DNA from: Bacteroidota bacterium
Lineage (GTDB): Bacteria; Bacteroidota; Ignavibacteria; Tepidaquicellales; Tepidaquicellaceae
Assembly: GCA_018266845.1 (NCBI GenBank)
Contig: JAFDZO010000018.1
Coordinates: 1-64,000, forward strand
DNA length: 64,000 nt
Reading direction: 5' to 3'
Part shown: positions 1 to 64,000 of the stretch, one piece after another
How the letters are laid out: each line of letters starts with the position of its first letter
Numbering within the stretch: position 1 is the stretch's first letter
Notes under the pieces: generated by a model
Database searches by the model: none
Told to the model about the DNA's origin: nothing
Seen by the model: only the letters and a program-made list of their open reading frames with translations
Translations under genes and position numbers: made by a program

Positions 1-1
1 C

Positions 2-325
2 GGAGCGATAACAATTGACAGCAAAGCAGAAGAATTCATTTTCAGCGGAAAAGGAGTTACAAATATTCCTGCTGAAGTTGTTTCAATGAAAAATCTTAAA
101 GAGCTTGATTTAAGCTGTAACTGCATATCGGAAATTCCTTCAAGTATAAAAAATTTATCTTCTCTTACAAAACTAAATCTAAGCGGAAATAAAATTTACG
201 AACTGCCGGCGGAAATTTCACGATTGAAGTTCTTAAAGGAAATTTATCTGGATAGAGATATATGGCGATTCAGATTAGAGGAAGTGAAAAAACTTACTCA
301 TGCTAGAATTATTTTAGTGGGATAA
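2..325 (+). CDS. Leucine-rich repeat protein, 5'-truncated by the window edge
   Basis: The reading frame is open from base 2, so the gene starts outside the window; the first internal Met (base 86) is not the natural start. The visible 107 residues contain about two bacterial LRR units (leucines spaced as in LKELDLSCN and LTKLNLSGN, each followed by an IPSSI or LPAEI segment), then a charged tail ending at a TAA. LRRs of this kind form a curved solenoid for protein binding. The function cannot be read from the fragment; it could be the C-terminal end of a larger LRR protein. Confidence 0.6.
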   Translation, partial: GAITIDSKAEEFIFSGKGVTNIPAEVVSMKNLKELDLSCNCISEIPSSIKNLSSLTKLNLSGNKIYELPAEISRLKFLKEIYLDRDIWRFRLEEVKKLTHARIILVG

Positions 326-359
326 CCATTGAAAAGGCTGCTGGACGAAATAAAATAGC

Positions 360-383
360 AGAGACGCAATACATTGCGTCTCT
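360..383. repeat. Dispersed palindrome, copy 1
   Basis: Near-perfect inverted repeat, 11-nt arms starting AGAGACGCAAT. A second copy lies at 437-460 with one arm change (GACGCAA to GACACAA), and similar flanks (a following TAYGAA). From memory, similar GAGACGC...GCGTCTC palindromes are dispersed in cyanobacterial genomes; no function is assigned. Confidence 0.6.
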
Positions 384-436
384 ACGAAACCTGATGTTTT
401 TTGATAAATTGGTCTTATTTCTAAGTTAAGAATAGT

Positions 437-460
437 AGAGACACAATACATTGCGTCTCT
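437..460. repeat. Dispersed palindrome, copy 2
   Basis: Second copy of the palindrome at 360-383, differing at one base in the left arm, which turns a G-C pair into a mismatch (A-C). Confidence 0.6.
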
Positions 461-596
461 ATGAACCTATTTTTTAAAGAAACTGTTCTTTTACATTTTT
501 TCAGTATCAAAAGAAAAGTTTACTATCAAATTATAACTTGAAAAAAAATAAACTAAGCTTGAGATATTAGCAGAATAATTGAAAAGTATTAGCTTG

Positions 597-657
597 AAAA
601 AGCACAATTCGCGCCGGAGCTGTTTGTTCCCGCTTTCGGTCTCCGGCTGTGAATTGT
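597..657 (-). terminator. Rho-independent-type terminator after the YWTD propeller gene
   Basis: On the minus strand a long stem pairs ACAATTCACAGCCGGAG with CTCCGGCGCGAATTGT around a loop of about 20 nt, followed directly by GCTTTTTC. It begins about 10 nt past the stop codon of the gene ending at 668. Confidence 0.7.
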
Positions 658-667
658 TATTAAAATC

Positions 668-2068
668 TTATTTCAGAATTACCATTTTTTTTGTATCGGA
701 AAAACTTCCTGCCTTTATTCTGTATATGTAAGTTCCTGAAGAAATTTTAGAAGCATCAAAGGCATATTTGTGATAGCCCGCTTGCAGAGATGAACTTACT
801 ACAGTCGCCACTTCCTTACCGGTCATATCATAAACTTTCAAATCAACAAAAACATTTTGAGGAATTTCAAACTCTATATTTGTAACAGGATTGAACGGGT
901 TCGGATAATTCTGAAGCAAAGAAAACTGATTCGGAATGCCAACACTCACTTCGTTTCCGAGATTGTAATATTTCAGGTTTCCGTTGTAATCAATCTGCTT
1001 TAGTCTATACTGATAGCTTCCGGTCGAAAGGTTTACATCGGTAAATTTATAGTTCAGCAGCTGCTTGCTGTTTCCTGCTCCTGCAATAAACCCTGCATCG
1101 GAAAACTCGCCGCCTGATTTTCTTTGTATATAAAATCCTTTGTTGTTTTCTTCTTTCACTGTTGACCATGAAAGCGTTACTTTATTTCTATCCACAAAAG
1201 AGCTAAAGCCAGCCAGTTCAACAGGCAATGCGGAATTCCAGTTTATGGCAATTCCCTGCGGATAAGGCACACCGGTAATCAATTGTGTCTGCGATGCGCC
1301 GGAAGTGGTTGCGCGTTTTACATCCTGATAAAAGTTATCCGTCCAGTATATTAATGAGTTTAGCGCATCAATAACTATTCCCCTCGGATTTCCTGTAAGC
1401 CCTGTTACCACATCAACTTTTGTAACAGGCAGCGAACTGACATTTCCTTTTTGAATTTTATCAATTCCTGAATCAATCCAGTAGATATTGTTATCCAATG
1501 AATTGAAGGCGATTCCCCAAACCTGATTTAACGATGTAACAACATCTTCAAGCCCGGTGCCGTCAGGATTGCAGCGCATAATTTTTTTTACACCCGCTCC
1601 GTTATCTGCAAAGTAAACTTTATCAGAGGCAGGGTCATAGGCTACATATCCGGGGGAAGTTAAACCAGATACAATTTGAGTTATTGAAGCTCCGCTAAGT
1701 GTGGCGCGAAATAAACTCTTTGACGAGTTATCAGACCAAAACATCCTGTCAGTGGCGCCGTCAATCGCTATTCCTCTGGGAGAAACAAGTCCGTCGAGAG
1801 AGGAAAGTACAGTAGTAACGGCAGAAGAAGTTAAGTTGATTTTTTTAATCCATGAATTTGTAAAATCCGTCCAATACAATTCATCACTCGTTAGATTAAC
1901 AGCAAGAGCATACCCTGAAGATAATCCCGTTAAAACATCGGAAGTAGAGCCTGAGCCGTCTATATTATGGCTTTGAAGCTTTCCCGATGAGCCGTCCGCC
2001 CAGTATAATTTCTGAGCAGAAAGAGGCAGGCAAAGCGCAAGCAGTATTATTGTAAAAAACTTTTTCAT
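668..2068 (-). CDS. Secreted YWTD beta-propeller protein with T9SS sorting domain
   Basis: The 466-residue product starts with a Sec signal peptide (MKKFFTIILLALCLPLSAQ). Residues about 20-280 hold at least five repeats with LDLR class B/YWTD character (LYWADGSSG, LYWTDFTNS, MFWSDNSSK, VYFADNGAG, IYWIDSG, IYWTDNF), giving a six-bladed propeller probably used for binding. A linker with a fibronectin-like element (ELAGFSSFVDRNKVTLSWSTV) leads to the C-terminal sorting domain with QNYPNPFNPVTNIEF and a final KKMVILK. It should be exported through the outer membrane by the type IX system. The ligand is unknown. It lies downstream of, and parallel to, three tail-collar genes. Confidence 0.85.
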   Translation of the reverse strand: MKKFFTIILLALCLPLSAQKLYWADGSSGKLQSHNIDGSGSTSDVLTGLSSGYALAVNLTSDELYWTDFTNSWIKKINLTSSAVTTVLSSLDGLVSPRGIAIDGATDRMFWSDNSSKSLFRATLSGASITQIVSGLTSPGYVAYDPASDKVYFADNGAGVKKIMRCNPDGTGLEDVVTSLNQVWGIAFNSLDNNIYWIDSGIDKIQKGNVSSLPVTKVDVVTGLTGNPRGIVIDALNSLIYWTDNFYQDVKRATTSGASQTQLITGVPYPQGIAINWNSALPVELAGFSSFVDRNKVTLSWSTVKEENNKGFYIQRKSGGEFSDAGFIAGAGNSKQLLNYKFTDVNLSTGSYQYRLKQIDYNGNLKYYNLGNEVSVGIPNQFSLLQNYPNPFNPVTNIEFEIPQNVFVDLKVYDMTGKEVATVVSSSLQAGYHKYAFDASKISSGTYIYRIKAGSFSDTKKMVILK

Positions 2069-2106
2069 AAAATATTTTTTTTAAAATTTTTTCATGTTAA
2101 ACAGAA

Positions 2107-2838
2107 TTAAGGGAAAAAAGGAAAAATACCTTCAACCGCGATAATAAAATTTAGAACCTGATAAGGCATAATGTTCGAGTGCCCGTTCCCGCTGCCCGTA
2201 GCTCCAGTTGCGCCAGAAGGCATTGCAGCATTAGCAGACAAAGCAAAAGCAGATATACCATCGGCATTTTGAGCAATGTAAGCATTATCCGGGCTTGAAG
2301 TTGTTCCTGCGTTTGTATTTACATTTACGTTATGAGAATGAGAGGGAATTTGTGATAAAGTGAGTGAAACGGTTTCCGTTCCTGCAGTTTCTCCCATGAC
2401 GCGATTTGTCAGCCCGGTTCCCTGACCTTTATGAATGGGAACTCTACCTCTAAAATCAGGAAGACCAAATGTAGTAATTCCGTCCCCGCCGTATGTATTT
2501 CCTATAAGTATAAACAAGCTGTTGTAAGAACCTACCGGAAGTATCTGACCATTGCAAGCAGCCCATCCTGGAGGAGCAAAATTAAACCCGACCTTTATGA
2601 TAGAACCTAAATACGGGTCGCTGCCTCCTCTTGGCACGTAATCGTTAATGATTTCCCCGTTTTGTTTTAAGTACATAAACCCTGTTTTCGATTTTACCGA
2701 TTTCAGGTCTTCAATCGTTAGCCCCGAAGCGGCTGCTGAAATTATTCCGGCAGGTTTCAGGAGGAGATTTCTTTTGCTTTTATCTTTAACAGAATTTTCT
2801 TCTGATATATTTTTAATTTTCTTTTTAAAGAAATTCAT
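2107..2838 (-). CDS. Tail-collar / microcystin-dependent-protein-like protein 1
   Basis: The 243-residue product has a basic N-terminus (KSKRNLLLKPAGIISAAASG) that could be a degenerate Tat or Sec leader, then a phage tail-collar domain from about residue 75: DPYLGSIIKVGFNFAPPGWAACNGQ, GNTYGGDGITTFGLPDFRGRVP and a C-terminal HSNIMPYQVLNFIIAVEGIFP. This fold caps phage tail fibres and also occurs in non-phage proteins of the MdpB type. No phage genes are nearby. The middle contains a HSHN motif. It is the last of three tandem paralogues (24 nt after the next one upstream), so it probably shares their transcript. The role is unknown; a surface or fibre-tip role is an inference. Confidence 0.8.
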   Translation of the reverse strand: MNFFKKKIKNISEENSVKDKSKRNLLLKPAGIISAAASGLTIEDLKSVKSKTGFMYLKQNGEIINDYVPRGGSDPYLGSIIKVGFNFAPPGWAACNGQILPVGSYNSLFILIGNTYGGDGITTFGLPDFRGRVPIHKGQGTGLTNRVMGETAGTETVSLTLSQIPSHSHNVNVNTNAGTTSSPDNAYIAQNADGISAFALSANAAMPSGATGATGSGNGHSNIMPYQVLNFIIAVEGIFPFFP

Positions 2839-2862
2839 ATTCGTTAAGAATTATTTTTTTTA

Positions 2863-3570
2863 TTATGTTGATGGATAAATACCTTCTGTTGCAATGCAAT
2901 AATTGACTGTAAGAAACGGCTGCATGTTTGAGTGCGACTGTCCGCCTCCGGCAGCAATAATTGTTCCTGAATTTAACGTTGCATTAGCAGATGTTCCGTA
3001 CGCATTAATCCCGTCAGAATACTTAGACGGAAAACCCATTGAAGGGTCAGGACTATCTCCTTCATCTGAGTTAGCGCTAAAAGAATGAGAATGTGCCGGC
3101 AGATGCGACAAAGCGAGCGTTTCGCTCTCAGTGCCGGCAGTCATGCCAAGCGTATAGTTTGTAAGCCCGGTTCCCTGACCAAAGCCAATAGGAACTCTGC
3201 CTCTCAAATCCGGCAAAGCAAAAGTAGTAACACCATTACCTCCATAAGTTACACCTAATAAAGCAAATAAGTTCTGATAAGAAGCTACAGAAAGTATCTG
3301 CCCATTACATGCGAGATAACCTTGAGGAGCATTAGGAAATGCAAACGCAACAACCTCTCCTATGAAAGGGTCCTGCCCGGCAGAAATACGAAGTCCGTTG
3401 GCTGATTTTTTTTCATCGGATTTATTTTCTTTTGCAAAAAGCTTTCCTGCGCTGAGAAATAATGCAGAGCCTGCAACGGCTTTTAGAGCTTTTGAAATAA
3501 AACCTCTTCTATTATTTTTGTCTGATTTATTTTCCGTGTTACCGGATACTTTATTTGTAAAAAATTTCAT
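2863..3570 (-). CDS. Tail-collar / microcystin-dependent-protein-like protein 2, Tat-like leader
   Basis: The 235-residue product is paralogous to its two neighbours. The N-terminus contains NNRRGFISKALKAVAGSALF, a twin-arginine followed by a hydrophobic stretch and an AxA-like end (GKLFAKE), as in Tat signal peptides. The collar domain follows: DPFIGEVVAFAFPNAPQGYLACNGQ, GVTYGGNGVTTFALPDLRGRVPI, HLPAHSHSF and HSNMQPFLTVNYCIATEGIYP. Export folded through the Tat route would suit a compact, possibly metal-binding collar domain with clustered histidines, but this is inference. It sits 17 nt downstream of the first gene of the trio. Confidence 0.82.
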   Translation of the reverse strand: MKFFTNKVSGNTENKSDKNNRRGFISKALKAVAGSALFLSAGKLFAKENKSDEKKSANGLRISAGQDPFIGEVVAFAFPNAPQGYLACNGQILSVASYQNLFALLGVTYGGNGVTTFALPDLRGRVPIGFGQGTGLTNYTLGMTAGTESETLALSHLPAHSHSFSANSDEGDSPDPSMGFPSKYSDGINAYGTSANATLNSGTIIAAGGGQSHSNMQPFLTVNYCIATEGIYPST

Positions 3571-3587
3571 CTTAATAAATTTTAGTT

Positions 3588-4319
3588 TTAAGGTCTTACA
3601 GGAAATATTCCTGCTTTAGCAATGCAGTAGTGCAAAGCAATAACTGGCTGAATATTATTATGCCCAACACTTCCTCCTGCTGGGGATACAGTTGCGGCGC
3701 TCATTGTTGTGTTTGAAACAGATTTGACAAAATTAAAGCCTTCCTCGTTTTGCGCAATAAACCTGCCGGAAGGATTTGAAGAAGTTCCGGCGCCGGAGTT
3801 TACCAGCACGTTATGGCTATGCGGAGGGAGATTACCTTGATTAAGAGCCACCTTTTCAAAGCCGGCTCTTTCTCCGATACTATAGAAAGAAAGCCCCGGA
3901 CCCGTTCCATAATGAATAGGAGCGCGTCCTCTTAAATCAGGCACACCAAATGTAGTTGTACCGTTGCCTCCGTAGTCGTTGCCTAACAAAGAAAAAAGAG
4001 CTGTATTTGTATTAATGTTTAACAGCTGCCCGTTGCATCGCTCCCATCCGTTAGGGACAAGACTAAATGCAAAACAGGCAAGCTGCCCAAAAAATGGAGT
4101 AGAAGTTCCTTCGGGATTAAAATCACCTGTTACTTCTCCATTCGCTTTGATGTAAACGTAACCTGTTTTGGAATCCATTGCATAGAGGTCATCTAACTTA
4201 GTTAAAATAGTTGCGCCAAAAAGCGCTGCTATAGAATTTCTTAAAAAGCTGCGCCGCGCTTTTTCTTTTTCCTTATCACATAAAGGATTTAGAATTACTT
4301 TTTTCCTGAATAAATTCAT
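3588..4319 (-). CDS. Tail-collar / microcystin-dependent-protein-like protein 3, Tat-like leader
   Basis: First gene of the tandem trio on the minus strand, 243 residues. The leader reads KARRSFLRNSIAALFGATIL, close to the Tat consensus (S/T)RRxFLK. The collar domain runs from about residue 75: TPFFGQLACFAFSLVPNGWERCNGQ, GNDYGGNGTTTFGVPDLRGRAPI, NLPPHSHNV and HNNIQPVIALHYCIAKAGIFP. All three paralogues keep the CNGQ, YGGNG, LPDLRGR and N-x-QP blocks, and diverge in the loop between the HSH motif and the C-terminus, the usual variable and exposed part of collar proteins. Confidence 0.82.
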   Translation of the reverse strand: MNLFRKKVILNPLCDKEKEKARRSFLRNSIAALFGATILTKLDDLYAMDSKTGYVYIKANGEVTGDFNPEGTSTPFFGQLACFAFSLVPNGWERCNGQLLNINTNTALFSLLGNDYGGNGTTTFGVPDLRGRAPIHYGTGPGLSFYSIGERAGFEKVALNQGNLPPHSHNVLVNSGAGTSSNPSGRFIAQNEEGFNFVKSVSNTTMSAATVSPAGGSVGHNNIQPVIALHYCIAKAGIFPVRP

Positions 4320-4666
4320 ACCGGGATTTTAGTTTTTTGAAAATTTGGAATAGAAAAAAATGGAAAACTTTATTCTGTTTTTGGGATAAACGGAATAATA
4401 TGTTGCTTAGGGGGTATATCCTATCTGGCTAGCAATTGGAAATTAAAAAAAGTTTAATTAAAATGAAACTCTTTTTTTTCTTAATACGCAGATTAATACG
4501 CAAATTAATTTGCAGAAGAGTTAAAATTTTTTTTAGGGAAGTTTTGTAATTGTAAAATCGGTAACACACTTACAAGATAAAATTGCAGAAAGTTTTTTTT
4601 AAAATAAGTGAATTTCTTATTTTTTTTCACTAACTTTGTAAAACAGCGAAAGCAAACTTTTAGATT
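4320..4666. other. Divergent intergenic region between collar cluster and small barrel gene
   Basis: AT-rich, no ORF. It includes a short direct repeat TTAATACGCA(G/A)ATTAATACGCAAA near 4491-4512, and a Bacteroidetes-like -7 box at 4631-4638. Promoters for both divergent genes should lie here, but the collar-side promoter was not identified. Confidence 0.5.
4631..4638 (+). promoter_or_regulatory. Bacteroidetes-type -7 element (TAACTTTG)
   Basis: Exact match to the TAnnTTTG box used by Bacteroidetes primary sigma factors, 28 nt before the ATG of the barrel gene. No good TTG box is visible 19-21 nt upstream, so the assignment is tentative. Confidence 0.4.
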
Positions 4667-5359
4667 ATGAAAAAAATAATCACTACTTTAGTAGTTTTGT
4701 TTCTCTTCTCAGGCATTTGCCGGTCTCAGGGACTTTATACATTTGCCGATAAAACAACTACTTTAAGTTTTGCGGGCGGAGTTTATACCCTTAATAACAG
4801 CAGTAACTATGGACCAGTAGGCGAAATTTGCTTATCTATAAACGGAGCATTTGATATTGGAGGAAAGTTTGCTTATAAACAGTATTTCCCCGAACAAAAT
4901 CCCGGACAGGATAATTTTACATCTGAGAATCGCTACATGGCATATATAAACTGGTACATTGTAAAATGCAGCTTGTCAAAAATAAAAGTTTTATTTTCTG
5001 CGGGACTTGAAGGCGCATACAATTCTGATAACCGCGTTACAAATACCATTGGAGCTAATATTTATACTGCAAATTTTAACGGAACATTTGCCATGCGTTT
5101 TGACTTCGTTAAAAAGAATATGTTTATGATTCCAAGCATTCAGCTCGGAACTGAGTTTTACAGAAGATATAACTCTGACGGAGTTACTGAAGTAATGGAT
5201 AAATGGAGCCAGACTGTTTACGGCGTTTCAAGAATCGGCTTTAGCTGGGGATTCGGCATCGGGAAAACTTCCTCGATTGTTACAGACTGGATGCGCACAG
5301 ATAACGGAAGATTCGGCGAAGGATTTGTTGTAACAGGAAGATTTATATTTGGTATGTAA
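4667..5359 (+). CDS. Small outer-membrane beta-barrel-like protein, unknown
   Basis: The 230-residue product has a signal peptide (MKKIITTLVVLFLFSGICRSQ) and alternating hydrophobic/aromatic segments typical of an outer-membrane barrel (for example YMAYINWYIV, FNGTFAMRFDF, VTGRFIFGM). The C-terminus is FIFGM, not the classical terminal Phe. About 8-10 strands would fit. No enzymatic motif is visible and no family could be named with certainty. It is monocistronic, followed by a terminator. Confidence 0.65.
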   Translation: MKKIITTLVVLFLFSGICRSQGLYTFADKTTTLSFAGGVYTLNNSSNYGPVGEICLSINGAFDIGGKFAYKQYFPEQNPGQDNFTSENRYMAYINWYIVKCSLSKIKVLFSAGLEGAYNSDNRVTNTIGANIYTANFNGTFAMRFDFVKKNMFMIPSIQLGTEFYRRYNSDGVTEVMDKWSQTVYGVSRIGFSWGFGIGKTSSIVTDWMRTDNGRFGEGFVVTGRFIFGM

Positions 5360-5385
5360 GAGGATTTTAAAATATAGAGTAAATG

Positions 5386-5416
5386 AAAAGGGAGCTTATG
5401 GCTCCCTTTTTTGTTT
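5386..5416 (+). terminator. Terminator between the barrel gene and ddl
   Basis: Perfect stem AAAAGGGAGC / GCTCCCTTTT around a TTATG loop, followed by TTTGTTT. It is symmetric enough to serve both converging genes. Confidence 0.8.
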
Positions 5417-5426
5417 GGTCAAAAAA

Positions 5427-6533
5427 TTATTTAAAAGTAGTTTTCAGTCTTAACTCACTTTCATATCTTTCAATTGCCAGCTCAATCAAATTGTCTATTA
5501 AATCACTATAAGTGACCCCACTTGCCTCCCAGAGCTTAGGATACATACTGATTTTAGTAAAACCGGGCATAGTATTAATTTCATTTACATAGATTTCATT
5601 CTCATTGGTTACAAAAAAATCTACTCGTGCTAAGCCTTCACACTCCAAAGTTTTAAAAACATTTATTGAAGCTTCCTGTATTTTATAAATCATTTCCCCA
5701 GATAACTTTGCCGGTATTTCAAGCGCAGCTCCGTTTTCATCGATGTACTTTGCTTCATATGAATAGAAATCGTGATTAGAAATTATCTCTCCCGGTACTG
5801 ATGCAACAGGGTTTTCATTTCCCAGAACTGAGCACTCAATCTCACGACCCTTAATAAATTCTTCCAACAAAATTTTTCTATCATATTTAAATGCTTCTTC
5901 AATTGCAGTACTAAATTCTTCTTCAGAATTAACTTTACTGATTCCCACTGAAGAACCCATATTAGCGGGCTTAACAAAAAATGGCAGCCCGATATCCTGA
6001 ACAATGTTGTTAAAATCAGGTATGTGATTTTCCCTTATAGTTAAAAACTTACCTATTTTAATTCCCGCATCACGGAGAAGTCTTTTTGTAACTTCTTTAT
6101 CCATTCCGACAGCAGAACCGAGTACTCCCGCACCCACAAACGGAATCCCTGCAAGCTTTAACATACCTTGTATAGTCCCGTCTTCACCAAAGGGACCGTG
6201 CAATATCGGGAAAGCAACATCGATACTTTTCACTGACTTCTCCTTAATCTTTGTTATTAATGTTCCCTTACTTTCAGGCGCTAAAGTTACTTCATCCGAA
6301 TTTTCGTTATTCAGTTTTATTAATTGGGGGTCGCCCATGTTTAACAAAAATTGTGATTCATCATTCAAAAACCATTTTCCCGTTTTATCAATTCCAATTA
6401 ACACTATCTCATATTTATTTTTATCTAAAGCATCAATTACATTTTTAGCCGACTGCAATGATACTTCATGCTCGGCAGATTTGCCTCCGAAAATAATCCC
6501 TACTTTTATTTTTCCGGGTAATTTGTTCTTCAT
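5427..6533 (-). CDS. ddl: D-alanine--D-alanine ligase (first of two)
   Basis: A 368-residue ATP-grasp ligase making D-Ala-D-Ala for peptidoglycan. Visible family blocks are GGKSAEHEVSLQSAKNV near the N-terminus, HGPFGEDGTIQGMLKLAGIP, VGMDKEVTKRLLRDAGI, the ATP-grasp PANMGSSVGISKV, the omega-loop YSYEAKYID and the metal-site VNEINTMPGFT. The YEAKY loop is that of D-Ala-D-Ala ligases rather than the VanA-type D-Ala-D-Lac ligases. It is monocistronic, bounded by a terminator on the left and the rpoD terminators on the right. A second, shorter Ddl lies at 56.0-57.1 kb. Confidence 0.95.
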   Translation of the reverse strand: MKNKLPGKIKVGIIFGGKSAEHEVSLQSAKNVIDALDKNKYEIVLIGIDKTGKWFLNDESQFLLNMGDPQLIKLNNENSDEVTLAPESKGTLITKIKEKSVKSIDVAFPILHGPFGEDGTIQGMLKLAGIPFVGAGVLGSAVGMDKEVTKRLLRDAGIKIGKFLTIRENHIPDFNNIVQDIGLPFFVKPANMGSSVGISKVNSEEEFSTAIEEAFKYDRKILLEEFIKGREIECSVLGNENPVASVPGEIISNHDFYSYEAKYIDENGAALEIPAKLSGEMIYKIQEASINVFKTLECEGLARVDFFVTNENEIYVNEINTMPGFTKISMYPKLWEASGVTYSDLIDNLIELAIERYESELRLKTTFK

Positions 6534-6578
6534 TAACTAATTTGAATTTTTATGTTTCACAAACATAATTAATAAATA

Positions 6579-6618
6579 AAAACAAAAAACCCGAAATTGT
6601 TTTCACAATTTCGGGTTT
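6579..6618 (-). terminator. Second copy of the rpoD terminator
   Basis: Stem AACCCGAAATTG / CAATTTCGGGTT with a TTTTCA loop (plus-strand reading), with the T-rich tail on its low-coordinate side, so it terminates minus-strand transcription. It is nearly identical to 6791-6830, suggesting the region was duplicated. Confidence 0.75.
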
Positions 6619-6625
6619 AACTTTG

Positions 6626-6651
6626 CGTTACGACGCGGGAGCGTCGTAACG
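6626..6651. repeat. Short dispersed hairpin, GTTACGA family
   Basis: Perfect 11-bp stem CGTTACGACGC / GCGTCGTAACG with a GGGA loop. Relatives lie at 6845-6870, 27417-27439 and 55594-55619. Confidence 0.65.
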
Positions 6652-6660
6652 AGAATTATT

Positions 6661-6764
6661 AAATTCCTCCCTTGAGGGAGGTGGCTCGCAAAGGCGAGAC
6701 GGTGGGTGTCCGTTCAAACACCCCTCCCGACCTAAAGGTCGTACTCCCCTCAAGGGGAGAATTT
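6661..6764 (+). repeat. Multi-hairpin dispersed repeat, copy 1
   Basis: About 104 nt made of consecutive hairpins: CCTCCC/GGGAGG, GGCTCGC/GGCGAGAC, a GGGTGT/ACACCC stem, GACC/GGTC and CTCCCC/GGGGAG. Copies lie at 55166-55271 (same orientation) and 57115-57218 (inverted). Stems are kept by paired base changes between copies. No ORF is present. Confidence 0.75.
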
Positions 6765-6790
6765 CATTCTTGTTTAACTTAAACATACTG

Positions 6791-6830
6791 AAAACAAAAA
6801 ACCCGAAATCGTTTTCACAATTTCGGGTTC
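6791..6830 (-). terminator. Terminator of rpoD
   Basis: On the minus strand a stem AACCCGAAAT / ATTTCGGGTT is followed by TTTTGTTTTC, about 50 nt past the rpoD stop. Confidence 0.8.
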
Positions 6831-6844
6831 ATTTTATATACTCT

Positions 6845-6870
6845 CGTTCCGATGCTCCAGCTTCGGAACG
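6845..6870. repeat. Short dispersed hairpin, GTTCCGA variant
   Basis: Arms CGTTCCGATGC / GCTTCGGAACG with a TCCA loop (one G-T-type position). It differs from the 6626-6651 copy by a paired A-T to C-G change, so the stem is kept. Confidence 0.6.
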
Positions 6871-6876
6871 TAAATT

Positions 6877-7734
6877 TTACTGTCCTAAGTACGCTTTCAG
6901 TCCTTTGCTTCTTGATGCCTGTCTTAATCTTCTGATTGCTTTTTCTTTTATCTGTCTTACTCTTTCGCGAGTGAGCTTGTACTTATCGCCGATTTCTTCA
7001 AGCGTGAGCGGATTTTCTTTTTCGAGTCCATAATATAATTTCACAACTTCTTTTTCTCTCTGAGAAAGTGTATCAAGTGCTCTTTCAATTTCAATTCTTA
7101 ATGAATCTTTCAGAAGCTCCGTATCCGGCTGCTTCTCTTTCTTATCCGGCATAATATCAATAAGCTTTGTATCTTCGCCGTGAATAGAAGGAGCATCCAT
7201 AGAAACGTGCCCGCCTGAATTCTTGAGAGTTTCCTGTACTTCGTAAACTGACATATCAAGCTGCTCTGCAATTTCAAGAACGTTTGGAGTTCTCTCGTTC
7301 TGCTGCTCAAGCTCGCTGATAGTTTTTGCAATTTTTGATTTTTGCTGAACGATGTTAAGCGGCAACCTTACAACTCTTGACTGTTCTGCAAGAGCCTGAA
7401 GGATTGACTGTCTTATCCACCATACAGCATAAGAGATAAATTTAAACCCTCTTGTTTCATCGAATTTCTTCGCTGCCTTTATAAGTCCCAGGTTTCCTTC
7501 ATTGATTAAGTCATTCAATGATAGTCCCTGATTCTGGTATTGTTTCGCCACCGATACAACGAATCTGAGATTCGCCTTTACGAGTAAATCGAGCGCTTTC
7601 TTATCACCTTTTTTTATTCTTTTAGCGCAGTCTATTTCCTGCTCTACTGTAAGAGGTGTCGTTTTGCTGATTTCCTTCAGGTAAATATCGGTTGACTGGT
7701 TTTCCCTGCTTGTATATTGTTTGCCTAATTTCAT
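6877..7734 (-). CDS. rpoD: Primary sigma factor RpoD/SigA (short Bacteroidetes type)
   Basis: A 285-residue sigma-70 lacking region 1.1. Region 1.2 is at residues 15-45 ([18 protein letters not shown]), region 2 at about 50-125 with the core-binding and -10 helix [19 protein letters not shown], region 3 at 125-205, and region 4.2 near the end ([29 protein letters not shown]). Size and order fit the primary sigma factors of Bacteroidetes rather than alternative sigmas. Its ATG follows directly after the stop codon of the PIN-domain gene, so translation is probably coupled. Two terminators and a hairpin lie downstream. Confidence 0.95.
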
Positions 7735-8169
7735 TTAAATTAAATTGGCTTTCTTAAATATTAATTGAGGATTTTTATACTTTTGTATAATATGCGGATG
7801 TAAAAATTTTATACCGGTCCTTTTAAACATCTCTGCCTTCTCTTCTGTAAACGAAACAATCGGAAGTTTAGTTTCGAGAGCAATTGCGCATACAACCGCA
7901 TCACGAATTTCGATTTTTTCTTTCAGAAGCTTTCCTATTGTGTGAGAGTATTTATAAGGCACTCCCAAAACTCCCGAGCCAAAGAACGCCTGCTTTGCAG
8001 TTTCTTCCTGCTTTTTTGTTTTGCACAATGAAAAAACCTCCGAAGCGTTAATGACTGATGTGTAACAGTTAAAAAGCTCAAGGCACTTTAAAAGAACTGA
8101 ATTTTTTTCGCCGTAAAGATGCTTCAGATAAACATCGCTCTCAAGAAAAACTTCAAAATCACTCCTCAT
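7735..8169 (-). CDS. PIN-domain protein (VapC-like), stop abuts rpoD start
   Basis: A 144-residue protein with the acidic PIN pattern: Asp in VFLESDVYLKHL, Glu in INASEVFSL, and Asp in EIRDAVVCAIALE followed by LPIVSFTEEKAEMF. PIN domains are Mg-dependent ribonucleases, most often VapC toxins cutting tRNA or rRNA. It has no signal or membrane segment. The gene lies 4 nt after a small unknown gene (a possible antitoxin) and its TAA is immediately next to the rpoD ATG. The assignment to PIN is good; a toxin role and target are inferred. It could also be a housekeeping RNase. Confidence 0.75.
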   Translation of the reverse strand: MRSDFEVFLESDVYLKHLYGEKNSVLLKCLELFNCYTSVINASEVFSLCKTKKQEETAKQAFFGSGVLGVPYKYSHTIGKLLKEKIEIRDAVVCAIALETKLPIVSFTEEKAEMFKRTGIKFLHPHIIQKYKNPQLIFKKANLI

Positions 8170-8173
8170 AATC

Positions 8174-8467
8174 TTAACTTTTTTTCAGCGAGCCAAAGGA
8201 ACTTATCAATAAAAAAGTAGAATTTCTATCTATATTTAATTTCTTTGATAAAAATTCTACTTGTTGAATCTTGTCTGAAGCAATTTTTATTTTGCTTTTA
8301 GATTTATCTTTGTCTTTTACAGAAAGAACTAAAACTTCTACGTCTTCTTCCTTTGCATCATTACCTTTTCTTATTTCACCGAACCATCCGGCAAGCTGAG
8401 ATTCATTGTAAATCAGTCTGCCTTTATTATTGAGCTTAGCAGAAAATTTGTTAAGCTTCCGTGCCAA
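8174..8467 (-). CDS. Small protein of unknown function between rplW and the PIN gene
   Basis: A 97-residue, lysine-rich, soluble product (LNKFSAKLNNKGRLIYNESQ at the N-terminal side, a DKDKSKSK run, then an alpha-helical C-terminus). The only plausible start is a TTG that overlaps the end of rplW by 17 nt, implying translational coupling. No family is recognised. Position immediately before a PIN-domain gene suggests an antitoxin or partner, but no DNA-binding motif such as AbrB or RHH can be identified, so this is only context. Confidence 0.55.
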   Translation of the reverse strand: MARKLNKFSAKLNNKGRLIYNESQLAGWFGEIRKGNDAKEEDVEVLVLSVKDKDKSKSKIKIASDKIQQVEFLSKKLNIDRNSTFLLISSFGSLKKS

Positions 8468-8747
8468 AGAAATCTATTTTGTCATCTTTATGCAGGGTAA
8501 CGATAGCTTTTTTTCTGTCAGCTCTGAAGCCTTCAAATCTTCCTTTTTTAGTAAATTGAGATTTTGCCTTACCCTTCGCAACGGAAGTTGTAACGCCTAA
8601 TACTCTTACTTTAAATCTTTTTTCAACTGCGTTTGCAATTTCGATTTTGTTTGAATCTTTCGAAACTTCAAAAGCATACTTGTTAAGATTTTCTGAAAGC
8701 GAAGTATTCTTTTCTGTAATTAACGGTCTTATTAAAATTGATTTCAT
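8451..8747 (-). CDS. rplW: 50S ribosomal protein L23
   Basis: 98 residues, the usual length. It binds 23S rRNA near the exit tunnel and docks trigger factor and SRP. Recognisable are the N-terminal IRPLITEKNTSLSENLNKYAFEV and the VEKRFKVRVLGVTTSVAKGK block. It follows rplD by 29 nt, as in the S10 operon. Normally rplB (L2) comes next; here an unknown gene, a PIN gene and rpoD follow instead. Confidence 0.95.
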   Translation of the reverse strand: MKSILIRPLITEKNTSLSENLNKYAFEVSKDSNKIEIANAVEKRFKVRVLGVTTSVAKGKAKSQFTKKGRFEGFRADRKKAIVTLHKDDKIDFFGTEA

Positions 8748-8776
8748 ATCTTAAACTTAAAATGAATTCGAAAAAT

Positions 8777-9403
8777 TTATGACAAGCTTTTGCATAAAGA
8801 ATCTACAGCCGATTTTTGCATTACAATCATTTTGTTATCAAGCAATTCGTAAGTAGCAGCCTTATCTCCGATAAGCACATTGCACTTCGGCATATTTCTT
8901 CCTGATTTATAAACGTTGTCATTTTTTCCGCCGAGAAGAACCAAAGTTTTTGTTGCATCGAGCTTCAAAGCTTTTAAGATATTGCTTAAATTCTTTGTCT
9001 TAGGAGCGTCGAATGAAAAATCCTCAACAACTAAAATCTGATTTTCTTTTGCCTTCAAAGAGAGAGCGCTTTTTCTTGCAAGTCTTGCTGCTTTTTTAGG
9101 AAGAGCAAGCTTATAAGTATGCGGTTTGGGTCCGAAGATTGTGCCTCCGCCCGGCATTAACGGAGAACGGTTAGTACCTCTTCTTGCTCCGCCGGTGCCT
9201 TTTTGTCTGAACGGCTTTTTACCGCCGCCGCGAACTTCGCTTCTTTCTTTGGTTTTGTGAGTTCCCTGTCTTTGATTTGAAAGATAGGTTCTCACTGCCA
9301 TATAAATCAGGTGCTGATTAGGTTCTATCTCAAATATATCTGAAGGTAAAGTTACTTTCTCGTTTGTCTGAGAACCGTCTATTTTATATACGTTAAGTTC
9401 CAT
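8777..9403 (-). CDS. rplD: 50S ribosomal protein L4
   Basis: 208 residues, the family's typical size. The extended loop that lines the exit tunnel is visible (RQGTHKTKERSEVRGGGKKP, then GTGGARRGTNRSPLMPGGG), followed by the globular C-terminal domain. In many bacteria L4 also autoregulates the S10 operon; no leader for that was identified here. It lies 17 nt after rplC. Confidence 0.95.
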   Translation of the reverse strand: MELNVYKIDGSQTNEKVTLPSDIFEIEPNQHLIYMAVRTYLSNQRQGTHKTKERSEVRGGGKKPFRQKGTGGARRGTNRSPLMPGGGTIFGPKPHTYKLALPKKAARLARKSALSLKAKENQILVVEDFSFDAPKTKNLSNILKALKLDATKTLVLLGGKNDNVYKSGRNMPKCNVLIGDKAATYELLDNKMIVMQKSAVDSLCKSLS

Positions 9404-9420
9404 AATTTTTATAATTACTG

Positions 9421-10038
9421 TTATTTGTAGATTTCAACAAATCCGGATTTTGTTCCGGGAACTGCTCCTTTTACAAGTATCAGGTTTGAGTCTGCAAAAA
9501 TTTTAATAACTTTTAAATTTCTTACAGTTACCTGATCGTTTCCTGTTCTTCCCGCCATTCTTTGTCCTTTAAAAACTCTTGAAGGATAAGACGAAGCGCC
9601 GATTGAACCGGGAGCTCTTTGTCTGTCAGACTGACCGTGAGTTCTCTGACCGCCGCCGAAACCGTGGCGTTTCATTACCCCCTGAAATCCTTTACCTTTT
9701 GAAGTGCCTGTTACTTTTACAGTATCGCCTTCGTTGAAAATATTTACTTTAACCTGTTCCCCTGCTTTTAAATCGTTCACAGGGAAATCTTTTATTTCTT
9801 TTATAAATCTTAAAGCGGGGATATTTAATTTCTTAAACTTGCCCTGCATTGGTTTGTTAACAGTTTTTTCTCTTCTTGTCCCGAAGCCAAGCTGAACTGA
9901 TTCGTAGCCGTCTTTTTCTTTAGTCTTAATTTGTGTTACGTAACAAGGACCCGCTTCAATAACCGTAACCGGAACAGCATTACCATTTTCCTGATAATAC
10001 GTAGTCATCCCGATTTTTTTTCCTAAAATTCCTATCAT
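9421..10038 (-). CDS. rplC: 50S ribosomal protein L3
   Basis: 205 residues. Begins [15 protein letters not shown] and contains the signature [19 protein letters not shown] and the central-extension [20 protein letters not shown] that approaches the peptidyl transferase centre. L3 is an early 50S assembly protein. It lies between rpsJ and rplD in canonical S10-operon order. Confidence 0.96.
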
Positions 10039-10096
10039 TGGTATTTATTTAAATACTTGGTAGTATCCTTAATTTGAAAATAATTGGCGAGCGCGC

Positions 10097-10405
10097 TTAT
10101 ACTTTAATCTCGATATCTACACCGCCGGGAGGATCAAGCTTTGTAAGAGCGTCAATTGTTTTATTTGAAGAATTCAAAATATCAATTAATCTCTTATGCG
10201 AGCGTGTTTCAAACTGCTCTCTTGATTTTTTATCCACGTGTGGTGAACGGTTGACAGTATAAGTGTTTTTCTTCGTTGGAAGCGGAATTGGTCCGCTTAC
10301 AACAGCGCCTGTTGACTTAATCGTTTTGATTATTCTTTCTGTCCATTTATCCAATAAGTTATGGTCGTAAGATCTTAACTTTATTCTGATTTTTTGAGCT
10401 GCCAA
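10097..10405 (-). CDS. rpsJ: 30S ribosomal protein S10 (NusE)
   Basis: 102 residues, matching the family: [21 protein letters not shown] at the N-terminus, [22 protein letters not shown] in the loop and ending VDIEIKV. S10 works in the 30S head and as the antitermination factor NusE. It is the first gene of the S10 group and is separated from tuf by a terminator-like hairpin. Confidence 0.96.
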
Positions 10406-10425
10406 TTTAATTGATTTAAATTTTA

Positions 10426-10458
10426 CAAAATAAAACCGCAGACTTGAAGTCTGCGGCT
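10426..10458 (-). terminator. Hairpin/attenuator between tuf and rpsJ
   Basis: On the minus strand CCGCAGACTTCAAGTCTGCGG forms a perfect stem followed by TTTTATTTTG, within the tuf-rpsJ spacer. It may end the str transcript or reduce read-through into the S10 genes. Confidence 0.65.
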
Positions 10459-10481
10459 GATTTTATCTTTTGCTGATTATT

Positions 10482-11714
10482 TTATTCGATTATCTTTGTT
10501 ACAACACCTGCGCCTACTGTACGTCCGCCTTCTCTGATAGCAAATTTCAATCCTTCTTCCATAGCGATTGGTGAAATTAACTCAACGGTTAATTTATCCA
10601 TGTTATCGCCCGGCATAACCATCTGTACATTTTCAGGTAAATGAACTACGCCTGTTACGTCAGTTGTTCTGAAGTAGAACTGTGGGCGGTAGTTTGTTGA
10701 GAACGGAGTATGTCTTCCGCCTTCTTCTTTTGAAAGAACATAAACCTGAGCTTCAAATTTTTTGTGAGGAGTAATGGAACCTGTTTTTGCAAGAACCATA
10801 CCTCTTTCGATTTCTTTCTTGTCAACACCTCTTAATAAAAGTCCGCAGTTGAAACCTGCAGTTGCTTCGTCCAATTCTTTATTGAACATTTCAGCACCTG
10901 TAACAACTGTTTTCTTCTTTGCGCCAAGACCGATAAGTTCAACTTCTTCACCGACTTTTACTTTTCCTCTTTCGATTCTTCCTGTTGCTACTGTACCTCT
11001 ACCTGTGATAGAAAATACGTCTTCAACCGGCATCAAGAATTCTTTATCAACGTCTCTCTTCGGCTCAGGAATGTAGTTATCAACTGCATCCATTAAATCG
11101 AAGATTGGTTTGTATCTTTCGTCATCTATAGGAGCATCGGATACACCGGCTTCCATAGCTTTTAAAGCAGAACCTCTGATGATTGGTACTTCATCACCGG
11201 GGAATCCGTTAGCAGTCATGATGTCTCTTAATTCTGATTCAACAACTTCAAGTAATAATTCAGCGTCTTCTTCTGTTTTTTCTTGCTCTCTGATTATATC
11301 AACTTTATTTAAGAATACTACAAGTGCAGGTACACCTACCTGTCTTGCAAGAAGGATGTGCTCTCTTGTTTGAGGCATAGCGCCGTCAGTAGCAGCAACA
11401 ACAAGGATTGCGCCGTCCATCTGAGCAGCACCGGTAATCATGTTTTTAATGTAGTCAGCGTGACCCGGGCAGTCAACGTGCGCATAGTGTCTTTTTTCTG
11501 TTTGATATTCAACGTGAGCGGTAGCAATCGTAATACCTCTTGCTTTTTCTTCTGGAGCTTTATCAATTTCATCGAATTTTTTTACTTTGCCGCCGAATTT
11601 TTTTGAAAGCGACATTGTGATTGCAGCGGTCAAAGTGGTCTTACCGTGGTCAACGTGACCGATAGTTCCGATATTGACGTGCGGCTTACTTACATCAAAT
11701 TTCTCTTTAGCCAT
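10482..11714 (-). CDS. tuf: Elongation factor Tu
   Basis: A 410-residue GTPase that carries aminoacyl-tRNA to the ribosome. G-motifs: GHVDHGKT (G1), [12 protein letters not shown] (switch I), DCPGHADY (G3), NKVD (G4) and SALKA (G5). Domains II and III follow ([34 protein letters not shown]). It is about 15 residues longer than E. coli EF-Tu, mainly from the segment [18 protein letters not shown] after SALKA. A strong Shine-Dalgarno AAAGGAG lies about 11 nt upstream. The gene follows the tRNA locus, the usual tRNA-tuf order. Confidence 0.97.
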
Positions 11715-11813
11715 TTTATAATTTCTCCTTTAGTGAGATTGTTTTTATTTTTTAAATATTAAATTATTTTTTCAAATGGAATAATTTCTTACTCCGGAAA
11801 TATTTTTATCAAG

Positions 11814-11880
11814 TGGGTCAGGGAGGAATTGAACCTCAGCCTTGGCGCTAAAAGCACCACGCCCTAACCTGCTAATAATG
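11814..11880 (-). pseudogene. Truncated tRNA copy A (UUU-like anticodon arm)
   Basis: A 67-nt tandem unit sharing the 3' end of the intact tRNA upstream (GAGGTTCAATTCCTCC then CTGACCCA). It has a paired anticodon stem TGGTG/CGCCA with loop CTTTTAG (anticodon UUU). The 5' acceptor strand GGGTCAG is replaced by CATTATTA, and the D-arm is shortened (AGCAGGTTAGGGC). One T-stem pair is mismatched. It cannot form a normal cloverleaf, so it is called a tRNA fragment. Confidence 0.7.
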
Positions 11881-11948
11881 TGGGTCAGGGAGGAATTGAA
11901 CCTCCTGCCTTGACGCTAAAAGCGCCACGCCCTAACCTGCTAATAATG
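11881..11948 (-). pseudogene. Truncated tRNA copy B (UUU-like anticodon arm)
   Basis: A 68-nt tandem duplicate of copy A with the same missing 5' acceptor strand and shortened D-arm. The anticodon stem is TGGCG/CGTCA with loop CTTTTAG, and the T-arm GGAGG/CCTCC is intact. It directly abuts the intact tRNA gene. Confidence 0.7.
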
Positions 11949-12022
11949 TGGGTCAGGGAGGAATTGAACCTCCCACCTCGTGCTTATAAGGCACGCGCTC
12001 TAACCATCTGAGCTACTGACCC
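11949..12022 (-). tRNA. tRNA-Ile (anticodon UAU)
   Basis: 74 nt with a complete cloverleaf: acceptor GGGTCAG/CTGACCC with discriminator A, D-stem GCTC/GAGC, anticodon stem CGTGC/GCACG, loop CTTATAA and T-stem GGAGG/CCTCC. The loop gives anticodon UAU (antisense of 11986-11988), which would read AUA. The body is that of tRNA-Ile; a GAU version would differ by one base. UAU is rare in bacteria, which normally decode AUA with lysidine-modified CAU. CCA is not encoded. It lies upstream of tuf. Confidence 0.85.
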
Positions 12023-12152
12023 AGACCGGAAACTTCATATCCGGAAAACTTTTCTTAGATATGAAATTTTATAGAGTGTTTATCGTGTCTAATCTACGAG
12101 TTCTATACCGATTTTACTCAGCACTGACCCTATTAACTTATTTTAAAGAACT
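12001..12152 (-). repeat. Duplicated tRNA 5' part plus leader, copy 1
   Basis: Nearly identical to 12437-12584. The shared part covers the tRNA 5' end (acceptor and D-arm) and about 120 nt upstream. Inside the leader a hairpin TTCATATC/GATATGAA (about 12034-12065) occupies the place of a different-sequence hairpin in copy 2. Confidence 0.8.
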
Positions 12153-12156
12153 TTAT

Positions 12157-12396
12157 TTATTTATCTAAAGAATCTAAAAATCTTTTACAACCTCTTGCTT
12201 TAATTTTATTTTCCAATTTTAAAGCATCTGTTTTATTTTCAAATTCAAATGATTTTACCAATTTCCAATCTCGAGCTTTTCTTGTAAAATTTGTTTTACC
12301 TGAATTATGCTCTTTGATTCGGTTGTGAACATCGGAAGTGGAACCTGCATAATATTTCCCAACAGTTTCGCTGTAAAGTATATATGGATAAAACAA
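12157..12396 (-). CDS. GIY-YIG nuclease-domain protein embedded in the tRNA locus
   Basis: A 79-residue single-domain GIY-YIG protein if it starts at the TTG at 12396 (MFYPYILYS), the usual start for this family. A GTG at 12432 inside a tRNA-like anticodon arm would add 12 residues. Visible motifs are YILYS (GIY equivalent), KYYAGSTSDVHNRIKEHNSG (YIG equivalent AGS, catalytic Arg after VHN) and a Glu in DALKLENKIK. Such small proteins (UvrC N-terminal-like) are common in Bacteroidetes and their role is mostly unknown. The gene follows a truncated tRNA in the same strand and lies between two copies of a duplicated leader. Confidence 0.8.
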   Translation of the reverse strand: MFYPYILYSETVGKYYAGSTSDVHNRIKEHNSGKTNFTRKARDWKLVKSFEFENKTDALKLENKIKARGCKRFLDSLDK

Positions 12397-12402
12397 ATTT
12401 TC

Positions 12403-12458
12403 AGCCTCCCGCCTTGGCGCTGAAAGCGCCACGCTCTAACCATCTGAGCTACTGACCC
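12403..12458 (-). pseudogene. Truncated tRNA copy C (5' part, UUC-like anticodon arm)
   Basis: Acceptor 5' strand GGGTCAG and the D-arm are identical to tRNA-Ile(UAU), followed by a perfect anticodon stem TGGCG/CGCCA with loop CTTTCAG (anticodon UUC) and GGGAGG as the 5' T-stem strand. There the similarity stops and the GIY-YIG reading frame begins. The T-loop and 3' acceptor are absent, so it cannot be a working tRNA. Confidence 0.7.
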
Positions 12459-12584
12459 AGACCGGAAACTTCATCCCGACTTTGTCGGGATGAAATTTTA
12501 TAGAGTGTTTATCGTGTCTAATCTACGAGTTCTATGCCGATTTTACTCAGCACTGACCCTATTAACTTATTTTAAAGAACTTTT
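12437..12584 (-). repeat. Duplicated tRNA 5' part plus leader, copy 2
   Basis: Second copy of 12001-12152. The hairpin in the leader is TTCATCCCGAC/GTCGGGATGAA (12470-12494), longer than and different from that of copy 1, while the surrounding about 95 nt differ at one or two positions only. Confidence 0.8.
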
Positions 12585-12628
12585 ACTAATTTCAGATTTC
12601 AGATTTACTAACAACCAATCTTAACTTA

Positions 12629-12668
12629 TATTTCGTAATTTGTAATTCGTAACTTGTAATTCGTAATT
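12629..12668. repeat. Short tandem repeat TTCGTAAYTTGTAA
   Basis: About three degenerate units of roughly 14 nt just past the fusA stop codon. No function can be assigned. Confidence 0.5.
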
Positions 12669-12671
12669 GAA

Positions 12672-14765
12672 TTACGCTACTGCTTCTTTGCCTTTTACTT
12701 TCTCAACAATTTGCTCCTGAATTGACTTTGGAGCTTCATCGTAATGAGCAAACTGCATTGTGTAAATAGCGCGTCCTTGTGTCATACTTCTCAATTGTGT
12801 TGCATAACCGAACATCTCTGAAAGCGGAACAGATGCTTTAATTACCTGCGCATCATTTCTTTGAGACATACCTTCGATTTTACCTCTTCTTGAACTTAAA
12901 TCACCCATCACGTCACCCATGTATTCATCGGGAGTTACAACTTCAACATCCATAATCGGCTCAAGCAATACAGGATTAGCTTTTCTGGCAGCTTCTTTGA
13001 ATGCCATTGAACCTGCTATCTTAAACGCCATTTCTGACGAGTCAACATCGTGATACGAGCCGTCGAACAATCTTACCTTAATATCTTCAACCGGGTATCC
13101 CGCTAAAACACCGTTCTTCATTGCTTCTTCTATACCTTCAGAAACCGGCTTGATAAATTCCTTCGGAATTACACCGCCGACAATCGCGTTTTCAAAGATA
13201 AATCCTTTTCCTTTTTCGTTCGGCTCAACATCAATCCACACATGCCCGAACTGACCTTTACCGCCCGATTGCCTTACGAATTTACCTTCCTGAGTAACTT
13301 TCTTCTTAATTGTTTCTTTATAAGCAACCTGAGGCTTACCAACGTTTGCATCAACTTTAAATTCTCTCTTCAACCTGTCAACAATAATTTCCAAGTGAAG
13401 CTCACCCATACCTGCAATAAGCGTCTGACCTGTTTCTTCGTTTGAAGACACTCTGAATGTCGGGTCCTCATCGGAAAGTTTTCCGAGTGATTCACCAAGC
13501 TTATCCTGGTCAGCTTTTGTTTTCGGCTCGATTGCAATTGAGATAACCGGCTCAGGGAAAGTAATTTTCTCAAGAATAATCGGATCGCTTTCATCTGAAA
13601 GTGTATCGCCTGTCTTTGTAAATTTCAAACCAACTGCCGCCGCTATATCACCTGCATATACTTCTTTTATATCTTCCCTGCTGTTTGCGTGCATCTGAAG
13701 AAGTCTCGAAAATCTTTCTTTCTTGCCTGCGTTTGAATTAAACACATAGCTTCCTGCATCTGCTTTACCCGAATAGACTCTGAAGAAGGTTAATTTACCT
13801 ACATAAGGGTCTGTCATAATTTTGAAAGCTAAAGCAGAAAACTTTTCATCATCGGCAACTCTTCTGATAATATGGTCATCTGTGTGTAAGTGATGACCTT
13901 CAATCTCGCCAATATCTAACGGAGAAGGAAGAAGCTCAACAACTTTATCCAATAAATTTTGTACACCTTTATTTTTGAACGAAGAACCGCAGATAACAGG
14001 AACAATTTTAATTTCAATAGTTGCCCTTCTTAATACATCAAGAATTTCTTTTTCAGTAATCTCTTCGCCATTAAGATATTTTTCAATCAAATGGTCATCA
14101 ACATCTGCAACTGCCTCAAGCAGCTGCTGCCTTGCTTCTTCTGCCTGCGCTCTAAGGGATTCAGGAATCTCAACGTCATCATACGTCTGACCCATTGTTT
14201 CAGCATTGAACACTCTTGCCTTCATTGTGATTAAATCAATAATGCCGTTGAACATATCACCTTCTCCCATAGGAAGAGTGATAGGCACTGCATTAGCTTT
14301 TAATCTGTCTTTCATCATCTGGATAGCGTGAGCAAAGTTTGCGCCTGTTCTATCCATCTTGTTCACGAATGCAATTCTCGGCACTTTATACTTATCCATC
14401 TGTCTCCAAACGGTTTCAGACTGAGGCTCTACGCCGCCGACCGAGCAGAACAACGCAACTGCGCCGTCGAGAACTCTAAGCGAGCGCTCTACTTCCGCAG
14501 TAAAGTCAACGTGCCCGGGAGTATCAATAATATTAATTCTGTGTTTATTCCAGAAACATGTTGTAGCAGCAGAAGTAATTGTAATACCTCTTTCTTTTTC
14601 CTGCTCCATCCAGTCCATAGTTGCAGCGCCTTCATGCACTTCACCGATTCTGTGTGAACGTCCTGTATAATACAGTATTCTTTCTGTTGTTGTTGTTTTA
14701 CCGGCGTCAATGTGAGCACTGATACCGATATTTCTTGTCATTTCTAAGGATATTTGCCTTGCCAT
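12672..14765 (-). CDS. fusA: Elongation factor G
   Basis: A 697-residue translocase GTPase. G1 [10 protein letters not shown], switch [13 protein letters not shown]3 DTPGHVDF, G4 NKMDR, domain II from about residue 290, and domains III-V ([21 protein letters not shown]-like [24 protein letters not shown]). Length and motifs fit the translocation-competent EF-G. It is followed by the tRNA locus and tuf and preceded by rpsG, the standard str-operon order. Confidence 0.97.
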
Positions 14766-14867
14766 TTTTACTGATTACAGTTTAAAATTTTCAATAATTA
14801 TAATATAACTACGATATTCTGTTCAGATGTGAATCAAGATATTAGTTATAGAAGAAAGGAGAGATTA

Positions 14868-15335
14868 TTACCACTTGAAGTGCGCGAAAGCTTTGTTAGC
14901 TTCAGCCATTTTGTGTACGTCTTCTTTCTTTTTTACGGAACTTCCTTCACCAACCGATGCAGCCATTAATTCGTTTGCAAGCTTCAAAGCCATTGACTTC
15001 TCGTTTCTTGCTCTTGAATAAGTTAAAATCCATTTAATTGCAAGCGCAACTCTTCTGTCAGGTCTTACTTCCGTAGGAACCTGATAGTTTGCTCCGCCGA
15101 CTCTTCTTGAACGGACTTCGATTGAAGGCTGAGTATCATTGATTGCTTTTCTGAAAACATCAACCGGCTCGCCTTTGGTTTTTTCTGCAATAATATCAAA
15201 TGCCTGATACATAATTTTCTGCGCAACTTGCTTTTTGCCGTCTTCCATCAAAGCGTTGATGAATCTTCCGATTAATATATCGTTATATTTCAAATCGGGA
15301 ATTCTGATTCTTTTTTCAGCTCTTTTTCTTCTCAT
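14868..15335 (-). CDS. rpsG: 30S ribosomal protein S7
   Basis: 155 residues, matching S7: MRRKRAEKRIRIPDLKYND at the start, IEVRSRRVGGANYQVPTEV in the rRNA-binding part and an Ala/Lys-rich C-terminus ending KAFAHFKW. S7 nucleates assembly of the 30S head and can be a translational regulator of the str operon. It lies between rpsL and fusA. Confidence 0.97.
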   Translation of the reverse strand: MRRKRAEKRIRIPDLKYNDILIGRFINALMEDGKKQVAQKIMYQAFDIIAEKTKGEPVDVFRKAINDTQPSIEVRSRRVGGANYQVPTEVRPDRRVALAIKWILTYSRARNEKSMALKLANELMAASVGEGSSVKKKEDVHKMAEANKAFAHFKW

Positions 15336-15397
15336 TTATATTGATTGAGTATCTAAGTTTTAAAATTAATTTTAAGCAGTTAATTACTTAGCTGCTA

Positions 15398-15781
15398 TTA
15401 TTTTGCTGCCTCTTTGGCTTTTTTAGCGCCGTATTTAGAGCGGGCTTTCTTTCTGTTAGCAACACCTGCAGTATCCAATGCGCCTCTGATAATGTGGTAT
15501 CTTACGCCCGGTAAATCTTTCACTCTTCCGCCTCTGATTAATACGATTGAGTGCTCCTGTAAATTATGCCCTTCACCCGGGATGTATGCAGTAACTTCGA
15601 TTCCGTTTGTAAGACGCACTCTCGCAACTTTTCTTAAAGCCGAGTTCGGCTTCTTCGGAGTAGAAGTATATACTCTTGTACATACGCCTCTTTTTTGAGG
15701 GCAGGAATCCATAGCCGGAGCTTTGGATTTTACAGTAATTTTCTGTCTTCCTTTACGAATTAATTGATTAATTGTAGGCAC
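15398..15781 (-). CDS. rpsL: 30S ribosomal protein S12
   Basis: 127 residues. [54 protein letters not shown] and [14 protein letters not shown] are diagnostic. The Lys in [11 protein letters not shown] and in RVKDLPG, where streptomycin-resistance changes occur, are wild-type. S12 controls decoding at the A site. It is the first gene of the str block, with a promoter 50-80 nt upstream. Confidence 0.97.
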
Positions 15782-15831
15782 TTTATGCTAAAAACCTTTC
15801 TTACAAAATTTTCAAAAATTGGGAAAACTCT

Positions 15832-15860
15832 AAGATACATAGAATAGAGACGATAGTCAA
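15832..15860 (-). promoter_or_regulatory. Promoter of the rpsL-rpsG-fusA group
   Basis: Minus-strand TTGACT and TATCTT separated by exactly 17 nt, with the -10 box ending about 50 nt before the rpsL ATG. The spacing and sequence match a sigma-70 promoter. Confidence 0.65.
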
Positions 15861-16134
15861 TAAACTAAAGAATGCACTTTTTGAGCAATTATATATGGAG
15901 CGGTCCAGGCCGGACATCCCTGATAATTTCACTTTCCAGGTAATAAATTCAGACTCGGCTGATTCGTTACCCACGTACTACGGAAAGCTTATTTCGCTGT
16001 AATCTGTAATATAGTTATTTTAAAATCGAAATAAAAGGGAGGCTTCGTTGACCGTTGTTTCTATTTCAAAATCATTTCACTTACCCATAGTCAAGTAATT
16101 ATTAATTATTTAATATATAAAGTAATTTAAGATA

Positions 16135-16163
16135 TTGACATTTAAAATAAATAAATTTAAATT
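16135..16163 (+). promoter_or_regulatory. Promoter-like element before the copper-oxidase-like gene
   Basis: Exact TTGACA, 17 nt spacer, TAAATT, about 100 nt before the ATG. The region is very AT-rich, so a chance match is possible. Confidence 0.4.
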
Positions 16164-16264
16164 CAATATACATTCAAGATATTAATCTTAATAGATTTAC
16201 ACATCCCAAATCCCTTGTTTTAGTTCTTTTAATCAATCTTTTTCAAAATTAAACCCTAAAAATT

Positions 16265-17806
16265 ATGAGTATTCCTTATTCTGGCACATGGGAAATTGTA
16301 GTTACAGATTCATTGGTAACAGCTATTCATGCTGCACTACTTCCAGATAAACGAGTCATATACTGGCACGGAAGATATATGCCCGTATTATGTGGTTTTT
16401 ATACTCCCTCTAACAATGCAGTCGGATGGGACTCTGCACTTGACAGCTGGCCTCCCCCAGACCCCATCCATCCTGATTACAATGGCAATGAAGCTCCCGT
16501 TATTTTTTGCGGAGGTCATACTTTTTTAGCCGATGGTTCACTAATAATTGCCGGAGGAGAACGTACCCGACCATATGCTGGTTACTTTAGAGGATTAAAG
16601 TATACTTACCGATATGACGGTAGTTGGACTCCCGCAGGTGGTGTCGACACACCTCATGAAATGGCTGATGGAAGATGGTATCCTTCAGTAACAAGATTGG
16701 CAGATGGGAGATTAATAGCTATGTCCGGTTACAAATACTTAGGTCCACCTACTATTAATGATGTTCCTGAACTTTATGACCCCGATGAAAATGCACAAGG
16801 TTATGGATGGAGTGCATACACAGCATCTGCTGCCCACAAAGATATACCGTTATATCCCGGGAATCACCTTATTCCATTTGGAGATTATGCCGGCTGCATA
16901 CTCTACGATTTAGTTACTTGGCAAGGAACAAGTTATGATCAAGCACATATTTTCGTACCAAATCCTTCATCTGATCCTCCGGTGTATTGGATTCCTGTTG
17001 CTCAGAATCATATGGTTCCCTTGAAAGCAGGAAACTCTGTAATTTGTACTATAAAGCCGGATGACACTTTTGCCCGAATATTAAATATTGGAGGAGATCA
17101 TTCATCGACAGTAAAAATGATTGAGATAGGAGATGGCATTACTCCTGAGTGGACTAATTTAGAACCAATGATGCACGGAAGAATGGATGCAAATGCTGTT
17201 GTTCTTCCTGATGGCAATATAATGGTACTAGGAAGTGCCAATATGATGACACCTGAATTATTAATAACAGAAGATCCTGACCCTCATAAATGGGAATGGA
17301 TGGAATTGGCAGATATGACCGTAAATAGAGAATATCATTCGACGGCACTATTAATGCACAGCGGTAAAGTATGGGTTGGGGGTAGCAGAGTACCTACTAT
17401 GGTATCAGGTGAATTTGAAAAAGACATGGAACGAAGAATTGAAATCTATACTCCATATTACATGCAAAATGCGACTGATTTAGCCAATAGACCTGTAATA
17501 GATAGTTGGGATGACGAAATAGCTTACAACAACAGATTTGATCTTGCTTTAAGTAGTGCAAAGAACATTGATTCATTTGTATTAATAGGGCTTCCTTCTG
17601 TAACTCATGCTTTTAATATGAACCAGAGAAATATATCTTTATCATTTGAAACTAAAGATAATGTAAATTATCTTATTACTGCCCCTCTTAATGGAAATAT
17701 TGCTCCTCCCGGAATATACATGCTTTTTGCTGTACGGGTAAAGTCTGATAGCGTTTCCGGTGAGGTTAAAGTTCCTTCAGTTGCTGTAAATATTAAAATC
17801 TCATAG
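16265..17806 (+). CDS. Galactose/glyoxal-oxidase-like copper radical oxidase, no signal peptide
   Basis: A 513-residue kelch-type propeller with a C-terminal galactose-oxidase-like (DUF1929-type) domain. The copper-radical ligands appear conserved: Cys near residue 82 (FCGGHTFLADG) and Tyr near 139 (GRWYPSVTRLADG) for the Cys-Tyr cofactor, Tyr-His near 357-358 (NREYHSTALLM) and His near 448 (PSVTHAFNMNQR). Family members oxidise primary alcohols or aldehydes to give H2O2. Unusually there is no signal peptide (MSIPYSGTWEIVV) and an in-frame stop lies just upstream. No T9SS domain is present. The next gene starts 3 nt after its stop. The substrate is unknown. Confidence 0.8.
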   Translation: MSIPYSGTWEIVVTDSLVTAIHAALLPDKRVIYWHGRYMPVLCGFYTPSNNAVGWDSALDSWPPPDPIHPDYNGNEAPVIFCGGHTFLADGSLIIAGGERTRPYAGYFRGLKYTYRYDGSWTPAGGVDTPHEMADGRWYPSVTRLADGRLIAMSGYKYLGPPTINDVPELYDPDENAQGYGWSAYTASAAHKDIPLYPGNHLIPFGDYAGCILYDLVTWQGTSYDQAHIFVPNPSSDPPVYWIPVAQNHMVPLKAGNSVICTIKPDDTFARILNIGGDHSSTVKMIEIGDGITPEWTNLEPMMHGRMDANAVVLPDGNIMVLGSANMMTPELLITEDPDPHKWEWMELADMTVNREYHSTALLMHSGKVWVGGSRVPTMVSGEFEKDMERRIEIYTPYYMQNATDLANRPVIDSWDDEIAYNNRFDLALSSAKNIDSFVLIGLPSVTHAFNMNQRNISLSFETKDNVNYLITAPLNGNIAPPGIYMLFAVRVKSDSVSGEVKVPSVAVNIKIS

Positions 17807-17808
17807 AA

Positions 17809-19062
17809 GTGATTAATAAATTTTTAATATTGTGCTTATTACTATTTTCAAATGGATTATATGCTCAATGGTTTTATCAAGTGAGTAATACTCCTAATAA
17901 GCTCAATAAAATTCAGTTTATAGATTCTAATACCGGATACATTGTGGGAGGGGATTATTTTATCCCTTCCCAAAATGGCGTAGTGCTTAAAACTACAAAT
18001 GCAGGCACCAACTGGATTTCCTTAAACTATGGCGGTACAGGCGTTCTACAAGGAATGTATTTTCTGAATTCACTTACAGGTTTTATAAGTGGGGAGTCAG
18101 AAATAAAAAAAACTACGAATGGAGGAACAACTTGGATTAATATTCCCAAACCTGTACCATTTGAAGTATGGGGAATATATTTTTTTAATGAATTAACAGG
18201 ATTCATAAGCGGCTCGGGTAGTAAAAACTTTTATCTATATAAAACTACCAATGGTGGAATTAATTGGGTACAGAAATTTTATCAATCTGGAGATATTTCG
18301 AGTTATAGTCAATTTTATTTTATAAACAGTAATACGGGTTTTGTTACTAAAGAAGGGCTCATTCGAAAAACTACAAACTCCGGAGAAAATTGGAATCTCA
18401 TAACCACACTTGGTAAAGATATTGAATTTTATAACGAAAATACCGGAACTTCTGTTGCGGGAACATTCGGTTTCTCAGGCGCAATTTATAAGACTACTAA
18501 TCAGGGACTTAATTGGACTACAATTGAAAACCAATCTCCCGGAGTGTTTAACAATGCGATTGATTTTATTGATTCTACAAAGGGATTCGTTGTTTGTGAC
18601 TCCGGTGTAATAAAATACACTTCAAACGGTGGTAATAATTGGTTCAGGCAAAATTATCCGAACAATTTAAGGAAGACTCTTAATGATGTACAATTTTTAA
18701 ATGAAATTACTGGTTATATTGTAGGTGATGATGGTTTAATTATGAAGACAACTTCAGGCGGACTTACATTTATTAATAGTAATGGTGAGATTGTTTTAGG
18801 TTTTTCTCTCTCTCAAAACTTTCCCAACCCCTTCAACCCCTCTACAATTATCAATTATCAGTTAACAATTAACAGCTTTGTTACTCTGAATGTTTATGAT
18901 ATAAACGGGAAATTAATAAAGGAGCTTGTGAATGAAAAACAAAGCGCGGGAAGCCATGAGGTGAATTTTTCAGGCGAGGGTCTGCCAAGCGGAGTGTATT
19001 ATTATTCTCTCACCGCAGACGGAGTAACGATTGATACTAAGAAGGCAATATTGCTTAAATAA
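17809..19062 (+). CDS. Secreted YCF48/BNR-repeat propeller with T9SS sorting domain
   Basis: Starts with GTG two bases after the stop of the oxidase-like gene, so the pair is an operon. The 417-residue product has a signal peptide (FLILCLLLFSNGLYAQ), about seven repeats of the type LKTTNAGTNWISL / IKKTTNGGTTWINI (YCF48/sialidase-like propeller), then LSQNFPNPFNPSTIINYQL and a terminal KKAILLK sorting domain. It should be exported by T9SS. Such propellers are abundant in this lineage; the ligand is unknown. A terminator follows. Confidence 0.85.
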   Translation: MINKFLILCLLLFSNGLYAQWFYQVSNTPNKLNKIQFIDSNTGYIVGGDYFIPSQNGVVLKTTNAGTNWISLNYGGTGVLQGMYFLNSLTGFISGESEIKKTTNGGTTWINIPKPVPFEVWGIYFFNELTGFISGSGSKNFYLYKTTNGGINWVQKFYQSGDISSYSQFYFINSNTGFVTKEGLIRKTTNSGENWNLITTLGKDIEFYNENTGTSVAGTFGFSGAIYKTTNQGLNWTTIENQSPGVFNNAIDFIDSTKGFVVCDSGVIKYTSNGGNNWFRQNYPNNLRKTLNDVQFLNEITGYIVGDDGLIMKTTSGGLTFINSNGEIVLGFSLSQNFPNPFNPSTIINYQLTINSFVTLNVYDINGKLIKELVNEKQSAGSHEVNFSGEGLPSGVYYYSLTADGVTIDTKKAILLK

Positions 19063-19100
19063 TGACGCAAATGTTTGTAAATAATTTTAGGAGAAAATAC

Positions 19101-19130
19101 AAAGCCCTTTTGAGTGAAAAAGGGCTTTTT
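19101..19130 (+). terminator. Terminator after the oxidase/propeller operon
   Basis: Stem AAAGCCCTTTT / AAAAAGGGCTTT with a short GAGTG loop and a T-run. Confidence 0.85.
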
Positions 19131-19245
19131 GCGTTCAATTATGTATATGTTTAAATAAATACTTGGGTCAGGTTTCCGAAAATGGCAAAATAAACTACTG
19201 AATTAACTTTAATTTATTTTGCGCCGTTCGATTTAAGCGCAAAAG

Positions 19246-20928
19246 TTAGTATTCCAGGTTAAATTTCAAATATCCGAACGACAAATCCGAAAAAGTGCCC
19301 TTCGTAATATTGTTCATTCCCGTATAGTTATATACAAGGTGGAAATTGAAACCAACTATCGGCTCATACTTTAAAGCTACCTGATACACATTTGTATTTA
19401 CCCTCTCGCCGTCAAGGAAAGGATAATTTACTTTTATTGGGGTAAAATCATACGGCACAAAAACATCTCCGCCTACATTGTCAATCAGATTTCCGTTTGC
19501 ATCATAAACATTATTACCCTCTCTGATTTTTCTGAAAAGAAAATTAACATTTAGCCTGTCTGAGAAATTATAAATAGCATTAACTCTTAACTCATCAGCA
19601 TTGGGCCCAATTTGATTACCAAGAATGTCGCTGTACGATGTATAAGAATTTTTTATGTTTAGATGCGAATATACAAACGGTCTTATTTTAGTATATTCCA
19701 AAATGAGTGAAAGATTTTTTATTCCTGCCGGTTCATATAAATACGAACCTAACTGATAGCCAGTTTTATTATTGTATCTGTCCATATTGTTGAGGTATCC
19801 AAGAAAATCTTCATCCATTAAAAAACTTGCCTGAAACTGAATGTTCTTTATAAAATTTGTCTGGAAATCAAAAAATATTAATCCATTGTCTCTGTCCTGC
19901 AGAGACATTTCTACAAATTTATAAAATATCAGAGGATTTAAATACCCGAGGTCAAGAGGTCTGGCATAAACTACCATATCGCCCATACCGACATCAAATA
20001 AACCAGGAAATGAAAGCTTCAGACGGTTTGCAGCCCAGAATTTTGAATAATTTGAATCTACATTCCTGTGATAAATTCCTGGGGCAGAACCATGAATTGA
20101 AGTAAAGTTTACTATACCATACTTAAAATTAAATTTTAAAAAATCCATATCAGGAGCTTTACCTGAAAGTGCAAGTCTCTCTCCATATCCAAAGCCAAAC
20201 TTTAACTGCTCTCTCCCAATCTGAGCAGAAATATCCATTCCTTCAATAGGCGAAGCCTTGTATCTCAAATATCCGCCATTAAAATCGTAACTTTGTATGT
20301 CTTCCAAATTTTCAAGAAATTTATAGTTCGCTCTCAAGCGTGGATCAATAATAGAGGCAAAAGTTCCTGAACCAAATAGAGCTCCTTTCTGAAACATTAA
20401 ATTATATCCCAAATGATTAAATACAGTTCCTGAAAATTTGAACCCTCCATCAAATAAAAATGCCGAAGTATCGATTTGCTTCGACTGCTTACCATAAATT
20501 AAGTTTCCAAAGAAATCTACATAAAGATTTGCACCTTCTTTATCAACCAGATAAACATATTTTTTCTTATCTGAAAAAATATCTCTTGCTCTTTTTGAAA
20601 ACTTAACATCGTTATCAAAAAAACTTGTTGTATTATCCCTGGTCTTGTATTCAGGTATAAACTCCAAGCTGTATTTCTCCAGAAACTTTTTTTCAACCGA
20701 TGAAAGCTCATTGCTCTTTTCTCTTATTGCCTCAAGAAAATTTGTAACATCTTCACGAGATAGATTAGGGTCATCATCATTAATAGTCCCTATCACCTGT
20801 TTCACAGACATTATTTTTAAAAAATCATAAACCGGATTTGAAAGCGGAATATTATCTTCCTGCCCATAGGAAAAATTACAAATTAAAAATAAAATTATTA
20901 CCGCAGCTAAATATTTTATCTTGCTCAA
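19246..20928 (-). CDS. Large outer-membrane beta-barrel protein, Wzi/CapA-like
   Basis: The 560-residue product has a signal peptide (KYLAAVIILFLICNFSYGQ), an N-terminal helical domain of about 90 residues (a LSREDVTNFLEAIREKSNEL stretch) and many amphipathic strands up to the C-terminal YLKFNLEY, typical of a barrel. Motifs such as RPLDLGYLNPLIFYKF resemble the capsule-assembly Wzi family of barrels. Involvement in surface polysaccharide attachment is therefore possible but not shown: no polysaccharide genes are adjacent. It is monocistronic. Confidence 0.6.
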   Translation of the reverse strand: MSKIKYLAAVIILFLICNFSYGQEDNIPLSNPVYDFLKIMSVKQVIGTINDDDPNLSREDVTNFLEAIREKSNELSSVEKKFLEKYSLEFIPEYKTRDNTTSFFDNDVKFSKRARDIFSDKKKYVYLVDKEGANLYVDFFGNLIYGKQSKQIDTSAFLFDGGFKFSGTVFNHLGYNLMFQKGALFGSGTFASIIDPRLRANYKFLENLEDIQSYDFNGGYLRYKASPIEGMDISAQIGREQLKFGFGYGERLALSGKAPDMDFLKFNFKYGIVNFTSIHGSAPGIYHRNVDSNYSKFWAANRLKLSFPGLFDVGMGDMVVYARPLDLGYLNPLIFYKFVEMSLQDRDNGLIFFDFQTNFIKNIQFQASFLMDEDFLGYLNNMDRYNNKTGYQLGSYLYEPAGIKNLSLILEYTKIRPFVYSHLNIKNSYTSYSDILGNQIGPNADELRVNAIYNFSDRLNVNFLFRKIREGNNVYDANGNLIDNVGGDVFVPYDFTPIKVNYPFLDGERVNTNVYQVALKYEPIVGFNFHLVYNYTGMNNITKGTFSDLSFGYLKFNLEY

Positions 20929-20985
20929 TTTGGATTTTTAGTTGTGCATTATTATAGTAAGTTTGAACTTCATTTTTAATGCCAA

Positions 20986-21981
20986 TTGTTTGAACCTTCA
21001 TACATAAGATTATTTGAATCGGGCGAGCTTTCAAAGCGCGCCGGTATATTAAAGCAAATGCTTGCTGACTGCAATATTTGCCCGAAGGACTGTAAAGTAA
21101 ACCGCCTCGAAAATAAAATTGCCGCCTGTTACTCCGGCTTTAATCCAGTGGTATCATCTTACTGCGTTCACTATGGAGAAGAGCCAACACTTGTTGGTAG
21201 TAAAGAGGATAGAAATGAAAACGGAGTGGGAAATATTTTCTTCGGCAACTGCAATCTTAGATGCGTTTACTGCCAGAACTATGAAGTATCACAGAACCAT
21301 AAACTTGAAATAAAAAATGAAGTTACAATTGAACGCCTTGCAGAAATTATGCTTGAGCTGCAAAGTAAAAATGTAAATGCTATAGGATTTGTTTCCCCTA
21401 CTCATTTCGTCCCGCAGATTGTTCTCGCCCTTGAACTTGCGATTCCGATGGGACTAAAATTACCTTTGGTATATAATACGAACTGTTACGATTCTGTTGA
21501 AGTAATAAAATTACTTAATGGTATTATTGATGTATATCTCCCCGATGTAAAATATTCCGAAAATGAATACGGGTATAAGTATTCCAAAATAAAAAATTAT
21601 GTTGAACACTCGCGCGCTGCGCTTATTGAAATGCACAGACAATTAGGAAGTAATATTGTGTTGGAAAATGGATTATTAAGAAGAGGATTGATAATAAGAC
21701 ATCTGATTTTACCGAATGATTTAGCAGGAAGCTATGAAACTTTAAAATTCATTTCAGAGCTTGATAATAAAATCCATTTATCAATAATGTCGCAGTATTA
21801 TCCTACACATAAAGCATTAACGATTGATTTGCTTTCACGAAATATAAGAGAAAGAGAATATGAAAAAGTATTGGACTGGATGGATGAACTGAATTTAGAA
21901 AACGGCTGCATGCAGGAATTTGAAAGTGAAAATTATTATCGCCCGGATTTTAAAGATAGAGTAGAGCCATTTAAGAGGTGA
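20986..21981 (+). CDS. Radical SAM protein, PflA-activase-like (PflX type)
   Basis: 331 residues from a TTG start (an ATG just upstream runs into a stop). The radical-SAM cluster motif is CNLRCVYC, with the SAM-binding GNIFFGN before it. Extra N-terminal cysteines (CNICPKDC ... ACYSG) fit the PflX-like putative pyruvate formate-lyase-activating subgroup. These proteins cleave S-adenosylmethionine with a [4Fe-4S] cluster to make a radical; the target is unknown and no glycyl-radical enzyme is nearby. The gene converges on the TPR regulator, with stops directly adjacent. Confidence 0.85.
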   Translation: MFEPSYIRLFESGELSKRAGILKQMLADCNICPKDCKVNRLENKIAACYSGFNPVVSSYCVHYGEEPTLVGSKEDRNENGVGNIFFGNCNLRCVYCQNYEVSQNHKLEIKNEVTIERLAEIMLELQSKNVNAIGFVSPTHFVPQIVLALELAIPMGLKLPLVYNTNCYDSVEVIKLLNGIIDVYLPDVKYSENEYGYKYSKIKNYVEHSRAALIEMHRQLGSNIVLENGLLRRGLIIRHLILPNDLAGSYETLKFISELDNKIHLSIMSQYYPTHKALTIDLLSRNIREREYEKVLDWMDELNLENGCMQEFESENYYRPDFKDRVEPFKR

Positions 21982-23613
21982 TTAGATTGAGTTAATGAAA
22001 GTTGCCAATGTTACATCCTTTGATAAATTAAGTTTTTTACCGATATGATACCTGTGGTTTTCGACAGTCCTTCTTGAAAGATAAAGCAGTTTTGCAATTT
22101 CTTTGTTGTTCAATTTTATTTTCATCATTGAACAGATTTTTAGTTCAACACTTGAAAGTTCAGGGTATCTTTTGGAAAGCTTTGATATAAAATCATTATT
22201 GTATTTATTTAAATTAGCTTCAAAATTCTTAAACTCTGCATTTGCTTCTTTTCTTGTATTGATTAACTTTAAAAACTGAAAGAAATCTGTTTTATCTTTC
22301 CATGCAATATTAGTTTGGTGAATATAATTTTTTATTTCATCAAGCATCTTAACTACAAACTCGTTTTTCTCTACCAGATAGTTAGCAACCATGTTCAACT
22401 CTTTAGATTTTGTCTCGGCATCTTTCTTAAATTTATATGCCTTCAGCCTGAAAATTTCTTTTTCTTTTTCAGCCTCCTGCTTTTCATAATGAAGCTTTAG
22501 TTTTTTTATTTTATTCTCAGATTCTTCATTTACAAATTTTTTATATTCAGTAATATATTCCTTCAAATATTTATGAGATTTTTTTTCGTTTCCCATTTCA
22601 TCATACATTTCCGAAAGAGACCTGAGATTATCAACTATTTCGTATGTATATTTTTGCTCCCGGGCAAGCTTTAAAGATTGTTCGTAAAAATCACTAGCTT
22701 CTGTATATTTTTTTTGAGCCCTTAACGAAGCCCCCAAAGAGTAAAGTGTGAAAGTTTTAAATTGCTTCTGATTAACTTTATCAAAAAGCTCAAGCGCTTT
22801 GTATAAGTTAATCTCACACTGCTTGTATTTTTTTAAATGATTCTGAACACTTGCAATATTATTCAAAGAGTGAATCTGTCCTATAAGGTCATTTATTTTT
22901 AATCTTATTCTATACGACTCTTCAAAATTTTTCTGAGCTTTTTTCATATCACCGGCATTATAATATGCATGTCCCAGGTTATTGAGGGAATCCGCAATAC
23001 CTTTCGCAAATTTAACCTTGCTTCGTAACACCAGTCCATCTTTAAAACACTTAATAGCTTTATCATATTCCTGATGGTCAACATACACCAATCCAAGATT
23101 ATTATATGCGTTAGCAATTCCGATAGGATTTTTACCGTCAAACAGTTTTAATGACTCAAGAAAGCACTGTATTGATTTTTCATAGTCGCCCAACACTCTG
23201 TAAATGTTTCCATAATTATTTAACAATGTTCCAAGGGAAGCATTATCGTTATACTTTATAAAAGTTTCTTTTGCTTTGTCGTAAAAGGAAAGAGCACTTA
23301 TATAATCTGCTCTGTAGTATTGAACTATTCCAATCTGGTAGATTAATTTTCCAATCAGCTTTTCATCAATTAATTTTGTAAAAATTTTTAAGGATTCTTT
23401 AAAAATCTTCTCAGCATTGTCAAGTTCTCCAAGATGAACATAAGAAATCCCTATCTCTAATCCACACAAAGCTTTTTTGTTTTCATCTTTGATTGAGACG
23501 GCATATTTGTGGAGCTCTAGATAAACTTCAAGAGCTTTTAATGTATCGGTGAGGCGTAATGCGGCAGCTTTTTTCATCTGCGTATCGAACTGCTTTGGGG
23601 TTAAGCTTTTCAT
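21982..23613 (-). CDS. TPR-repeat regulator with C-terminal LuxR-type HTH
   Basis: 543 residues. Residues about 25-360 form eight or nine tetratricopeptide repeats (for example ALSFYDKAKETFIKYNDNAS and AIANAYNNLGLVYVDHQEYDKAIKCF-like units). A coiled coil follows (about 365-410), then a LuxR/GerE-like helix-turn-helix: LSSVELKICSMMKIKLNNKE, IAKLLYLSRRTVENHRYHIG. No membrane segment or kinase domain is seen, so it is probably a cytoplasmic, ligand- or protein-sensing transcription factor. Its targets are unknown. Confidence 0.8.
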   Translation of the reverse strand: MKSLTPKQFDTQMKKAAALRLTDTLKALEVYLELHKYAVSIKDENKKALCGLEIGISYVHLGELDNAEKIFKESLKIFTKLIDEKLIGKLIYQIGIVQYYRADYISALSFYDKAKETFIKYNDNASLGTLLNNYGNIYRVLGDYEKSIQCFLESLKLFDGKNPIGIANAYNNLGLVYVDHQEYDKAIKCFKDGLVLRSKVKFAKGIADSLNNLGHAYYNAGDMKKAQKNFEESYRIRLKINDLIGQIHSLNNIASVQNHLKKYKQCEINLYKALELFDKVNQKQFKTFTLYSLGASLRAQKKYTEASDFYEQSLKLAREQKYTYEIVDNLRSLSEMYDEMGNEKKSHKYLKEYITEYKKFVNEESENKIKKLKLHYEKQEAEKEKEIFRLKAYKFKKDAETKSKELNMVANYLVEKNEFVVKMLDEIKNYIHQTNIAWKDKTDFFQFLKLINTRKEANAEFKNFEANLNKYNNDFISKLSKRYPELSSVELKICSMMKIKLNNKEIAKLLYLSRRTVENHRYHIGKKLNLSKDVTLATFINSI

Positions 23614-23779
23614 AGGATAAAATTAAATATATTTGCGTCCACTAACAATAGATTTTACTCATTGAAAACCCGTTTGACGGGCACTACTCAAAATATACTC
23701 ACGGGGCTGAATTTGCTTTTACTGAAAAAATCGGACGAGTAGTTTTGAATAACTTTTTTAAATCAAGGAGGAAAATAAA

Positions 23780-25042
23780 ATGAAAAAGTTAATCTTATCT
23801 GTTTTTTTACTTGCAGCAATCAATTCCATTTATTCCCAGTGGACTGTAAATTATCAGCACACAAACGGAGCAGTTACAGCATTATCTTTTCTAAACAGCA
23901 GATTAGGAATAGCAAGTTTTAGTCAGACACTTGACGGCAATGTAATACTTAAAACAAGTAACGCGGGCACAAACTGGATTTCAGCTTACAATAGTATGGA
24001 TGGCGGTATCCGAACTTCAAAATTTCAGAGCACAGATACTATTCTGGCTATAAAACTTTGGTACCTGTATGTTCAAATTTACCCCGGGGGAATACGCACA
24101 GATACAGCAAAGTTAATTATGAATAATGGCAGCATTAATGCTATTCAAATTATCAACAAAAACTTTGTATGTATGATGAGCAATGTAGGTTTATTCTGTA
24201 AAACTATAAACGGCGGTTTATTATGGGATACGCTTTCTATAAAACCTGGAGGAGATTCCAGAGGAGTAAACGGTTTACATTTCGTAAACAACAATACAGG
24301 TTATTGCTGCGGGAACGACGGACTTTTTTATAAGACAACAAACGGAGGCGGAGCATGGCAGCAATTAAGTCACGGATTAGGAAATATAAATTTCAACTAT
24401 GTTTACTTTCCTACAAATGATACCGGGTTTGCTGTTGCAGGTTCAAATTTATATAAAACTGTTAACGGAGGAAACAACTGGACTCAGTTAGTTAATTTTC
24501 CAACCTGGTATAACAATATTAACGGTTTGTCCTGCCCTACTGCTGCTACTATTTATGCAGTTGGTTACCCTAATACATCAATCTCAAATAGTCCTATTTC
24601 AATGTCAACCAATAGCGGGATAAACTGGACAAGTTATTCTCCTTTTCCTAATGGTGGAGTAATGCGAAGTATAAGCTTCACAAGACCTGATACAGGATAT
24701 GCTGGTTCAGAAGGCTCATTGATTCAAAAATTTGTTTCACCTGCTTCAGGCGTAGTAAGAATAGAGAACGAACTCCCTGCTGGATTTTCATTGAAACAAA
24801 ACTATCCGAATCCATTTAATCCAACAACGAACATAAAATATAGCATTACAAAAAATTCAGGTGTTATTTTGAAAGTCTTTGATGCCAGAGGACGGGAAAT
24901 TGAAACTTTAGTAAATGAAAGGCAAAATGCAGGAGTATATATCGTTAAATTTGAATCAAAAAAACTTTCGTCAGGAATTTATTTCTATAATCTAAATGCA
25001 GATGGAAATTCTGAAACAAAGCAAATGGTACTAATAAAATAA
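23780..25042 (+). CDS. Secreted YCF48-repeat protein with T9SS sorting domain
   Basis: The 420-residue product starts at an ATG preceded by AAGGAGG. It has a signal peptide (KKLILSVFLLAAINSIYSQ), repeated units such as LKTSNAGTNWISAYN, FYKTTNGGGAWQQL and LYKTVNGGNNWTQL (propeller of the YCF48/BNR kind), and the sorting domain LKQNYPNPFNPTTNIKYSI ending KQMVLIK. It is paralogous to the gene at 17.8-19.1 kb. Likely T9SS-exported; ligand unknown. Confidence 0.85.
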   Translation: MKKLILSVFLLAAINSIYSQWTVNYQHTNGAVTALSFLNSRLGIASFSQTLDGNVILKTSNAGTNWISAYNSMDGGIRTSKFQSTDTILAIKLWYLYVQIYPGGIRTDTAKLIMNNGSINAIQIINKNFVCMMSNVGLFCKTINGGLLWDTLSIKPGGDSRGVNGLHFVNNNTGYCCGNDGLFYKTTNGGGAWQQLSHGLGNINFNYVYFPTNDTGFAVAGSNLYKTVNGGNNWTQLVNFPTWYNNINGLSCPTAATIYAVGYPNTSISNSPISMSTNSGINWTSYSPFPNGGVMRSISFTRPDTGYAGSEGSLIQKFVSPASGVVRIENELPAGFSLKQNYPNPFNPTTNIKYSITKNSGVILKVFDARGREIETLVNERQNAGVYIVKFESKKLSSGIYFYNLNADGNSETKQMVLIK

Positions 25043-25088
25043 TATACCAAATCCCCACTATAGAGACGGGTAACAGTTTAACATTATT

Positions 25089-25147
25089 CTCCCCGCCTCC
25101 TTGAAGAAATTCAAATTCCCTCTCTGTAAAAAAGAGAGGGTGGGGAG
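25089..25147. terminator. Nested hairpin between converging genes
   Basis: An inner stem CCCTCTCT/AGAGAGGG (25118-25140) lies within an outer CTCCCC/GGGGAG pair. It lies between converging stops and may terminate both. It resembles the C-rich palindromes at 58.7-58.9 kb. Confidence 0.5.
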
Positions 25148-25148
25148 T

Positions 25149-25748
25149 TTAAGAGATTATTACACTCGCATTCGTCAGCTTCCCCAGTTCATCTTTAAAT
25201 CTTTCAATCTTAGAAACAATCACTTCGCACTGTAATTTTACTTTATCATCTGAAGTATTGTTTAAAATAATTATTCCTTCCTTCTCAAGAAAATTCATCA
25301 CTGCTCCTATGTATTTATAGTCAAACTCGATTAAAAAATTTTCTGTGATTTGTTTTGTAATAATTTTTGCAGTCTGGACTACAAGTTCTGACGCATCAAA
25401 AATCGCACGGCGCAACCCGCCTACTCCAAGTTTCACACCGCCGAAATATCTTGTAACAACGAGCAGAACGTTTGTCAGTTCGTTTTTATCTATTACTTCC
25501 ATTATCGGTTTTCCTGCAGAACCGGACGGCTCGCCGTCATCTGAATATCTGAAATTGTTTTTATCTAATCCCAAACGATATGCAAAAGGATGATGCGCAG
25601 CATCATAATATTTTTTTCTCGATAATAACAATGCTTGATTTACTTCTTCGGAATTTAAAACAGGAAAAACTTGAGATATGAATTTTGATTTGGATACTTT
25701 CAACTCCGCTTCAGCGGGAGAGATAATTGTCTTAAACCTGTCAATCAT
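25149..25748 (-). CDS. YigZ/IMPACT family protein (UPF0029)
   Basis: 199 residues. The conserved block SDDGEPSGSAGKPIMEVI, and GVKLGVGGLRRAI after VVTRYFGG, define the YigZ/IMPACT N-terminal domain; the C-terminal part has the DUF1949-like alpha/beta fold. Eukaryotic IMPACT modulates GCN2; the bacterial function is unsettled. It is upstream of nothing obvious in its operon; pcm is separated by about 80 nt and oriented the same way. Confidence 0.9.
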   Translation of the reverse strand: MIDRFKTIISPAEAELKVSKSKFISQVFPVLNSEEVNQALLLSRKKYYDAAHHPFAYRLGLDKNNFRYSDDGEPSGSAGKPIMEVIDKNELTNVLLVVTRYFGGVKLGVGGLRRAIFDASELVVQTAKIITKQITENFLIEFDYKYIGAVMNFLEKEGIIILNNTSDDKVKLQCEVIVSKIERFKDELGKLTNASVIIS

Positions 25749-25828
25749 GCTCGTTAATGGTTATTCGTTGTTCAGAGGCAAAAAATTATTTATCGAGCAA
25801 TAATAAACGATTAACAAACAACGACCAA

Positions 25829-26479
25829 CTACTTCCATCCCTCTTCACCCACCAATGGCACAAACTTGAACTCATTGAATTTTTTTACCGTGTATTCTGC
25901 CTTGCCGTCTTTATTAATACTCTTTTTCACCAGCACCATCTGCTGAAGATTTTTATCGCCAATGGGAATAACCATTAAGCCATCAGGCTTCAGCTGCGAA
26001 GCAAGACGCTTCGGGATTTTCGGTCCGCCTGCGGTTACTATAATTTTATCATAAGGCGCAAATTCATCCCAGCCGGTTGTGCCGTCATCCAGCTTCATCG
26101 TAATATGATAATGGAGTTTCTCAAAATTTTTGGCTGTTGATGTAAACAACTCGGAGACGCGTTCAACCGTATAAACTTTTGCTCCCATTTCACAAAGTAC
26201 TGCTGCCTGATAACCCGAACCGGTTCCGATTTCAAGAACTTTCTCCCCGGGCTGAACTTCAAGAAGTTCCGTCATGTATGCAACTGTATATGGCTGTGAA
26301 ATCGTCTGACCTCCGCTAATGGGTAAAGCATGGTTGTCATAAGCATAGCGTTTCATTTCACCTGAAACAAAAAGCTCTCTTTTCACTCTTCCAATCGCAT
26401 CTAAAACTTTTTTATCTTTTATGCCGCTATGCGCAAGAATTTTTACAAGTTCATTTCTCTTTTGAGTAAATAAATCCAT
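25829..26479 (-). CDS. pcm: Protein-L-isoaspartate O-methyltransferase
   Basis: 216 residues. Uses S-adenosylmethionine to methylate isoaspartyl residues in aged proteins so they can be repaired. Motifs: ALPISGGQTISQPYTVAYMT (substrate/active-site block), EKVLEIGTGSGYQAAVL (SAM site) and KIIVTAGGPKIPKRL. Its ATG overlaps the stop of cdaA by one base, so the two genes are translationally linked. Confidence 0.95.
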   Translation of the reverse strand: MDLFTQKRNELVKILAHSGIKDKKVLDAIGRVKRELFVSGEMKRYAYDNHALPISGGQTISQPYTVAYMTELLEVQPGEKVLEIGTGSGYQAAVLCEMGAKVYTVERVSELFTSTAKNFEKLHYHITMKLDDGTTGWDEFAPYDKIIVTAGGPKIPKRLASQLKPDGLMVIPIGDKNLQQMVLVKKSINKDGKAEYTVKKFNEFKFVPLVGEEGWK

Positions 26480-27333
26480 TACTTTTCCGATTCTTCCTTT
26501 TTCTTCTGTGGCTTCTCGATTGATTTTTCCGCATCGTCAAAAATTGTTCTTACAGATTTTGCCACACTAGTTTTTACCATGCTTTTATTCAATGCCTCAA
26601 TCAGTTCATTTTTATCTTTTATCCTTTTTATTCTGCCGTCTTCTGCAACTGAAATTGACTGTCTCTCTTCTGAAAGAATAAGAGCTATGGCATCAGACTC
26701 TTCAGTTATCCCGACACCTGCTCTGTGCCGCGTTCCGTAGTTTCTTACTCCCAGCTTAGCAACATCTGCAAGCGGAAGCGTGCAGCGCGCCGCTTCAATT
26801 TTATTGTTGTTAATTATAACTGCGCCATCGTGAAGCGGTGATTTCGGATTGAAAATTGAAATTAAAAGCTCTTTATTAATTTTAGCATCAAGCTTCTCTC
26901 CTGTTTCGATTACGTTCTGAAGTCCTGTAGTTTTTACAATTACAATTAATGCGCCCCAACCTTTACCTTGCATTTCAACCATTGCGTCAACAATCTCTGC
27001 AATGTATTCGCTTGTATTAGCCCGTGAGAAAATTTTAGTGAAGCGGGTTTTACCTATGATAAGAAGAAGACGTCTTATTTCCGGCTGGAAGAGAATGATA
27101 AATGCGATTACCCAAATATCCGTAACACGCCCTAAAAGCCAGCCGAGCGCCTGAAAGTTCAATGCCTGCGCAAGAACAGATATTCCGACTATGAATATGA
27201 GAGCAATAAAAATTTGCGCGGCAATTGTGCCCTTCATTACATTAAAGAGACGGTAAAAAATATAAGAGACAATTATTATATCTATGATGTCAATTAGTTT
27301 TACCGTTACAAAACCGACGCTGAATAGCTCCAT
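26479..27333 (-). CDS. cdaA: Diadenylate cyclase CdaA (c-di-AMP synthase)
   Basis: 284 residues. Three N-terminal membrane helices (about 10-90), then the DAC domain with the DGA motif (SPLHDGAVIINNN) and the RHR motif (YGTRHRAGVGITEESDA) that bind ATP. It makes the second messenger c-di-AMP, which controls potassium/osmotic homeostasis and the wall. The C-terminus is a charged tail (EKPQKKKEESEK). No c-di-AMP phosphodiesterase or YbbR partner gene is next to it. Confidence 0.93.
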   Translation of the reverse strand: MELFSVGFVTVKLIDIIDIIIVSYIFYRLFNVMKGTIAAQIFIALIFIVGISVLAQALNFQALGWLLGRVTDIWVIAFIILFQPEIRRLLLIIGKTRFTKIFSRANTSEYIAEIVDAMVEMQGKGWGALIVIVKTTGLQNVIETGEKLDAKINKELLISIFNPKSPLHDGAVIINNNKIEAARCTLPLADVAKLGVRNYGTRHRAGVGITEESDAIALILSEERQSISVAEDGRIKRIKDKNELIEALNKSMVKTSVAKSVRTIFDDAEKSIEKPQKKKEESEK

Positions 27334-27416
27334 AAATAAAGTTACTCAATTAAAAAATTTTTTTCAGTGTAAAGAATTGTTTTGCAGTAAATCTTTTTGA
27401 CGACATCCAATCAGCT

Positions 27417-27439
27417 TTACGAAGCCGGAGCTTCGTAAC
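27417..27439. repeat. Short dispersed hairpin, TTACGAAGC variant
   Basis: Stem TTACGAAGC/GCTTCGTAA with a CGGA loop, a member of the family at 6626-6651, 6845-6870 and 55594-55619. A second inverted repeat, GAATTGCTTT/AAAGCAATTC, lies to its right (about 27454-27515). Confidence 0.6.
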
Positions 27440-27554
27440 AAGTACAACTAGAACGAATTGCTTTGCAATAAATCTTTTTTTGAAGAAATACGTTACACTA
27501 TAAAGCAATTCTTTTTAAATTGATTAATTTTTATAAGAATATATTTTAGTAGTG

Positions 27555-28565
27555 ATGGAAAACACAGAGCAGGAACAGAGAGAGAAGTTTGAGCGAGAGA
27601 TGCACGAAAGATTTCCCGAATTGGAAATTAAGAAAAGTAAGCCGAAGTATTTGTTACACATCGGGCTTTTTATTTTGACTTTCCTTACTACAACACTCGG
27701 CGGCGTTTTCTGGAGTGGTAAAGATGCTTACGATTTGCAGAATTTTTCTTACGGCATCACATATTCAATTCTTATACTGGTAATTATTTCTGCTCATGAA
27801 TTCGGACATTACTTTGCAGCGCGAATTCATAAAGTAGATGTTACGCTTCCCTTTTACATTCCTTTTCCGTTTTTATTTTTGAATCCTTTCGGCACAATGG
27901 GGGCAGTTATCCGTATGCGTTCACGCGCCGCGACGAGAAAAGCTTTATTTGATATAGGTGTTGCAGGACCAATCGCCGGATGGGTTGCATCTATAATAAT
28001 TTTGATAATCGGTTTCATCACTCTGCCGCCCATTGATTATCTCTACCAAATACATCCTGACTACGCGCTTAACGGAGTGCTGCTAAAGGGGGAAGCATTT
28101 GGTAATAACATTATTTTTCTACTCTTTAAAAAAATTCTTCCTTCATCAAACGGATTTTTACCGCCAATGAATGAAGTGTACCACTATCCTTTTCTGTGTG
28201 CAGGTTGGTTCGGACTTTTTATCACTGCATTAAATATGATGCCGGCAGGACAATTGGACGGAGGACACATTTCCTATACAATGTTCGGCAGCAAAAACTC
28301 AACTATACTGGGACACATTGTTGTAGGAATTTTGTTTATTATGGGAGTGTTGAGTTTGCTCCCTTTAATAGGAGTTAATATCGAGATTGGTTCTTTAAAT
28401 TGGCTGGTGTGGGCTTTGATTATTACCTTTGCAATAAAAATAAAGCATCCGCCTACAGTTGACCACGACCCGGAGCCGCTGGATACAACCAGAATGCTTA
28501 TCGGCTGGACTACCTTTGCAATATTAATATTATCTTTTACTCCGATACCTATTTACGAAATGTGA
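27555..28565 (+). CDS. Site-2-protease-like M50 membrane metalloprotease
   Basis: About 336 residues from the ATG (a GTG directly before it is less likely). It has at least six membrane helices. The zinc site HEFGH (residues about 81-85) lies in a helix, and the second ligand motif NMMPAGQLDGGH near residue 235 supplies the Asp. Members cut transmembrane segments (regulated intramembrane proteolysis). No PDZ domain is visible, so it is the minimal type. No anti-sigma substrate is adjacent. Its stop is directly next to the stop of pgeF. Confidence 0.9.
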   Translation: MENTEQEQREKFEREMHERFPELEIKKSKPKYLLHIGLFILTFLTTTLGGVFWSGKDAYDLQNFSYGITYSILILVIISAHEFGHYFAARIHKVDVTLPFYIPFPFLFLNPFGTMGAVIRMRSRAATRKALFDIGVAGPIAGWVASIIILIIGFITLPPIDYLYQIHPDYALNGVLLKGEAFGNNIIFLLFKKILPSSNGFLPPMNEVYHYPFLCAGWFGLFITALNMMPAGQLDGGHISYTMFGSKNSTILGHIVVGILFIMGVLSLLPLIGVNIEIGSLNWLVWALIITFAIKIKHPPTVDHDPEPLDTTRMLIGWTTFAILILSFTPIPIYEM

Positions 28566-29297
28566 TTATTGTGTAAACCCTATCACACCAAACATCCTTC
28601 CTGTTGCGCCTTTTTCTCTTCTATGCGAATGAAATAATTCCTTATCTCTAAATGTGCAGTATGGAGTAACTTCTATATTCTCTTCTTTTACACCGGAGTT
28701 TATTAACTGCTGATAAATATCTTTTTTCAAATCAAGGAAATATTTTCCGTTTTCAATTTTGTAACTCCCGGGAAATTTTTCTGCAACTTCTTTCCTGACT
28801 TCGTAATTCTCTACCGATATTCCGGGTCCAATATATGCCGCTATTTCATTTGGGTTTACTTCGTATTCATCTTTCATTCTCTTAACTACTTTTTCCGTAA
28901 TTTTGTATTCTGTACCTTTCCATCCTGAATGAATCCCGGCTATAACTTTCTTATTACTGTCAAATAAAAAAACGGGAATGCAGTCTGCAATGCTAATTGC
29001 GAGAAAAAGATTTTTTTCATTAGCAATCAAGGCATCACTATCTTCTATAAAGCATGCTTCACTAACTATATTTATATTATCTGAATGAATCTGCTTTTGT
29101 GTAACAACTCTTTCCGGCGGGATGTTTAAATACTCAAAAAATCGTTTCCTGTTTTCAAGAACATTCTCTTTCTCATCACCAACAGAAAGTCCCATATTCA
29201 AAAAATATGGCGCAGGTGAAACGCCGCCCTCTTTCGTGCTAATGGCAATTATTAGTCCGGGATATTTTTTTAAAAACTCAGGGGTGATTACTTTCAT
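28566..29297 (-). CDS. pgeF: Peptidoglycan editing factor PgeF / YfiH laccase-domain protein
   Basis: 243 residues. The Zn-site pattern is visible: His in QKQIHSDNI, Cys in SIADCIPVF and His in AGIHSGWKGT. From the literature the family (YfiH, DUF152) keeps the L-Ala/L-Ser choice of peptidoglycan precursors and has purine nucleoside phosphorylase-type activity in its human relative. It lies 2 nt downstream of arfB, so they are probably one transcript. Confidence 0.92.
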   Translation of the reverse strand: MKVITPEFLKKYPGLIIAISTKEGGVSPAPYFLNMGLSVGDEKENVLENRKRFFEYLNIPPERVVTQKQIHSDNINIVSEACFIEDSDALIANEKNLFLAISIADCIPVFLFDSNKKVIAGIHSGWKGTEYKITEKVVKRMKDEYEVNPNEIAAYIGPGISVENYEVRKEVAEKFPGSYKIENGKYFLDLKKDIYQQLINSGVKEENIEVTPYCTFRDKELFHSHRREKGATGRMFGVIGFTQ

Positions 29298-29299
29298 AT

Positions 29300-29722
29300 T
29301 CAGTCCGTATCAAAATTTTTATATCTTCTGTTTTTCTTTTTCTCTGAAGAAACTTTCTTTATTTTTAATCTTGCTTCTTTAGATGATTTCGTTGGTTTCG
29401 TTTCTTTTCTGGGTTTCTCTTTCTTCAAGGCTTGTTCAAGCAATAAAAAAAATTTATTTATTGCGTCTTCCTTATTCATAAATTGCGAACGGGAATCTTG
29501 TGATTTTACTATCAGCCTTCCTTCTTTGGAAATTCTATTCGAGAGTTTTTTCTGGATAATTTCCTTCTCTTCGTTATTTAAAAATTCTGAACTTGCAACA
29601 TCAAAATGAAGTTCAATTTTAGTAGAAACCTTGTTAACATTCTGCCCTCCTTTACCGGAAGAGCGGGATGCTATAATCTCAAATTCCGTTTCCAGCCCTC
29701 TATTTCTTAAATTATTCTGCAA
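29300..29722 (-). CDS. arfB: Ribosome rescue hydrolase ArfB (YaeJ)
   Basis: 140 residues, the family length. The catalytic GGQ lies in SSGKGGQNVNKVSTKIELHF, and a Lys/Arg-rich C-terminal tail (KKEKPRKETKPTKSSKEARL) enters the mRNA channel in ArfB. It frees ribosomes stalled without a stop codon by hydrolysing peptidyl-tRNA. It lacks domains of true release factors (no PxT/SPF). It is the first gene of a two-gene unit with pgeF. Confidence 0.94.
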   Translation of the reverse strand: MQNNLRNRGLETEFEIIASRSSGKGGQNVNKVSTKIELHFDVASSEFLNNEEKEIIQKKLSNRISKEGRLIVKSQDSRSQFMNKEDAINKFFLLLEQALKKEKPRKETKPTKSSKEARLKIKKVSSEKKKNRRYKNFDTD

Positions 29723-29908
29723 AATAAAATTTTATTATTTAATATAAAAATAATAAACATGAAAATAATTAGAAGATTTAACGTATATAAATCATTACAA
29801 GTAAAGGGGGAACTTTAATGTTTTAATTTAGTTCAAACTATTAATTAATTTTTTCACCATTCATTTATATCTTTCAAAAGTAAATCAATCTGCTTATTTT
29901 GCAAACTT

Positions 29909-30883
29909 ATGAAAAAAATTATTATTATTTGCGTATTTCTTCTCTCCGGCATAAATATTTTTGCCCAAAACGCTAAAATTGTTTACACTTCAAACCAATC
30001 AACCAATGGCTATCTTCAGGTATTTACTATGAATGAAGACGGTTCGGATAAAAAGCAAATAGTTACGATAGAAACAAACTGCATAAACCCTAAATGGTCT
30101 CACGACGGCTCCAGAATTGTTTTTGGAACATCAGATGACCAGGTTTATGTAATTGATGATATTGAAAAAGGAGATTACCGTTTTATATGGAAAGGTTCTG
30201 CACCTTCTTTCACTTTAGAAGACGATGCGATAATTTTCGTATCGGACTTTGAAGGAGTTAATTCAGTTTATGTAATCGGACTTGATGATACAGAGCCGTT
30301 TATGCTTTCAGAGGGCGATTATTCTAACCAAGCCATACTTTCTAAAGACGGGCGCTTTGTAGTTTATTCTGCGCTTCTCTCTTCGGGCAAATCTGTGATG
30401 CTGCTTGACCTAAACGACACTACTGAAAGCAACACAAAAAAAATAAGCGTGAACAAGGATGCTAATTTAGAACCGGATATCGCTCCCGAAAATAACAGAT
30501 TTGTATATGCAGGATTTGATATGAATTTAAACGGCACGATTTATATTTTTGAAAACGGGAAAGAAAAAGCCCTTACAAAAGATATTACAAGTTCTACTCA
30601 GCCGAAATTTTCTCCCGACGGTTCAAAAATAGGTTTTGCAGTTATTAAAGGGGAAAGAGTGAAGCTTTATACTATGGGCGCAGACGGTTCAAGTAAAAAG
30701 GAAATTTCTATAAAAGGCGGAGATTTAGGAACATTCAAGTGGTTAGATAATGAAAGGATAGCTTATGATGCGGAAAATGAAAACGGTCAGTATAGTGTAG
30801 GGGTAGTAAATATAAAAACAGGAGATAATAAATTATTAGCAACGCAGGGCTTCAATCTCCACCCTGATATTTTAAACAAATAG
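29909..30883 (+). CDS. Secreted TolB-like WD40/PD40 propeller protein
   Basis: 324 residues with a Sec signal (KKIIIICVFLLSGINIFAQ) and five or more PD40-type units (CINPKWSHDGSRIVFG, ILSKDGRFVVYSA, PKFSPDGSKIGFAV). Such TolB-like propellers are periplasmic or surface protein-binding modules. There is no T9SS tail and no lipobox. It is 5 nt upstream of metF, so they may share a transcript although no functional link is apparent. Confidence 0.8.
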   Translation: MKKIIIICVFLLSGINIFAQNAKIVYTSNQSTNGYLQVFTMNEDGSDKKQIVTIETNCINPKWSHDGSRIVFGTSDDQVYVIDDIEKGDYRFIWKGSAPSFTLEDDAIIFVSDFEGVNSVYVIGLDDTEPFMLSEGDYSNQAILSKDGRFVVYSALLSSGKSVMLLDLNDTTESNTKKISVNKDANLEPDIAPENNRFVYAGFDMNLNGTIYIFENGKEKALTKDITSSTQPKFSPDGSKIGFAVIKGERVKLYTMGADGSSKKEISIKGGDLGTFKWLDNERIAYDAENENGQYSVGVVNIKTGDNKLLATQGFNLHPDILNK

Positions 30884-30887
30884 ATTA

Positions 30888-31838
30888 ATGAAAGTTACCG
30901 AGCATCTTGCCAGAGCAAAGAATCCGCTGATAAGCTATGAAATTATTCCACCAAGAAGAGGCGGAGATATTCAGCAGCTTTTTACGGTTGTTGATGAATT
31001 GATAAAGCATAATCCGCCCTTCATTGATGTTACATCGCACGCAGCGGAAATTCAATACGAAGAAACTCCTAAAGGAATAAGAAAAAAAGTAAAAAGAAAA
31101 CGCCCCGGCACAATAGGCATAAGTGTAGCAATTAAAAATAAGTATAACATTGATACCGTCCCTCATATACTTTGCAGAGGATTTACAAAAGAAGAAACCG
31201 AAGATGCGCTAATCGAACTAAATTATCTTGGAATTGAAAATGTGATGGCATTAAGAGGCGATGACACGGGATTTGTAAAACCTGTTCCCGAAGGCAGAAC
31301 TTCTAATGAGAACTCAATTGATTTAATAGAGCAGATTAAAAGCATGAATAGCGGAAGATACCTTGAGGAAGATTTACTTGATGCCAGCAGAACAAATTTT
31401 TGTATAGGAATCGGCAGCTATCCCGAAAAGCATTTTGAGTCCCCGAATCTTCAGAATGATATTTATCACACGAAGAAAAAAATTGAATCAGGCGCAGACT
31501 ACATTGTAACTCAAATGTGCTTTAATAACAAACACTACTTTGAATACGTTGAAAAGTGTAAAGCCGCAGAAATTACTGCTCCGATAATTCCCGGATTAAA
31601 AATTATTTCTAATAAGACCCATCTGACATCGTTGCCGAAAAATTTCTATATAGATATTCCAGAACAGCTTTCCGGCGAAATTCTTGAAGCAAAGAATGAA
31701 CATGTGCTTGAAATAGGAGTAGAATGGGCTGCAAAGCAGGTGGAAGAATTATTGAATAACGGAGCTCCTGCAATTCACTTCTATATAATGCAGTATATAA
31801 AACCGATAAAACTTCTCTTTAAGAGATTAAAAATTTAA
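30888..31838 (+). CDS. metF: 5,10-methylenetetrahydrofolate reductase
   Basis: 316 residues; TIM-barrel FAD enzyme making 5-methyl-THF for methionine synthesis. Blocks seen: ISYEIIPPRRGGD (the Glu acts in catalysis), VTSHAAEI, NVMALRGDDTG, FCIGIGSYPEKHF and DYIVTQMCFNNKHY. It is about 20 residues longer than the E. coli enzyme. Followed 8 nt later by an FMN oxidase gene, probably the same operon. Confidence 0.92.
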   Translation: MKVTEHLARAKNPLISYEIIPPRRGGDIQQLFTVVDELIKHNPPFIDVTSHAAEIQYEETPKGIRKKVKRKRPGTIGISVAIKNKYNIDTVPHILCRGFTKEETEDALIELNYLGIENVMALRGDDTGFVKPVPEGRTSNENSIDLIEQIKSMNSGRYLEEDLLDASRTNFCIGIGSYPEKHFESPNLQNDIYHTKKKIESGADYIVTQMCFNNKHYFEYVEKCKAAEITAPIIPGLKIISNKTHLTSLPKNFYIDIPEQLSGEILEAKNEHVLEIGVEWAAKQVEELLNNGAPAIHFYIMQYIKPIKLLFKRLKI

Positions 31839-31846
31839 GTCAGCCA

Positions 31847-32923
31847 ATGAGTTTTATTAATCTCTTTGAGTTAGAAAAACTTGCCGAAGCAAAGCTTGAG
31901 AAAATCGCATTCGATTATTACTCAAGCGGCGCGCATGACGAGATAACTTTGAGGGATAACCGCGAAGCTTTCAATAAAATAAAAATCCATTACAAAGTTT
32001 TAGTTGATGTAAGTAAAAGAGATACTGCAACGGAGATTTTTGGTCAGAAAATCTCTTTTCCTTTAATTATTGCGCCGACTGCATTTCACAAAATGGCTTG
32101 TAAGGAAGGTGAATGCGCCACAGCGCAAGCTGCTAAAGAAGCCGGCACAATAATGTGTCTTTCCACTTTATCCAATACCAAAGTCGAAGATGTCAGCAGA
32201 AGCAGCGAAGGAAATTTTTGGTTTCAGCTTTATGTTTTCAGAGATAAATCTGTAACTGAAAAATTAGTAAGAAGAGTTGAAAAAGCAGGCGCAAAAACGC
32301 TGGTTGTTACAGTTGACGCTCCATTGCTCGGAACCAGAGAGCGCGATGTTAGAAATCAGTTTCAACTGCCAAAAGGACTTTCGGTAATTAATCTTCTGCC
32401 TGATAATAAAGAAGAACTTCCCGATGACAAGCCTGATTCAGGTTTGGCTTTGTACTTCAATGAAATGCTCGACCAATCGTTAAACTGGAAAGATATAGAA
32501 TGGCTCGCCTCTATAACAAAGCTGCCTATTATATTGAAAGGAATTGTTCGTCCCGATGATGCTCTCCGCGCTATTGATTGCGGAGCAAAAGGTATTGTTG
32601 TTTCAAATCACGGGGGAAGGCAGTTAGATACTTCACCTGCTACAATTGAAGTTCTTCCGACAATCGCAGATGCAGTAAATGATAGGATAGAAATATTAAT
32701 GGACGGCGGAATAAGAAGAGGAACCGATATTATTAAAGCAATTGCATTGGGAGCTAAAGCAGTGCTAATGGGACGTCCTGTATTATGGGGACTTGCTCAC
32801 AACGGCTATGAGGGGGTTTGTGATGTTCTTTCACTTATGAAAAAAGAATTTGATTTAGCTATGGCTCTTTCCGGCTGCGCTTCTGTAGAAGAAATTCAGA
32901 GAGACCTTGTCTCATTAAAATAA
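31847..32923 (+). CDS. FMN-dependent alpha-hydroxy acid oxidase/dehydrogenase (LldD-like)
   Basis: 358 residues. TIM-barrel flavoprotein with PTAFHKMACKEGECATAQA, the FMN-binding VVSNHGGRQLDTSP (catalytic His) and MDGGIRRGTDIIKAIALGA. The start has the family motif SGAHDEITLRDN. Substrates in the family are L-lactate, glycolate or mandelate; which one applies is not clear from the sequence. No membrane anchor (as in LldD) is obvious, so a soluble oxidase is likely. It lies between metF and a membrane protein gene. Confidence 0.88.
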   Translation: MSFINLFELEKLAEAKLEKIAFDYYSSGAHDEITLRDNREAFNKIKIHYKVLVDVSKRDTATEIFGQKISFPLIIAPTAFHKMACKEGECATAQAAKEAGTIMCLSTLSNTKVEDVSRSSEGNFWFQLYVFRDKSVTEKLVRRVEKAGAKTLVVTVDAPLLGTRERDVRNQFQLPKGLSVINLLPDNKEELPDDKPDSGLALYFNEMLDQSLNWKDIEWLASITKLPIILKGIVRPDDALRAIDCGAKGIVVSNHGGRQLDTSPATIEVLPTIADAVNDRIEILMDGGIRRGTDIIKAIALGAKAVLMGRPVLWGLAHNGYEGVCDVLSLMKKEFDLAMALSGCASVEEIQRDLVSLK

Positions 32924-32924
32924 T

Positions 32925-33674
32925 ATGTCTGATTCGTTCAGAATAATACTTACTTTTATACTTGCTGCGGCTTTTTTCTTCATTCACTCTTACAGCAGCT
33001 CTTACTTCACAAATCTCAACCGCAAAAAATATTTCTGGCTCTCTTTTTCCGGGGGCATTTCCGTTTCATATGTATTCATCCATATTTTCCCTGAGCTTAG
33101 CAGCGCGCAGAATGAAATTTCCAAAATAGAAAATCCGTTACTAGATTTTTTTGACTACCATATTTATCTTATTTCTTTAATCGGATTTATACTATTTTAC
33201 GGATTGGAATCTTCTGCAAAAATCTCGCGCGCAAAGAATATCCGTTACAATAATAAAGATTATGCCGAGAAAAATGTTTTTCTTGTCCATATAGTTACAT
33301 TTGCTATTTATAATTTTTTGATTGGATATTTCCTGCTGCACAGGGAAGCTCCCGGGACGAAATCGCTTATATTTTACTTTGCTGCAATGGCAACGCATAT
33401 TATGGTGAACGATTACAGTTTGCGAAATCACTTCAAGCATTTGTATATGAGTTCCGGGAGATGGATTTTATCCGCAGCCGTTTTTCTCGGATGGATGAGC
33501 GGAATTTTTTTCGATGTTCCAAAAATGTTTCTGGCAATCATGTTTGCCTTCATCGCAGGCGGTATGATATTAAACATAATAAAAGAAGAATTACCGGATG
33601 AAAGGCAGAGCAAATTTCTCGGCTTCGCTACAGGCTGCCTTGTGTACTCCGTTCTTTTATTAATCATAGATTGA
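32925..33674 (+). CDS. Integral membrane protein, distant ZIP-like
   Basis: 249 residues with about eight predicted helices. The segments FPEL near residue 55 and FIAGGMILNIIKEELPDERQSKF near the C-terminus recall ZIP metal-ion transporters, and a His in ATHIMVNDYSLR could be the helix-4 position, but the HNxxD signature is degenerate. A metal-transport role is therefore uncertain. It starts 1 nt after the stop of the FMN enzyme gene. Confidence 0.5.
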   Translation: MSDSFRIILTFILAAAFFFIHSYSSSYFTNLNRKKYFWLSFSGGISVSYVFIHIFPELSSAQNEISKIENPLLDFFDYHIYLISLIGFILFYGLESSAKISRAKNIRYNNKDYAEKNVFLVHIVTFAIYNFLIGYFLLHREAPGTKSLIFYFAAMATHIMVNDYSLRNHFKHLYMSSGRWILSAAVFLGWMSGIFFDVPKMFLAIMFAFIAGGMILNIIKEELPDERQSKFLGFATGCLVYSVLLLIID

Positions 33675-33726
33675 AAATCCCCGACAGTTTTTTGCATTCA
33701 CATTATTTCGTATAAACAAAACTAAA

Positions 33727-35774
33727 ATGAGAACTATTCTATTTCTTCTAATTTTCCTTTTAATTTTTAATTCATCATTTTCACAAACCGACGATAAGCC
33801 CGTAAAGCTGAAAGGTTTTTCTATTGAATTTATGGATCAGAGCGTGAATCCTGGAGATGACTTCTACAAATATGTAAACGGCGCATGGCTGAAAAATAAT
33901 CCCGTGCCACCCCAGTACAGCAGATGGGGTGCATTTTCGGAAATTCAGGCGAACAACGACAAAATTATTAAGGAAATTCTTCAAGATGCTGCTAAAGGAA
34001 CTGTTCTCCAGGGAAGTAATTCACAGAAAATTGGCGACCTATATTTCACTGCAATGGATACGGCAAGAATTGAGAACGAAAGGCATACTCCCTTGATTCC
34101 ATATTTTAATAAAATTGATGCTGTGAAGAACACTGATGATTTGATAAAGACAATTGCATATCTGCATATGAACGGAATAGGAAATTCGTTCGGAGTCTTT
34201 GCAGGGCAGGATGATAAAAACAGCAACAATATCATTCCGAATTTTAATCAAGGCGGTATTACTTTATCAGACAGAGATTATTATTTGAAGGATGATGACC
34301 GCTCCAAAGAAATAAGGCAAAAGTATATGGAGCACATTGCTAAGATGTTTATGCTCACAGGAATAGACGAAGCAGCATCAAAAAATTATGCTGAGAGGAT
34401 TCTTGCATTTGAAACCGAATGGGCAAGGAATTTTCTGCCAAGGGTTATAATGCGAAATCCTGACTCCACCTATCACAAAATGACGATGGACGATTTGAAA
34501 GCAATGCACCTAACATAGACTGGAATTCTTATTATGCCACTGTAGGCGCAGATAACTCTATCTTTGATAACGGAATAAATGTCAGTACTCCGAGATTCTA
34601 TACTTTTCTAAACAGTAAATTCGGCGAGGGTGCAGGAGTAATTGATGACTGGAAAATTTACCTAAAGTGGAAACTTATAGCGGGAACCTCTGACTATCTA
34701 AGCTCTGATTTTACAAATGAAGATTTCAATTTTTATTCCAGCTACATGGCTGGCATAAAAGAACAGCAACCTCGATGGAGAGAAGCCCTTGGATTTGTAA
34801 ACGGAACCATGGCAGAGGCACTGGGAAAACTGTATGTGGATAAAGCATTCAGCCCTGCTGCTAAGGAAAAAGTAAATGTAATGGTGAAAAATATTTTAGC
34901 TATGCTGAAGGAAACAATTGCAGAACTTGAATGGATGAGCCCGCAGACTAAAGAAAACGCATATAAAAAATTGAGCACTTTCAGAGTAAAGATGGGTTAT
35001 CCCGATAAATGGAAAGATTATTCTTCGCTGGAAATAAATAGAAAAAATTCTCTTTTTGAAAATATGCTTAATGGAAGAAGATTTAATTATAAAAGGAACC
35101 TGAATAAAATCGGCAAACCCGTTGACAGGGAGGAATGGGGAATGTTCCCGCACCTGGTTAACGCTTCATATAACGCTTCAAAAAATGACATCACTTTCCC
35201 GGCAGGAATTCTACAGCCTCCTTTCTTTGATATTAATGCAGACGATGCTCTAAACTACGGCGGTATAGGCGGAGTTATAGGGCATGAAATTACACACGGC
35301 TTTGATGACTCCGGCAGAAAATTTGATTCTGAAGGAAACCTTACAGACTGGTGGACTGAGGAGGATGCCAAAAATTACACTCAACGCGCCAATATGGTTG
35401 TTGAGCAATTCAATGAATATGTTGCCGTTGATACTTCGCATGTAAACGGACAGTTAACACTTGGCGAAAACATTGCCGATCTTGGCGGTATGGTAATTTC
35501 TTACAAAGCATTTTTAAAAACTCTTAAAGGCAATGAAGTAAAGATTGACGGATTTACCCCACAGCAAAGATTTTTTCTTTCATGGACTACTGTGTGGAGA
35601 ATTAATACTACCGAACAAGAACAGAGATTGAGGCTCAAAACCGACACCCACTCACCCGGAAAGTTCAGAGGATATGCCAGCCTGACAAATTTTGATGCTT
35701 TTTATGAAGCGTTTGGAATAAAAGATACAGACCCGATTGCCAGACCAAAGGGAAAAAGAGTAAGAATCTGGTAA
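33727..35774 (+). pseudogene. M13 family metallopeptidase (neprilysin-like), frameshifted
   Basis: Together the two frames encode a complete M13 peptidase of about 680 residues: signal peptide (FLLIFLLIFNSSFSQ), N-terminal domain (VNPGDDFYKYVNGAWLK), and in the second frame the zinc motif GHEITHGFDDSG, ENIADLGG and the C-terminal RIW. The first frame stops at about 34518; the second is open from before 34509 (APNIDWNSYYATVG). Family comparison predicts LKAMAPNIDW here, so one G appears lost in ATG(G)CACCT near 34506. It may be a real inactivating mutation or a sequencing error. A terminator follows. Confidence 0.85.
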
Positions 35775-35791
35775 AAACAGTTTTCTTTTGT

Positions 35792-35826
35792 AAAAGCCCG
35801 TTATTAGAAATAATAATGGGCTTTTT
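35792..35826 (+). terminator. Terminator of the M13 peptidase gene
   Basis: Stem AAAAGCCCGTTATTA / TAATAATGGGCTTTT with a GAAA loop, then a T-run. Confidence 0.85.
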
Positions 35827-35841
35827 CGTTTAAAAACAAAA

Positions 35842-35866
35842 AAGCAGGTTATTGCTAACCTGCTTC
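35842..35866. terminator. Second hairpin after the M13 gene
   Basis: Stem AGCAGGTTA/TAACCTGCT with a TTGC loop, followed by TCTTGT. May be a back-up terminator or a small structured element. Confidence 0.5.
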
Positions 35867-35879
35867 TTGTATCTCTTGT

Positions 35880-36256
35880 TGTCCCCCTAAAACAAAAAGA
35901 GAATCTTATGTAAATTTAACCCTATTTATGAAGTTTGAATGAGAAGTTTCAAACTATACAAATTTGTTAATTTTTGAGAATAATGTCAAGTGAAATTGTT
36001 GTAGATTTTTTAGACAACAAATTCAGCTATTTTTAAACCTCGCATAAATTCATATTTATAAATAATTTATATGAAATTTATCTCTTTAAAATAAATCTTG
36101 CGAAATAGATATTGTTGGATTTTACGAATGGTAAGAAAAAATGTACTACTAAAAATAACTCGAAAAAAGTGTTATAATATGAGATTTATATAAAAAAGAC
36201 CTGACAAATACCGCCAGGTCTTTTTTATAAACACCTAAAAGCATAAAAATTTGTAA
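35880..36256. other. AT-rich gap between the M13 gene and uvrA
   Basis: No ORF of note. It holds two small hairpins, AGTTTGAA/TTCAAACT near 35930-35955 and TTGTTGT/ACAACAA near 35996-36021, and the uvrA terminator. Nothing else was recognised. Confidence 0.5.
36193..36227 (-). terminator. Terminator of uvrA
   Basis: Stem AAAAAGACCTG/CAGGTCTTTTT with an 11-nt interior and poly-A/poly-T flanks, about 30 nt past the uvrA stop. Confidence 0.75.
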
Positions 36257-39118
36257 CTATCTCAGCTCCCCTTTCAAATACCTCGCAGTATAGCTTAAAT
36301 CAGAATATTTTTTTACAATATCTTCGGGTGTGCCTTCAGCAATAATCTTTCCGCCGGCTGCGCCGCCTTCGGGTCCAAGGTCAATTATCCAGTCAGCAGA
36401 TTTTATTACATCCAAATTATGTTCAATTACAATTACAGTATTTCCTTTATCGGTGAGTTTGTTCAATACATCCAATAACATTCTTATATCTTCAAAGTGC
36501 AGCCCTGTTGTCGGCTCATCGAGAATATAAAGCGTTCTTCCCGTCTGCACTTTTGAAAGCTCTGTTGCAAGCTTCACTCTCTGCGCCTCTCCGCCTGAAA
36601 GAGTAGTTGCCTGCTGACCTAATCTTATATAACCCAAACCGACATCATACAAAGTCTGCAATTTCCTTTTCAGTGTAGGCACCTGTTCAAAAAATTCCAC
36701 TGCATCTTCAACTGTCATTTCCAGAACATCGGCAATAGATTTTCCTTTATACTTTACCTCAAGCGTTTCCTTGCTGTATCTTTTTCCGTTACATACATCG
36801 CAAGTTACATAAACATCGGGGAGAAAATTCATTTCGATTTTTTTCAATCCGTCGCCTTCGCAAGCCTCGCATCTTCCGCCGCCGTTCTCTGCTTTTACGT
36901 TGAATGAAAATCTACCAACCTTATATCCGCGAATTTTAGAATCAGGCAATGACGCAAAAATATCTCTTACAAATGTAAACAGTCCCGTATATGTGGCGGG
37001 ATTGCTTCGCGGCGTTCTTCCTATCGGTGTCTGGTCTATTTCAATTATTTTATCTACGATTTTTTCGGGATACTTATCGCCCTTTTTTGTCATGCCCTCA
37101 ATTGATTTATAAGGCAATGACGGCTCCGGCGTTTTGTAAAACTTTTTAGACAGCAACCTGTAAAGCGTTTCGTTTATCAATGAAGATTTTCCCGAGCCGC
37201 TGACACCCGTTACACAGATAAATTTTCCGAGCGGGACTTTCAGCGTAACATTCTTTAAATTATTTCCTGTTGCTCCTTTAAGCGTTATAAAATTTCCCGT
37301 TCCTTCTCTTCGTGTTTTAGGAACTTCAATTTTTTTCTTTCCAGAAAGATATTCCCCTGTGATTGAGTTTCCGTTGAGTTTCGTAGGTAAACCATATCCC
37401 GAAATTTCCCCGCCATGCTCCCCTGCTCTAGGTCCTAAGTCAACAACAAAATCCGACGCTTCTATCATTTCTTTATCGTGCTCAACAACTATAACTGAAT
37501 TTCCTATATCACGTAACTTCTTTAACGAGTCAATTAACTTTATATTATCTCTCTGGTGCAAACCGATGGACGGCTCATCGAGAATATACAATACTCCGGT
37601 AAGCTGCGAGCCGATTTGAGTAGCGAGTCTTATTCTCTGCGCTTCACCACCTGAAAGTGTCCGTGCACTTCTATCTAATGAAAGATATTCAAGTCCGACA
37701 TTCAAAAGAAAATCAAGCCGCGATTTTATTTCCTTAATTATCTGCGCAGCGATAATCATTTTTCTTTCGTCAAGCTTCAGCTCATCAAAATATTTTTTGC
37801 AGTCGGCAATGGAAAGCTGCGTGATGTCATAAATGTTTTCGTTGTTCACCCTTACCCATAATGAATCTTCTTTCAATCTTCCGCCGCTGCATGTTTTGCA
37901 TTTCGAAACCGTCATAAAGCTTTCTGCCCAGTTGCGGATATGCTCCGAGGAAGAATCGTTTGCAAAATGCTGAATGTAGTTTATCAGTCCATTGAATTTA
38001 TGCGAGTACTCTGCTGTTCTTCCATTCGAATCGGTGTGCTTGTATTTTAATTTTTCTTTTGTGCCTGAAAGAATACTTTGTATTAACTCTTTGCTGAGTT
38101 TGTTAATCGGCGTATCGAAGTCAGCGCCTTTTAATTCAAACAAACCTTTCACAATTGAAAATATCCACGTCGGTTTCGGTTTGCCAAGCGGAGCGATGCC
38201 TCCCTTGTTTACAGTAAGTTCTTTCTCAGGAAATATTTTTTCTATATCTAATTCTTTTTTTTCTCCAAGCCCAAAGCAGTCAGCGCACCATCCATAAGGA
38301 GAATTAAACGAAAAAGAATTTGGCGCAGGCTCTGCAAAGCTTCTGCCTGTTTCGGGGTCGGATAATTTTTCATTGAAAATTCTGTCGTTCTTTCCGTCGT
38401 TTACAATCACAACTCCCTCACCATGACGCAAGCCTGTTTCAAGCGAATCATAAATTCTTGTTTTTGATTTTTCGTTTACGACAACTCTATCCACTACAAT
38501 ATCAATATCATGAATCTTGAATCGCTCTACCTGCATTTTAGGAACGATGTCTTTTATATCTCCGTCAATGCGGACTTTCGTAAATCCTTCTTTTGAAATT
38601 TCCTCAAAGAGTTCGCGGTAATGCCCTTTTCTTCCTTTAACAACGGGAGCAAGAATGGAAATCTTAGAGCCGTCTTTTAATTCAAAAACTCTTTCTATAA
38701 TCTGGTCAAGCGTCTGCCTCACAACGGGCTTGTTTGTATCGGGTGAATACTGCGTTCCGCATCTTGCAAATAGCAAACGGAGGAAGTCATAAATTTCGGT
38801 AACCGTTCCGACAGTAGAACGCGGATTTTGCGAGATTGTTTTTTGCTCGATTGAAATTGCGGGAGAAAGTCCTTCAATTTTATCAACATCGGGACGTTCA
38901 ATTCCGCCGATAAACTGACGCGCATAGGCGGAAAGAGTTTCCATAAATCTTCTTTGCCCTTCAGCGTAAATTGTATCGAATGCAAGTGATGATTTTCCCG
39001 AGCCTGAAAGCCCCGTAAACACAACTAAACTATCGCGGGGAATTTCTAAATCAATATTTTTTAAATTGTGGACGCGCGCGCCTTTTATAACTATTTTATC
39101 TAAGTGAGATTCTGACAT
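36257..39118 (-). CDS. uvrA: Excinuclease ABC subunit A
   Basis: 953 residues, full length. Two ABC ATPase units: Walker [15 protein letters not shown] and [14 protein letters not shown], signatures [16 protein letters not shown] and [16 protein letters not shown], and Walker [15 protein letters not shown] / [14 protein letters not shown]. Zinc-binding cysteine pairs appear in [15 protein letters not shown] and CEACEGDG...CDVCNG. UvrA finds bulky DNA damage for nucleotide excision repair. It is monocistronic, with its own terminator. Confidence 0.97.
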
Positions 39119-39250
39119 TATTAAGTATGAGCGAAATGGTGAACATAAAAATTAGGCATAATTTTTTAAGGGAACAACTGCAAAATAAATATCCCTGTAA
39201 GAAAGAGGAATACTATTTTTAATAAACACTGTGAGGCGGATTTTTATGAT

Positions 39251-39280
39251 TTGACTAAATATCAAAACAATCTTTATAAT
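39251..39280 (+). promoter_or_regulatory. Sigma-70-like promoter
   Basis: TTGACT, 18-nt spacer, TATAAT (perfect -10). The nearest rightward gene starts about 250 nt downstream beyond a terminator-like hairpin. Confidence 0.6.
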
Positions 39281-39483
39281 TAGTTTATTGCCTAAAGCAA
39301 ATAAAATCCTGTTACTTTTTTAACGGAATGTGTTCGAGTTCTGTAACATTAATTAGCTCATATTAATTCAGAAGGAAAAGCAAATAAGTATTTACCTTGT
39401 TTTTAAAGCACTTCATAAGTAATTTTGTTTAAATGGTTAAGCAAATCAAATCATATTTCATAACCTGTAAAGTTTTTTAAAAG

Positions 39484-39517
39484 AAAAGTGTCCGCCAAAA
39501 ACCGGCACTTTTTTTTT
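39484..39517 (+). terminator. Terminator-like hairpin upstream of the NIF3-domain gene
   Basis: AAGTGTCCG pairs with CGGCACTT (one bulged T) and is followed by eight T residues. It ends about 17 nt before the ATG of the next gene, so it is an attenuator or the end of a small RNA. Confidence 0.65.
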
Positions 39518-39533
39518 GCCCTATTGAATCATA

Positions 39534-40145
39534 ATGAATAAAGTTTTTGATATTGTTAATTATTCAAAGAAAATTATTCGCAAAGATGAAATAAAGAAAT
39601 TTGAAATTGCTTCTTACCATTACGAAACAACGAATAAAATAACCGTAAAAATTCCCCTGAAATTTATTGATAAACTTGCTCTTGCTATGTCAAAAGCCGG
39701 CGCAGGAATCGTAGGAAACTATGAGATGTGTTCTTTTAGATTAAACGGCACGGGGACATTTAAACCCTCATCAATATCCAATCCTTTTATTGGAAATAAA
39801 GATAAAATAAATTTTGTCGAGGAAGTAAAAATGGAAATGCGGTGTGAAGATGATAAAATTGACAATGTTGTTGGTGCTATTTACAAAAATCATCCATACG
39901 AAGAACCGGATTACGATATTCAACAGATAAAATTTAGAAGCAAAAAAGCTGAGTCGGTTATTATAATGCTTAAAAAGTCCATAACCGCCGAAGATTTATT
40001 CAAAAGAATAAATAAGAATATAAAAAGTTTTAAGGGGAATAAAAAAGTTTCAAAGCTGCTTTTCACCACAAGCAGTAAACAAAACAACTCAAAAGCAGAT
40101 GCAGTTATTATTGCCGATGAGTTTATAAAGTTAAAACTAAAATAA
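39534..40145 (+). CDS. Stand-alone NIF3/YqfO insert-domain protein
   Basis: 203 residues. Residues about 35-130 match the CutA-like domain inserted in NIF3/YqfO proteins: GAGIVGNYEMCSFRLNGTGT, FKPSSISNPFIGNKDKINFV, EEVKMEMRC and NHPYEEPDYDIQQI. The two metal-binding halves of classical NIF3 proteins (GxH and HE motifs) are absent; the C-terminal 70 residues are a Lys-rich helix/strand region. The usual NIF3 neighbour, a COG1579 zinc-ribbon gene, follows 8 nt later, so this may be a reduced NIF3 in its ancestral place. Function unknown. Confidence 0.75.
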   Translation: MNKVFDIVNYSKKIIRKDEIKKFEIASYHYETTNKITVKIPLKFIDKLALAMSKAGAGIVGNYEMCSFRLNGTGTFKPSSISNPFIGNKDKINFVEEVKMEMRCEDDKIDNVVGAIYKNHPYEEPDYDIQQIKFRSKKAESVIIMLKKSITAEDLFKRINKNIKSFKGNKKVSKLLFTTSSKQNNSKADAVIIADEFIKLKLK

Positions 40146-40153
40146 CATACATA

Positions 40154-41011
40154 ATGTCTGACATAGAAGAAAATAAAAATCATGAAAACGAAGATACAAC
40201 GGAACTGAATCCGCCGGTTGATGATGCTCCTTCGGTAATACTTGAGTATTTTGAAGATGAAATTCAAAGCTCTAAGCCGAAAGTAACCGAAAAGCTCATG
40301 ACTTTTTACAGGCTTTCAAAAATAGATCAGGAGCTTTTTGAAATTGAGGAAGAAAAAGGAGATTTGCCGGACGTAATTGAAAAAATGAGAGAAAAAGTTA
40401 CTGAGATGGAAAAAGACATTTCAGAAAAGCAAAAGCTGGTGATAGATTTAAACTCCGAAAAGGATAAGTTGACAGCGAGCAATAAGAAAACGGAAGAGAG
40501 AGTTACAAAGTTTGAAGAGCAAAAATACTCTGCAAAAAATAACAAAGAGTACGACGATATAATGAAAACCATTGATGCGGGATTGCAGGAAATGGAAGGT
40601 TTTGAAAAAAGAGTAAAAGATCTTACAAACGAAATTAAGGCTGCAATTGATTCTAACACAGAGCTGACTGCAAAGCTGGAAGAAATGAAAAACGATTTAA
40701 AAGAAAAAGAGGGAACGCTTTCAGAGCTTGACGAAAATTACAAATCGGAAGAAGATGAGATGAAAGGTAACTACGATACACTTCTGAAGAAACTGGATAC
40801 TGAAGATAAAAATTTATATTTAAGACTAAAGAAAATGTTCAAAGGAGAAGTAACTGCTATCGTAAGAAAAGGAAACTGTACCGGATGCTATAACTCCATT
40901 CCGCCGCAAAAAGTTATAGAAATTAACGCTGCTGAAAAAGTTTTCACATGTGAATCATGCGGCAGAATATTAATCTCCGAAGACGTAATAAAAAATAACA
41001 TCGAAAGCTAA
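40154..41011 (+). CDS. Coiled-coil protein with C4 zinc ribbon (COG1579)
   Basis: 285 residues. Residues about 50-225 form a long coiled coil (DIVEKMREKV-type heptads, KKTEERVTKFEEQKYSAKNN, KEYDDIMKTIDAG), followed by a zinc ribbon with two CxxC pairs (CTGCYNSIPPQ; CESCGRILI). The KNNKEYDDI motif is a family hallmark. The family is widespread, cytoplasmic and poorly characterised; nucleic-acid or ribosome binding has been proposed. It lies between the NIF3-domain gene and rnhA-like gene. Confidence 0.88.
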   Translation: MSDIEENKNHENEDTTELNPPVDDAPSVILEYFEDEIQSSKPKVTEKLMTFYRLSKIDQELFEIEEEKGDLPDVIEKMREKVTEMEKDISEKQKLVIDLNSEKDKLTASNKKTEERVTKFEEQKYSAKNNKEYDDIMKTIDAGLQEMEGFEKRVKDLTNEIKAAIDSNTELTAKLEEMKNDLKEKEGTLSELDENYKSEEDEMKGNYDTLLKKLDTEDKNLYLRLKKMFKGEVTAIVRKGNCTGCYNSIPPQKVIEINAAEKVFTCESCGRILISEDVIKNNIES

Positions 41012-41017
41012 CCATCG

Positions 41018-41449
41018 GTGGATAAAATAAAAGTTTACACAGATGCTACGGCAAAGGGCAATCCGGGACCTTCGGGTCTCGGAATTGTCATCAAAAATTC
41101 TTCAGACGAAATTCTACTCACACACAAAGAATACATCGGCAAAGCAACAAACAATCAGGGTGAATACACTGCCCTTCTTAAATCTTTAGTACTGCTCAAA
41201 AATTTACAGGTGGAATATGATTTTATTGAATTTTATTCCGATAGTTTGCTTATGGTAAGCCAGCTGACGGGAAAATATAAAATTAAGGATAAGTACTTGA
41301 TGAGAAATGCTATGAACTTTTGGGAAGGGATAAACAAGCTGGGTAAGAAACATTCAATCACATACATTCCGCGCGAGCAGAATTCCATTGCAGATAAGCT
41401 TGCCAACGAAGCAACCAGAGAAGGCATGCTTGCAGAAGCGCAAAAATAA
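41018..41449 (+). CDS. rnhA: Ribonuclease HI-like protein
   Basis: 143 residues from a GTG start. The four acidic catalytic residues are present: Asp in YTDATAKGNPGPSG, Glu in NNQGEYTAL, Asp in FYSDSLLMVSQ and Asp in QNSIADKLANEA. It degrades RNA in RNA-DNA hybrids. The C-terminus lacks the basic handle of E. coli RNase HI, as in the archaeal-type/YpdQ-like group. It converges on the RNase P RNA gene, with the ends only about 2 nt apart. Confidence 0.9.
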   Translation: MDKIKVYTDATAKGNPGPSGLGIVIKNSSDEILLTHKEYIGKATNNQGEYTALLKSLVLLKNLQVEYDFIEFYSDSLLMVSQLTGKYKIKDKYLMRNAMNFWEGINKLGKKHSITYIPREQNSIADKLANEATREGMLAEAQK

Positions 41450-41451
41450 AA

Positions 41452-41842
41452 TCTCCTCTATTTAATAAGCCGGATTCTGTTTCCTGCATAGAACAGGCGA
41501 CAATCATTTATCTTAATTACTTCATTACTGAAATAATTTTTTGCAGCCTACCCCGGAAGCAAATTAAACGAGCGCAGTTTATGCTTCCTATACTTGGCTT
41601 TGCTCCGAACGAGTTTGTCAATCCGGCAATTGCCCGCCGAATGGCAGTTCTTACCCTGCCGTCTCACCCTTACCATGAAATTAATCACGGCGGTTTTCTT
41701 TTCTGTAACACTACCTGCAAAAAATGCTTACGCAAGTTTTACCCCGGACTTTCTCCGGGCATCCGCGCTCTAATGGAGTCCGGACTTTCCTCACTTCTTC
41801 TCAAGAATGAAAAGTCTGCGCGATTGTCTAAAATAGAGGAGA
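41452..41842 (-). ncRNA. rnpB: RNase P RNA (bacterial type A)
   Basis: On the minus strand the universal P4 strand GAGGAAAGTCCGGACTCC (about 41800-41780), the GGGTGAGACGGCAGGGTAAG block, and the 3' element ACAGAATCCGGCTTAT (about 41463-41480) are all present. The ends can pair (TCTCCTCTATTT with AAATAGAGGAGA) as helix P1, giving a length near 391 nt. RNase P RNA processes the 5' ends of tRNA precursors. The open frame on the opposite strand is not a gene. Confidence 0.92.
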
Positions 41843-41909
41843 AAAATTTTAAAGAACGGCATATAGAAATAAAACTACTTTTCTTGTACCTTCTACTTAC
41901 TACACGCTG

Positions 41910-42890
41910 CTATTTACTCATTTCAAGCATTCTTTTTAAAGGCGCTAATGCTTTTCTCATAAGCTCTGCATTCATTGTAATCTCAGGCTTTTTATCTTTC
42001 ATGCAAAGATATAATTTCTCTAGTGTGTTCAATTTCATATAGGGACATTCATTACAGCTGCAATTATTTTCAGGCGGTGCAGGAATATATAATTTTCCCG
42101 GAGCTTTTAATTCCATCTGATGAATAATGCCCGGCTCTGTTGCTACAATATATTCACTACCAGAATCTTTGATAACAAAATTCAATAATGCGCTGGTTGA
42201 ACCGATATAATCAGCATGTCTTAATATCACATCTTCGCATTCAGGGTGAGCAATTATTTTCGCGTTCGGGTGCTGGAATTTCAGCTGCGTAATTTTTCTG
42301 TCGCTGAATGTCTCGTGCACTATGCAAGCTCCCTGCCATAGCTTCATTTCCCTTCCCGTCTGTTTCATAATATATCTTCCAAGATTTTTATCGGGAGCAA
42401 AAATAATTCCCTGCTCTTTCGGAATTTGTTCAACAATCTTAACAGCATTGGATGATGTGCAGATAATATCCGAAATTGCTTTTACCTCTGCCGAACAGTT
42501 TATATATGAAATTAAAATATGGTCTGGATATTTATCTTTGAATTTTTGTAACAGCGGCGCCGGACATCCTTCTGCAAGCGAGCAGCCGGCGTTCAAATCA
42601 GGAAGAAGAACAAGCTTATCGGGATTTAAAATTTTCGCGGTTTCTGCCATGAAATGCACACCTGCAAATACAATAACATCTGCATCGGTTTTCTCAGCTG
42701 CCTGCGCAAGCTGCAAGCTGTCTCCTATATAATCAGCTAAATCCTGTATCTCATTTTCCTGATAATAATGCGCAAGAATAACGGCATTCATTTTTTTCTT
42801 CAGCGCTTTAATCTCTTCAGTTAAATCAAGGTTCAAGTCTATCAGCGAGACACCTTCTATATCTAAATTATTTGTTTCGGTTTTAATCAT
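41910..42890 (-). CDS. nadA: Quinolinate synthase A
   Basis: 326 residues. Combines iminoaspartate and dihydroxyacetone phosphate to quinolinate for NAD synthesis using a [4Fe-4S] cluster. Seen: [36 protein letters not shown], cluster Cys in CSLAEGCP and [14 protein letters not shown], and HPECEDVI. No nadB or nadC is adjacent. It is transcribed toward rnpB. Confidence 0.95.
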
Positions 42891-42930
42891 GTTCGGAATT
42901 TAATCAGAATAAATTTTATTTATAACGCAT

Positions 42931-44631
42931 TTACACTGCTCTGTTATACACAATCTCTTTTATCGGTTCAAACAACTGAGGGCGATTTTCTTTAAGCCAC
43001 GTTTCTAACTTTCTTACTTCATCGGTAAACATTTTCAAATTCAGCAGCTTTGCGGCAAATTCAATTTTCGCATATTCCTCAATAACATTTAAAGTAGTAT
43101 TTTTAATGGATGCGACAGCTTCTTCAAAGTCCTTCGCATATTTCAAAAAAACTTCCTTCTTATTTTTATACTTACTTTCGTTCAATAAGTTGACTAAAAA
43201 GCTAATGTTCTGATAATTATGTTTGGGAAGACTTACTTTAGTTGATTTTATTAATCTTCTTACTTTGTTAATAAAATACAGTATCGTTTCATAATCAGAG
43301 TTATTTCCTTTCCAGTATTCAACGACTATTCTGAAAAGATAATTGAAAAGCTTGCGGCTTACATTATAAATTTTGTAATTTCTTCTGGTATAGTCTATTA
43401 TTTGCTCTGAAATCTGCTGTAATATTTTTTCATCCGGTTCCACCGTAAAGTGCTCATCTCCATTTTCAGTCTCTATTTTCCATTTATATAAATTCCATCT
43501 CTGCCATTCGGCATTATGCCAGAATTTTCTTTCAAACGCTTCTGTTTTTTTTCCGCGCAAGGCTAATGAACGTACATACTCATTTTCATAAAATCTTATT
43601 TCAGTTTCTTTATCTAAAAACGATGTAATAGTAATCAATTTAAAAGCGATAGTTTGTACGCATTCAAAACTGCTTTGTGGAGTTAAAGCCCTATAAACTC
43701 CCACGCATTTTTTATAGTACTCCAATGCATAATTCTTGTTAAGAATAAAATCCAGTTCAAGATTCAGCACATCAAATAAAAGATACATTTCGTTGTTTTC
43801 TATTCTATGGGAACATTTTAATCCCTTCCTGATTATTTTCCGGGCATTTTCAATTTCTCCAAGAAGCCTGTAAATTCTTGCAAGGTGTATAAGATTTCTT
43901 AAAATTAATAATGAGTGATTTGATTTCTCCGCAGCCGATAATGATTTTTGTTTATACAGCATTGCCATCTGAAGATACTTATTGTTTCCCTGCTTGAATA
44001 AAAACAACTGCGATTTTACTAAATAATAAGCAGAAAGGATTTTATTCTGCTCGATTTTATTTTTGAAAGATAAACTTCTTCTTTTCAGTTTTTCCAGTTC
44101 ATAATAGAATTTTTTAAAACTCTTCTGATTTTTGTTGTAAAAATAAAATTGGGAAATTATGTAATACAATTCCGCTAACTGAACATAAAGAATAGATTTC
44201 TTACTTTTCTTAGCCTCCTTTAAAATCCTTTTGACAAGCTGGAAACACAATGGCAATGCTTCACGATAACAGCCTTTTTCCTCAAGGCTTTTTATTTCAT
44301 CAAGAAAACTGGCAATGACACTATTTTTAATATCTTTGGTAATACTAATTTTAAAATATTCACTTCGTAAAGTTTTTAAAATTCTACTTTTTAAACATGC
44401 TAATAGAGCTTTTGAAACATCCAGCTTTTTACAAATAAGCGGTTCATTCCATTTTTTAAAATTTCCGCTTTCAATAATTCTTTCAATAATAAACAGCAGT
44501 TTATAGTTTTTCTGGTTCGTCCCGTTTTTTCTAAAATACAGATTGTTTAAAAATTTCCTCCGAATCTCCAAAGGAATCAGACTTATCTCCAGTAAATAAT
44601 CACTTTCACGTTTTGATATAATTTTACTCAT
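42931..44631 (-). CDS. Large helical protein of unknown function, TPR-like
   Basis: 566 residues, rich in Lys, Leu, Tyr and Phe, all alpha. It has no signal peptide or membrane helix. A region around residues 125-320 has TPR-like helix pairs (LYVQLAELYYIISQFYFYNK, LIHLARIYRLLGEIENARKI). The N-terminal 100 residues (ICKKLDVSKALLACLKSRIL) look like a helical or winged-helix module, not confidently assigned. It is divergent from the secreted subtilase, 111 nt apart. No function can be given; a regulatory role is a guess. Confidence 0.6.
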   Translation of the reverse strand: MSKIISKRESDYLLEISLIPLEIRRKFLNNLYFRKNGTNQKNYKLLFIIERIIESGNFKKWNEPLICKKLDVSKALLACLKSRILKTLRSEYFKISITKDIKNSVIASFLDEIKSLEEKGCYREALPLCFQLVKRILKEAKKSKKSILYVQLAELYYIISQFYFYNKNQKSFKKFYYELEKLKRRSLSFKNKIEQNKILSAYYLVKSQLFLFKQGNNKYLQMAMLYKQKSLSAAEKSNHSLLILRNLIHLARIYRLLGEIENARKIIRKGLKCSHRIENNEMYLLFDVLNLELDFILNKNYALEYYKKCVGVYRALTPQSSFECVQTIAFKLITITSFLDKETEIRFYENEYVRSLALRGKKTEAFERKFWHNAEWQRWNLYKWKIETENGDEHFTVEPDEKILQQISEQIIDYTRRNYKIYNVSRKLFNYLFRIVVEYWKGNNSDYETILYFINKVRRLIKSTKVSLPKHNYQNISFLVNLLNESKYKNKKEVFLKYAKDFEEAVASIKNTTLNVIEEYAKIEFAAKLLNLKMFTDEVRKLETWLKENRPQLFEPIKEIVYNRAV

Positions 44632-44742
44632 TAACTACTGATATTATTTGTTTTAATAAAAAAATATGCAATATATATCCATATTTTTATTTTTAAAATA
44701 TTCAAACCATATATAATTTGCAAGTGTAAATAAAAAACAATA

Positions 44743-47700
44743 ATGAAAACATTATTATTCATTTTAGCGCTGCTTACCTATTCCAACATTTTTGCAGTTG
44801 ATTTCTATTACTACCAGAACCAAAAGATTGACCTGCAGCAGCGGGTTGACAGAATCGCAGTTGTCTTAAAAAACACTGCTAACACAAAAAGCGAGATTGA
44901 AAGCTCCCTGAAATCACGCTTAAGCTCTGATGCGAAAATTCTGGAAACAGGATTTAACGCATACGAAGTTAAATTCAGTTCATACAAACTCCCGAATGAA
45001 CTGGATGCAATTTCAAATAAATTTTCTAATCTTAATTTCGTTAAGTTTGTAACTCCCGCTTACTACGGCGATTCAAGAAATGTAATTCAAGTTCCTACAG
45101 ACGAATTTGTTGTAAGATTAAAAAGTGAAAAAGATTATTTAAAACTTCAGCAGTTAAATATTGAAAATAAAGTTTTCATCTCAGGTGAAGTATTTGATAA
45201 AAGAGGATTTCTTTTAAAATCCTTAGACGATGTTACTTTGAACGCTTTAGACTTAAGCGATATTTATTTCAGGACCGGATTGTTTGAATATTGCGAGCCG
45301 AATTTTATTTACCCTGAAGGAAGTCTTTTAGATTACTTGCCTAATGACCCATTATTTGGAAGTCAATGGCATCTCTCAAACGGCGGGCAACTAGTTTCAA
45401 CCGGCGGCAATCCCACTTTTGACCTCCCGACAGCTAACGGCATTTTAGATGCCGATATGAACCTTACCCAGGCATGGGATATAACGCGCGGTTCAGCTAA
45501 TATAACAATTGGAATTTTTGATACAGGAATTGATTCGGCTCACCCGGATTTAAGAACAAATGTTATTTCCGGTTATGATGCAATCTGGAATAAAAGAGGT
45601 GTACCAAGAGATTCTAACGGACACGGCACATGTACGGCAGGATTGGCAGGAGCCAGAGGTGATAACGGTATCGGAGTTAGCGGAGTTGCGCCGCTTTGCA
45701 AAATACAATCATTTAGAGTTTTGAATTCACAAGGAAGCGGCATTACAATTGCCCTTTCACGCTCGTTTGATTCTGCAAGAGTATGGGGTGTTGAAGTTCT
45801 GAGCAATAGCTGGGGAGGCGGTTCACCTCTTAATACTATTACGAATGCTATTAATGCAGCAGCCGATTCGGGCAGAAACGGAAGAGGATGCGCTATCTTG
45901 TTTTCTTCAGGAAATGAAGGAAGAAGCAATGTATCCTACCCCTCTTACCTGCCGAAAGTATTATCAATTGGGGCAACAACAAACAGAGATAAAAGAAAAG
46001 CTCCCGGCACAGGAGAGCAATACTGGTGGGGAGGAAATTTCGGAAGTGATGCAAATGGTGATTTAGATGTATGTGCCCCTACAATTTGCCTTACAACTGA
46101 TATTCAGGGTACGGGCGGATATAATAATGCAGCAGGCGCAAACGGAGATTACGATTCAACATTCAACGGTACTTCATGCTCATGCCCAAATGTTTCAGGA
46201 ATAGCCGGACTTTTGCTCTCATTAAATTCAAACTTGACAAGAGTTCAGGTTTATGAATATATATGCAGAGGAGCAGAAAAAATTGATAAAGTTCATTACG
46301 GAAATTTGAAATCATACGGCTGGTGGAACGCTTACTACGGATACGGGAGAGTAAATGCATATTATTCTTTGAGACTGGCGCAGGGAATAGACGTAATTCC
46401 GCCTGCAATAGTATATGAGCAGATTCCTTCAACAACAAGCACACGTTATACAAGATTTTATGCAGCGTTTTTTGATCAGGATGGAACTGCTGCTCCATAC
46501 GACGGACCTAACCAGCCTTATTTATTTTACAGGATAAAAAGAGGAAATGAAGGATGGGGACCTTTAGAGTCAACCGGTGCCGATTCAGTCTCTTTGTTAG
46601 GATACAGAATTTTTCACCTTCCGGGATTCGGATGGAATACTCAGGTAAAGTATTTTTTCATAGCAAGAGATGAAAGCGGAAATGCTACTTATTACCCTAA
46701 GCATTGCAGATTGAGCGCAACAGAAGGACTTTTGGATGCATATTATTATGCAGTCGGGCAGCAACAGGTATTAACAGGAAGACTTTCAAATTTTAACGGA
46801 CCTGTTTTCAGCGGATTAATGTCAGGTGGATTAAATTTAACAAACTCTCAATTGCCGATTATTGATTCAAAAGTAAGAGTTTACGGGCAGCATCTTAACG
46901 GCGCCGGAGATATGGATGATATTCACTTACAATTGGTTTCTCCTAATATGAATTCATACGAAAACAGATTTTCTATTTTCGGTAGATATACAGGAAACGG
47001 TTCACTAAATGGACCAAGCTTTTATGACGGAGCAAACAATTATCTTTCATCAGGAAATGCGCCCTTTACAAACGGCAATTACAAGCCGGACTATCCGTTT
47101 GAAAATCTGAACGGAACAAGCGCAGCAGGCAGCTGGAAATTTTTAGCCTTCGATAAAAATAGCGACGGCGGTGCCGGACCTACAAACTATATGTCATATG
47201 ACAGCTTGAGATTAACTCTAACTGTACTTACCACCGCAACTTCGCCTGCTTTCGTTCACATGAACCCAAAAGATACTATAGCCGATTTCGGCAATGTTGC
47301 CGGAGGTCAGATAAGGGAAGTAAACTTCTATGTTAAAAACAACGGCACCGATACACTAAAAATTTTAGGCAACCCGGTTATCAGCGGAAGCGATGCCGCA
47401 ATGTTTTCAATATTATTCGCTCCGACAAGAGTTTTACCGAATGATAGTAACGCTTTCGTTATAAGATGTTCACATCCGCTAAACAGAACTGCCGGAGGTA
47501 ACGAGCCGGAGTTTGACAATCCGCAAAGAGCAACATTGAGATTCAGAACCGATTCACCTGACCACGATACGGTATTCGTATCTTTACAGACAGAAAATTT
47601 ACTGCCGGTAGAGCTTGCAAGCTTTACGGCAAGTGTGAACAGAAAAGATGTTCAGTTAAATTGGAAAACTGTCAACGAGCAAAACAACTCCGGCTTCGAC

Positions 47701-48180
47701 ATCGAGCGCAGAGATAACAACGAATGGAAGAAGGTAGGCTTTATTCAGGGAGCCGGCACAAGCAATTCTGAAAAGGAGTATTCATATTCGGATAGAAATC
47801 TTATTACAGGGAAATATAAATACAGATTAAAGCAGATTGACTACAATGGCGGATATGAATATCATGAATTGAACAGCGAAGTAACTGTAGGCGTACCGGA
47901 TAAATACTTCTTATCACAAAATTATCCGAATCCGTTTAACCCATCTACTAAAATAGATTTTGAGCTGCCTTTTGATTCTTATGTAAAAATGAGAATATAT
48001 GATATGTCAGGAAGAGAAGTATCAGTAATTAAAAACGAAGTTATGTCTGCCGGATTTTATACAACTCAGTTCAATGCAGCAAATCTGGCAAGCGGAATTT
48101 ACTTCTGTTCGTTTGAAGCAGCGGGTAAAAGTTCAGACGCAAAATTCACAAAAGTTTTCAAAATGACTTTAGTAAAATAA
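44743..48180 (+). CDS. Secreted subtilisin-family protease with P-domain and T9SS tail
   Basis: 1145 residues. Signal peptide (KTLLFILALLTYSNIFA), propeptide to about residue 215, then a subtilase domain with the triad Asp near 260 (GIFDTGIDSAHPD), His near 294 (NGHGTCTAG) and Ser near 478 (NGTSCSCPNVSG). The block around the Ser departs from the usual GTSMAAPHV. A P/Homo-B-like domain (about 680-830), a Hydin/ASPM-like beta domain (about 845-945) and the sorting domain LSQNYPNPFNPSTKIDFEL follow. It is expected to be released or anchored outside by T9SS and to degrade proteins. Confidence 0.9.
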   Translation: MKTLLFILALLTYSNIFAVDFYYYQNQKIDLQQRVDRIAVVLKNTANTKSEIESSLKSRLSSDAKILETGFNAYEVKFSSYKLPNELDAISNKFSNLNFVKFVTPAYYGDSRNVIQVPTDEFVVRLKSEKDYLKLQQLNIENKVFISGEVFDKRGFLLKSLDDVTLNALDLSDIYFRTGLFEYCEPNFIYPEGSLLDYLPNDPLFGSQWHLSNGGQLVSTGGNPTFDLPTANGILDADMNLTQAWDITRGSANITIGIFDTGIDSAHPDLRTNVISGYDAIWNKRGVPRDSNGHGTCTAGLAGARGDNGIGVSGVAPLCKIQSFRVLNSQGSGITIALSRSFDSARVWGVEVLSNSWGGGSPLNTITNAINAAADSGRNGRGCAILFSSGNEGRSNVSYPSYLPKVLSIGATTNRDKRKAPGTGEQYWWGGNFGSDANGDLDVCAPTICLTTDIQGTGGYNNAAGANGDYDSTFNGTSCSCPNVSGIAGLLLSLNSNLTRVQVYEYICRGAEKIDKVHYGNLKSYGWWNAYYGYGRVNAYYSLRLAQGIDVIPPAIVYEQIPSTTSTRYTRFYAAFFDQDGTAAPYDGPNQPYLFYRIKRGNEGWGPLESTGADSVSLLGYRIFHLPGFGWNTQVKYFFIARDESGNATYYPKHCRLSATEGLLDAYYYAVGQQQVLTGRLSNFNGPVFSGLMSGGLNLTNSQLPIIDSKVRVYGQHLNGAGDMDDIHLQLVSPNMNSYENRFSIFGRYTGNGSLNGPSFYDGANNYLSSGNAPFTNGNYKPDYPFENLNGTSAAGSWKFLAFDKNSDGGAGPTNYMSYDSLRLTLTVLTTATSPAFVHMNPKDTIADFGNVAGGQIREVNFYVKNNGTDTLKILGNPVISGSDAAMFSILFAPTRVLPNDSNAFVIRCSHPLNRTAGGNEPEFDNPQRATLRFRTDSPDHDTVFVSLQTENLLPVELASFTASVNRKDVQLNWKTVNEQNNSGFDIERRDNNEWKKVGFIQGAGTSNSEKEYSYSDRNLITGKYKYRLKQIDYNGGYEYHELNSEVTVGVPDKYFLSQNYPNPFNPSTKIDFELPFDSYVKMRIYDMSGREVSVIKNEVMSAGFYTTQFNAANLASGIYFCSFEAAGKSSDAKFTKVFKMTLVK

Positions 48181-48182
48181 AA

Positions 48183-48419
48183 ATGAAAAGAACTAAAAAT
48201 CATTTCTCCCTGACATTAATTCAGTACGGCGCTTTTACAGGTTTAGTAATCGGATTTTTCGTAAATCTATTCGGTCCCGAAGGCAGCTTAATTCCCTCTG
48301 CAATTATCACCCTCATCTTCTTCTACGTGATTGCAGGCGCAGCTTTCGGAGCATTCGTAGGAGTTCTGCTTGATAAGCTTTACCCCGCGGAAAGTAAACC
48401 AAACTATTCCAATCTTTAA
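48183..48419 (+). CDS. Small two-helix membrane protein
   Basis: 78 residues starting 2 nt after the subtilase stop. Two glycine-rich membrane helices (YGAFTGLVIGFFVNLFG; IITLIFFYVIAGAAFGAFVG) and a short C-terminal tail. No family recognised. Position suggests co-expression with the protease; it may be unrelated to its function. A terminator follows. Confidence 0.6.
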   Translation: MKRTKNHFSLTLIQYGAFTGLVIGFFVNLFGPEGSLIPSAIITLIFFYVIAGAAFGAFVGVLLDKLYPAESKPNYSNL

Positions 48420-48427
48420 CCCCCAAC

Positions 48428-48485
48428 GCCTTACCCTGCTATTTCTTCAAAGAGAAGATGAAGAAAGGGTAAGGCAGTTTTTATA
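48428..48485 (+). terminator. Terminator after the subtilase unit
   Basis: GCCTTACCC pairs with GGGTAAGGC, with an inner TTTCTTCA/TGAAGAAA stem, then GTTTTTAT. A strong two-part hairpin. Confidence 0.75.
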
Positions 48486-48520
48486 ATTTCATTTGCTTTC
48501 ATATTAAATTAACTTGTAAT

Positions 48521-49183
48521 ATGAAAGCAATGATTCTCTCCGCCGGATTCGGCACCAGACTAAAACCTCTAACGGACACAACACCAAAAGCGCTAATCCC
48601 CTATCAAGGCAAACCGCTTATAGTTCACCAAATAATAAAATTGAAAGCTGCAGGAATAACGGAAATAGTAGTGAATGTTCATCACCTGAAAGAAAAAATA
48701 ATTGAATTTTTTAATACAAACAATTTTGGCGTAAGGATACAGATTTCAAACGAAGATGAAATTCTTGGTACAGGAGGAGGGATTATTAACGCGGAAAAGT
48801 TTTTAAAAAACGAATCGTTTTTTCTTGTCCTGAATGCTGATATTATTTCCGATGTCAATATAAGATTATTTACAAGGACTTATGCTCTGAGTGATTTAGC
48901 AATTCTTGCCGCTCAAAAAAGAAAAACATCAAGATACCTTGAGTTCGACGAAAGAATGTATCTGAAGGGCAGGGCGAATGAAAAATCTCCCGAAAAATTA
49001 CTTTACGCATTTAACGGAATGCACCTCATTTCAAAAAAAATTTTTCAATTAGGATATAAAGCGGAGTTTAAGGATATAATTGATATTTATACTGAACAAA
49101 TTGCGCATGGAGCAAAAGTGAAAGGATATGATGTCGGGAGCGCATCTTTCAAAGATATAGGAAAAAAAGAAAACCTCGAATAG
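48521..49183 (+). CDS. Sugar-phosphate nucleotidyltransferase (MurU/GlmU-N-like)
   Basis: 220 residues. Rossmann-like nucleotidyltransferase: MKAMILSAGFGTRLKPLTDT (phosphate loop), PKALIPYQGKPLIVHQI, GTGGGI and LNADIISDV (metal Asp). Length without a C-terminal acyltransferase fits MurNAc/hexose-1-phosphate uridylyl- or guanylyltransferases such as MurU. It probably activates a sugar for wall or surface polysaccharide; substrate not determined. Converges with the Nfu-like gene with adjacent stops. Confidence 0.85.
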   Translation: MKAMILSAGFGTRLKPLTDTTPKALIPYQGKPLIVHQIIKLKAAGITEIVVNVHHLKEKIIEFFNTNNFGVRIQISNEDEILGTGGGIINAEKFLKNESFFLVLNADIISDVNIRLFTRTYALSDLAILAAQKRKTSRYLEFDERMYLKGRANEKSPEKLLYAFNGMHLISKKIFQLGYKAEFKDIIDIYTEQIAHGAKVKGYDVGSASFKDIGKKENLE

Positions 49184-49417
49184 TTACTGAACCTGCTCAA
49201 CGCGCTTTACCCACGGAAGCTCTTTCATAAGCACCCGTTCAACTCCTGCCCTCAAAGTCATTTGGCTCATAGGGCATCCAAGGCAGGAACCAAGAAGACG
49301 CAGTTCAACTATGCTGTCATTTTTAATATTGACAACTTCTATATCTCCGCCGTCCTGCTGTAGATAAGGTCTTATTCTTTTTAGTATTTCTTCTATTTGA
49401 GACAAACTATTTTCCAT
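49184..49417 (-). CDS. NifU C-terminal-domain Fe-S scaffold protein
   Basis: 77 residues comprising only the Nfu domain: RIRPYLQQDGGDIEVVNIKN and the cluster-binding CxxC in GSCLGCPMSQMTLR. It delivers Fe-S clusters to apo-proteins. It is the last of a three-gene minus-strand group whose first gene is the Fe-S carrier Mrp, which supports a joint role in cluster assembly, with a lipoprotein gene in between. Confidence 0.92.
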   Translation of the reverse strand: MENSLSQIEEILKRIRPYLQQDGGDIEVVNIKNDSIVELRLLGSCLGCPMSQMTLRAGVERVLMKELPWVKRVEQVQ

Positions 49418-49428
49418 AAAAATTTTTA

Positions 49429-49848
49429 TTACTCTACTAACTTCATTAATTCTTTATTAGTCCTTACCAAATCATATTTCCATGCGCCTTCTTTAATGGA
49501 ATAAACATCAAGCGTTTTACCTGAAGAAAATTTTATTGTTACCTTAGCATTATTGTCTTCTTTTTTTTCATCAATAACTTCAAAATCATCGTAAAGATTT
49601 CCCAGCGATTTTGGGTTCTTAAAATCTTTTATAAATGCGTCTTTACCGGAAATACTTCTCTGTTTTGCAGAAGCATCAAACTGTTTTTGTGAAGCATCGG
49701 AAAGATATGTCCATGCCTTTTCAGTATTGCCTTCTTTAACAGCTTTAACAAAATCCTTAATTGAATTAGCAGGAGAATCAGAGCCGCCGGAATTTCCGCA
49801 GCCATTCAGCGCTAACATTAATGCGAATAAAACCAATAAATATTTCAT
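49429..49848 (-). CDS. Lipoprotein with DUF4878-like (NTF2-like) domain
   Basis: 139 residues. Lipobox LALNGC after a short signal peptide (MKYLLVLFALMLALNG), followed by a Ser/Gly linker and a small alpha+beta domain (SIKDFVKAVKEGNTEKAWTY; KVTIKFSSGKTLDVYSIKEG) of the DUF4878 kind. It is likely anchored in the membrane. No enzymatic residues are visible. It sits between mrp and the Nfu gene, 11 and 5 nt away, which may be coincidental. Confidence 0.75.
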   Translation of the reverse strand: MKYLLVLFALMLALNGCGNSGGSDSPANSIKDFVKAVKEGNTEKAWTYLSDASQKQFDASAKQRSISGKDAFIKDFKNPKSLGNLYDDFEVIDEKKEDNNAKVTIKFSSGKTLDVYSIKEGAWKYDLVRTNKELMKLVE

Positions 49849-49853
49849 AGATT

Positions 49854-50942
49854 TTAAATATTAATTTCCAGTTCAGGAACTTCGTTTTCTTTTGCGTTAA
49901 ACAAGTTAACTTCAAGTATCAATTTTGAAACAATCTCATTATAATTTTTTGCAATATCCGAATCCGGTTCTTTGAGTACAATCGGCGTTCCTTCATCACC
50001 GCCTTTTCTTATAGAAGTGTTAACAGGAATTTCCCCTAACAGTTTCACCTGATATTCTTCACTCATTTTTTTTCCTCCGCCTTCACCGAAAATATATTCT
50101 TTCTTTCCATCAGGATATTGGAAGTAACTCATATTTTCTATAATTCCCAATGTCGGCACGCTTACTTTTTCAAACATAACATAACCTTTGCGCGCATCGG
50201 CAAGTGAAATCTCCTGAGGAGTTGTAACCATCACTGCGCCTGTAAGAGGAATAGTCTGGCTCAATGTAAGTTGAATGTCTCCTGTACCGGGAGGCATATC
50301 GAACAAAAGATAATCCAGCGGTCCCCAAACAACTTCAGTCATGAATTGACGCAAAGCGCTGGAAGCCATAGGTCCGCGCCATACAACGGCTGTACCCTGT
50401 TCCATAAGAAAACCGATTGACATCAGCTTCACTCCGTGAGCATTTACAGGAAGCATTTTATTTACAGTGCCTTCCTTTACAATCATTGGTTTATCTTTCG
50501 TCCCGAACATTAACGGAATCGAGGGACCATAAATATCTGCATCAATAAGTCCGACTTTTGCGCCTCTTTTAGCAAGAGCGCAGGCTAAATTTACTGCGAC
50601 TGTTGATTTCCCGACACCTCCTTTACCGGAAGCGATTGCAATTGTATTTTTTATCTGGGGAAGTACGGCTGCTTTTTTTTGATTTTTATGATTGGTTATT
50701 CCAAGTGAAAAATTTATTAAAACATCTTCTATTTCAGCATGAGAAGATTTTATAGCATTTGCTATCTGATTTTTTACAGGCTCTAAATTTTTGCTTTCGG
50801 GATTTGTGATTCCCAGATTAAGAATTACATTTTTTCCGTTGATTGAAATGTTATTTAGAAATCCAAGTGATATATAATCCTTATTAAGGAAAGGTTCGTT
50901 AATTGTCGAAAGAATACTTCTTATATTTTGTTCAGTTATCAT
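49854..50942 (-). CDS. Mrp/ApbC family P-loop ATPase, Fe-S carrier
   Basis: 362 residues: an N-terminal MIP18-type domain (about 1-80), then the MinD/Mrp ATPase with ASGKGGVGKSTVAVNLACAL, LIDADIYGPSIPLMFG and LLFDMPPGTGDIQLTL. Fe-S carriers of this family hold a bridging cluster between CxxC motifs; here the usual C-x-x-C site reads YFQYPDGKKEYIF and lacks both Cys, as in other Bacteroidetes from memory. It starts the Fe-S-related group. Confidence 0.92.
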   Translation of the reverse strand: MITEQNIRSILSTINEPFLNKDYISLGFLNNISINGKNVILNLGITNPESKNLEPVKNQIANAIKSSHAEIEDVLINFSLGITNHKNQKKAAVLPQIKNTIAIASGKGGVGKSTVAVNLACALAKRGAKVGLIDADIYGPSIPLMFGTKDKPMIVKEGTVNKMLPVNAHGVKLMSIGFLMEQGTAVVWRGPMASSALRQFMTEVVWGPLDYLLFDMPPGTGDIQLTLSQTIPLTGAVMVTTPQEISLADARKGYVMFEKVSVPTLGIIENMSYFQYPDGKKEYIFGEGGGKKMSEEYQVKLLGEIPVNTSIRKGGDEGTPIVLKEPDSDIAKNYNEIVSKLILEVNLFNAKENEVPELEINI

Positions 50943-51133
50943 AATTAATTTTCGAAATTAAAAATAGCAATATTGAAGAAGTGATTAAATGGAAATTATA
51001 GACCCAATATAATATCACATCTATTTTGAATAGTATTTTAAATGTAGTTTTTCAAACGTTGCTAATTCTGAAATCAGAATTCTTTTCCATTTCTTAAAAC
51101 TTACTTTTTAGCTAAATTTCACTTTTAAATCTT

Positions 51134-51733
51134 TTGCTCAGTAAAAAATCTAAAATAGCATTGTTGTTAATCTGCATTGCCGGAATATTCTGGCTTGGTG
51201 CAGTTAACATTCGTTTTTTCATAGGGAACCAGCTTCTGAATTATGATGAATTTAATTTCAGAACAAGCATTCCTCCAGACGAAGAAAACCAGATTTTTCA
51301 GGCAATAGCAAACTGCTCGCTTACAATTATGATTGCGTATTCAGTTGTTCTTATTTCTGCAATTACATTTGTGAAATCAAGTAAAATAAACCTAAAAGAG
51401 AACCCCTGGTTTTTGATGTGCTGCATTTTATTTTTTGCATTTGTTCCTGTTGAACTTTATACTTCATATATTGATTTAAAATTTGTGTTATTGTTTAACA
51501 CAAGACCCTCCAATCATGATGTGCTTTTAAAATTATTCGGGGAACGCATCGGATTTTTAAAAGGCGTGCCATGGATAGCTGTACTTTCATATTATACTAT
51601 AATTGGCATTTGTATTTTTCAGCCGCTGAAAAAATCAAAAACGCAGCTTGATTACGAAAAAAATAAAGCAAAAGAACATTCCTATAAATACATATTCCAT
51701 GAGGAAGATGATTTAATAATTGATGAAAAGTAA
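51134..51733 (+). CDS. Membrane protein of unknown function
   Basis: 199 residues from a TTG. Four hydrophobic helices (about 8-28, 58-80, 92-108, 142-160) and a charged C-terminal tail with LDYEKNKAKEHS and HEEDDLIIDEK. No known motif. It is followed 5 nt later by another small unknown gene and then an MBL hydrolase gene, so it is probably the first gene of a rightward operon. Confidence 0.6.
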   Translation: MLSKKSKIALLLICIAGIFWLGAVNIRFFIGNQLLNYDEFNFRTSIPPDEENQIFQAIANCSLTIMIAYSVVLISAITFVKSSKINLKENPWFLMCCILFFAFVPVELYTSYIDLKFVLLFNTRPSNHDVLLKLFGERIGFLKGVPWIAVLSYYTIIGICIFQPLKKSKTQLDYEKNKAKEHSYKYIFHEEDDLIIDEK

Positions 51734-51738
51734 CTGAT

Positions 51739-52038
51739 ATGTCCCTTATAAAAAAATCACCCGTAAAAAAGACTGACGAAAAAAAAGATGTCATCATAAA
51801 TGAGCTGATTGAAGTGCTTACAAATATCGGCTATAGAGTAAGAATAGAAAAAGGAGCATTCAAAGGAGGTTTCTGCCTTCTAAGAGAAGAAAAAGTTTTC
51901 CTACTGAAAAAAGACCTCGAACAGGATAGAAAAATAAATATCCTTGCAAAAAATATTGGCGATATAGGAGTAGAAGATATGTTTCTCAAACCAAATATCC
52001 GAGAACTCATAGAAACTGCATCGGGAGAAGAAGTATAG
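51739..52038 (+). CDS. Conserved small soluble protein, unknown
   Basis: 99 residues. A helix (KKDVIINELIEVLTNIGYRV) followed by beta strands with GGFCLLREEKVFLLKK and a C-terminal FLKPNIRELIE. From memory this pattern occurs in small Bacteroidetes proteins near MBL-fold hydrolases. No enzymatic motif. It is tightly packed between the membrane protein and MBL genes (2-5 nt spacers). Confidence 0.6.
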   Translation: MSLIKKSPVKKTDEKKDVIINELIEVLTNIGYRVRIEKGAFKGGFCLLREEKVFLLKKDLEQDRKINILAKNIGDIGVEDMFLKPNIRELIETASGEEV

Positions 52039-52040
52039 CG

Positions 52041-52829
52041 ATGAAAGTTACTCTGCTAGGCACAGGCACATCACAGGGTATTCCCGTTATCGGCTGCGGA
52101 TGCCAGACCTGCAAATCAACTAATCCAAAAGATAAAAGACTAAGGGTATCAGCTTATATCGAAGTTTCTGGCTATGGAATTAATGGAAATAATACGTTAA
52201 AAATTTTAATTGATACTTCCTCTGATTTCCGCCAGCAGATGCTTGCCAATAATTTCGATGATGTTGACTGCGTTTTATTTACGCATCATCATATAGACCA
52301 CATCGGGGGAATGGATGACCTTCGCCAGATAAACCAGCAGAAAAAAAAGAAAATAGACATCTACGGCAATCAATTAACCCTGGATGAAATAAAAATTACT
52401 TTCAGATACGTGCTTGATGAAAGATTACAGAAGCATAACTCGGTACCGCTTTTGAACTTCCATTACATAGATAGCAATCCTTTTAAAATAAATAATCTTG
52501 AAATTATCCCAATAGAAGTTTTTCACGGAAATCTTCCTATGGTGGGATTCAGAATTCAGAATTTTGCTTACATCACTGATGCGAGTGTGTTACCGGAAAG
52601 TGAATATGCAAAACTTGAAAATCTGGATGTCCTTATTTTGAATGCGCTAAGAATAAGACCTCATCCTACTCATTTTAGTCTTGAAGAATCTGTACAAGCA
52701 GCAAAACGCATTAATGCAAAGCAGACATACTTTACACACATGACTCACGACCTTATGCACGATACAACAAATGAGCTACTTCCGCCAAATATTCAACTAG
52801 GATACGACGGTCTTTCCTTTGAAATATAA
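52041..52829 (+). CDS. MBL-fold metal-dependent hydrolase (PhnP-like)
   Basis: 262 residues. Metallo-beta-lactamase fold: LLGTGTSQGIPVIGCGCQTC, HHHIDHIGGMDDLRQI for the two-metal site, ITDASVLPE and THMTHDLMH. PhnP-type members are cyclic-phosphate phosphodiesterases; the Cys cluster near the start recalls the PhnP zinc site. Cytoplasmic. Immediately followed by the IMPase gene. Confidence 0.85.
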   Translation: MKVTLLGTGTSQGIPVIGCGCQTCKSTNPKDKRLRVSAYIEVSGYGINGNNTLKILIDTSSDFRQQMLANNFDDVDCVLFTHHHIDHIGGMDDLRQINQQKKKKIDIYGNQLTLDEIKITFRYVLDERLQKHNSVPLLNFHYIDSNPFKINNLEIIPIEVFHGNLPMVGFRIQNFAYITDASVLPESEYAKLENLDVLILNALRIRPHPTHFSLEESVQAAKRINAKQTYFTHMTHDLMHDTTNELLPPNIQLGYDGLSFEI

Positions 52830-53606
52830 ATGATTATGAAAAACACTTTACTTAAAGCCATAACAGAAGCAGGAATAATTTTAAAAGATAACTTTGCAGG
52901 CAATTTTAAAATTGAAAGCAAAGATATGATTGCAAATCTCGTAACCGAGATTGACAAAAAATCAGAGAAAAAAATTATTGAAGTTATAAAGAACGATTTT
53001 CCGGAACACAATATTTTGTCAGAGGAAATCGGCGCGCTTACACAGGAATCGAATTACAAATGGATTATTGACCCTATAGACGGCACAGTTAATTATGCCC
53101 ACTCTATTCCAATCACCTGCATTTCTATCGGAATTGAAAAAGACGGCGAAGTTATCATGGGCGCAGTTTATAACCCCATGATGGATGAACTTTTTTTCGC
53201 AGAAAAAGGAGAGGGCTCGTATTTTAATGAAAAAAGAATTTACGTTTCAAAAGAAGATAATTTTGCAAAAGCTTTATTGGTAACGGGTTTTCCCTATGAC
53301 TCTAGCCGCAATCCGCATAAGCCGGCAGAAGTTTTTGCAAGAGTGGTTTACAATGATATTCCCGTAAGAAGACTTGGCTCGGCAGCGCTCGATTTATGCT
53401 GGACTGCCATGGGGCGATTCGAGGGATTCTGGGAATACAATCTTAATGCCTGGGATGTCGCCGCAGGCTGCATAATTCTTACAGAGGCGGGCGGGAAACT
53501 TTCCGATTTTAACGGCAGCGCTCTTTCTATTTATCAGAGGGAAATCTTGGCTACTAACGGACTTATTCACGAGCAGCTAAGAAAGCTCATCAAAAACGAA
53601 AACTAA
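52830..53606 (+). CDS. suhB: Inositol monophosphatase family protein
   Basis: 258 residues. Li-sensitive phosphatase fold with EEIGA, WIIDPIDGTVNYAHSIP (metal loop), GLSALDLCW-like SAALDLCWTAMGRFEGFWE and NAWDVAAGCIILTEAGG. It hydrolyses inositol or related sugar phosphates; the physiological substrate is not certain, and some members are NusB-linked rRNA factors. Its stop overlaps the end of the converging ribH gene by 4 nt. Confidence 0.88.
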   Translation: MIMKNTLLKAITEAGIILKDNFAGNFKIESKDMIANLVTEIDKKSEKKIIEVIKNDFPEHNILSEEIGALTQESNYKWIIDPIDGTVNYAHSIPITCISIGIEKDGEVIMGAVYNPMMDELFFAEKGEGSYFNEKRIYVSKEDNFAKALLVTGFPYDSSRNPHKPAEVFARVVYNDIPVRRLGSAALDLCWTAMGRFEGFWEYNLNAWDVAAGCIILTEAGGKLSDFNGSALSIYQREILATNGLIHEQLRKLIKNEN

Positions 53607-54046
53607 TTTATCTTTTCACAAAGCTCTATCATTTCTATCACGGCAGAGGCAGCTTCGTATCCTTTATTGTCTTTATCTTCCAGGCTTCTTTCATAAGCCT
53701 GCTGAGGAGTAAAAGCCGTCAGCACTCCGAAGCCTACGGGAATTTCAAACTCAACCGATAAATTCATAAGCGTATGCGAAAGCGGCTCACAGATATATTC
53801 AAAATGAGCAGTCTCGCCTTTTATAACGCAGCCCAAAGTAATTATGCCGTCATACTTGGTAAGGTTGCAGAGCTTTTTTACGATAGTGGGAATTTCATAA
53901 GCGCCCGGAACAAAGAACACATCAATTTTACTTTCATCAAAACCTTTTTCTAAAAGAGCAGATTTTGCGCCCTTAAGCAGAGCCATTATTATAGGCTCAT
54001 TATATTTGCTGATTACTATTCCTATTCTTTTTTGCGAGAAATCCAT
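53603..54046 (-). CDS. ribH: 6,7-dimethyl-8-ribityllumazine synthase
   Basis: 147 residues. Penultimate riboflavin enzyme. Visible: IGIVISKYNE, VFFVPGAYEIPTIVKKL (substrate loop), GCVIKGETAHFEYIC, SVEFEIPVGFGVLTAFTPQQA. Other rib genes are not adjacent. It is 17 nt downstream of the PHP phosphoesterase gene. Confidence 0.95.
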   Translation of the reverse strand: MDFSQKRIGIVISKYNEPIIMALLKGAKSALLEKGFDESKIDVFFVPGAYEIPTIVKKLCNLTKYDGIITLGCVIKGETAHFEYICEPLSHTLMNLSVEFEIPVGFGVLTAFTPQQAYERSLEDKDNKGYEAASAVIEMIELCEKIN

Positions 54047-54063
54047 TTCTAATTTTCTGTTAC

Positions 54064-54894
54064 TTAGCTATTAACTTTTGGAAGATATGCCTTCATTCTT
54101 AAAACTTCTTTTTCTCCTATGAAATATTTTCCCATGTTGCCTGCATCATTTTTTCTGCCGCCGTGAAAATCAGAGCCGCCCGAGGTCAGCATATTCAGCT
54201 TTGAAGCAATATCTTTATATTTTCTTATTTCTGTTGCAGAGTGAGAGGGGTGCACAACTTCAATCCCGTCCAGTCCTGCGCCCTTAAACATTTTTATTTC
54301 CTCTTCATTAAAATATTTAGCAGGATGGGCAAGAAAAGATAAACCGCCGGCTTCCTTTATTATTTTAAAAACCCTGTCGTACTTCGGTCTTATTTTTTTC
54401 ACATCGGCAATTTTATCATCGCCGATATATTTTGTAAAAGCATCGAAGAAGCTTTTTACAAATCCCTGCCTTACAAGAGCATTGGCTATGTGAGGTCTGC
54501 CGATTGAAACCGTTGATTTCAAATCTTCCTTTGCATCTTCATAAGTAATTGTGCTGCCGAGCTCGTTCAGTTTTGTAATTATTTTTTTGATTCGGGAAAT
54601 TCTTTCTTCCTGAATTTCCTTCAGAAGCGCTTTCAGCGGTTCAGAATGCGGGTCTATAAAATAACCGAGTATGTGCGTTTCTCGTCCGTTGTATTCACCG
54701 CTTATTTCAACTCCCGGGATAACTTCAATATCCTCTTTCAGCCCGGTACGGATGGCTTCCTTGAGTCCGCCGATGTTATCGTGGTCAGTAATGCTGATTA
54801 TTTTCGCGCCGGTTTTGCTGATTTTTTTTACAATTTCAAAAGGAGAGAAAAATCCGTCGGAATAATAAGTATGTAAGTGAAGGTCAACTTTCAT
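54064..54894 (-). CDS. PHP-domain phosphoesterase (YciV/RNase AM-like)
   Basis: 276 residues. PHP metal motifs: DLHLHTYYSDG, SITDHDNIGG, ETHILGYF, FLAHPAKYF and SGGSDFHGG. Members hydrolyse 3',5'-bisphosphate nucleotides or trim RNA 5' ends (RNase AM). A gene-free, repeat-rich region lies upstream. Confidence 0.88.
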   Translation of the reverse strand: MKVDLHLHTYYSDGFFSPFEIVKKISKTGAKIISITDHDNIGGLKEAIRTGLKEDIEVIPGVEISGEYNGRETHILGYFIDPHSEPLKALLKEIQEERISRIKKIITKLNELGSTITYEDAKEDLKSTVSIGRPHIANALVRQGFVKSFFDAFTKYIGDDKIADVKKIRPKYDRVFKIIKEAGGLSFLAHPAKYFNEEEIKMFKGAGLDGIEVVHPSHSATEIRKYKDIASKLNMLTSGGSDFHGGRKNDAGNMGKYFIGEKEVLRMKAYLPKVNS

Positions 54895-55165
54895 TTATCA
54901 AAGGTTACAACTTAATGTAATCAAAATTGTTTAAAAAGTCAGATTTTCTTCTGACTTAAACTACTGAAAAAATAAGGGGTGAAACTTACGCCCCCTCGTA
55001 AGTTTTGGGCTAAAATATTGATTTTATAAGAACGGGTTTTCAATTTTTTAGTAGTTATTACCACAAAATCTCTAAAACACTAAACGGCTATTAAAATCCT
55101 TCGTTGAGGGGGCTTCGGAACACGCTATATTCTGATACCCCCCTGTCCCGCCAATTCATGAGGAT

Positions 55166-55271
55166 AAAACTCCTCCCTTGAGGGAAGTGTCGAGCCGAAG
55201 GCGAGACGGCGGGTGTTCCTTAAAACACCCCTCCTCCCGATAAATCGGGATACTCCCCTAAAGTGGAGAGT
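55166..55271 (+). repeat. Multi-hairpin dispersed repeat, copy 2
   Basis: Same order of stems as 6661-6764. The internal stem is CCCGAT/ATCGGG, where copy 1 has GACC/GGTC and copy 3 CCGACC/GGTCGG, i.e. paired changes. Confidence 0.75.
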
Positions 55272-55281
55272 TACTTCGTTA

Positions 55282-55311
55282 GACCTGACAGGATTGAAAA
55301 CCTGTCAGGTC
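55282..55311. repeat. Dispersed hairpin GACCTGACAGG, copy 1
   Basis: Perfect 11-bp stem GACCTGACAGG/CCTGTCAGGTC with an 8-nt loop (ATTGAAAA). The same hairpin is at 55884-55913 with loop ATTAAAAA. Confidence 0.7.
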
Positions 55312-55470
55312 ATAAACTCTAATTTACATTAAATTGAAATTAAAAAAAAGCAGATGTTCCCTATTAGTACTAATAGGTAGAAATATTTAGGTTTGGTATT
55401 GACAGGAAGTTGGAAAAGTGGGTTTGCCGTCGTTGGTGTTTTTAACAACCACAATTACTTTAGCTTTTTT

Positions 55471-55494
55471 GCTGTTGGTGGAAACACCAACAGC
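55471..55494. repeat. Perfect hairpin with GAAA tetraloop
   Basis: GCTGTTGGTG / CACCAACAGC with GAAA between them, a very stable RNA or DNA hairpin in the gene-free tract. Confidence 0.6.
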
Positions 55495-55593
55495 GGCAGA
55501 AAAATCCTCGTTCCTATGCGGAATTTATCCCGATGTAATCGGGAGCATCCAAGCGAGTATTCCTTATATAAAACTTCACAATCATTTAATTTG

Positions 55594-55619
55594 CGTTCCC
55601 AACGAGGACGTTGGGAACG
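55594..55619. repeat. Short dispersed hairpin, GTTCCCA variant
   Basis: Perfect 11-bp stem CGTTCCCAACG/CGTTGGGAACG with an AGGA loop. Shares layout (outer CGTT/AACG, 4-nt loop) with 6626-6651, 6845-6870 and 27417-27439. Confidence 0.65.
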
Positions 55620-55820
55620 AGGGGTTTGGATATGCTCGAAGTAAACTCGCTTCGCTAGCGCTCGCTCAAACAGATTTCTCGCCAGCGATTGTTCTCGTGA
55701 TTTTCTTCACGGAAAAATTATAAGGCCGGTTTTATTTCACCTTATGTTCCTCAGTAACAACTAAACATTGGCTGCTTGGTAAAAACAACAATTCGGCGGT
55801 AAAAAGTATTTTCTCACTGG

Positions 55821-55862
55821 ATTCCCGCTGGAGTTTATCCCGCAGCATTGCGGGGCGGGAAT
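55821..55862. repeat. Dispersed CCCGC-rich palindrome
   Basis: Outer TTCCCGC/GCGGGAA and inner CCCGCA/TGCGGG stems, followed by TGACA. A repeat type found in many bacteria; only one copy was seen here. Confidence 0.5.
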
Positions 55863-55883
55863 GACATTAGTGTAATCTATTTT

Positions 55884-55913
55884 GACCTGACAGGATTAAA
55901 AACCTGTCAGGTC
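55884..55913. repeat. Dispersed hairpin GACCTGACAGG, copy 2
   Basis: Identical stem to 55282-55311. Confidence 0.7.
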
Positions 55914-56018
55914 TATTTGTAGTGTCCCAATTCATAACTCATAATTCATAATTCTCTTCCTTTTCTTCATTTAACTATTGATTATTTTTAACTAAATTCT
56001 ACTTTTTCAGGATAAAAA

Positions 56019-57065
56019 TTGAATATAATATTATTAACGGGCGGACCTTCCGCCGAAAGAGATGTTGCGCTTTCTTCAAGCAGAAGCATTTTAAAATCTC
56101 TGCGCGAGCTTGGACATAATGTAAAAGTTATTGACCCGGTTTACGGCGATGAAAATGTAAGCGAAGAAAAAATCTTTGAAGATAAAGTTTCCCGCGAGTA
56201 TCCTTCACAGGAAAAACTTCTTGAAATAAAAAAATCTGCCGAAAGAAATATTTTAAAATGTTTCGATTCGGATTTATTTGATAACTGCGATTTTGTTTTT
56301 CTTGGGCTTCATGGAAAATTCGGTGAGGACGGCAAAGTGCAGACACTTCTTGATTTGCGCCACCTGAAATATTCCGGCTCGGATTATTTTTCTTCCGCTC
56401 TTGCAATGGATAAAGATGTTTCGAAGATGGTTTTTAATTCTTACAAAATCCCGACTGCGCGATGGATGTTTTCATACTCACAGGAAGAAGCACTGAGCGA
56501 AGCTTTTTTAAAGAAGCTTATTAAAGAACTTGGTTTCCCTGTTGTTGTCAAGCCGAACGATGACGGCAGCAGCGTGGGACTAACTATTTTGCGAAACGAA
56601 AATGATTATAACGCGTATGCCGAAGCAGTGCAATTAGCGTTTAAGTATTCCAACAAAATTCTGTTTGAAAAATTTACGGAAGGCAGAGAGCTGACTGTCC
56701 CGATTTTAGGAGAGGAAGCTTTTCCTGTAGTTGAGATAAGACCAAAGGGCGGCCTTTATGATTACGAGCATAAGTACACAAAGGGAATGACTGAATACTT
56801 TTGTCCGGCGGAGCTTACTGAAGCTGAGACAAAAAAAGTAAAGGAGCTTGCAATGACGGCGCATAAAGCTGTCGGCGCAAAAGTATATTCGAGGGTTGAT
56901 TTTATTCAGTCATCGTTCGATAAAGAGTTTTATTGTTTAGAAGTAAACACATTGCCGGGAATGACGGAAACTTCGCTTGTTCCGAAATCGGCAAATGCAT
57001 TGGGAATGAATTTTACTCAGCTGATTGGAAAATTAATTGAGCTTTCGATGGAGAAGTATAAATAG
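56019..57065 (+). CDS. ddl: D-alanine--D-alanine ligase family protein (second copy)
   Basis: 348 residues from a TTG start, with AGGA 7 nt upstream; the N-terminal MNIILLTGGPSAERDVALSS fits the family start. Further blocks: FLGLHGKFGEDGKVQTLLDL, AMDKDVSKMVFNSYKIPTAR, PNDDGSSVGLTI, the loop YDYEHKYTKGMTEYFCPAEL and LEVNTLPGMTETSLVPKSA. The sequence is clearly divergent from the 368-residue Ddl at 5.4 kb (TTG start, an EHKYTKG loop where Ddl1 has EAKYID). It may be the housekeeping ddlB-type enzyme or have another substrate. Confidence 0.9.
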   Translation: MNIILLTGGPSAERDVALSSSRSILKSLRELGHNVKVIDPVYGDENVSEEKIFEDKVSREYPSQEKLLEIKKSAERNILKCFDSDLFDNCDFVFLGLHGKFGEDGKVQTLLDLRHLKYSGSDYFSSALAMDKDVSKMVFNSYKIPTARWMFSYSQEEALSEAFLKKLIKELGFPVVVKPNDDGSSVGLTILRNENDYNAYAEAVQLAFKYSNKILFEKFTEGRELTVPILGEEAFPVVEIRPKGGLYDYEHKYTKGMTEYFCPAELTEAETKKVKELAMTAHKAVGAKVYSRVDFIQSSFDKEFYCLEVNTLPGMTETSLVPKSANALGMNFTQLIGKLIELSMEKYK

Positions 57066-57114
57066 TTTTGTTTGGGTATGAGATTGGAGAAACTAGCGTA
57101 GTCAAATAATGGTT

Positions 57115-57218
57115 AAACTCTCCCCTTGAGGGGAGTCCGACCGAAAGGTCGGGAGGGGTGTTGATATAACACCCTCCGTCTCGCCTTTGGCTCGACACCT
57201 CCCTCAAGGGAGGAATTT
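57115..57218 (-). repeat. Multi-hairpin dispersed repeat, copy 3 (inverted)
   Basis: Inverted copy of 6661-6764. Stems CTCCCC/GGGGAG, CCGACC/GGTCGG with GAAA loop, GGGTGTT/AACACCC, GTCTCGCC/GGCTCGAC and CCTCCC/GGGAGG. Lies between ddl and the ftsB-like gene. Confidence 0.75.
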
Positions 57219-57290
57219 AGTTTTCGTAGTGGCCTCTAATATAGAGGGTAAATATTGATGAAATTTTAATAAATCTATCTTCTCTGCTAA

Positions 57291-57629
57291 ATGCAAAATG
57301 GTTCGGAAAGAGACGGTGTGATAAAATCCGTAGCAAGATTTATTAAGTACAATAAAAAAGTTGTATTGTTTTTAATTGTGCTCGGCGGACTGCTTGCATT
57401 TGCTTCGGTGGGAAATAAAGGACTTATTTCGCGCTTAAAAATGGAAAGCGAGAAGAAGGGGCTTGAAGAGCAGTTAAAGACAGAGCAGATGAAAACGAAA
57501 GAATTGCAAAAAGATATAGAAGAATTGAAAAGCTCCGATAAAAAGATAGAGAAGACTGCGCGTGAGAAATACGGAATGACTAAGGAGAACGAAACAATCT
57601 ACAAAATTTTAATAGACAGCACTAAATGA
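57291..57629 (+). CDS. FtsB/DivIC-like septum formation initiator
   Basis: 112 residues. Short cytoplasmic tail, one membrane helix (VVLFLIVLGGLLAFASVG), then a leucine-zipper coiled coil (SRLKMESEKKGLEEQLKTEQ, KELQKDIEEL) and the conserved IEKTAREKYGMTKENETIYKI end. FtsB bridges FtsL and FtsQ in the divisome. Its stop overlaps the next gene's start by 4 nt. Confidence 0.85.
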   Translation: MQNGSERDGVIKSVARFIKYNKKVVLFLIVLGGLLAFASVGNKGLISRLKMESEKKGLEEQLKTEQMKTKELQKDIEELKSSDKKIEKTAREKYGMTKENETIYKILIDSTK

Positions 57630-58636
57630 AAAATGTAGTCTCAACCTTAAAAAGCATCCTGGCAATCAGTTCTCCCACCGGCTATACGATTGAGGTAATT
57701 AGTTATATAGAATCACTCTTTAAAGGTTCTAAGCTTCACATAAAAAAAACGAATAAAGGTTCACTTTTGATTTCGTTCGGTGAAAATCCTGAGTTAGTTA
57801 TTACAGGACACATTGATACACTTGGCGCGATGGTGAAAGAAATTAACCCTGACGGGACGCTGGCAATAACGGAGCTTGGAAGTTATCCTTTAAACTCTTT
57901 CGAGGGAGAATATGTTACAGTAAGAAACACCAAAGGCAAAAACTACAGAGGTACTTTTCTACTTAACAATCCTGCTGCACACGTAAACAGAAATATTGGC
58001 TCGGATAAGAGACAGCTTGAAAATATGTCCGTAAGACTTGATGCTGAAGTAAGGAGCTATGAAGATGTTAAAAAACTAAACATTGAAGTCGGCGATTTTA
58101 TATTCTACGATACAAGATTTGAGACAACGAATACGGGATTTGTAAAATCACGTTTCCTTGATGATAAGGCATGCGCTGCAGTGATGATAGAACTGATAAA
58201 AGAATATGCAAAGTCAGGTAAGAAGAAAAACATTGGATTTTATTTTTCAAATTACGAAGAAGTGGGGCACGGCTCAAGCACGGGAATACCTGCTTCGACA
58301 AAAGAATTATTAGTGCTTGATATGGCAGTGGTTGGTGAGGGATGCACAGGACGAGAAGACGCAGTTTCAATCTGCGTAAAGGATTCATCGGGACCTTATG
58401 ATTTTACAATGAGGGAAAAGCTAAGAACTCTGGCGCAGAAAAATAAAATTGATTACGTAATAGATATATATCCTTATTATGGCTCAGACGGCAGCGCAGC
58501 AGTCCGCTCCGGTTATGACGTAAGAGTAGGATTAATCGGTCCGGGAGTTTCGGCTTCGCACGGAGTTGAACGTACCCATGAAAAAGGGCTGGAAGCCACA
58601 TACAAACTAACAAAAGCTTATATAGAAAATTTCTAA
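57626..58636 (+). CDS. M42-family aminopeptidase
   Basis: 336 residues. Zn2 peptidase with GHIDTLGAMVK (His, Asp), FLDDKACAA (bridging Asp), NYEEVGHGSS (general-base Glu), VLDMAVVGEG and SASHGVERTH. These tetrahedral-complex aminopeptidases trim short peptides in the cytoplasm. Start overlaps ftsB-like stop (ATGA), so the genes are translationally coupled. Confidence 0.92.
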   Translation: MKNVVSTLKSILAISSPTGYTIEVISYIESLFKGSKLHIKKTNKGSLLISFGENPELVITGHIDTLGAMVKEINPDGTLAITELGSYPLNSFEGEYVTVRNTKGKNYRGTFLLNNPAAHVNRNIGSDKRQLENMSVRLDAEVRSYEDVKKLNIEVGDFIFYDTRFETTNTGFVKSRFLDDKACAAVMIELIKEYAKSGKKKNIGFYFSNYEEVGHGSSTGIPASTKELLVLDMAVVGEGCTGREDAVSICVKDSSGPYDFTMREKLRTLAQKNKIDYVIDIYPYYGSDGSAAVRSGYDVRVGLIGPGVSASHGVERTHEKGLEATYKLTKAYIENF

Positions 58637-58717
58637 AATTTTTTTACGTTAAATTCAGATGACTTACCTTTGTTAGAGGCGCGTCATCTTTTTTTATATG
58701 CAAAAAGCTTAAGAATT

Positions 58718-58885
58718 TCCCCCTCCTTTTTTAAGGAGGGGGATTAAGGGGGAGGTCTGGTGAGAAATGTATTTTAGTTTTCTCTTCCCACTAACCCCTC
58801 CCTGCCCCTCCCCTAAGTAAGGGGAGGGAAAAAGATTTTAAAAGTTAACTACCCCAACCCCCTCCTTAATAAGGATGGGGCGGAG
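58718..58885. repeat. C-rich palindromic repeat cluster
   Basis: Three hairpins in a row: CCCCCTCC/GGAGGGGG (58718-58743), CCCCTCCC/GGGAGGG about 58804-58829, and CCCCTCCTT/AAGGATGGGG about 58859-58881. Related to the 25.1-kb element. The last one ends just upstream of trpS. Confidence 0.6.
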
Positions 58886-58893
58886 AAATTTGA

Positions 58894-59892
58894 ATGTCTG
58901 AACAAAAGAAAATAATACTTTCGGGAATGAGACCTACGGGCAGTCTGCACATAGGGCATTATGTAGGCGCTCTCGAAAACTGGGTTTCACTGCAGGATGA
59001 CTATCAGAATTTTCATCTTATTGCAGATTATCACACGCTTACAACTTCGCTTGATACAACAAACGTGTACAAGGATTCCGTAGATATGGTTATTGACTGG
59101 ATAGCATGCGGAATTGACCCGGTGAAGTCCCCTATTTTCAGACAATCAAAAGTGAAGCAGCATACTGAGCTGCATTTGATTTTTTCGATGCTGATAACAA
59201 AGAACCGGCTTGAAAAGAATCCGACTTTAAAGGAACAGATAAGAGATTTGAATCTTCAGGGAGTGTCGTACGGACACTTAGGATATCCCGTTTTGCAATC
59301 AGCAGATATTTTATTATACAAAGGCAATGCTGTGCCTGTCGGTGAAGACCAGGTGCCGCACGTAGAAATTACAAGACACATTGCAGAGCATTTTAATCAG
59401 GCATTTGAGCTGAACGGAAAAAAGATATTCCCGATACCGGAACCAAAGATTACAAAGTTTGCGCGTCTGCCCGGACTTGACGGTAAGGCAAAGATGAGCA
59501 AATCTCTGGGCAACGGCATATTGCTTTCTGACCCGGAAGATGAAATAAAATCAAAGATGAAGAAGGCATTTACCGATCCTGCCAAGCTGAGAAAAGGCGA
59601 CCCGGGAAATCCCAATATATGCTTAGTTTATCTTTACCATCAGAAATTTAATCCTGAAGAAGAGCCGGAAATAAGAAACGGCTGCACGACAGGAACTTTA
59701 GGCTGTTTTGATTGTAAAATGAAGTGTGCAGGCAAAATAGCGGAACACTTCGCTCCGGCAAGAGAAAAACGCGCGGAGCTTGAAGCAAATATAGGCAGAG
59801 TTGTTGAGATTATGGAAGACGGCGAGAACAGAGCCAGAGCAGCAGCAGAGCAGACGATGAGCGAAGTAAGAGAGGCGATGAGATTCGGGTGA
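58894..59892 (+). CDS. trpS: Tryptophanyl-tRNA synthetase
   Basis: 332 residues, class I. HIGH motif in PTGSLHIGHYVGAL and KMSKS in GKAKMSKSLGN; the family's GEDQVPHVEITRHIAEHFN is present, as is a CFDCKMKCAGKIAEHF region. It charges tRNA-Trp. Preceded by a C-rich repeat cluster. Confidence 0.97.
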   Translation: MSEQKKIILSGMRPTGSLHIGHYVGALENWVSLQDDYQNFHLIADYHTLTTSLDTTNVYKDSVDMVIDWIACGIDPVKSPIFRQSKVKQHTELHLIFSMLITKNRLEKNPTLKEQIRDLNLQGVSYGHLGYPVLQSADILLYKGNAVPVGEDQVPHVEITRHIAEHFNQAFELNGKKIFPIPEPKITKFARLPGLDGKAKMSKSLGNGILLSDPEDEIKSKMKKAFTDPAKLRKGDPGNPNICLVYLYHQKFNPEEEPEIRNGCTTGTLGCFDCKMKCAGKIAEHFAPAREKRAELEANIGRVVEIMEDGENRARAAAEQTMSEVREAMRFG

Positions 59893-59908
59893 ACAGATTA
59901 TATTATTA

Positions 59909-60016
59909 AACCACAGATTACTCGGATTATTTACACAGAGGTCACAGAATAAGAAATATAAAAACAAATAAATTTTTCTGTGCAATTCTGAGATAAAATC
60001 TGTGTAATCTGTGGTT
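59909..60016. repeat. Long inverted repeat with AACCACAGATTA ends
   Basis: Outer arms AACCACAGATTA and TAATCTGTGGTT are perfect complements about 84 nt apart, and inner segments (ACACAGAG / TTCTGTG) also pair. Fits a small dispersed palindromic element found in many bacteria. Located between trpS and uppS. Confidence 0.6.
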
Positions 60017-60096
60017 AAAAGTGCTAAGCAGTTTACATTGTAATTTGATTTTCAATAGGTAATATTTGTTATTACGCAGGAAAAATCCTTTAAAAA

Positions 60097-60873
60097 TTGG
60101 CTAAAAACGCAGAAAAAGACAAGCTTTTACAAGAAGAATTAAAAAAAAGCGGTGAAATTCCAAAGCACGTTGCAATTATAATGGACGGCAACGGAAGATG
60201 GGCTAAATCGAAAGGTTACAACCGTGTTTTCGGGCATAAAGAAGGCGTAAATTCTGCAAGAGATATTGTTGAAGCATGTGTTGAACTTGGCGGAGTGAAG
60301 TATCTTACGCTTTATACTTTTTCTACCGAAAACTGGAGAAGACCGAAGGCTGAAGTATCGGTTCTGATGAAGCTGCTTATAAAAGCAATTAGAGATGAAA
60401 CCGAAAGACTTCATAAAAACGGAGTAAGATTGATTGCATCAGGAAATCTTGAAACACTGCCTGAAAAAGTTTTGCAGGAACTGCATGATTGTATGGATTA
60501 CACAAAAGATAACAAACGCCTAACTCTGAATCTTGCGCTTAGCTACAGCGGAAGATGGGATATAATTAACGCAGTAAAAAATATTGCGAAGGATTATAAG
60601 GACGGGAAGATTTCGCAGGATGAGATTAACGATGATTTGTTTTCTGATTACCTTGTAACAAAATCAATTCCCGACCCGGATTTAATGATACGCACGGGCG
60701 GCGATTACAGAATAAGCAATTTTTTATTATGGCAGCTTGCCTACTCAGAAATTTATATTGATACAATCTATTGGCCCGATTTTAAACGCGGCAGTTTTTA
60801 TAAGGCAATAGCAGAATATCAAAAACGCGAACGAAGATTCGGTCTTGTAAGCGAACAACTACAAAAGAAATAA
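60097..60873 (+). CDS. uppS: Isoprenyl transferase (undecaprenyl diphosphate synthase)
   Basis: 258 residues from TTG. Conserved blocks: IIMDGNGRWAKSKG (catalytic Asp), YTLYTFSTENWRRP-like TLYTFSTENWRRP, RTGGDYRISNFLLWQLAYSE and EIYIDTIYWPDF. It makes the C55 lipid carrier for peptidoglycan and other wall polymers. First gene of uppS-bamA-skp-skp2, the Bacteroidetes-like order. Confidence 0.95.
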   Translation: MAKNAEKDKLLQEELKKSGEIPKHVAIIMDGNGRWAKSKGYNRVFGHKEGVNSARDIVEACVELGGVKYLTLYTFSTENWRRPKAEVSVLMKLLIKAIRDETERLHKNGVRLIASGNLETLPEKVLQELHDCMDYTKDNKRLTLNLALSYSGRWDIINAVKNIAKDYKDGKISQDEINDDLFSDYLVTKSIPDPDLMIRTGGDYRISNFLLWQLAYSEIYIDTIYWPDFKRGSFYKAIAEYQKRERRFGLVSEQLQKK

Positions 60874-60883
60874 ACAAAATTTA

Positions 60884-63256
60884 ATGCTCAATTACAGAAA
60901 AGTATTTTTATATTTTATATCGTTATTTATTTTTTCCACCCTCTTTTTTTCTGCAGGAAATATTTACCCGCAATCAGGTCCGCCTGTATATAAAATTGTA
61001 AGTATAAATACCAAAGGAAACAAAAATTACGACTCTAAAACCATTGTATCTTATACAGGATTACAAGTAGGTCAGGAAATCTCAATTCCCGGTGAAGAGA
61101 CAAGAGACGCGGTGAAAAAATTATGGAATCTCGGACTATTTTCGGATATAAAAATTTATGTTGATAAGAAATTTGGAACTGATGCCTACCTTGTTGTTGA
61201 GGTTGCAGAGTATCCCAGAATTGAATCAATAGAAATTTCAGGCAACGATGAAATCGGCAAAAAAGATTTAGAGGCAAAAATCAATATGGTCAAAGGTGAA
61301 GTCATTACAGACCAAAAACTGAAAGACATTGAATACAATCTTTTGAAATACTATGCCGAAGAAGGCTTTGCGCTTGCGACTGTAAAAACCGATATGCTTG
61401 TATCGGCAAGCAACGAAGCGAGAATAAGGATAAAAATAAATGAAGGCAAAAGCTTAACCGTAAGGAACATAAAGTTTGAGGGAAACACGGGAGTAAAATC
61501 CGGCGACCTTAAAGGCGCAATGAAAGAAACTTCCGAAAAGGTCTGGTGGAAATTCTGGGAAGGCGCGAAATTCGATAAGAAAAAATTTGAAGAAGACAAA
61601 AAACTAATTTTAGCATACTACAAAGAAAAAGGATATAAAGATGCTGTAATACTGGAAGACGAACTTAAAGTTGACCCGGGCAAAGAAAACGTAAACATAA
61701 TAATTAAACTTGACGAAGGAAAAAAGTTTTATATTAACAGTGTTTCTTTCTCAGGCAATAAGCTTTACAGCGATTCTATTCTAAAAGGCAAGCTCGGCTT
61801 TAAGAAGGGCGATGTTTACAACATAAAGAAACTGCAGCAAAATTTATACAACAACGAATCGGAAACAGATATAAGTTCGACATACCTCGATAACGGATAC
61901 CTTGCTTTCAATGCCGATTTAGATGAAAAAATTGTCAATGAAAACAAGATTGACTTAAAAGTAAATATTACCGAAAATAATCCGTTTAGGTTTGGTCTGG
62001 TAAATTTTGAAGGCAATGATAAGACTAAAGATAAAGTGCTTAGAAGGGAAATGTATTCAATCCCCGGAGAATATTTTACAAAAAGCGCGGTTAAAAGAAG
62101 CATGGAGCAGCTTAGGGCATTGAACTATTTTAACCCTGAAAAACTTTCTCAGGATATTCAGCTTGCAAATGACTCAACCGTAAATATTAAGTACTTAGTC
62201 GAAGAGCGTTCATCTGACCAGTTCAATGCGTCCGTGGGTTACAGCGGCAGCTTTGGCATTACTGGTTCGCTCGGTCTTACATTTAACAACTTCGATATTT
62301 CAGAACCTCTTTCCGGCGGTGCAGGACAGATTCTTAATTTCAACTGGCAGTTCGGCGAAGGCGGAACATACAGAACTTTCTCTATCGGATTTACCGAGCC
62401 GTGGCTTTACAATACTCCGACATCACTCGGCTTTAATATCTATGATACAAGACAAAACTATTCTTATGACATCCGCGAAACAGGAGCATACGCAACAATA
62501 GGAAGAAGGCTAAAATGGCCCGATGATTTTTTCAGAGTTGATTACCAATTAAAATACCAGAAGACTGATGTTATCAACGGCGACAATTATTATCAAACAG
62601 GAGTAAGAGACCAGATAGCTTTAAAGCAGATTTTAACACGTTCATCGGTATTCGACCCTGTATATCCTACAGCAGGAACAAAGTTTCAGCTCTCGACCGA
62701 ACTTTCAGGCGGACCGTTCTTGCCGGGTAATACTGAATATATAAAAAATATTTTTACGATTGATGCTTATCAGGGACTGACCTACGACAGAAAATTAGTT
62801 TTATACACAAACTTTAATTTTTCTTTCATTAATTCTTTAGCAAGCGATAAATATCTTCCTCCGACGGAAACTTTTTATATGGGAGGAAACGGCTTAACAT
62901 ATAACACGATTTCCCTGCGCGGATATGATGACAGAAACATCGGACCGAAATCAACAAGCGGAAGCCCGATTGGCGGCAAAGTTGCAATTAAGTATTCGGC
63001 TGAACTAAGATATGCTTTATCATTAGACCCGCTTCCGATTTTTATTCTTGCTTTTGCTGATGCCGGAAACGTATGGGGAGATATTAAAAAAACCGACCCG
63101 TTTGACTTGAGACGTTCAGTAGGTTTCGGTACGCGGCTTCTTCTTCCGGCAGTAGGGCTTGTAGGATTTGACTTCGGTTACGGATTTGACAGACTTATTG
63201 AAGATAAGCAAGACCCGAAATGGCTTTTCCACTTCCAATTTGGAAGAGGATTTTAA
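60884..63256 (+). CDS. bamA: Outer-membrane protein assembly factor BamA
   Basis: 790 residues. Signal peptide (FLYFISLFIFSTLFFSAGNIY), five POTRA domains (about residues 40-430) and a 16-stranded barrel with the conserved SLRGYDDRNIGP L6 motif and C-terminal FHFQFGRGF. It inserts beta-barrel proteins such as the two barrels and T9SS parts in the outer membrane. 11 nt after uppS. Confidence 0.95.
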   Translation: MLNYRKVFLYFISLFIFSTLFFSAGNIYPQSGPPVYKIVSINTKGNKNYDSKTIVSYTGLQVGQEISIPGEETRDAVKKLWNLGLFSDIKIYVDKKFGTDAYLVVEVAEYPRIESIEISGNDEIGKKDLEAKINMVKGEVITDQKLKDIEYNLLKYYAEEGFALATVKTDMLVSASNEARIRIKINEGKSLTVRNIKFEGNTGVKSGDLKGAMKETSEKVWWKFWEGAKFDKKKFEEDKKLILAYYKEKGYKDAVILEDELKVDPGKENVNIIIKLDEGKKFYINSVSFSGNKLYSDSILKGKLGFKKGDVYNIKKLQQNLYNNESETDISSTYLDNGYLAFNADLDEKIVNENKIDLKVNITENNPFRFGLVNFEGNDKTKDKVLRREMYSIPGEYFTKSAVKRSMEQLRALNYFNPEKLSQDIQLANDSTVNIKYLVEERSSDQFNASVGYSGSFGITGSLGLTFNNFDISEPLSGGAGQILNFNWQFGEGGTYRTFSIGFTEPWLYNTPTSLGFNIYDTRQNYSYDIRETGAYATIGRRLKWPDDFFRVDYQLKYQKTDVINGDNYYQTGVRDQIALKQILTRSSVFDPVYPTAGTKFQLSTELSGGPFLPGNTEYIKNIFTIDAYQGLTYDRKLVLYTNFNFSFINSLASDKYLPPTETFYMGGNGLTYNTISLRGYDDRNIGPKSTSGSPIGGKVAIKYSAELRYALSLDPLPIFILAFADAGNVWGDIKKTDPFDLRRSVGFGTRLLLPAVGLVGFDFGYGFDRLIEDKQDPKWLFHFQFGRGF

Positions 63257-63302
63257 TTTTAAATTTAATAACTTAATAAATACTTAAAGGAGAACTATTC
63301 TT

Positions 63303-63869
63303 TTGAAAACATCAGTAATAAAAATTGCATTTGCTTTGGCGGCATTTGTAATTTTAATAAGCGCAGGAAATTCTTACTCTCAGACAAAAGTTGCGTATGT
63401 TGACAGCGAAGTAATTTTAAAACAGCTTCCTGAATCCCAAAAAATTCAGAAAGATATGGAAGCGTTACAAAAAGTTTATCTCGACACAATAACGGTTAAA
63501 GAAAATAACTTGAGAGCCATGGCTGATAATTTTAAGGCAAAATATGAAGATGCTCAAAAAAAGGTTGAATCAGGACAAGTTAAAGGCGAAGCTGAGCTTA
63601 AAGCTTTAAATGATGAAATACAAAACTTACAAAAAGAAATTCAAACCGAAGGTGAGGCTTTAGATGTTTACAAACAGAAAATACAGAACGAGTTATTAAA
63701 CAAACAGCAGGAACTTTTCAAACCGGTTAGAGATAAAGTAACTAAAGCAATCGAAGATATTGCAAAAGAAATGAAATATAATTTTGTGTTCGATAAGGCA
63801 AACGGCTCGTTAATCTACGGAGATAAAGAGTCTGATATTACTTTTAAAGTTTTAGACAAATTAAAATAA
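63303..63869 (+). CDS. OmpH/Skp-family periplasmic chaperone
   Basis: 188 residues from TTG with AAGGAG about 12 nt upstream. Signal peptide (VIKIAFALAAFVILISAGNSYS), QTKVAYVDSEVILKQLPESQ start of the mature part, and a long coiled coil (about 65-130) then FVFDKANGSLIYGD. Skp binds unfolded barrel proteins in the periplasm and hands them to BamA, in line with its position. Confidence 0.9.
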   Translation: MKTSVIKIAFALAAFVILISAGNSYSQTKVAYVDSEVILKQLPESQKIQKDMEALQKVYLDTITVKENNLRAMADNFKAKYEDAQKKVESGQVKGEAELKALNDEIQNLQKEIQTEGEALDVYKQKIQNELLNKQQELFKPVRDKVTKAIEDIAKEMKYNFVFDKANGSLIYGDKESDITFKVLDKLK

Positions 63870-63914
63870 TTTTTATTTGAATCTATATATCCTGTTTTTA
63901 AATTAAATTTTCTT

Positions 63915-64000
63915 ATGAACAAAGTAAAAACATTAATTTTTTTCATCGGCTTATTTATCGGGCTTGCTTCGCTTTCGCAGGCGCAGACAAAAGTAGGGTA
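63915..64000 (+). CDS. Second OmpH/Skp-like protein, 3'-truncated by window end
   Basis: Only the first 28 codons are present: MNKVKTLIFFIGLFIGLASL then SQAQTKVG, a signal peptide and the beginning of a mature QTKV(A/G)Y motif as in the preceding Skp. Tandem ompH genes after bamA are common in Bacteroidetes-like genomes. Confidence 0.75.
   Translation, partial: MNKVKTLIFFIGLFIGLASLSQAQTKVG

Follow-up and report, generated by a model that had tools for sequence, protein, structure and literature searches.

In the Bacteroidota bacterium assembly GCA_018266845.1, we examined a 64-kb stretch of contig JAFDZO010000018.1 (positions 1-64,000; genome label G000), hereafter the window, in which the spacer between fusA and tuf holds an intact tRNA gene, three partial copies of it, a duplicated leader, and a small GIY-YIG nuclease gene. 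The ORF list, the sequence itself, and a tRNA search place all features of the locus on the minus strand, running from fusA to tuf. In the order of transcription, they are:

12672..14765, minus: fusA (EF-G), the upstream neighbour (ORF; the fusA-tRNA-tuf order is conserved)
12459..12583, minus: leader copy 1, with a boxA-like GTTCTTTAAA at 12571-12580 and its hairpin swapped for TCCCGAC..GTCGGGA at 12474-12490, a member of a palindrome family in the genome
12400..12458, minus: tRNA-Ile 5' fragment, tRNA positions 1-59, ending in the T-arm (80% identity, E = 3e-10; Rfam tRNA 29.5 bits)
12415-12431, minus: hairpin TGGCGCTTTCAGCGCCA in place of the anticodon arm of the 5' fragment (alignment)
12405..12410, minus: GGGAGG of the T-stem of the 5' fragment, the likely Shine-Dalgarno sequence of the nuclease gene (sequence; 8 nt before TTG)
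12157..12396, minus: GIY-YIG nuclease gene, 79 aa from TTG (PF01541, E = 2e-14; alignment; profile match to UPF0213 1zg2 and SLX1)
12023..12154, minus: leader copy 2, directly before the intact tRNA, with a boxA-like GTTCTTTAAA at 12142-12151 and the native hairpin retained (99% identical to copy 1 over 94 nt; conserved in relatives)
11948..12022, minus: intact tRNA-Ile, anticodon UAU (ARAGORN; Rfam 72.7 bits; 99-100% identical in many relatives)
11881..11939, minus: tRNA 3' fragment A, positions 18-75, with altered anticodon arm (78% identity, E = 3e-10; Rfam tRNA 24.0 bits)
11814..11871, minus: tRNA 3' fragment B, positions 18-75, with altered anticodon arm (78% identity, E = 2e-9; Rfam tRNA 22.1 bits)
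10482..11714, minus: tuf (EF-Tu), the downstream neighbour (ORF; conserved order)

ARAGORN recognized tRNA-Ile(UAU) as the single intact tRNA at the locus, and the Rfam tRNA model independently recovered all three fragments, at 29.5, 24.0, and 22.1 bits versus 72.7 for the intact gene. The two 3' fragments recur at a spacing of 67-68 nt. An earlier sequence-only reading of this stretch had described the same arrangement, namely an intact tRNA, two 3' copies, one 5' copy ending in the T-arm, and a GIY-YIG gene, and each of these was recovered where it had been placed. It had also held that the leader and the 5' part of the tRNA are duplicated on either side of the nuclease gene; the leader copies indeed share all but one of 94 nt, and the duplicated stretch also takes in the first 27 nt of the tRNA. 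Only the leader hairpin and the anticodon arm set the duplicated parts sharply apart, the latter reading TGGCGC..GCGCCA in the 5' fragment versus CGTGC..GCACG in the intact gene in our alignment. The tRNA fragments at the locus are altered rather than plain copies, their anticodon arm having been exchanged for the TGGCGC..GCGCCA hairpin.

The leader preceding tRNA-Ile is conserved in two families: an alignment of 18 leaders shows the boxA-like GTTCTTTAAA and an invariant GGGTCA, followed by CTCGTCAATCAGACAC, CTCTATAAAA, and TTTCC. The leader matched no Rfam family, and its consensus fold is weak (8 pairs). Matches of the spacer to the Rfam families Plastid-ycf2 and mascRNA were discarded as sub-cut-off hits overlapping tRNA sequence. 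The tRNA-Ile(UAU) at this site, which reads AUA directly, is kept across the order and stands in for the usual CAU tRNA of bacteria, which needs lysidine.

The window protein scored 54 bits against PF01541 (curated cut-off 22.6 bits; E = 2e-14) and aligns with the conserved Tyr, Tyr-Gly, Arg, His-Asn, and Glu of the family; in a 13-member alignment that includes it, the active-site Tyr, Tyr-Gly, Arg, and Glu form invariant columns. Judged by domain and active-site residues, it belongs to the GIY-YIG nuclease superfamily and is predicted to cleave DNA. Its nearest solved structures by profile are UPF0213 BH0048 (1zg2, E = 1e-15) and SLX1, with I-TevI only marginal, and the profile matches place it apparently closest to the UPF0213/SLX1 proteins (uncharacterised or structure-specific nucleases) rather than to SegB or I-TevI. 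The phage endonuclease profile phrog_681 (PHROG) matched the window protein weakly (E = 7e-4) and one relative not at all. PADLOC likewise returned only weak partial matches (E = 0.002). The open frame extends to a GTG at 12432, inside the tRNA fragment, and the usual start of the family, M-F/Y-Y-x-Y-I, coincides with the TTG at 12396-12394, the likelier start codon of the two. The T-stem GGGAGG lies 8 nt before this TTG, and the same T-stem lies ~10 nt before an ATG in three relatives (G030, G032, and G039); the T-stem of the tRNA may thereby double as the ribosome-binding site of the nuclease gene.

Within the taxonomic order, the gene order fusA-tRNA-Ile(UAU)-tuf is conserved, and 40 order-level loci, this genome counted in, could be assessed. 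The sequence-only reading had proposed that the spacers of relatives would disclose the pre-insertion state, and 31 of the 40 loci do so, carrying a single tRNA and nothing else, with no tRNA fragments. Their spacers measure 135-502 nt (where both ends were measurable) versus 773-1008 nt in occupied loci. A complete nuclease gene is found at five of the 40, namely in this genome, in its sister species G001, and in G030, G032, and G039 of another family. The arrangement that the same reading had named as contrary to insertion, with the same nuclease beside fusA in all relatives and no fragments, is not what these loci show. Four further loci retain remnants: a GIY tail in G029, a 5' fragment with an internally deleted GIY gene in G033 (its tail piece scoring above all 1000 shuffles and its front piece above 998), and a 3' fragment in each of G036 and G041. 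Occupied and scarred alleles are patchily distributed even within one genus (g17), and tRNA fragments at fusA-tuf are confined to nuclease-bearing loci or to genomes related to such loci. The sister species G001 carries the mirror arrangement: its nuclease gene lies between the intact tRNA upstream and a 3' fragment downstream, which likewise bears the TGGCGC..GCGCCA arm, and a TAG in the D-loop of that fragment serves as the stop codon of the nuclease gene. The downstream 3' fragments of the window are probably traces of other, mirror-type insertions as in G001, and not of the same event as its 5' fragment.

A second site with both occupied and empty alleles is the tRNA-Ala gene of Flavobacterium. 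Downstream of tRNA-Ala, Flavobacterium sp. 11 (L207) has, in this order, a terminator, the nuclease gene, a palindrome, a 31-nt copy of the tRNA 3' end, and the native terminator, whereas in the empty genome G267 a single tRNA-Ala is contiguous with the native terminator, the flanks of the two being 85-87% identical. The position of the native terminator, now beyond the 31-nt 3' copy, shows that the insertion, of ~0.36 kb, took place inside the tRNA-Ala gene. From this comparison, the 3' part of the working tRNA-Ala in L207 would derive either from the element or from a duplication. In L289, T-stem variants are swapped between two tRNA copies, as expected from recombination inside the tRNA. 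Some Flavobacterium genomes (L204, 1900-2320; L288; L289) have no intact tRNA-Ala(GGC) left at the locus, where the nuclease gene is bordered by 3' fragments alone.

To place these loci in a wider context, we collected small GIY-YIG genes from 59 class-level relatives, phylum-wide genomes, and named genomes, using L039 as the query of the genome-wide scan for relatives, and mapped them relative to ARAGORN tRNAs. The 236 distinct domains fall into 147 of tRNA type and a sister clade of 89. A tRNA lies within 500 nt of 113 of the 147 tRNA-type genes versus 1 of the 89 in the sister clade; by our own estimate, from ~50 tRNA genes in 3.5 Mb, 1-2% of random sites would lie that close. A further 18 tRNA-type genes are <500 nt from the end of the fetched stretch, mostly at contig ends. 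Three of the remaining 16 are inner members of arrays; also among these 16, L061, L080, L083, and L204 show tRNA remnants or tRNA-like matches, L099, L143, and L186 have the neighbours described below (an apparently intron-bearing tRNA, RNase P RNA, and a 5' copy of a protein gene, respectively), and for L047 and L223 we found no explanation of their location. In related bacteria, the arrangement recurs at >100 tRNA genes, and the nuclease gene and tRNA share one strand in all 121 pairs found, with genes downstream of a tRNA starting at a median of 49 nt past it. Genes of the tRNA-nested GIY-YIG kind also turned up in contigs titled Candidatus Wolfebacteria (L228, Arg) and Candidatus Peribacteria (L250, Leu) and in a Nitrospira MAG (L213, Asn). 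A phage or plasmid origin was rejected, as the phage collection yielded only two weak hits to the bacterial gene family and the plasmid collection a single hit, in a 2.6 Mb record.

The loci come in two mirror forms. The commoner form A consists of a complete tRNA, the nuclease gene, and a tRNA 3' part; form B, seen in the window, has a promoter or leader and a tRNA 5' part before the nuclease gene and a second leader with the complete tRNA after it. Of 52 fragments upstream of the intact tRNA, 42 begin at tRNA position 3 or before and one extends to the 3' end, many having their ends near the T-loop; of 95 fragments downstream of it, 74 extend to the 3' end and three begin at position 3 or before. 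The nuclease gene is bracketed by direct repeats at 77% of tRNA-type sites (95 of 123), compared with 3% (13 of 382) for control positions taken from the same loci. Both forms build tandem arrays, with five 450-nt units after an intact tRNA-Leu and five 365-nt units after a tRNA-Met on the downstream side, and three 317-nt units before a tRNA-Pro and three 350-nt units before a tRNA-Arg on the upstream side. The genome of the window holds a second locus at tRNA-Pro(CGG) (L002, 1254-1790, near the end of contig C3, with the tRNA partly masked as N), where tRNA-Pro(CGG), the nuclease gene, and a 3' fragment come after two tRNA-Pro 5' fragments, both of which stop at the T-loop GGTTCA. An assembly error, which the sequence-only reading had allowed for, was rejected as unlikely because layout variants and scars occur independently at the fusA-tuf loci of other genomes and the general pattern recurs in cultured isolates and single-contig genomes.

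On the GIY tree, tRNA isotype changes 37 times versus 77-90 times when shuffled (23 versus 44-54 for the class set alone), and host family changes 48 times versus 61-71, a weaker clustering; the tree rests on 75 columns, with many unresolved forks, so that single forks are not to be trusted. As isotype clusters more strongly than host family, the nuclease lineages follow the tRNA more than the host, the pattern that target-specific homing would predict.

The fragments carry a further recurrent feature. The palindromes TCCCGA..TCGGGA, TCCGCC..GGCGGA, and TGGCGC..GCGCCA replace the anticodon arm of fragments; elsewhere the palindrome sits in the T-arm (Asp) or the anticodon loop (Met and Asn), and its place looks constant within each isotype lineage. 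TCCCGAN3-9TCGGGA is dispersed in the genome of the window, at 24 sites versus one for the reversed control (among them 12474-12490, 55235-55250, and 55528-55544), and TGGCGC..GCGCCA occurs nowhere else in that genome. Simple homing would not lead one to expect palindromes in place of the anticodon arm; possible roles are self-protection from the enzyme of the element, prevention of collapse by recombination, or hairpin-guided targeting.

A few tRNA-type genes lie instead near tmRNA or beside RNase P RNA; in L143, ~20 nt separate the end of the small GIY-YIG gene from the RNase P RNA gene downstream, which has the same orientation. In L186, the form-B layout recurs with a protein-coding gene as its site: the small nuclease gene separates the start of a sugar-nucleotide dehydratase-like gene, beginning MNILVTGGAGFIGS, from a copy of its 5' part. 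Two kinds of invader apparently share one tRNA in L099, where a group I intron, seemingly interrupting the tRNA gene, sits immediately upstream of a freestanding GIY-YIG gene, and a piece of the tRNA 3' part comes after that gene. Members of the sister clade (L004, L101, L121, L123, L131, L138, L142, L168, L172, L176, L184, and L233) lie away from tRNAs and are flanked by REP-like repeats, such as CCTTCGACAAGCTCAGGGTGACA and ATTGCGAGGAGCGAAGCGACGAAGCAATC; direct repeats were found at 49 of 86 sister-clade sites versus 13 of 382 control sites.

We interpret the locus as a minimal mobile element, that is, a freestanding homing-type GIY-YIG gene of ~80 codons that resides in tRNA genes, has no intron, and keeps the host gene through partial duplication of its target, a reading to which we assign a probability of about 0.7. 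The nuclease would cut the empty allele of its own tRNA gene, and repair would copy the nuclease gene in together with the flanking tRNA part, rebuilding an intact tRNA; through the repeats between the parts, the unit would afterwards grow into tandem arrays or collapse to orphan fragments. In the window, the tRNA piece would also serve the nuclease gene by holding GGGAGG at Shine-Dalgarno distance from the TTG. The gene is freestanding, its ORF lying between partial tRNA copies with no Rfam intron match at the window locus, and occupied and empty alleles of one site are present both at fusA-tuf and at the Flavobacterium tRNA-Ala. An element-borne part that re-forms the gene while the native part is displaced is seen in the Flavobacterium pair; for the window, which has the mirror form, the same follows by comparison only. 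The sequence-only reading had envisaged an insertion that cut a tRNA gene and a duplicated leader that restored a working copy: the insertion and the restoration are supported by the empty relatives and the Flavobacterium pair, and the cut by the nuclease itself is what we infer. Fragments have altered anticodon arms, yet the intact tRNA in occupied loci is unchanged; if the enzyme recognized nothing beyond the tRNA, the donor would therefore lack protection. Where the fragments end differs from isotype to isotype (D-arm to T-loop), so that no single cut site is indicated. More tentatively, at somewhat below even odds, the loci may represent a widespread undescribed class of UPF0213/SLX1-like elements of ~80 codons in tRNA genes of Bacteroidota and some others, with one isotype per lineage, a partial copy in place of an intron, and spare copies marked with palindromes; the sister clade may do likewise at REP-like palindromic repeats.

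Part of this evidence could also arise through structure-guided transposition instead of homing, in which an SLX1/UPF0213-like nuclease acts on hairpin-forming DNA (tRNA, tmRNA, and RNase P RNA genes, or REP-like palindromes) and the palindromes of the fragments belong to the element. The best profile matches to UPF0213 and SLX1, the isotype-constant places of the palindromes, the exceptions near tmRNA or beside RNase P RNA, and the REP-like flanks of the sister clade are all in keeping with it. We nevertheless hold it unlikely: isotype-specific lineages suggest recognition of sequence, TGGCGC..GCGCCA is found nowhere else in the genome, and mobility of the palindromes is an assumption of this explanation. 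It is also quite improbable that the nuclease gene is a passenger, having landed by chance in a spare copy that tolerates insertion and hitchhiking on tRNAs that duplicate in tandem by replication slippage or unequal exchange. Fragment arrays with no intervening nuclease gene do exist beside many tRNAs, and repeat-mediated expansion and collapse require no nuclease. However, among small GIY-YIG genes only the tRNA-type set sits at tRNAs, always on one strand, and its lineages follow isotype; the 31 single-tRNA fusA-tuf relatives are fragment-free, with fragments appearing only alongside the nuclease or in related genomes; and flanking direct repeats are also present at a non-tRNA target such as L186.

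A domesticated nuclease within a host system, with tRNA-like fragments acting as decoys or regulators (of tuf or of tRNA-cleaving toxins), appears very improbable. The strong, repeatedly chosen hairpins of the altered fragments, the site within a translation operon, and the PADLOC matches, weak and partial as they are, could be taken in its favour; the patchy presence, the decayed copies, the loss within a genus, and the many unrelated isotypes run counter to it, as do those Flavobacterium genomes in which the intact tRNA-Ala(GGC) is lost from the locus but the nuclease gene is kept. Hardly credible, finally, are the two classical alternatives, an element inserted by an integrase into a tRNA attachment site and a nuclease-bearing group I intron. 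Although tRNA 3' ends are the usual attachment sites and L099 does have a group I intron just upstream of its nuclease gene, the 317-450 nt units lack an integrase and have the GIY-YIG gene as their sole ORF, and both mirror forms flank complete tRNA genes. At the window locus itself, an integrase or intron was rejected, as both are absent from the ORF list and the Rfam matches, respectively.

Homing endonuclease genes in essential genes usually depend on a self-splicing intron or intein. The homing-type element proposed here appears to be a selfish gene that persists in tRNA genes through partial gene duplication, in chromosomes, beyond phages or mitochondria. If so, it would offer a very small, testable homing system, would account for families of tRNA pseudogene fragments and for small GIY-YIG genes annotated as 'hypothetical', and would be a source of tRNA gene loss and copy-number change. 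For annotation, it matters that the open frames of these nuclease genes continue into tRNA sequence on one side or both and that contig breaks are frequent there. Intron-free homing-type genes are already known; their setting in bacterial chromosomal tRNA genes is apparently undescribed, in that we found no description of bacterial tRNA-nested GIY-YIG genes in the open literature, which is weak evidence given that subscription papers lay mostly outside the search.

UPF0213/YhbQ-type and SLX1 proteins (1zg2, 7cq2) have this small GIY-YIG domain in common with the window protein, down to the conserved Tyr, Arg, His, and Glu, and are not known to be mobile or linked to tRNA genes. Integrative elements at tRNA genes resemble the present units in that the host tRNA is kept through an element-borne copy of one part, but the GIY-YIG units lack an integrase, measure ~0.3-0.45 kb, and are repeated. 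The closest known systems appear to be phage SegB and the mobile ORFs of fungal mitochondria, which we regard as parallels, neither of them proof of the mechanism here. SegB of T4 and T6 is a freestanding GIY-YIG homing endonuclease in the tRNA cluster (Brok-Volchanskaya et al. 2008, as cited in PMC13096335). According to the latter report, SegB cuts inside tRNA genes at the motif RAWTSGAAC, occurs together with tRNAs in phage genomes, and multiplies tRNA-segB units in tandem through recombination (PMC13096335); on the other strand, that motif would by our own reading be T-loop sequence. The bacterial genes share with SegB the freestanding GIY-YIG gene adjoining tRNA genes of many isotypes, and the same report adds cutting, tandem tRNA-nuclease amplification, and self-promoted inheritance on the side of SegB (PMC13096335). 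SegB differs in being phage-borne and larger, whereas the bacterial genes have ~80 codons, are UPF0213/SLX1-like, and are nearly absent from the phage collection. The bacterial loci further have partial tRNA copies on both sides, of which the portion of the SegB report consulted makes no mention, and isotype-specific lineages, whereas SegB is reported to have no isotype preference (PMC13096335). In fungal mitochondria, mobile ORFs with duplicated gene ends are described in atp6 of Allomyces and in atp6, atp9, cox2, and nad3 of Glomus (PMC3630166). There, too, an endonuclease ORF sits intron-free in an essential gene, and the element brings a replacement 3' part while the native part is displaced downstream, matching form A and the Flavobacterium pair, although the hosts are mitochondrial protein genes and the enzymes mostly LAGLIDADG, with one GIY-YIG (PMC3630166). 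The bacterial element, in contrast, occupies chromosomal tRNA genes, builds tandem arrays, and also exists in the mirror form B, with a duplicated promoter and 5' part.
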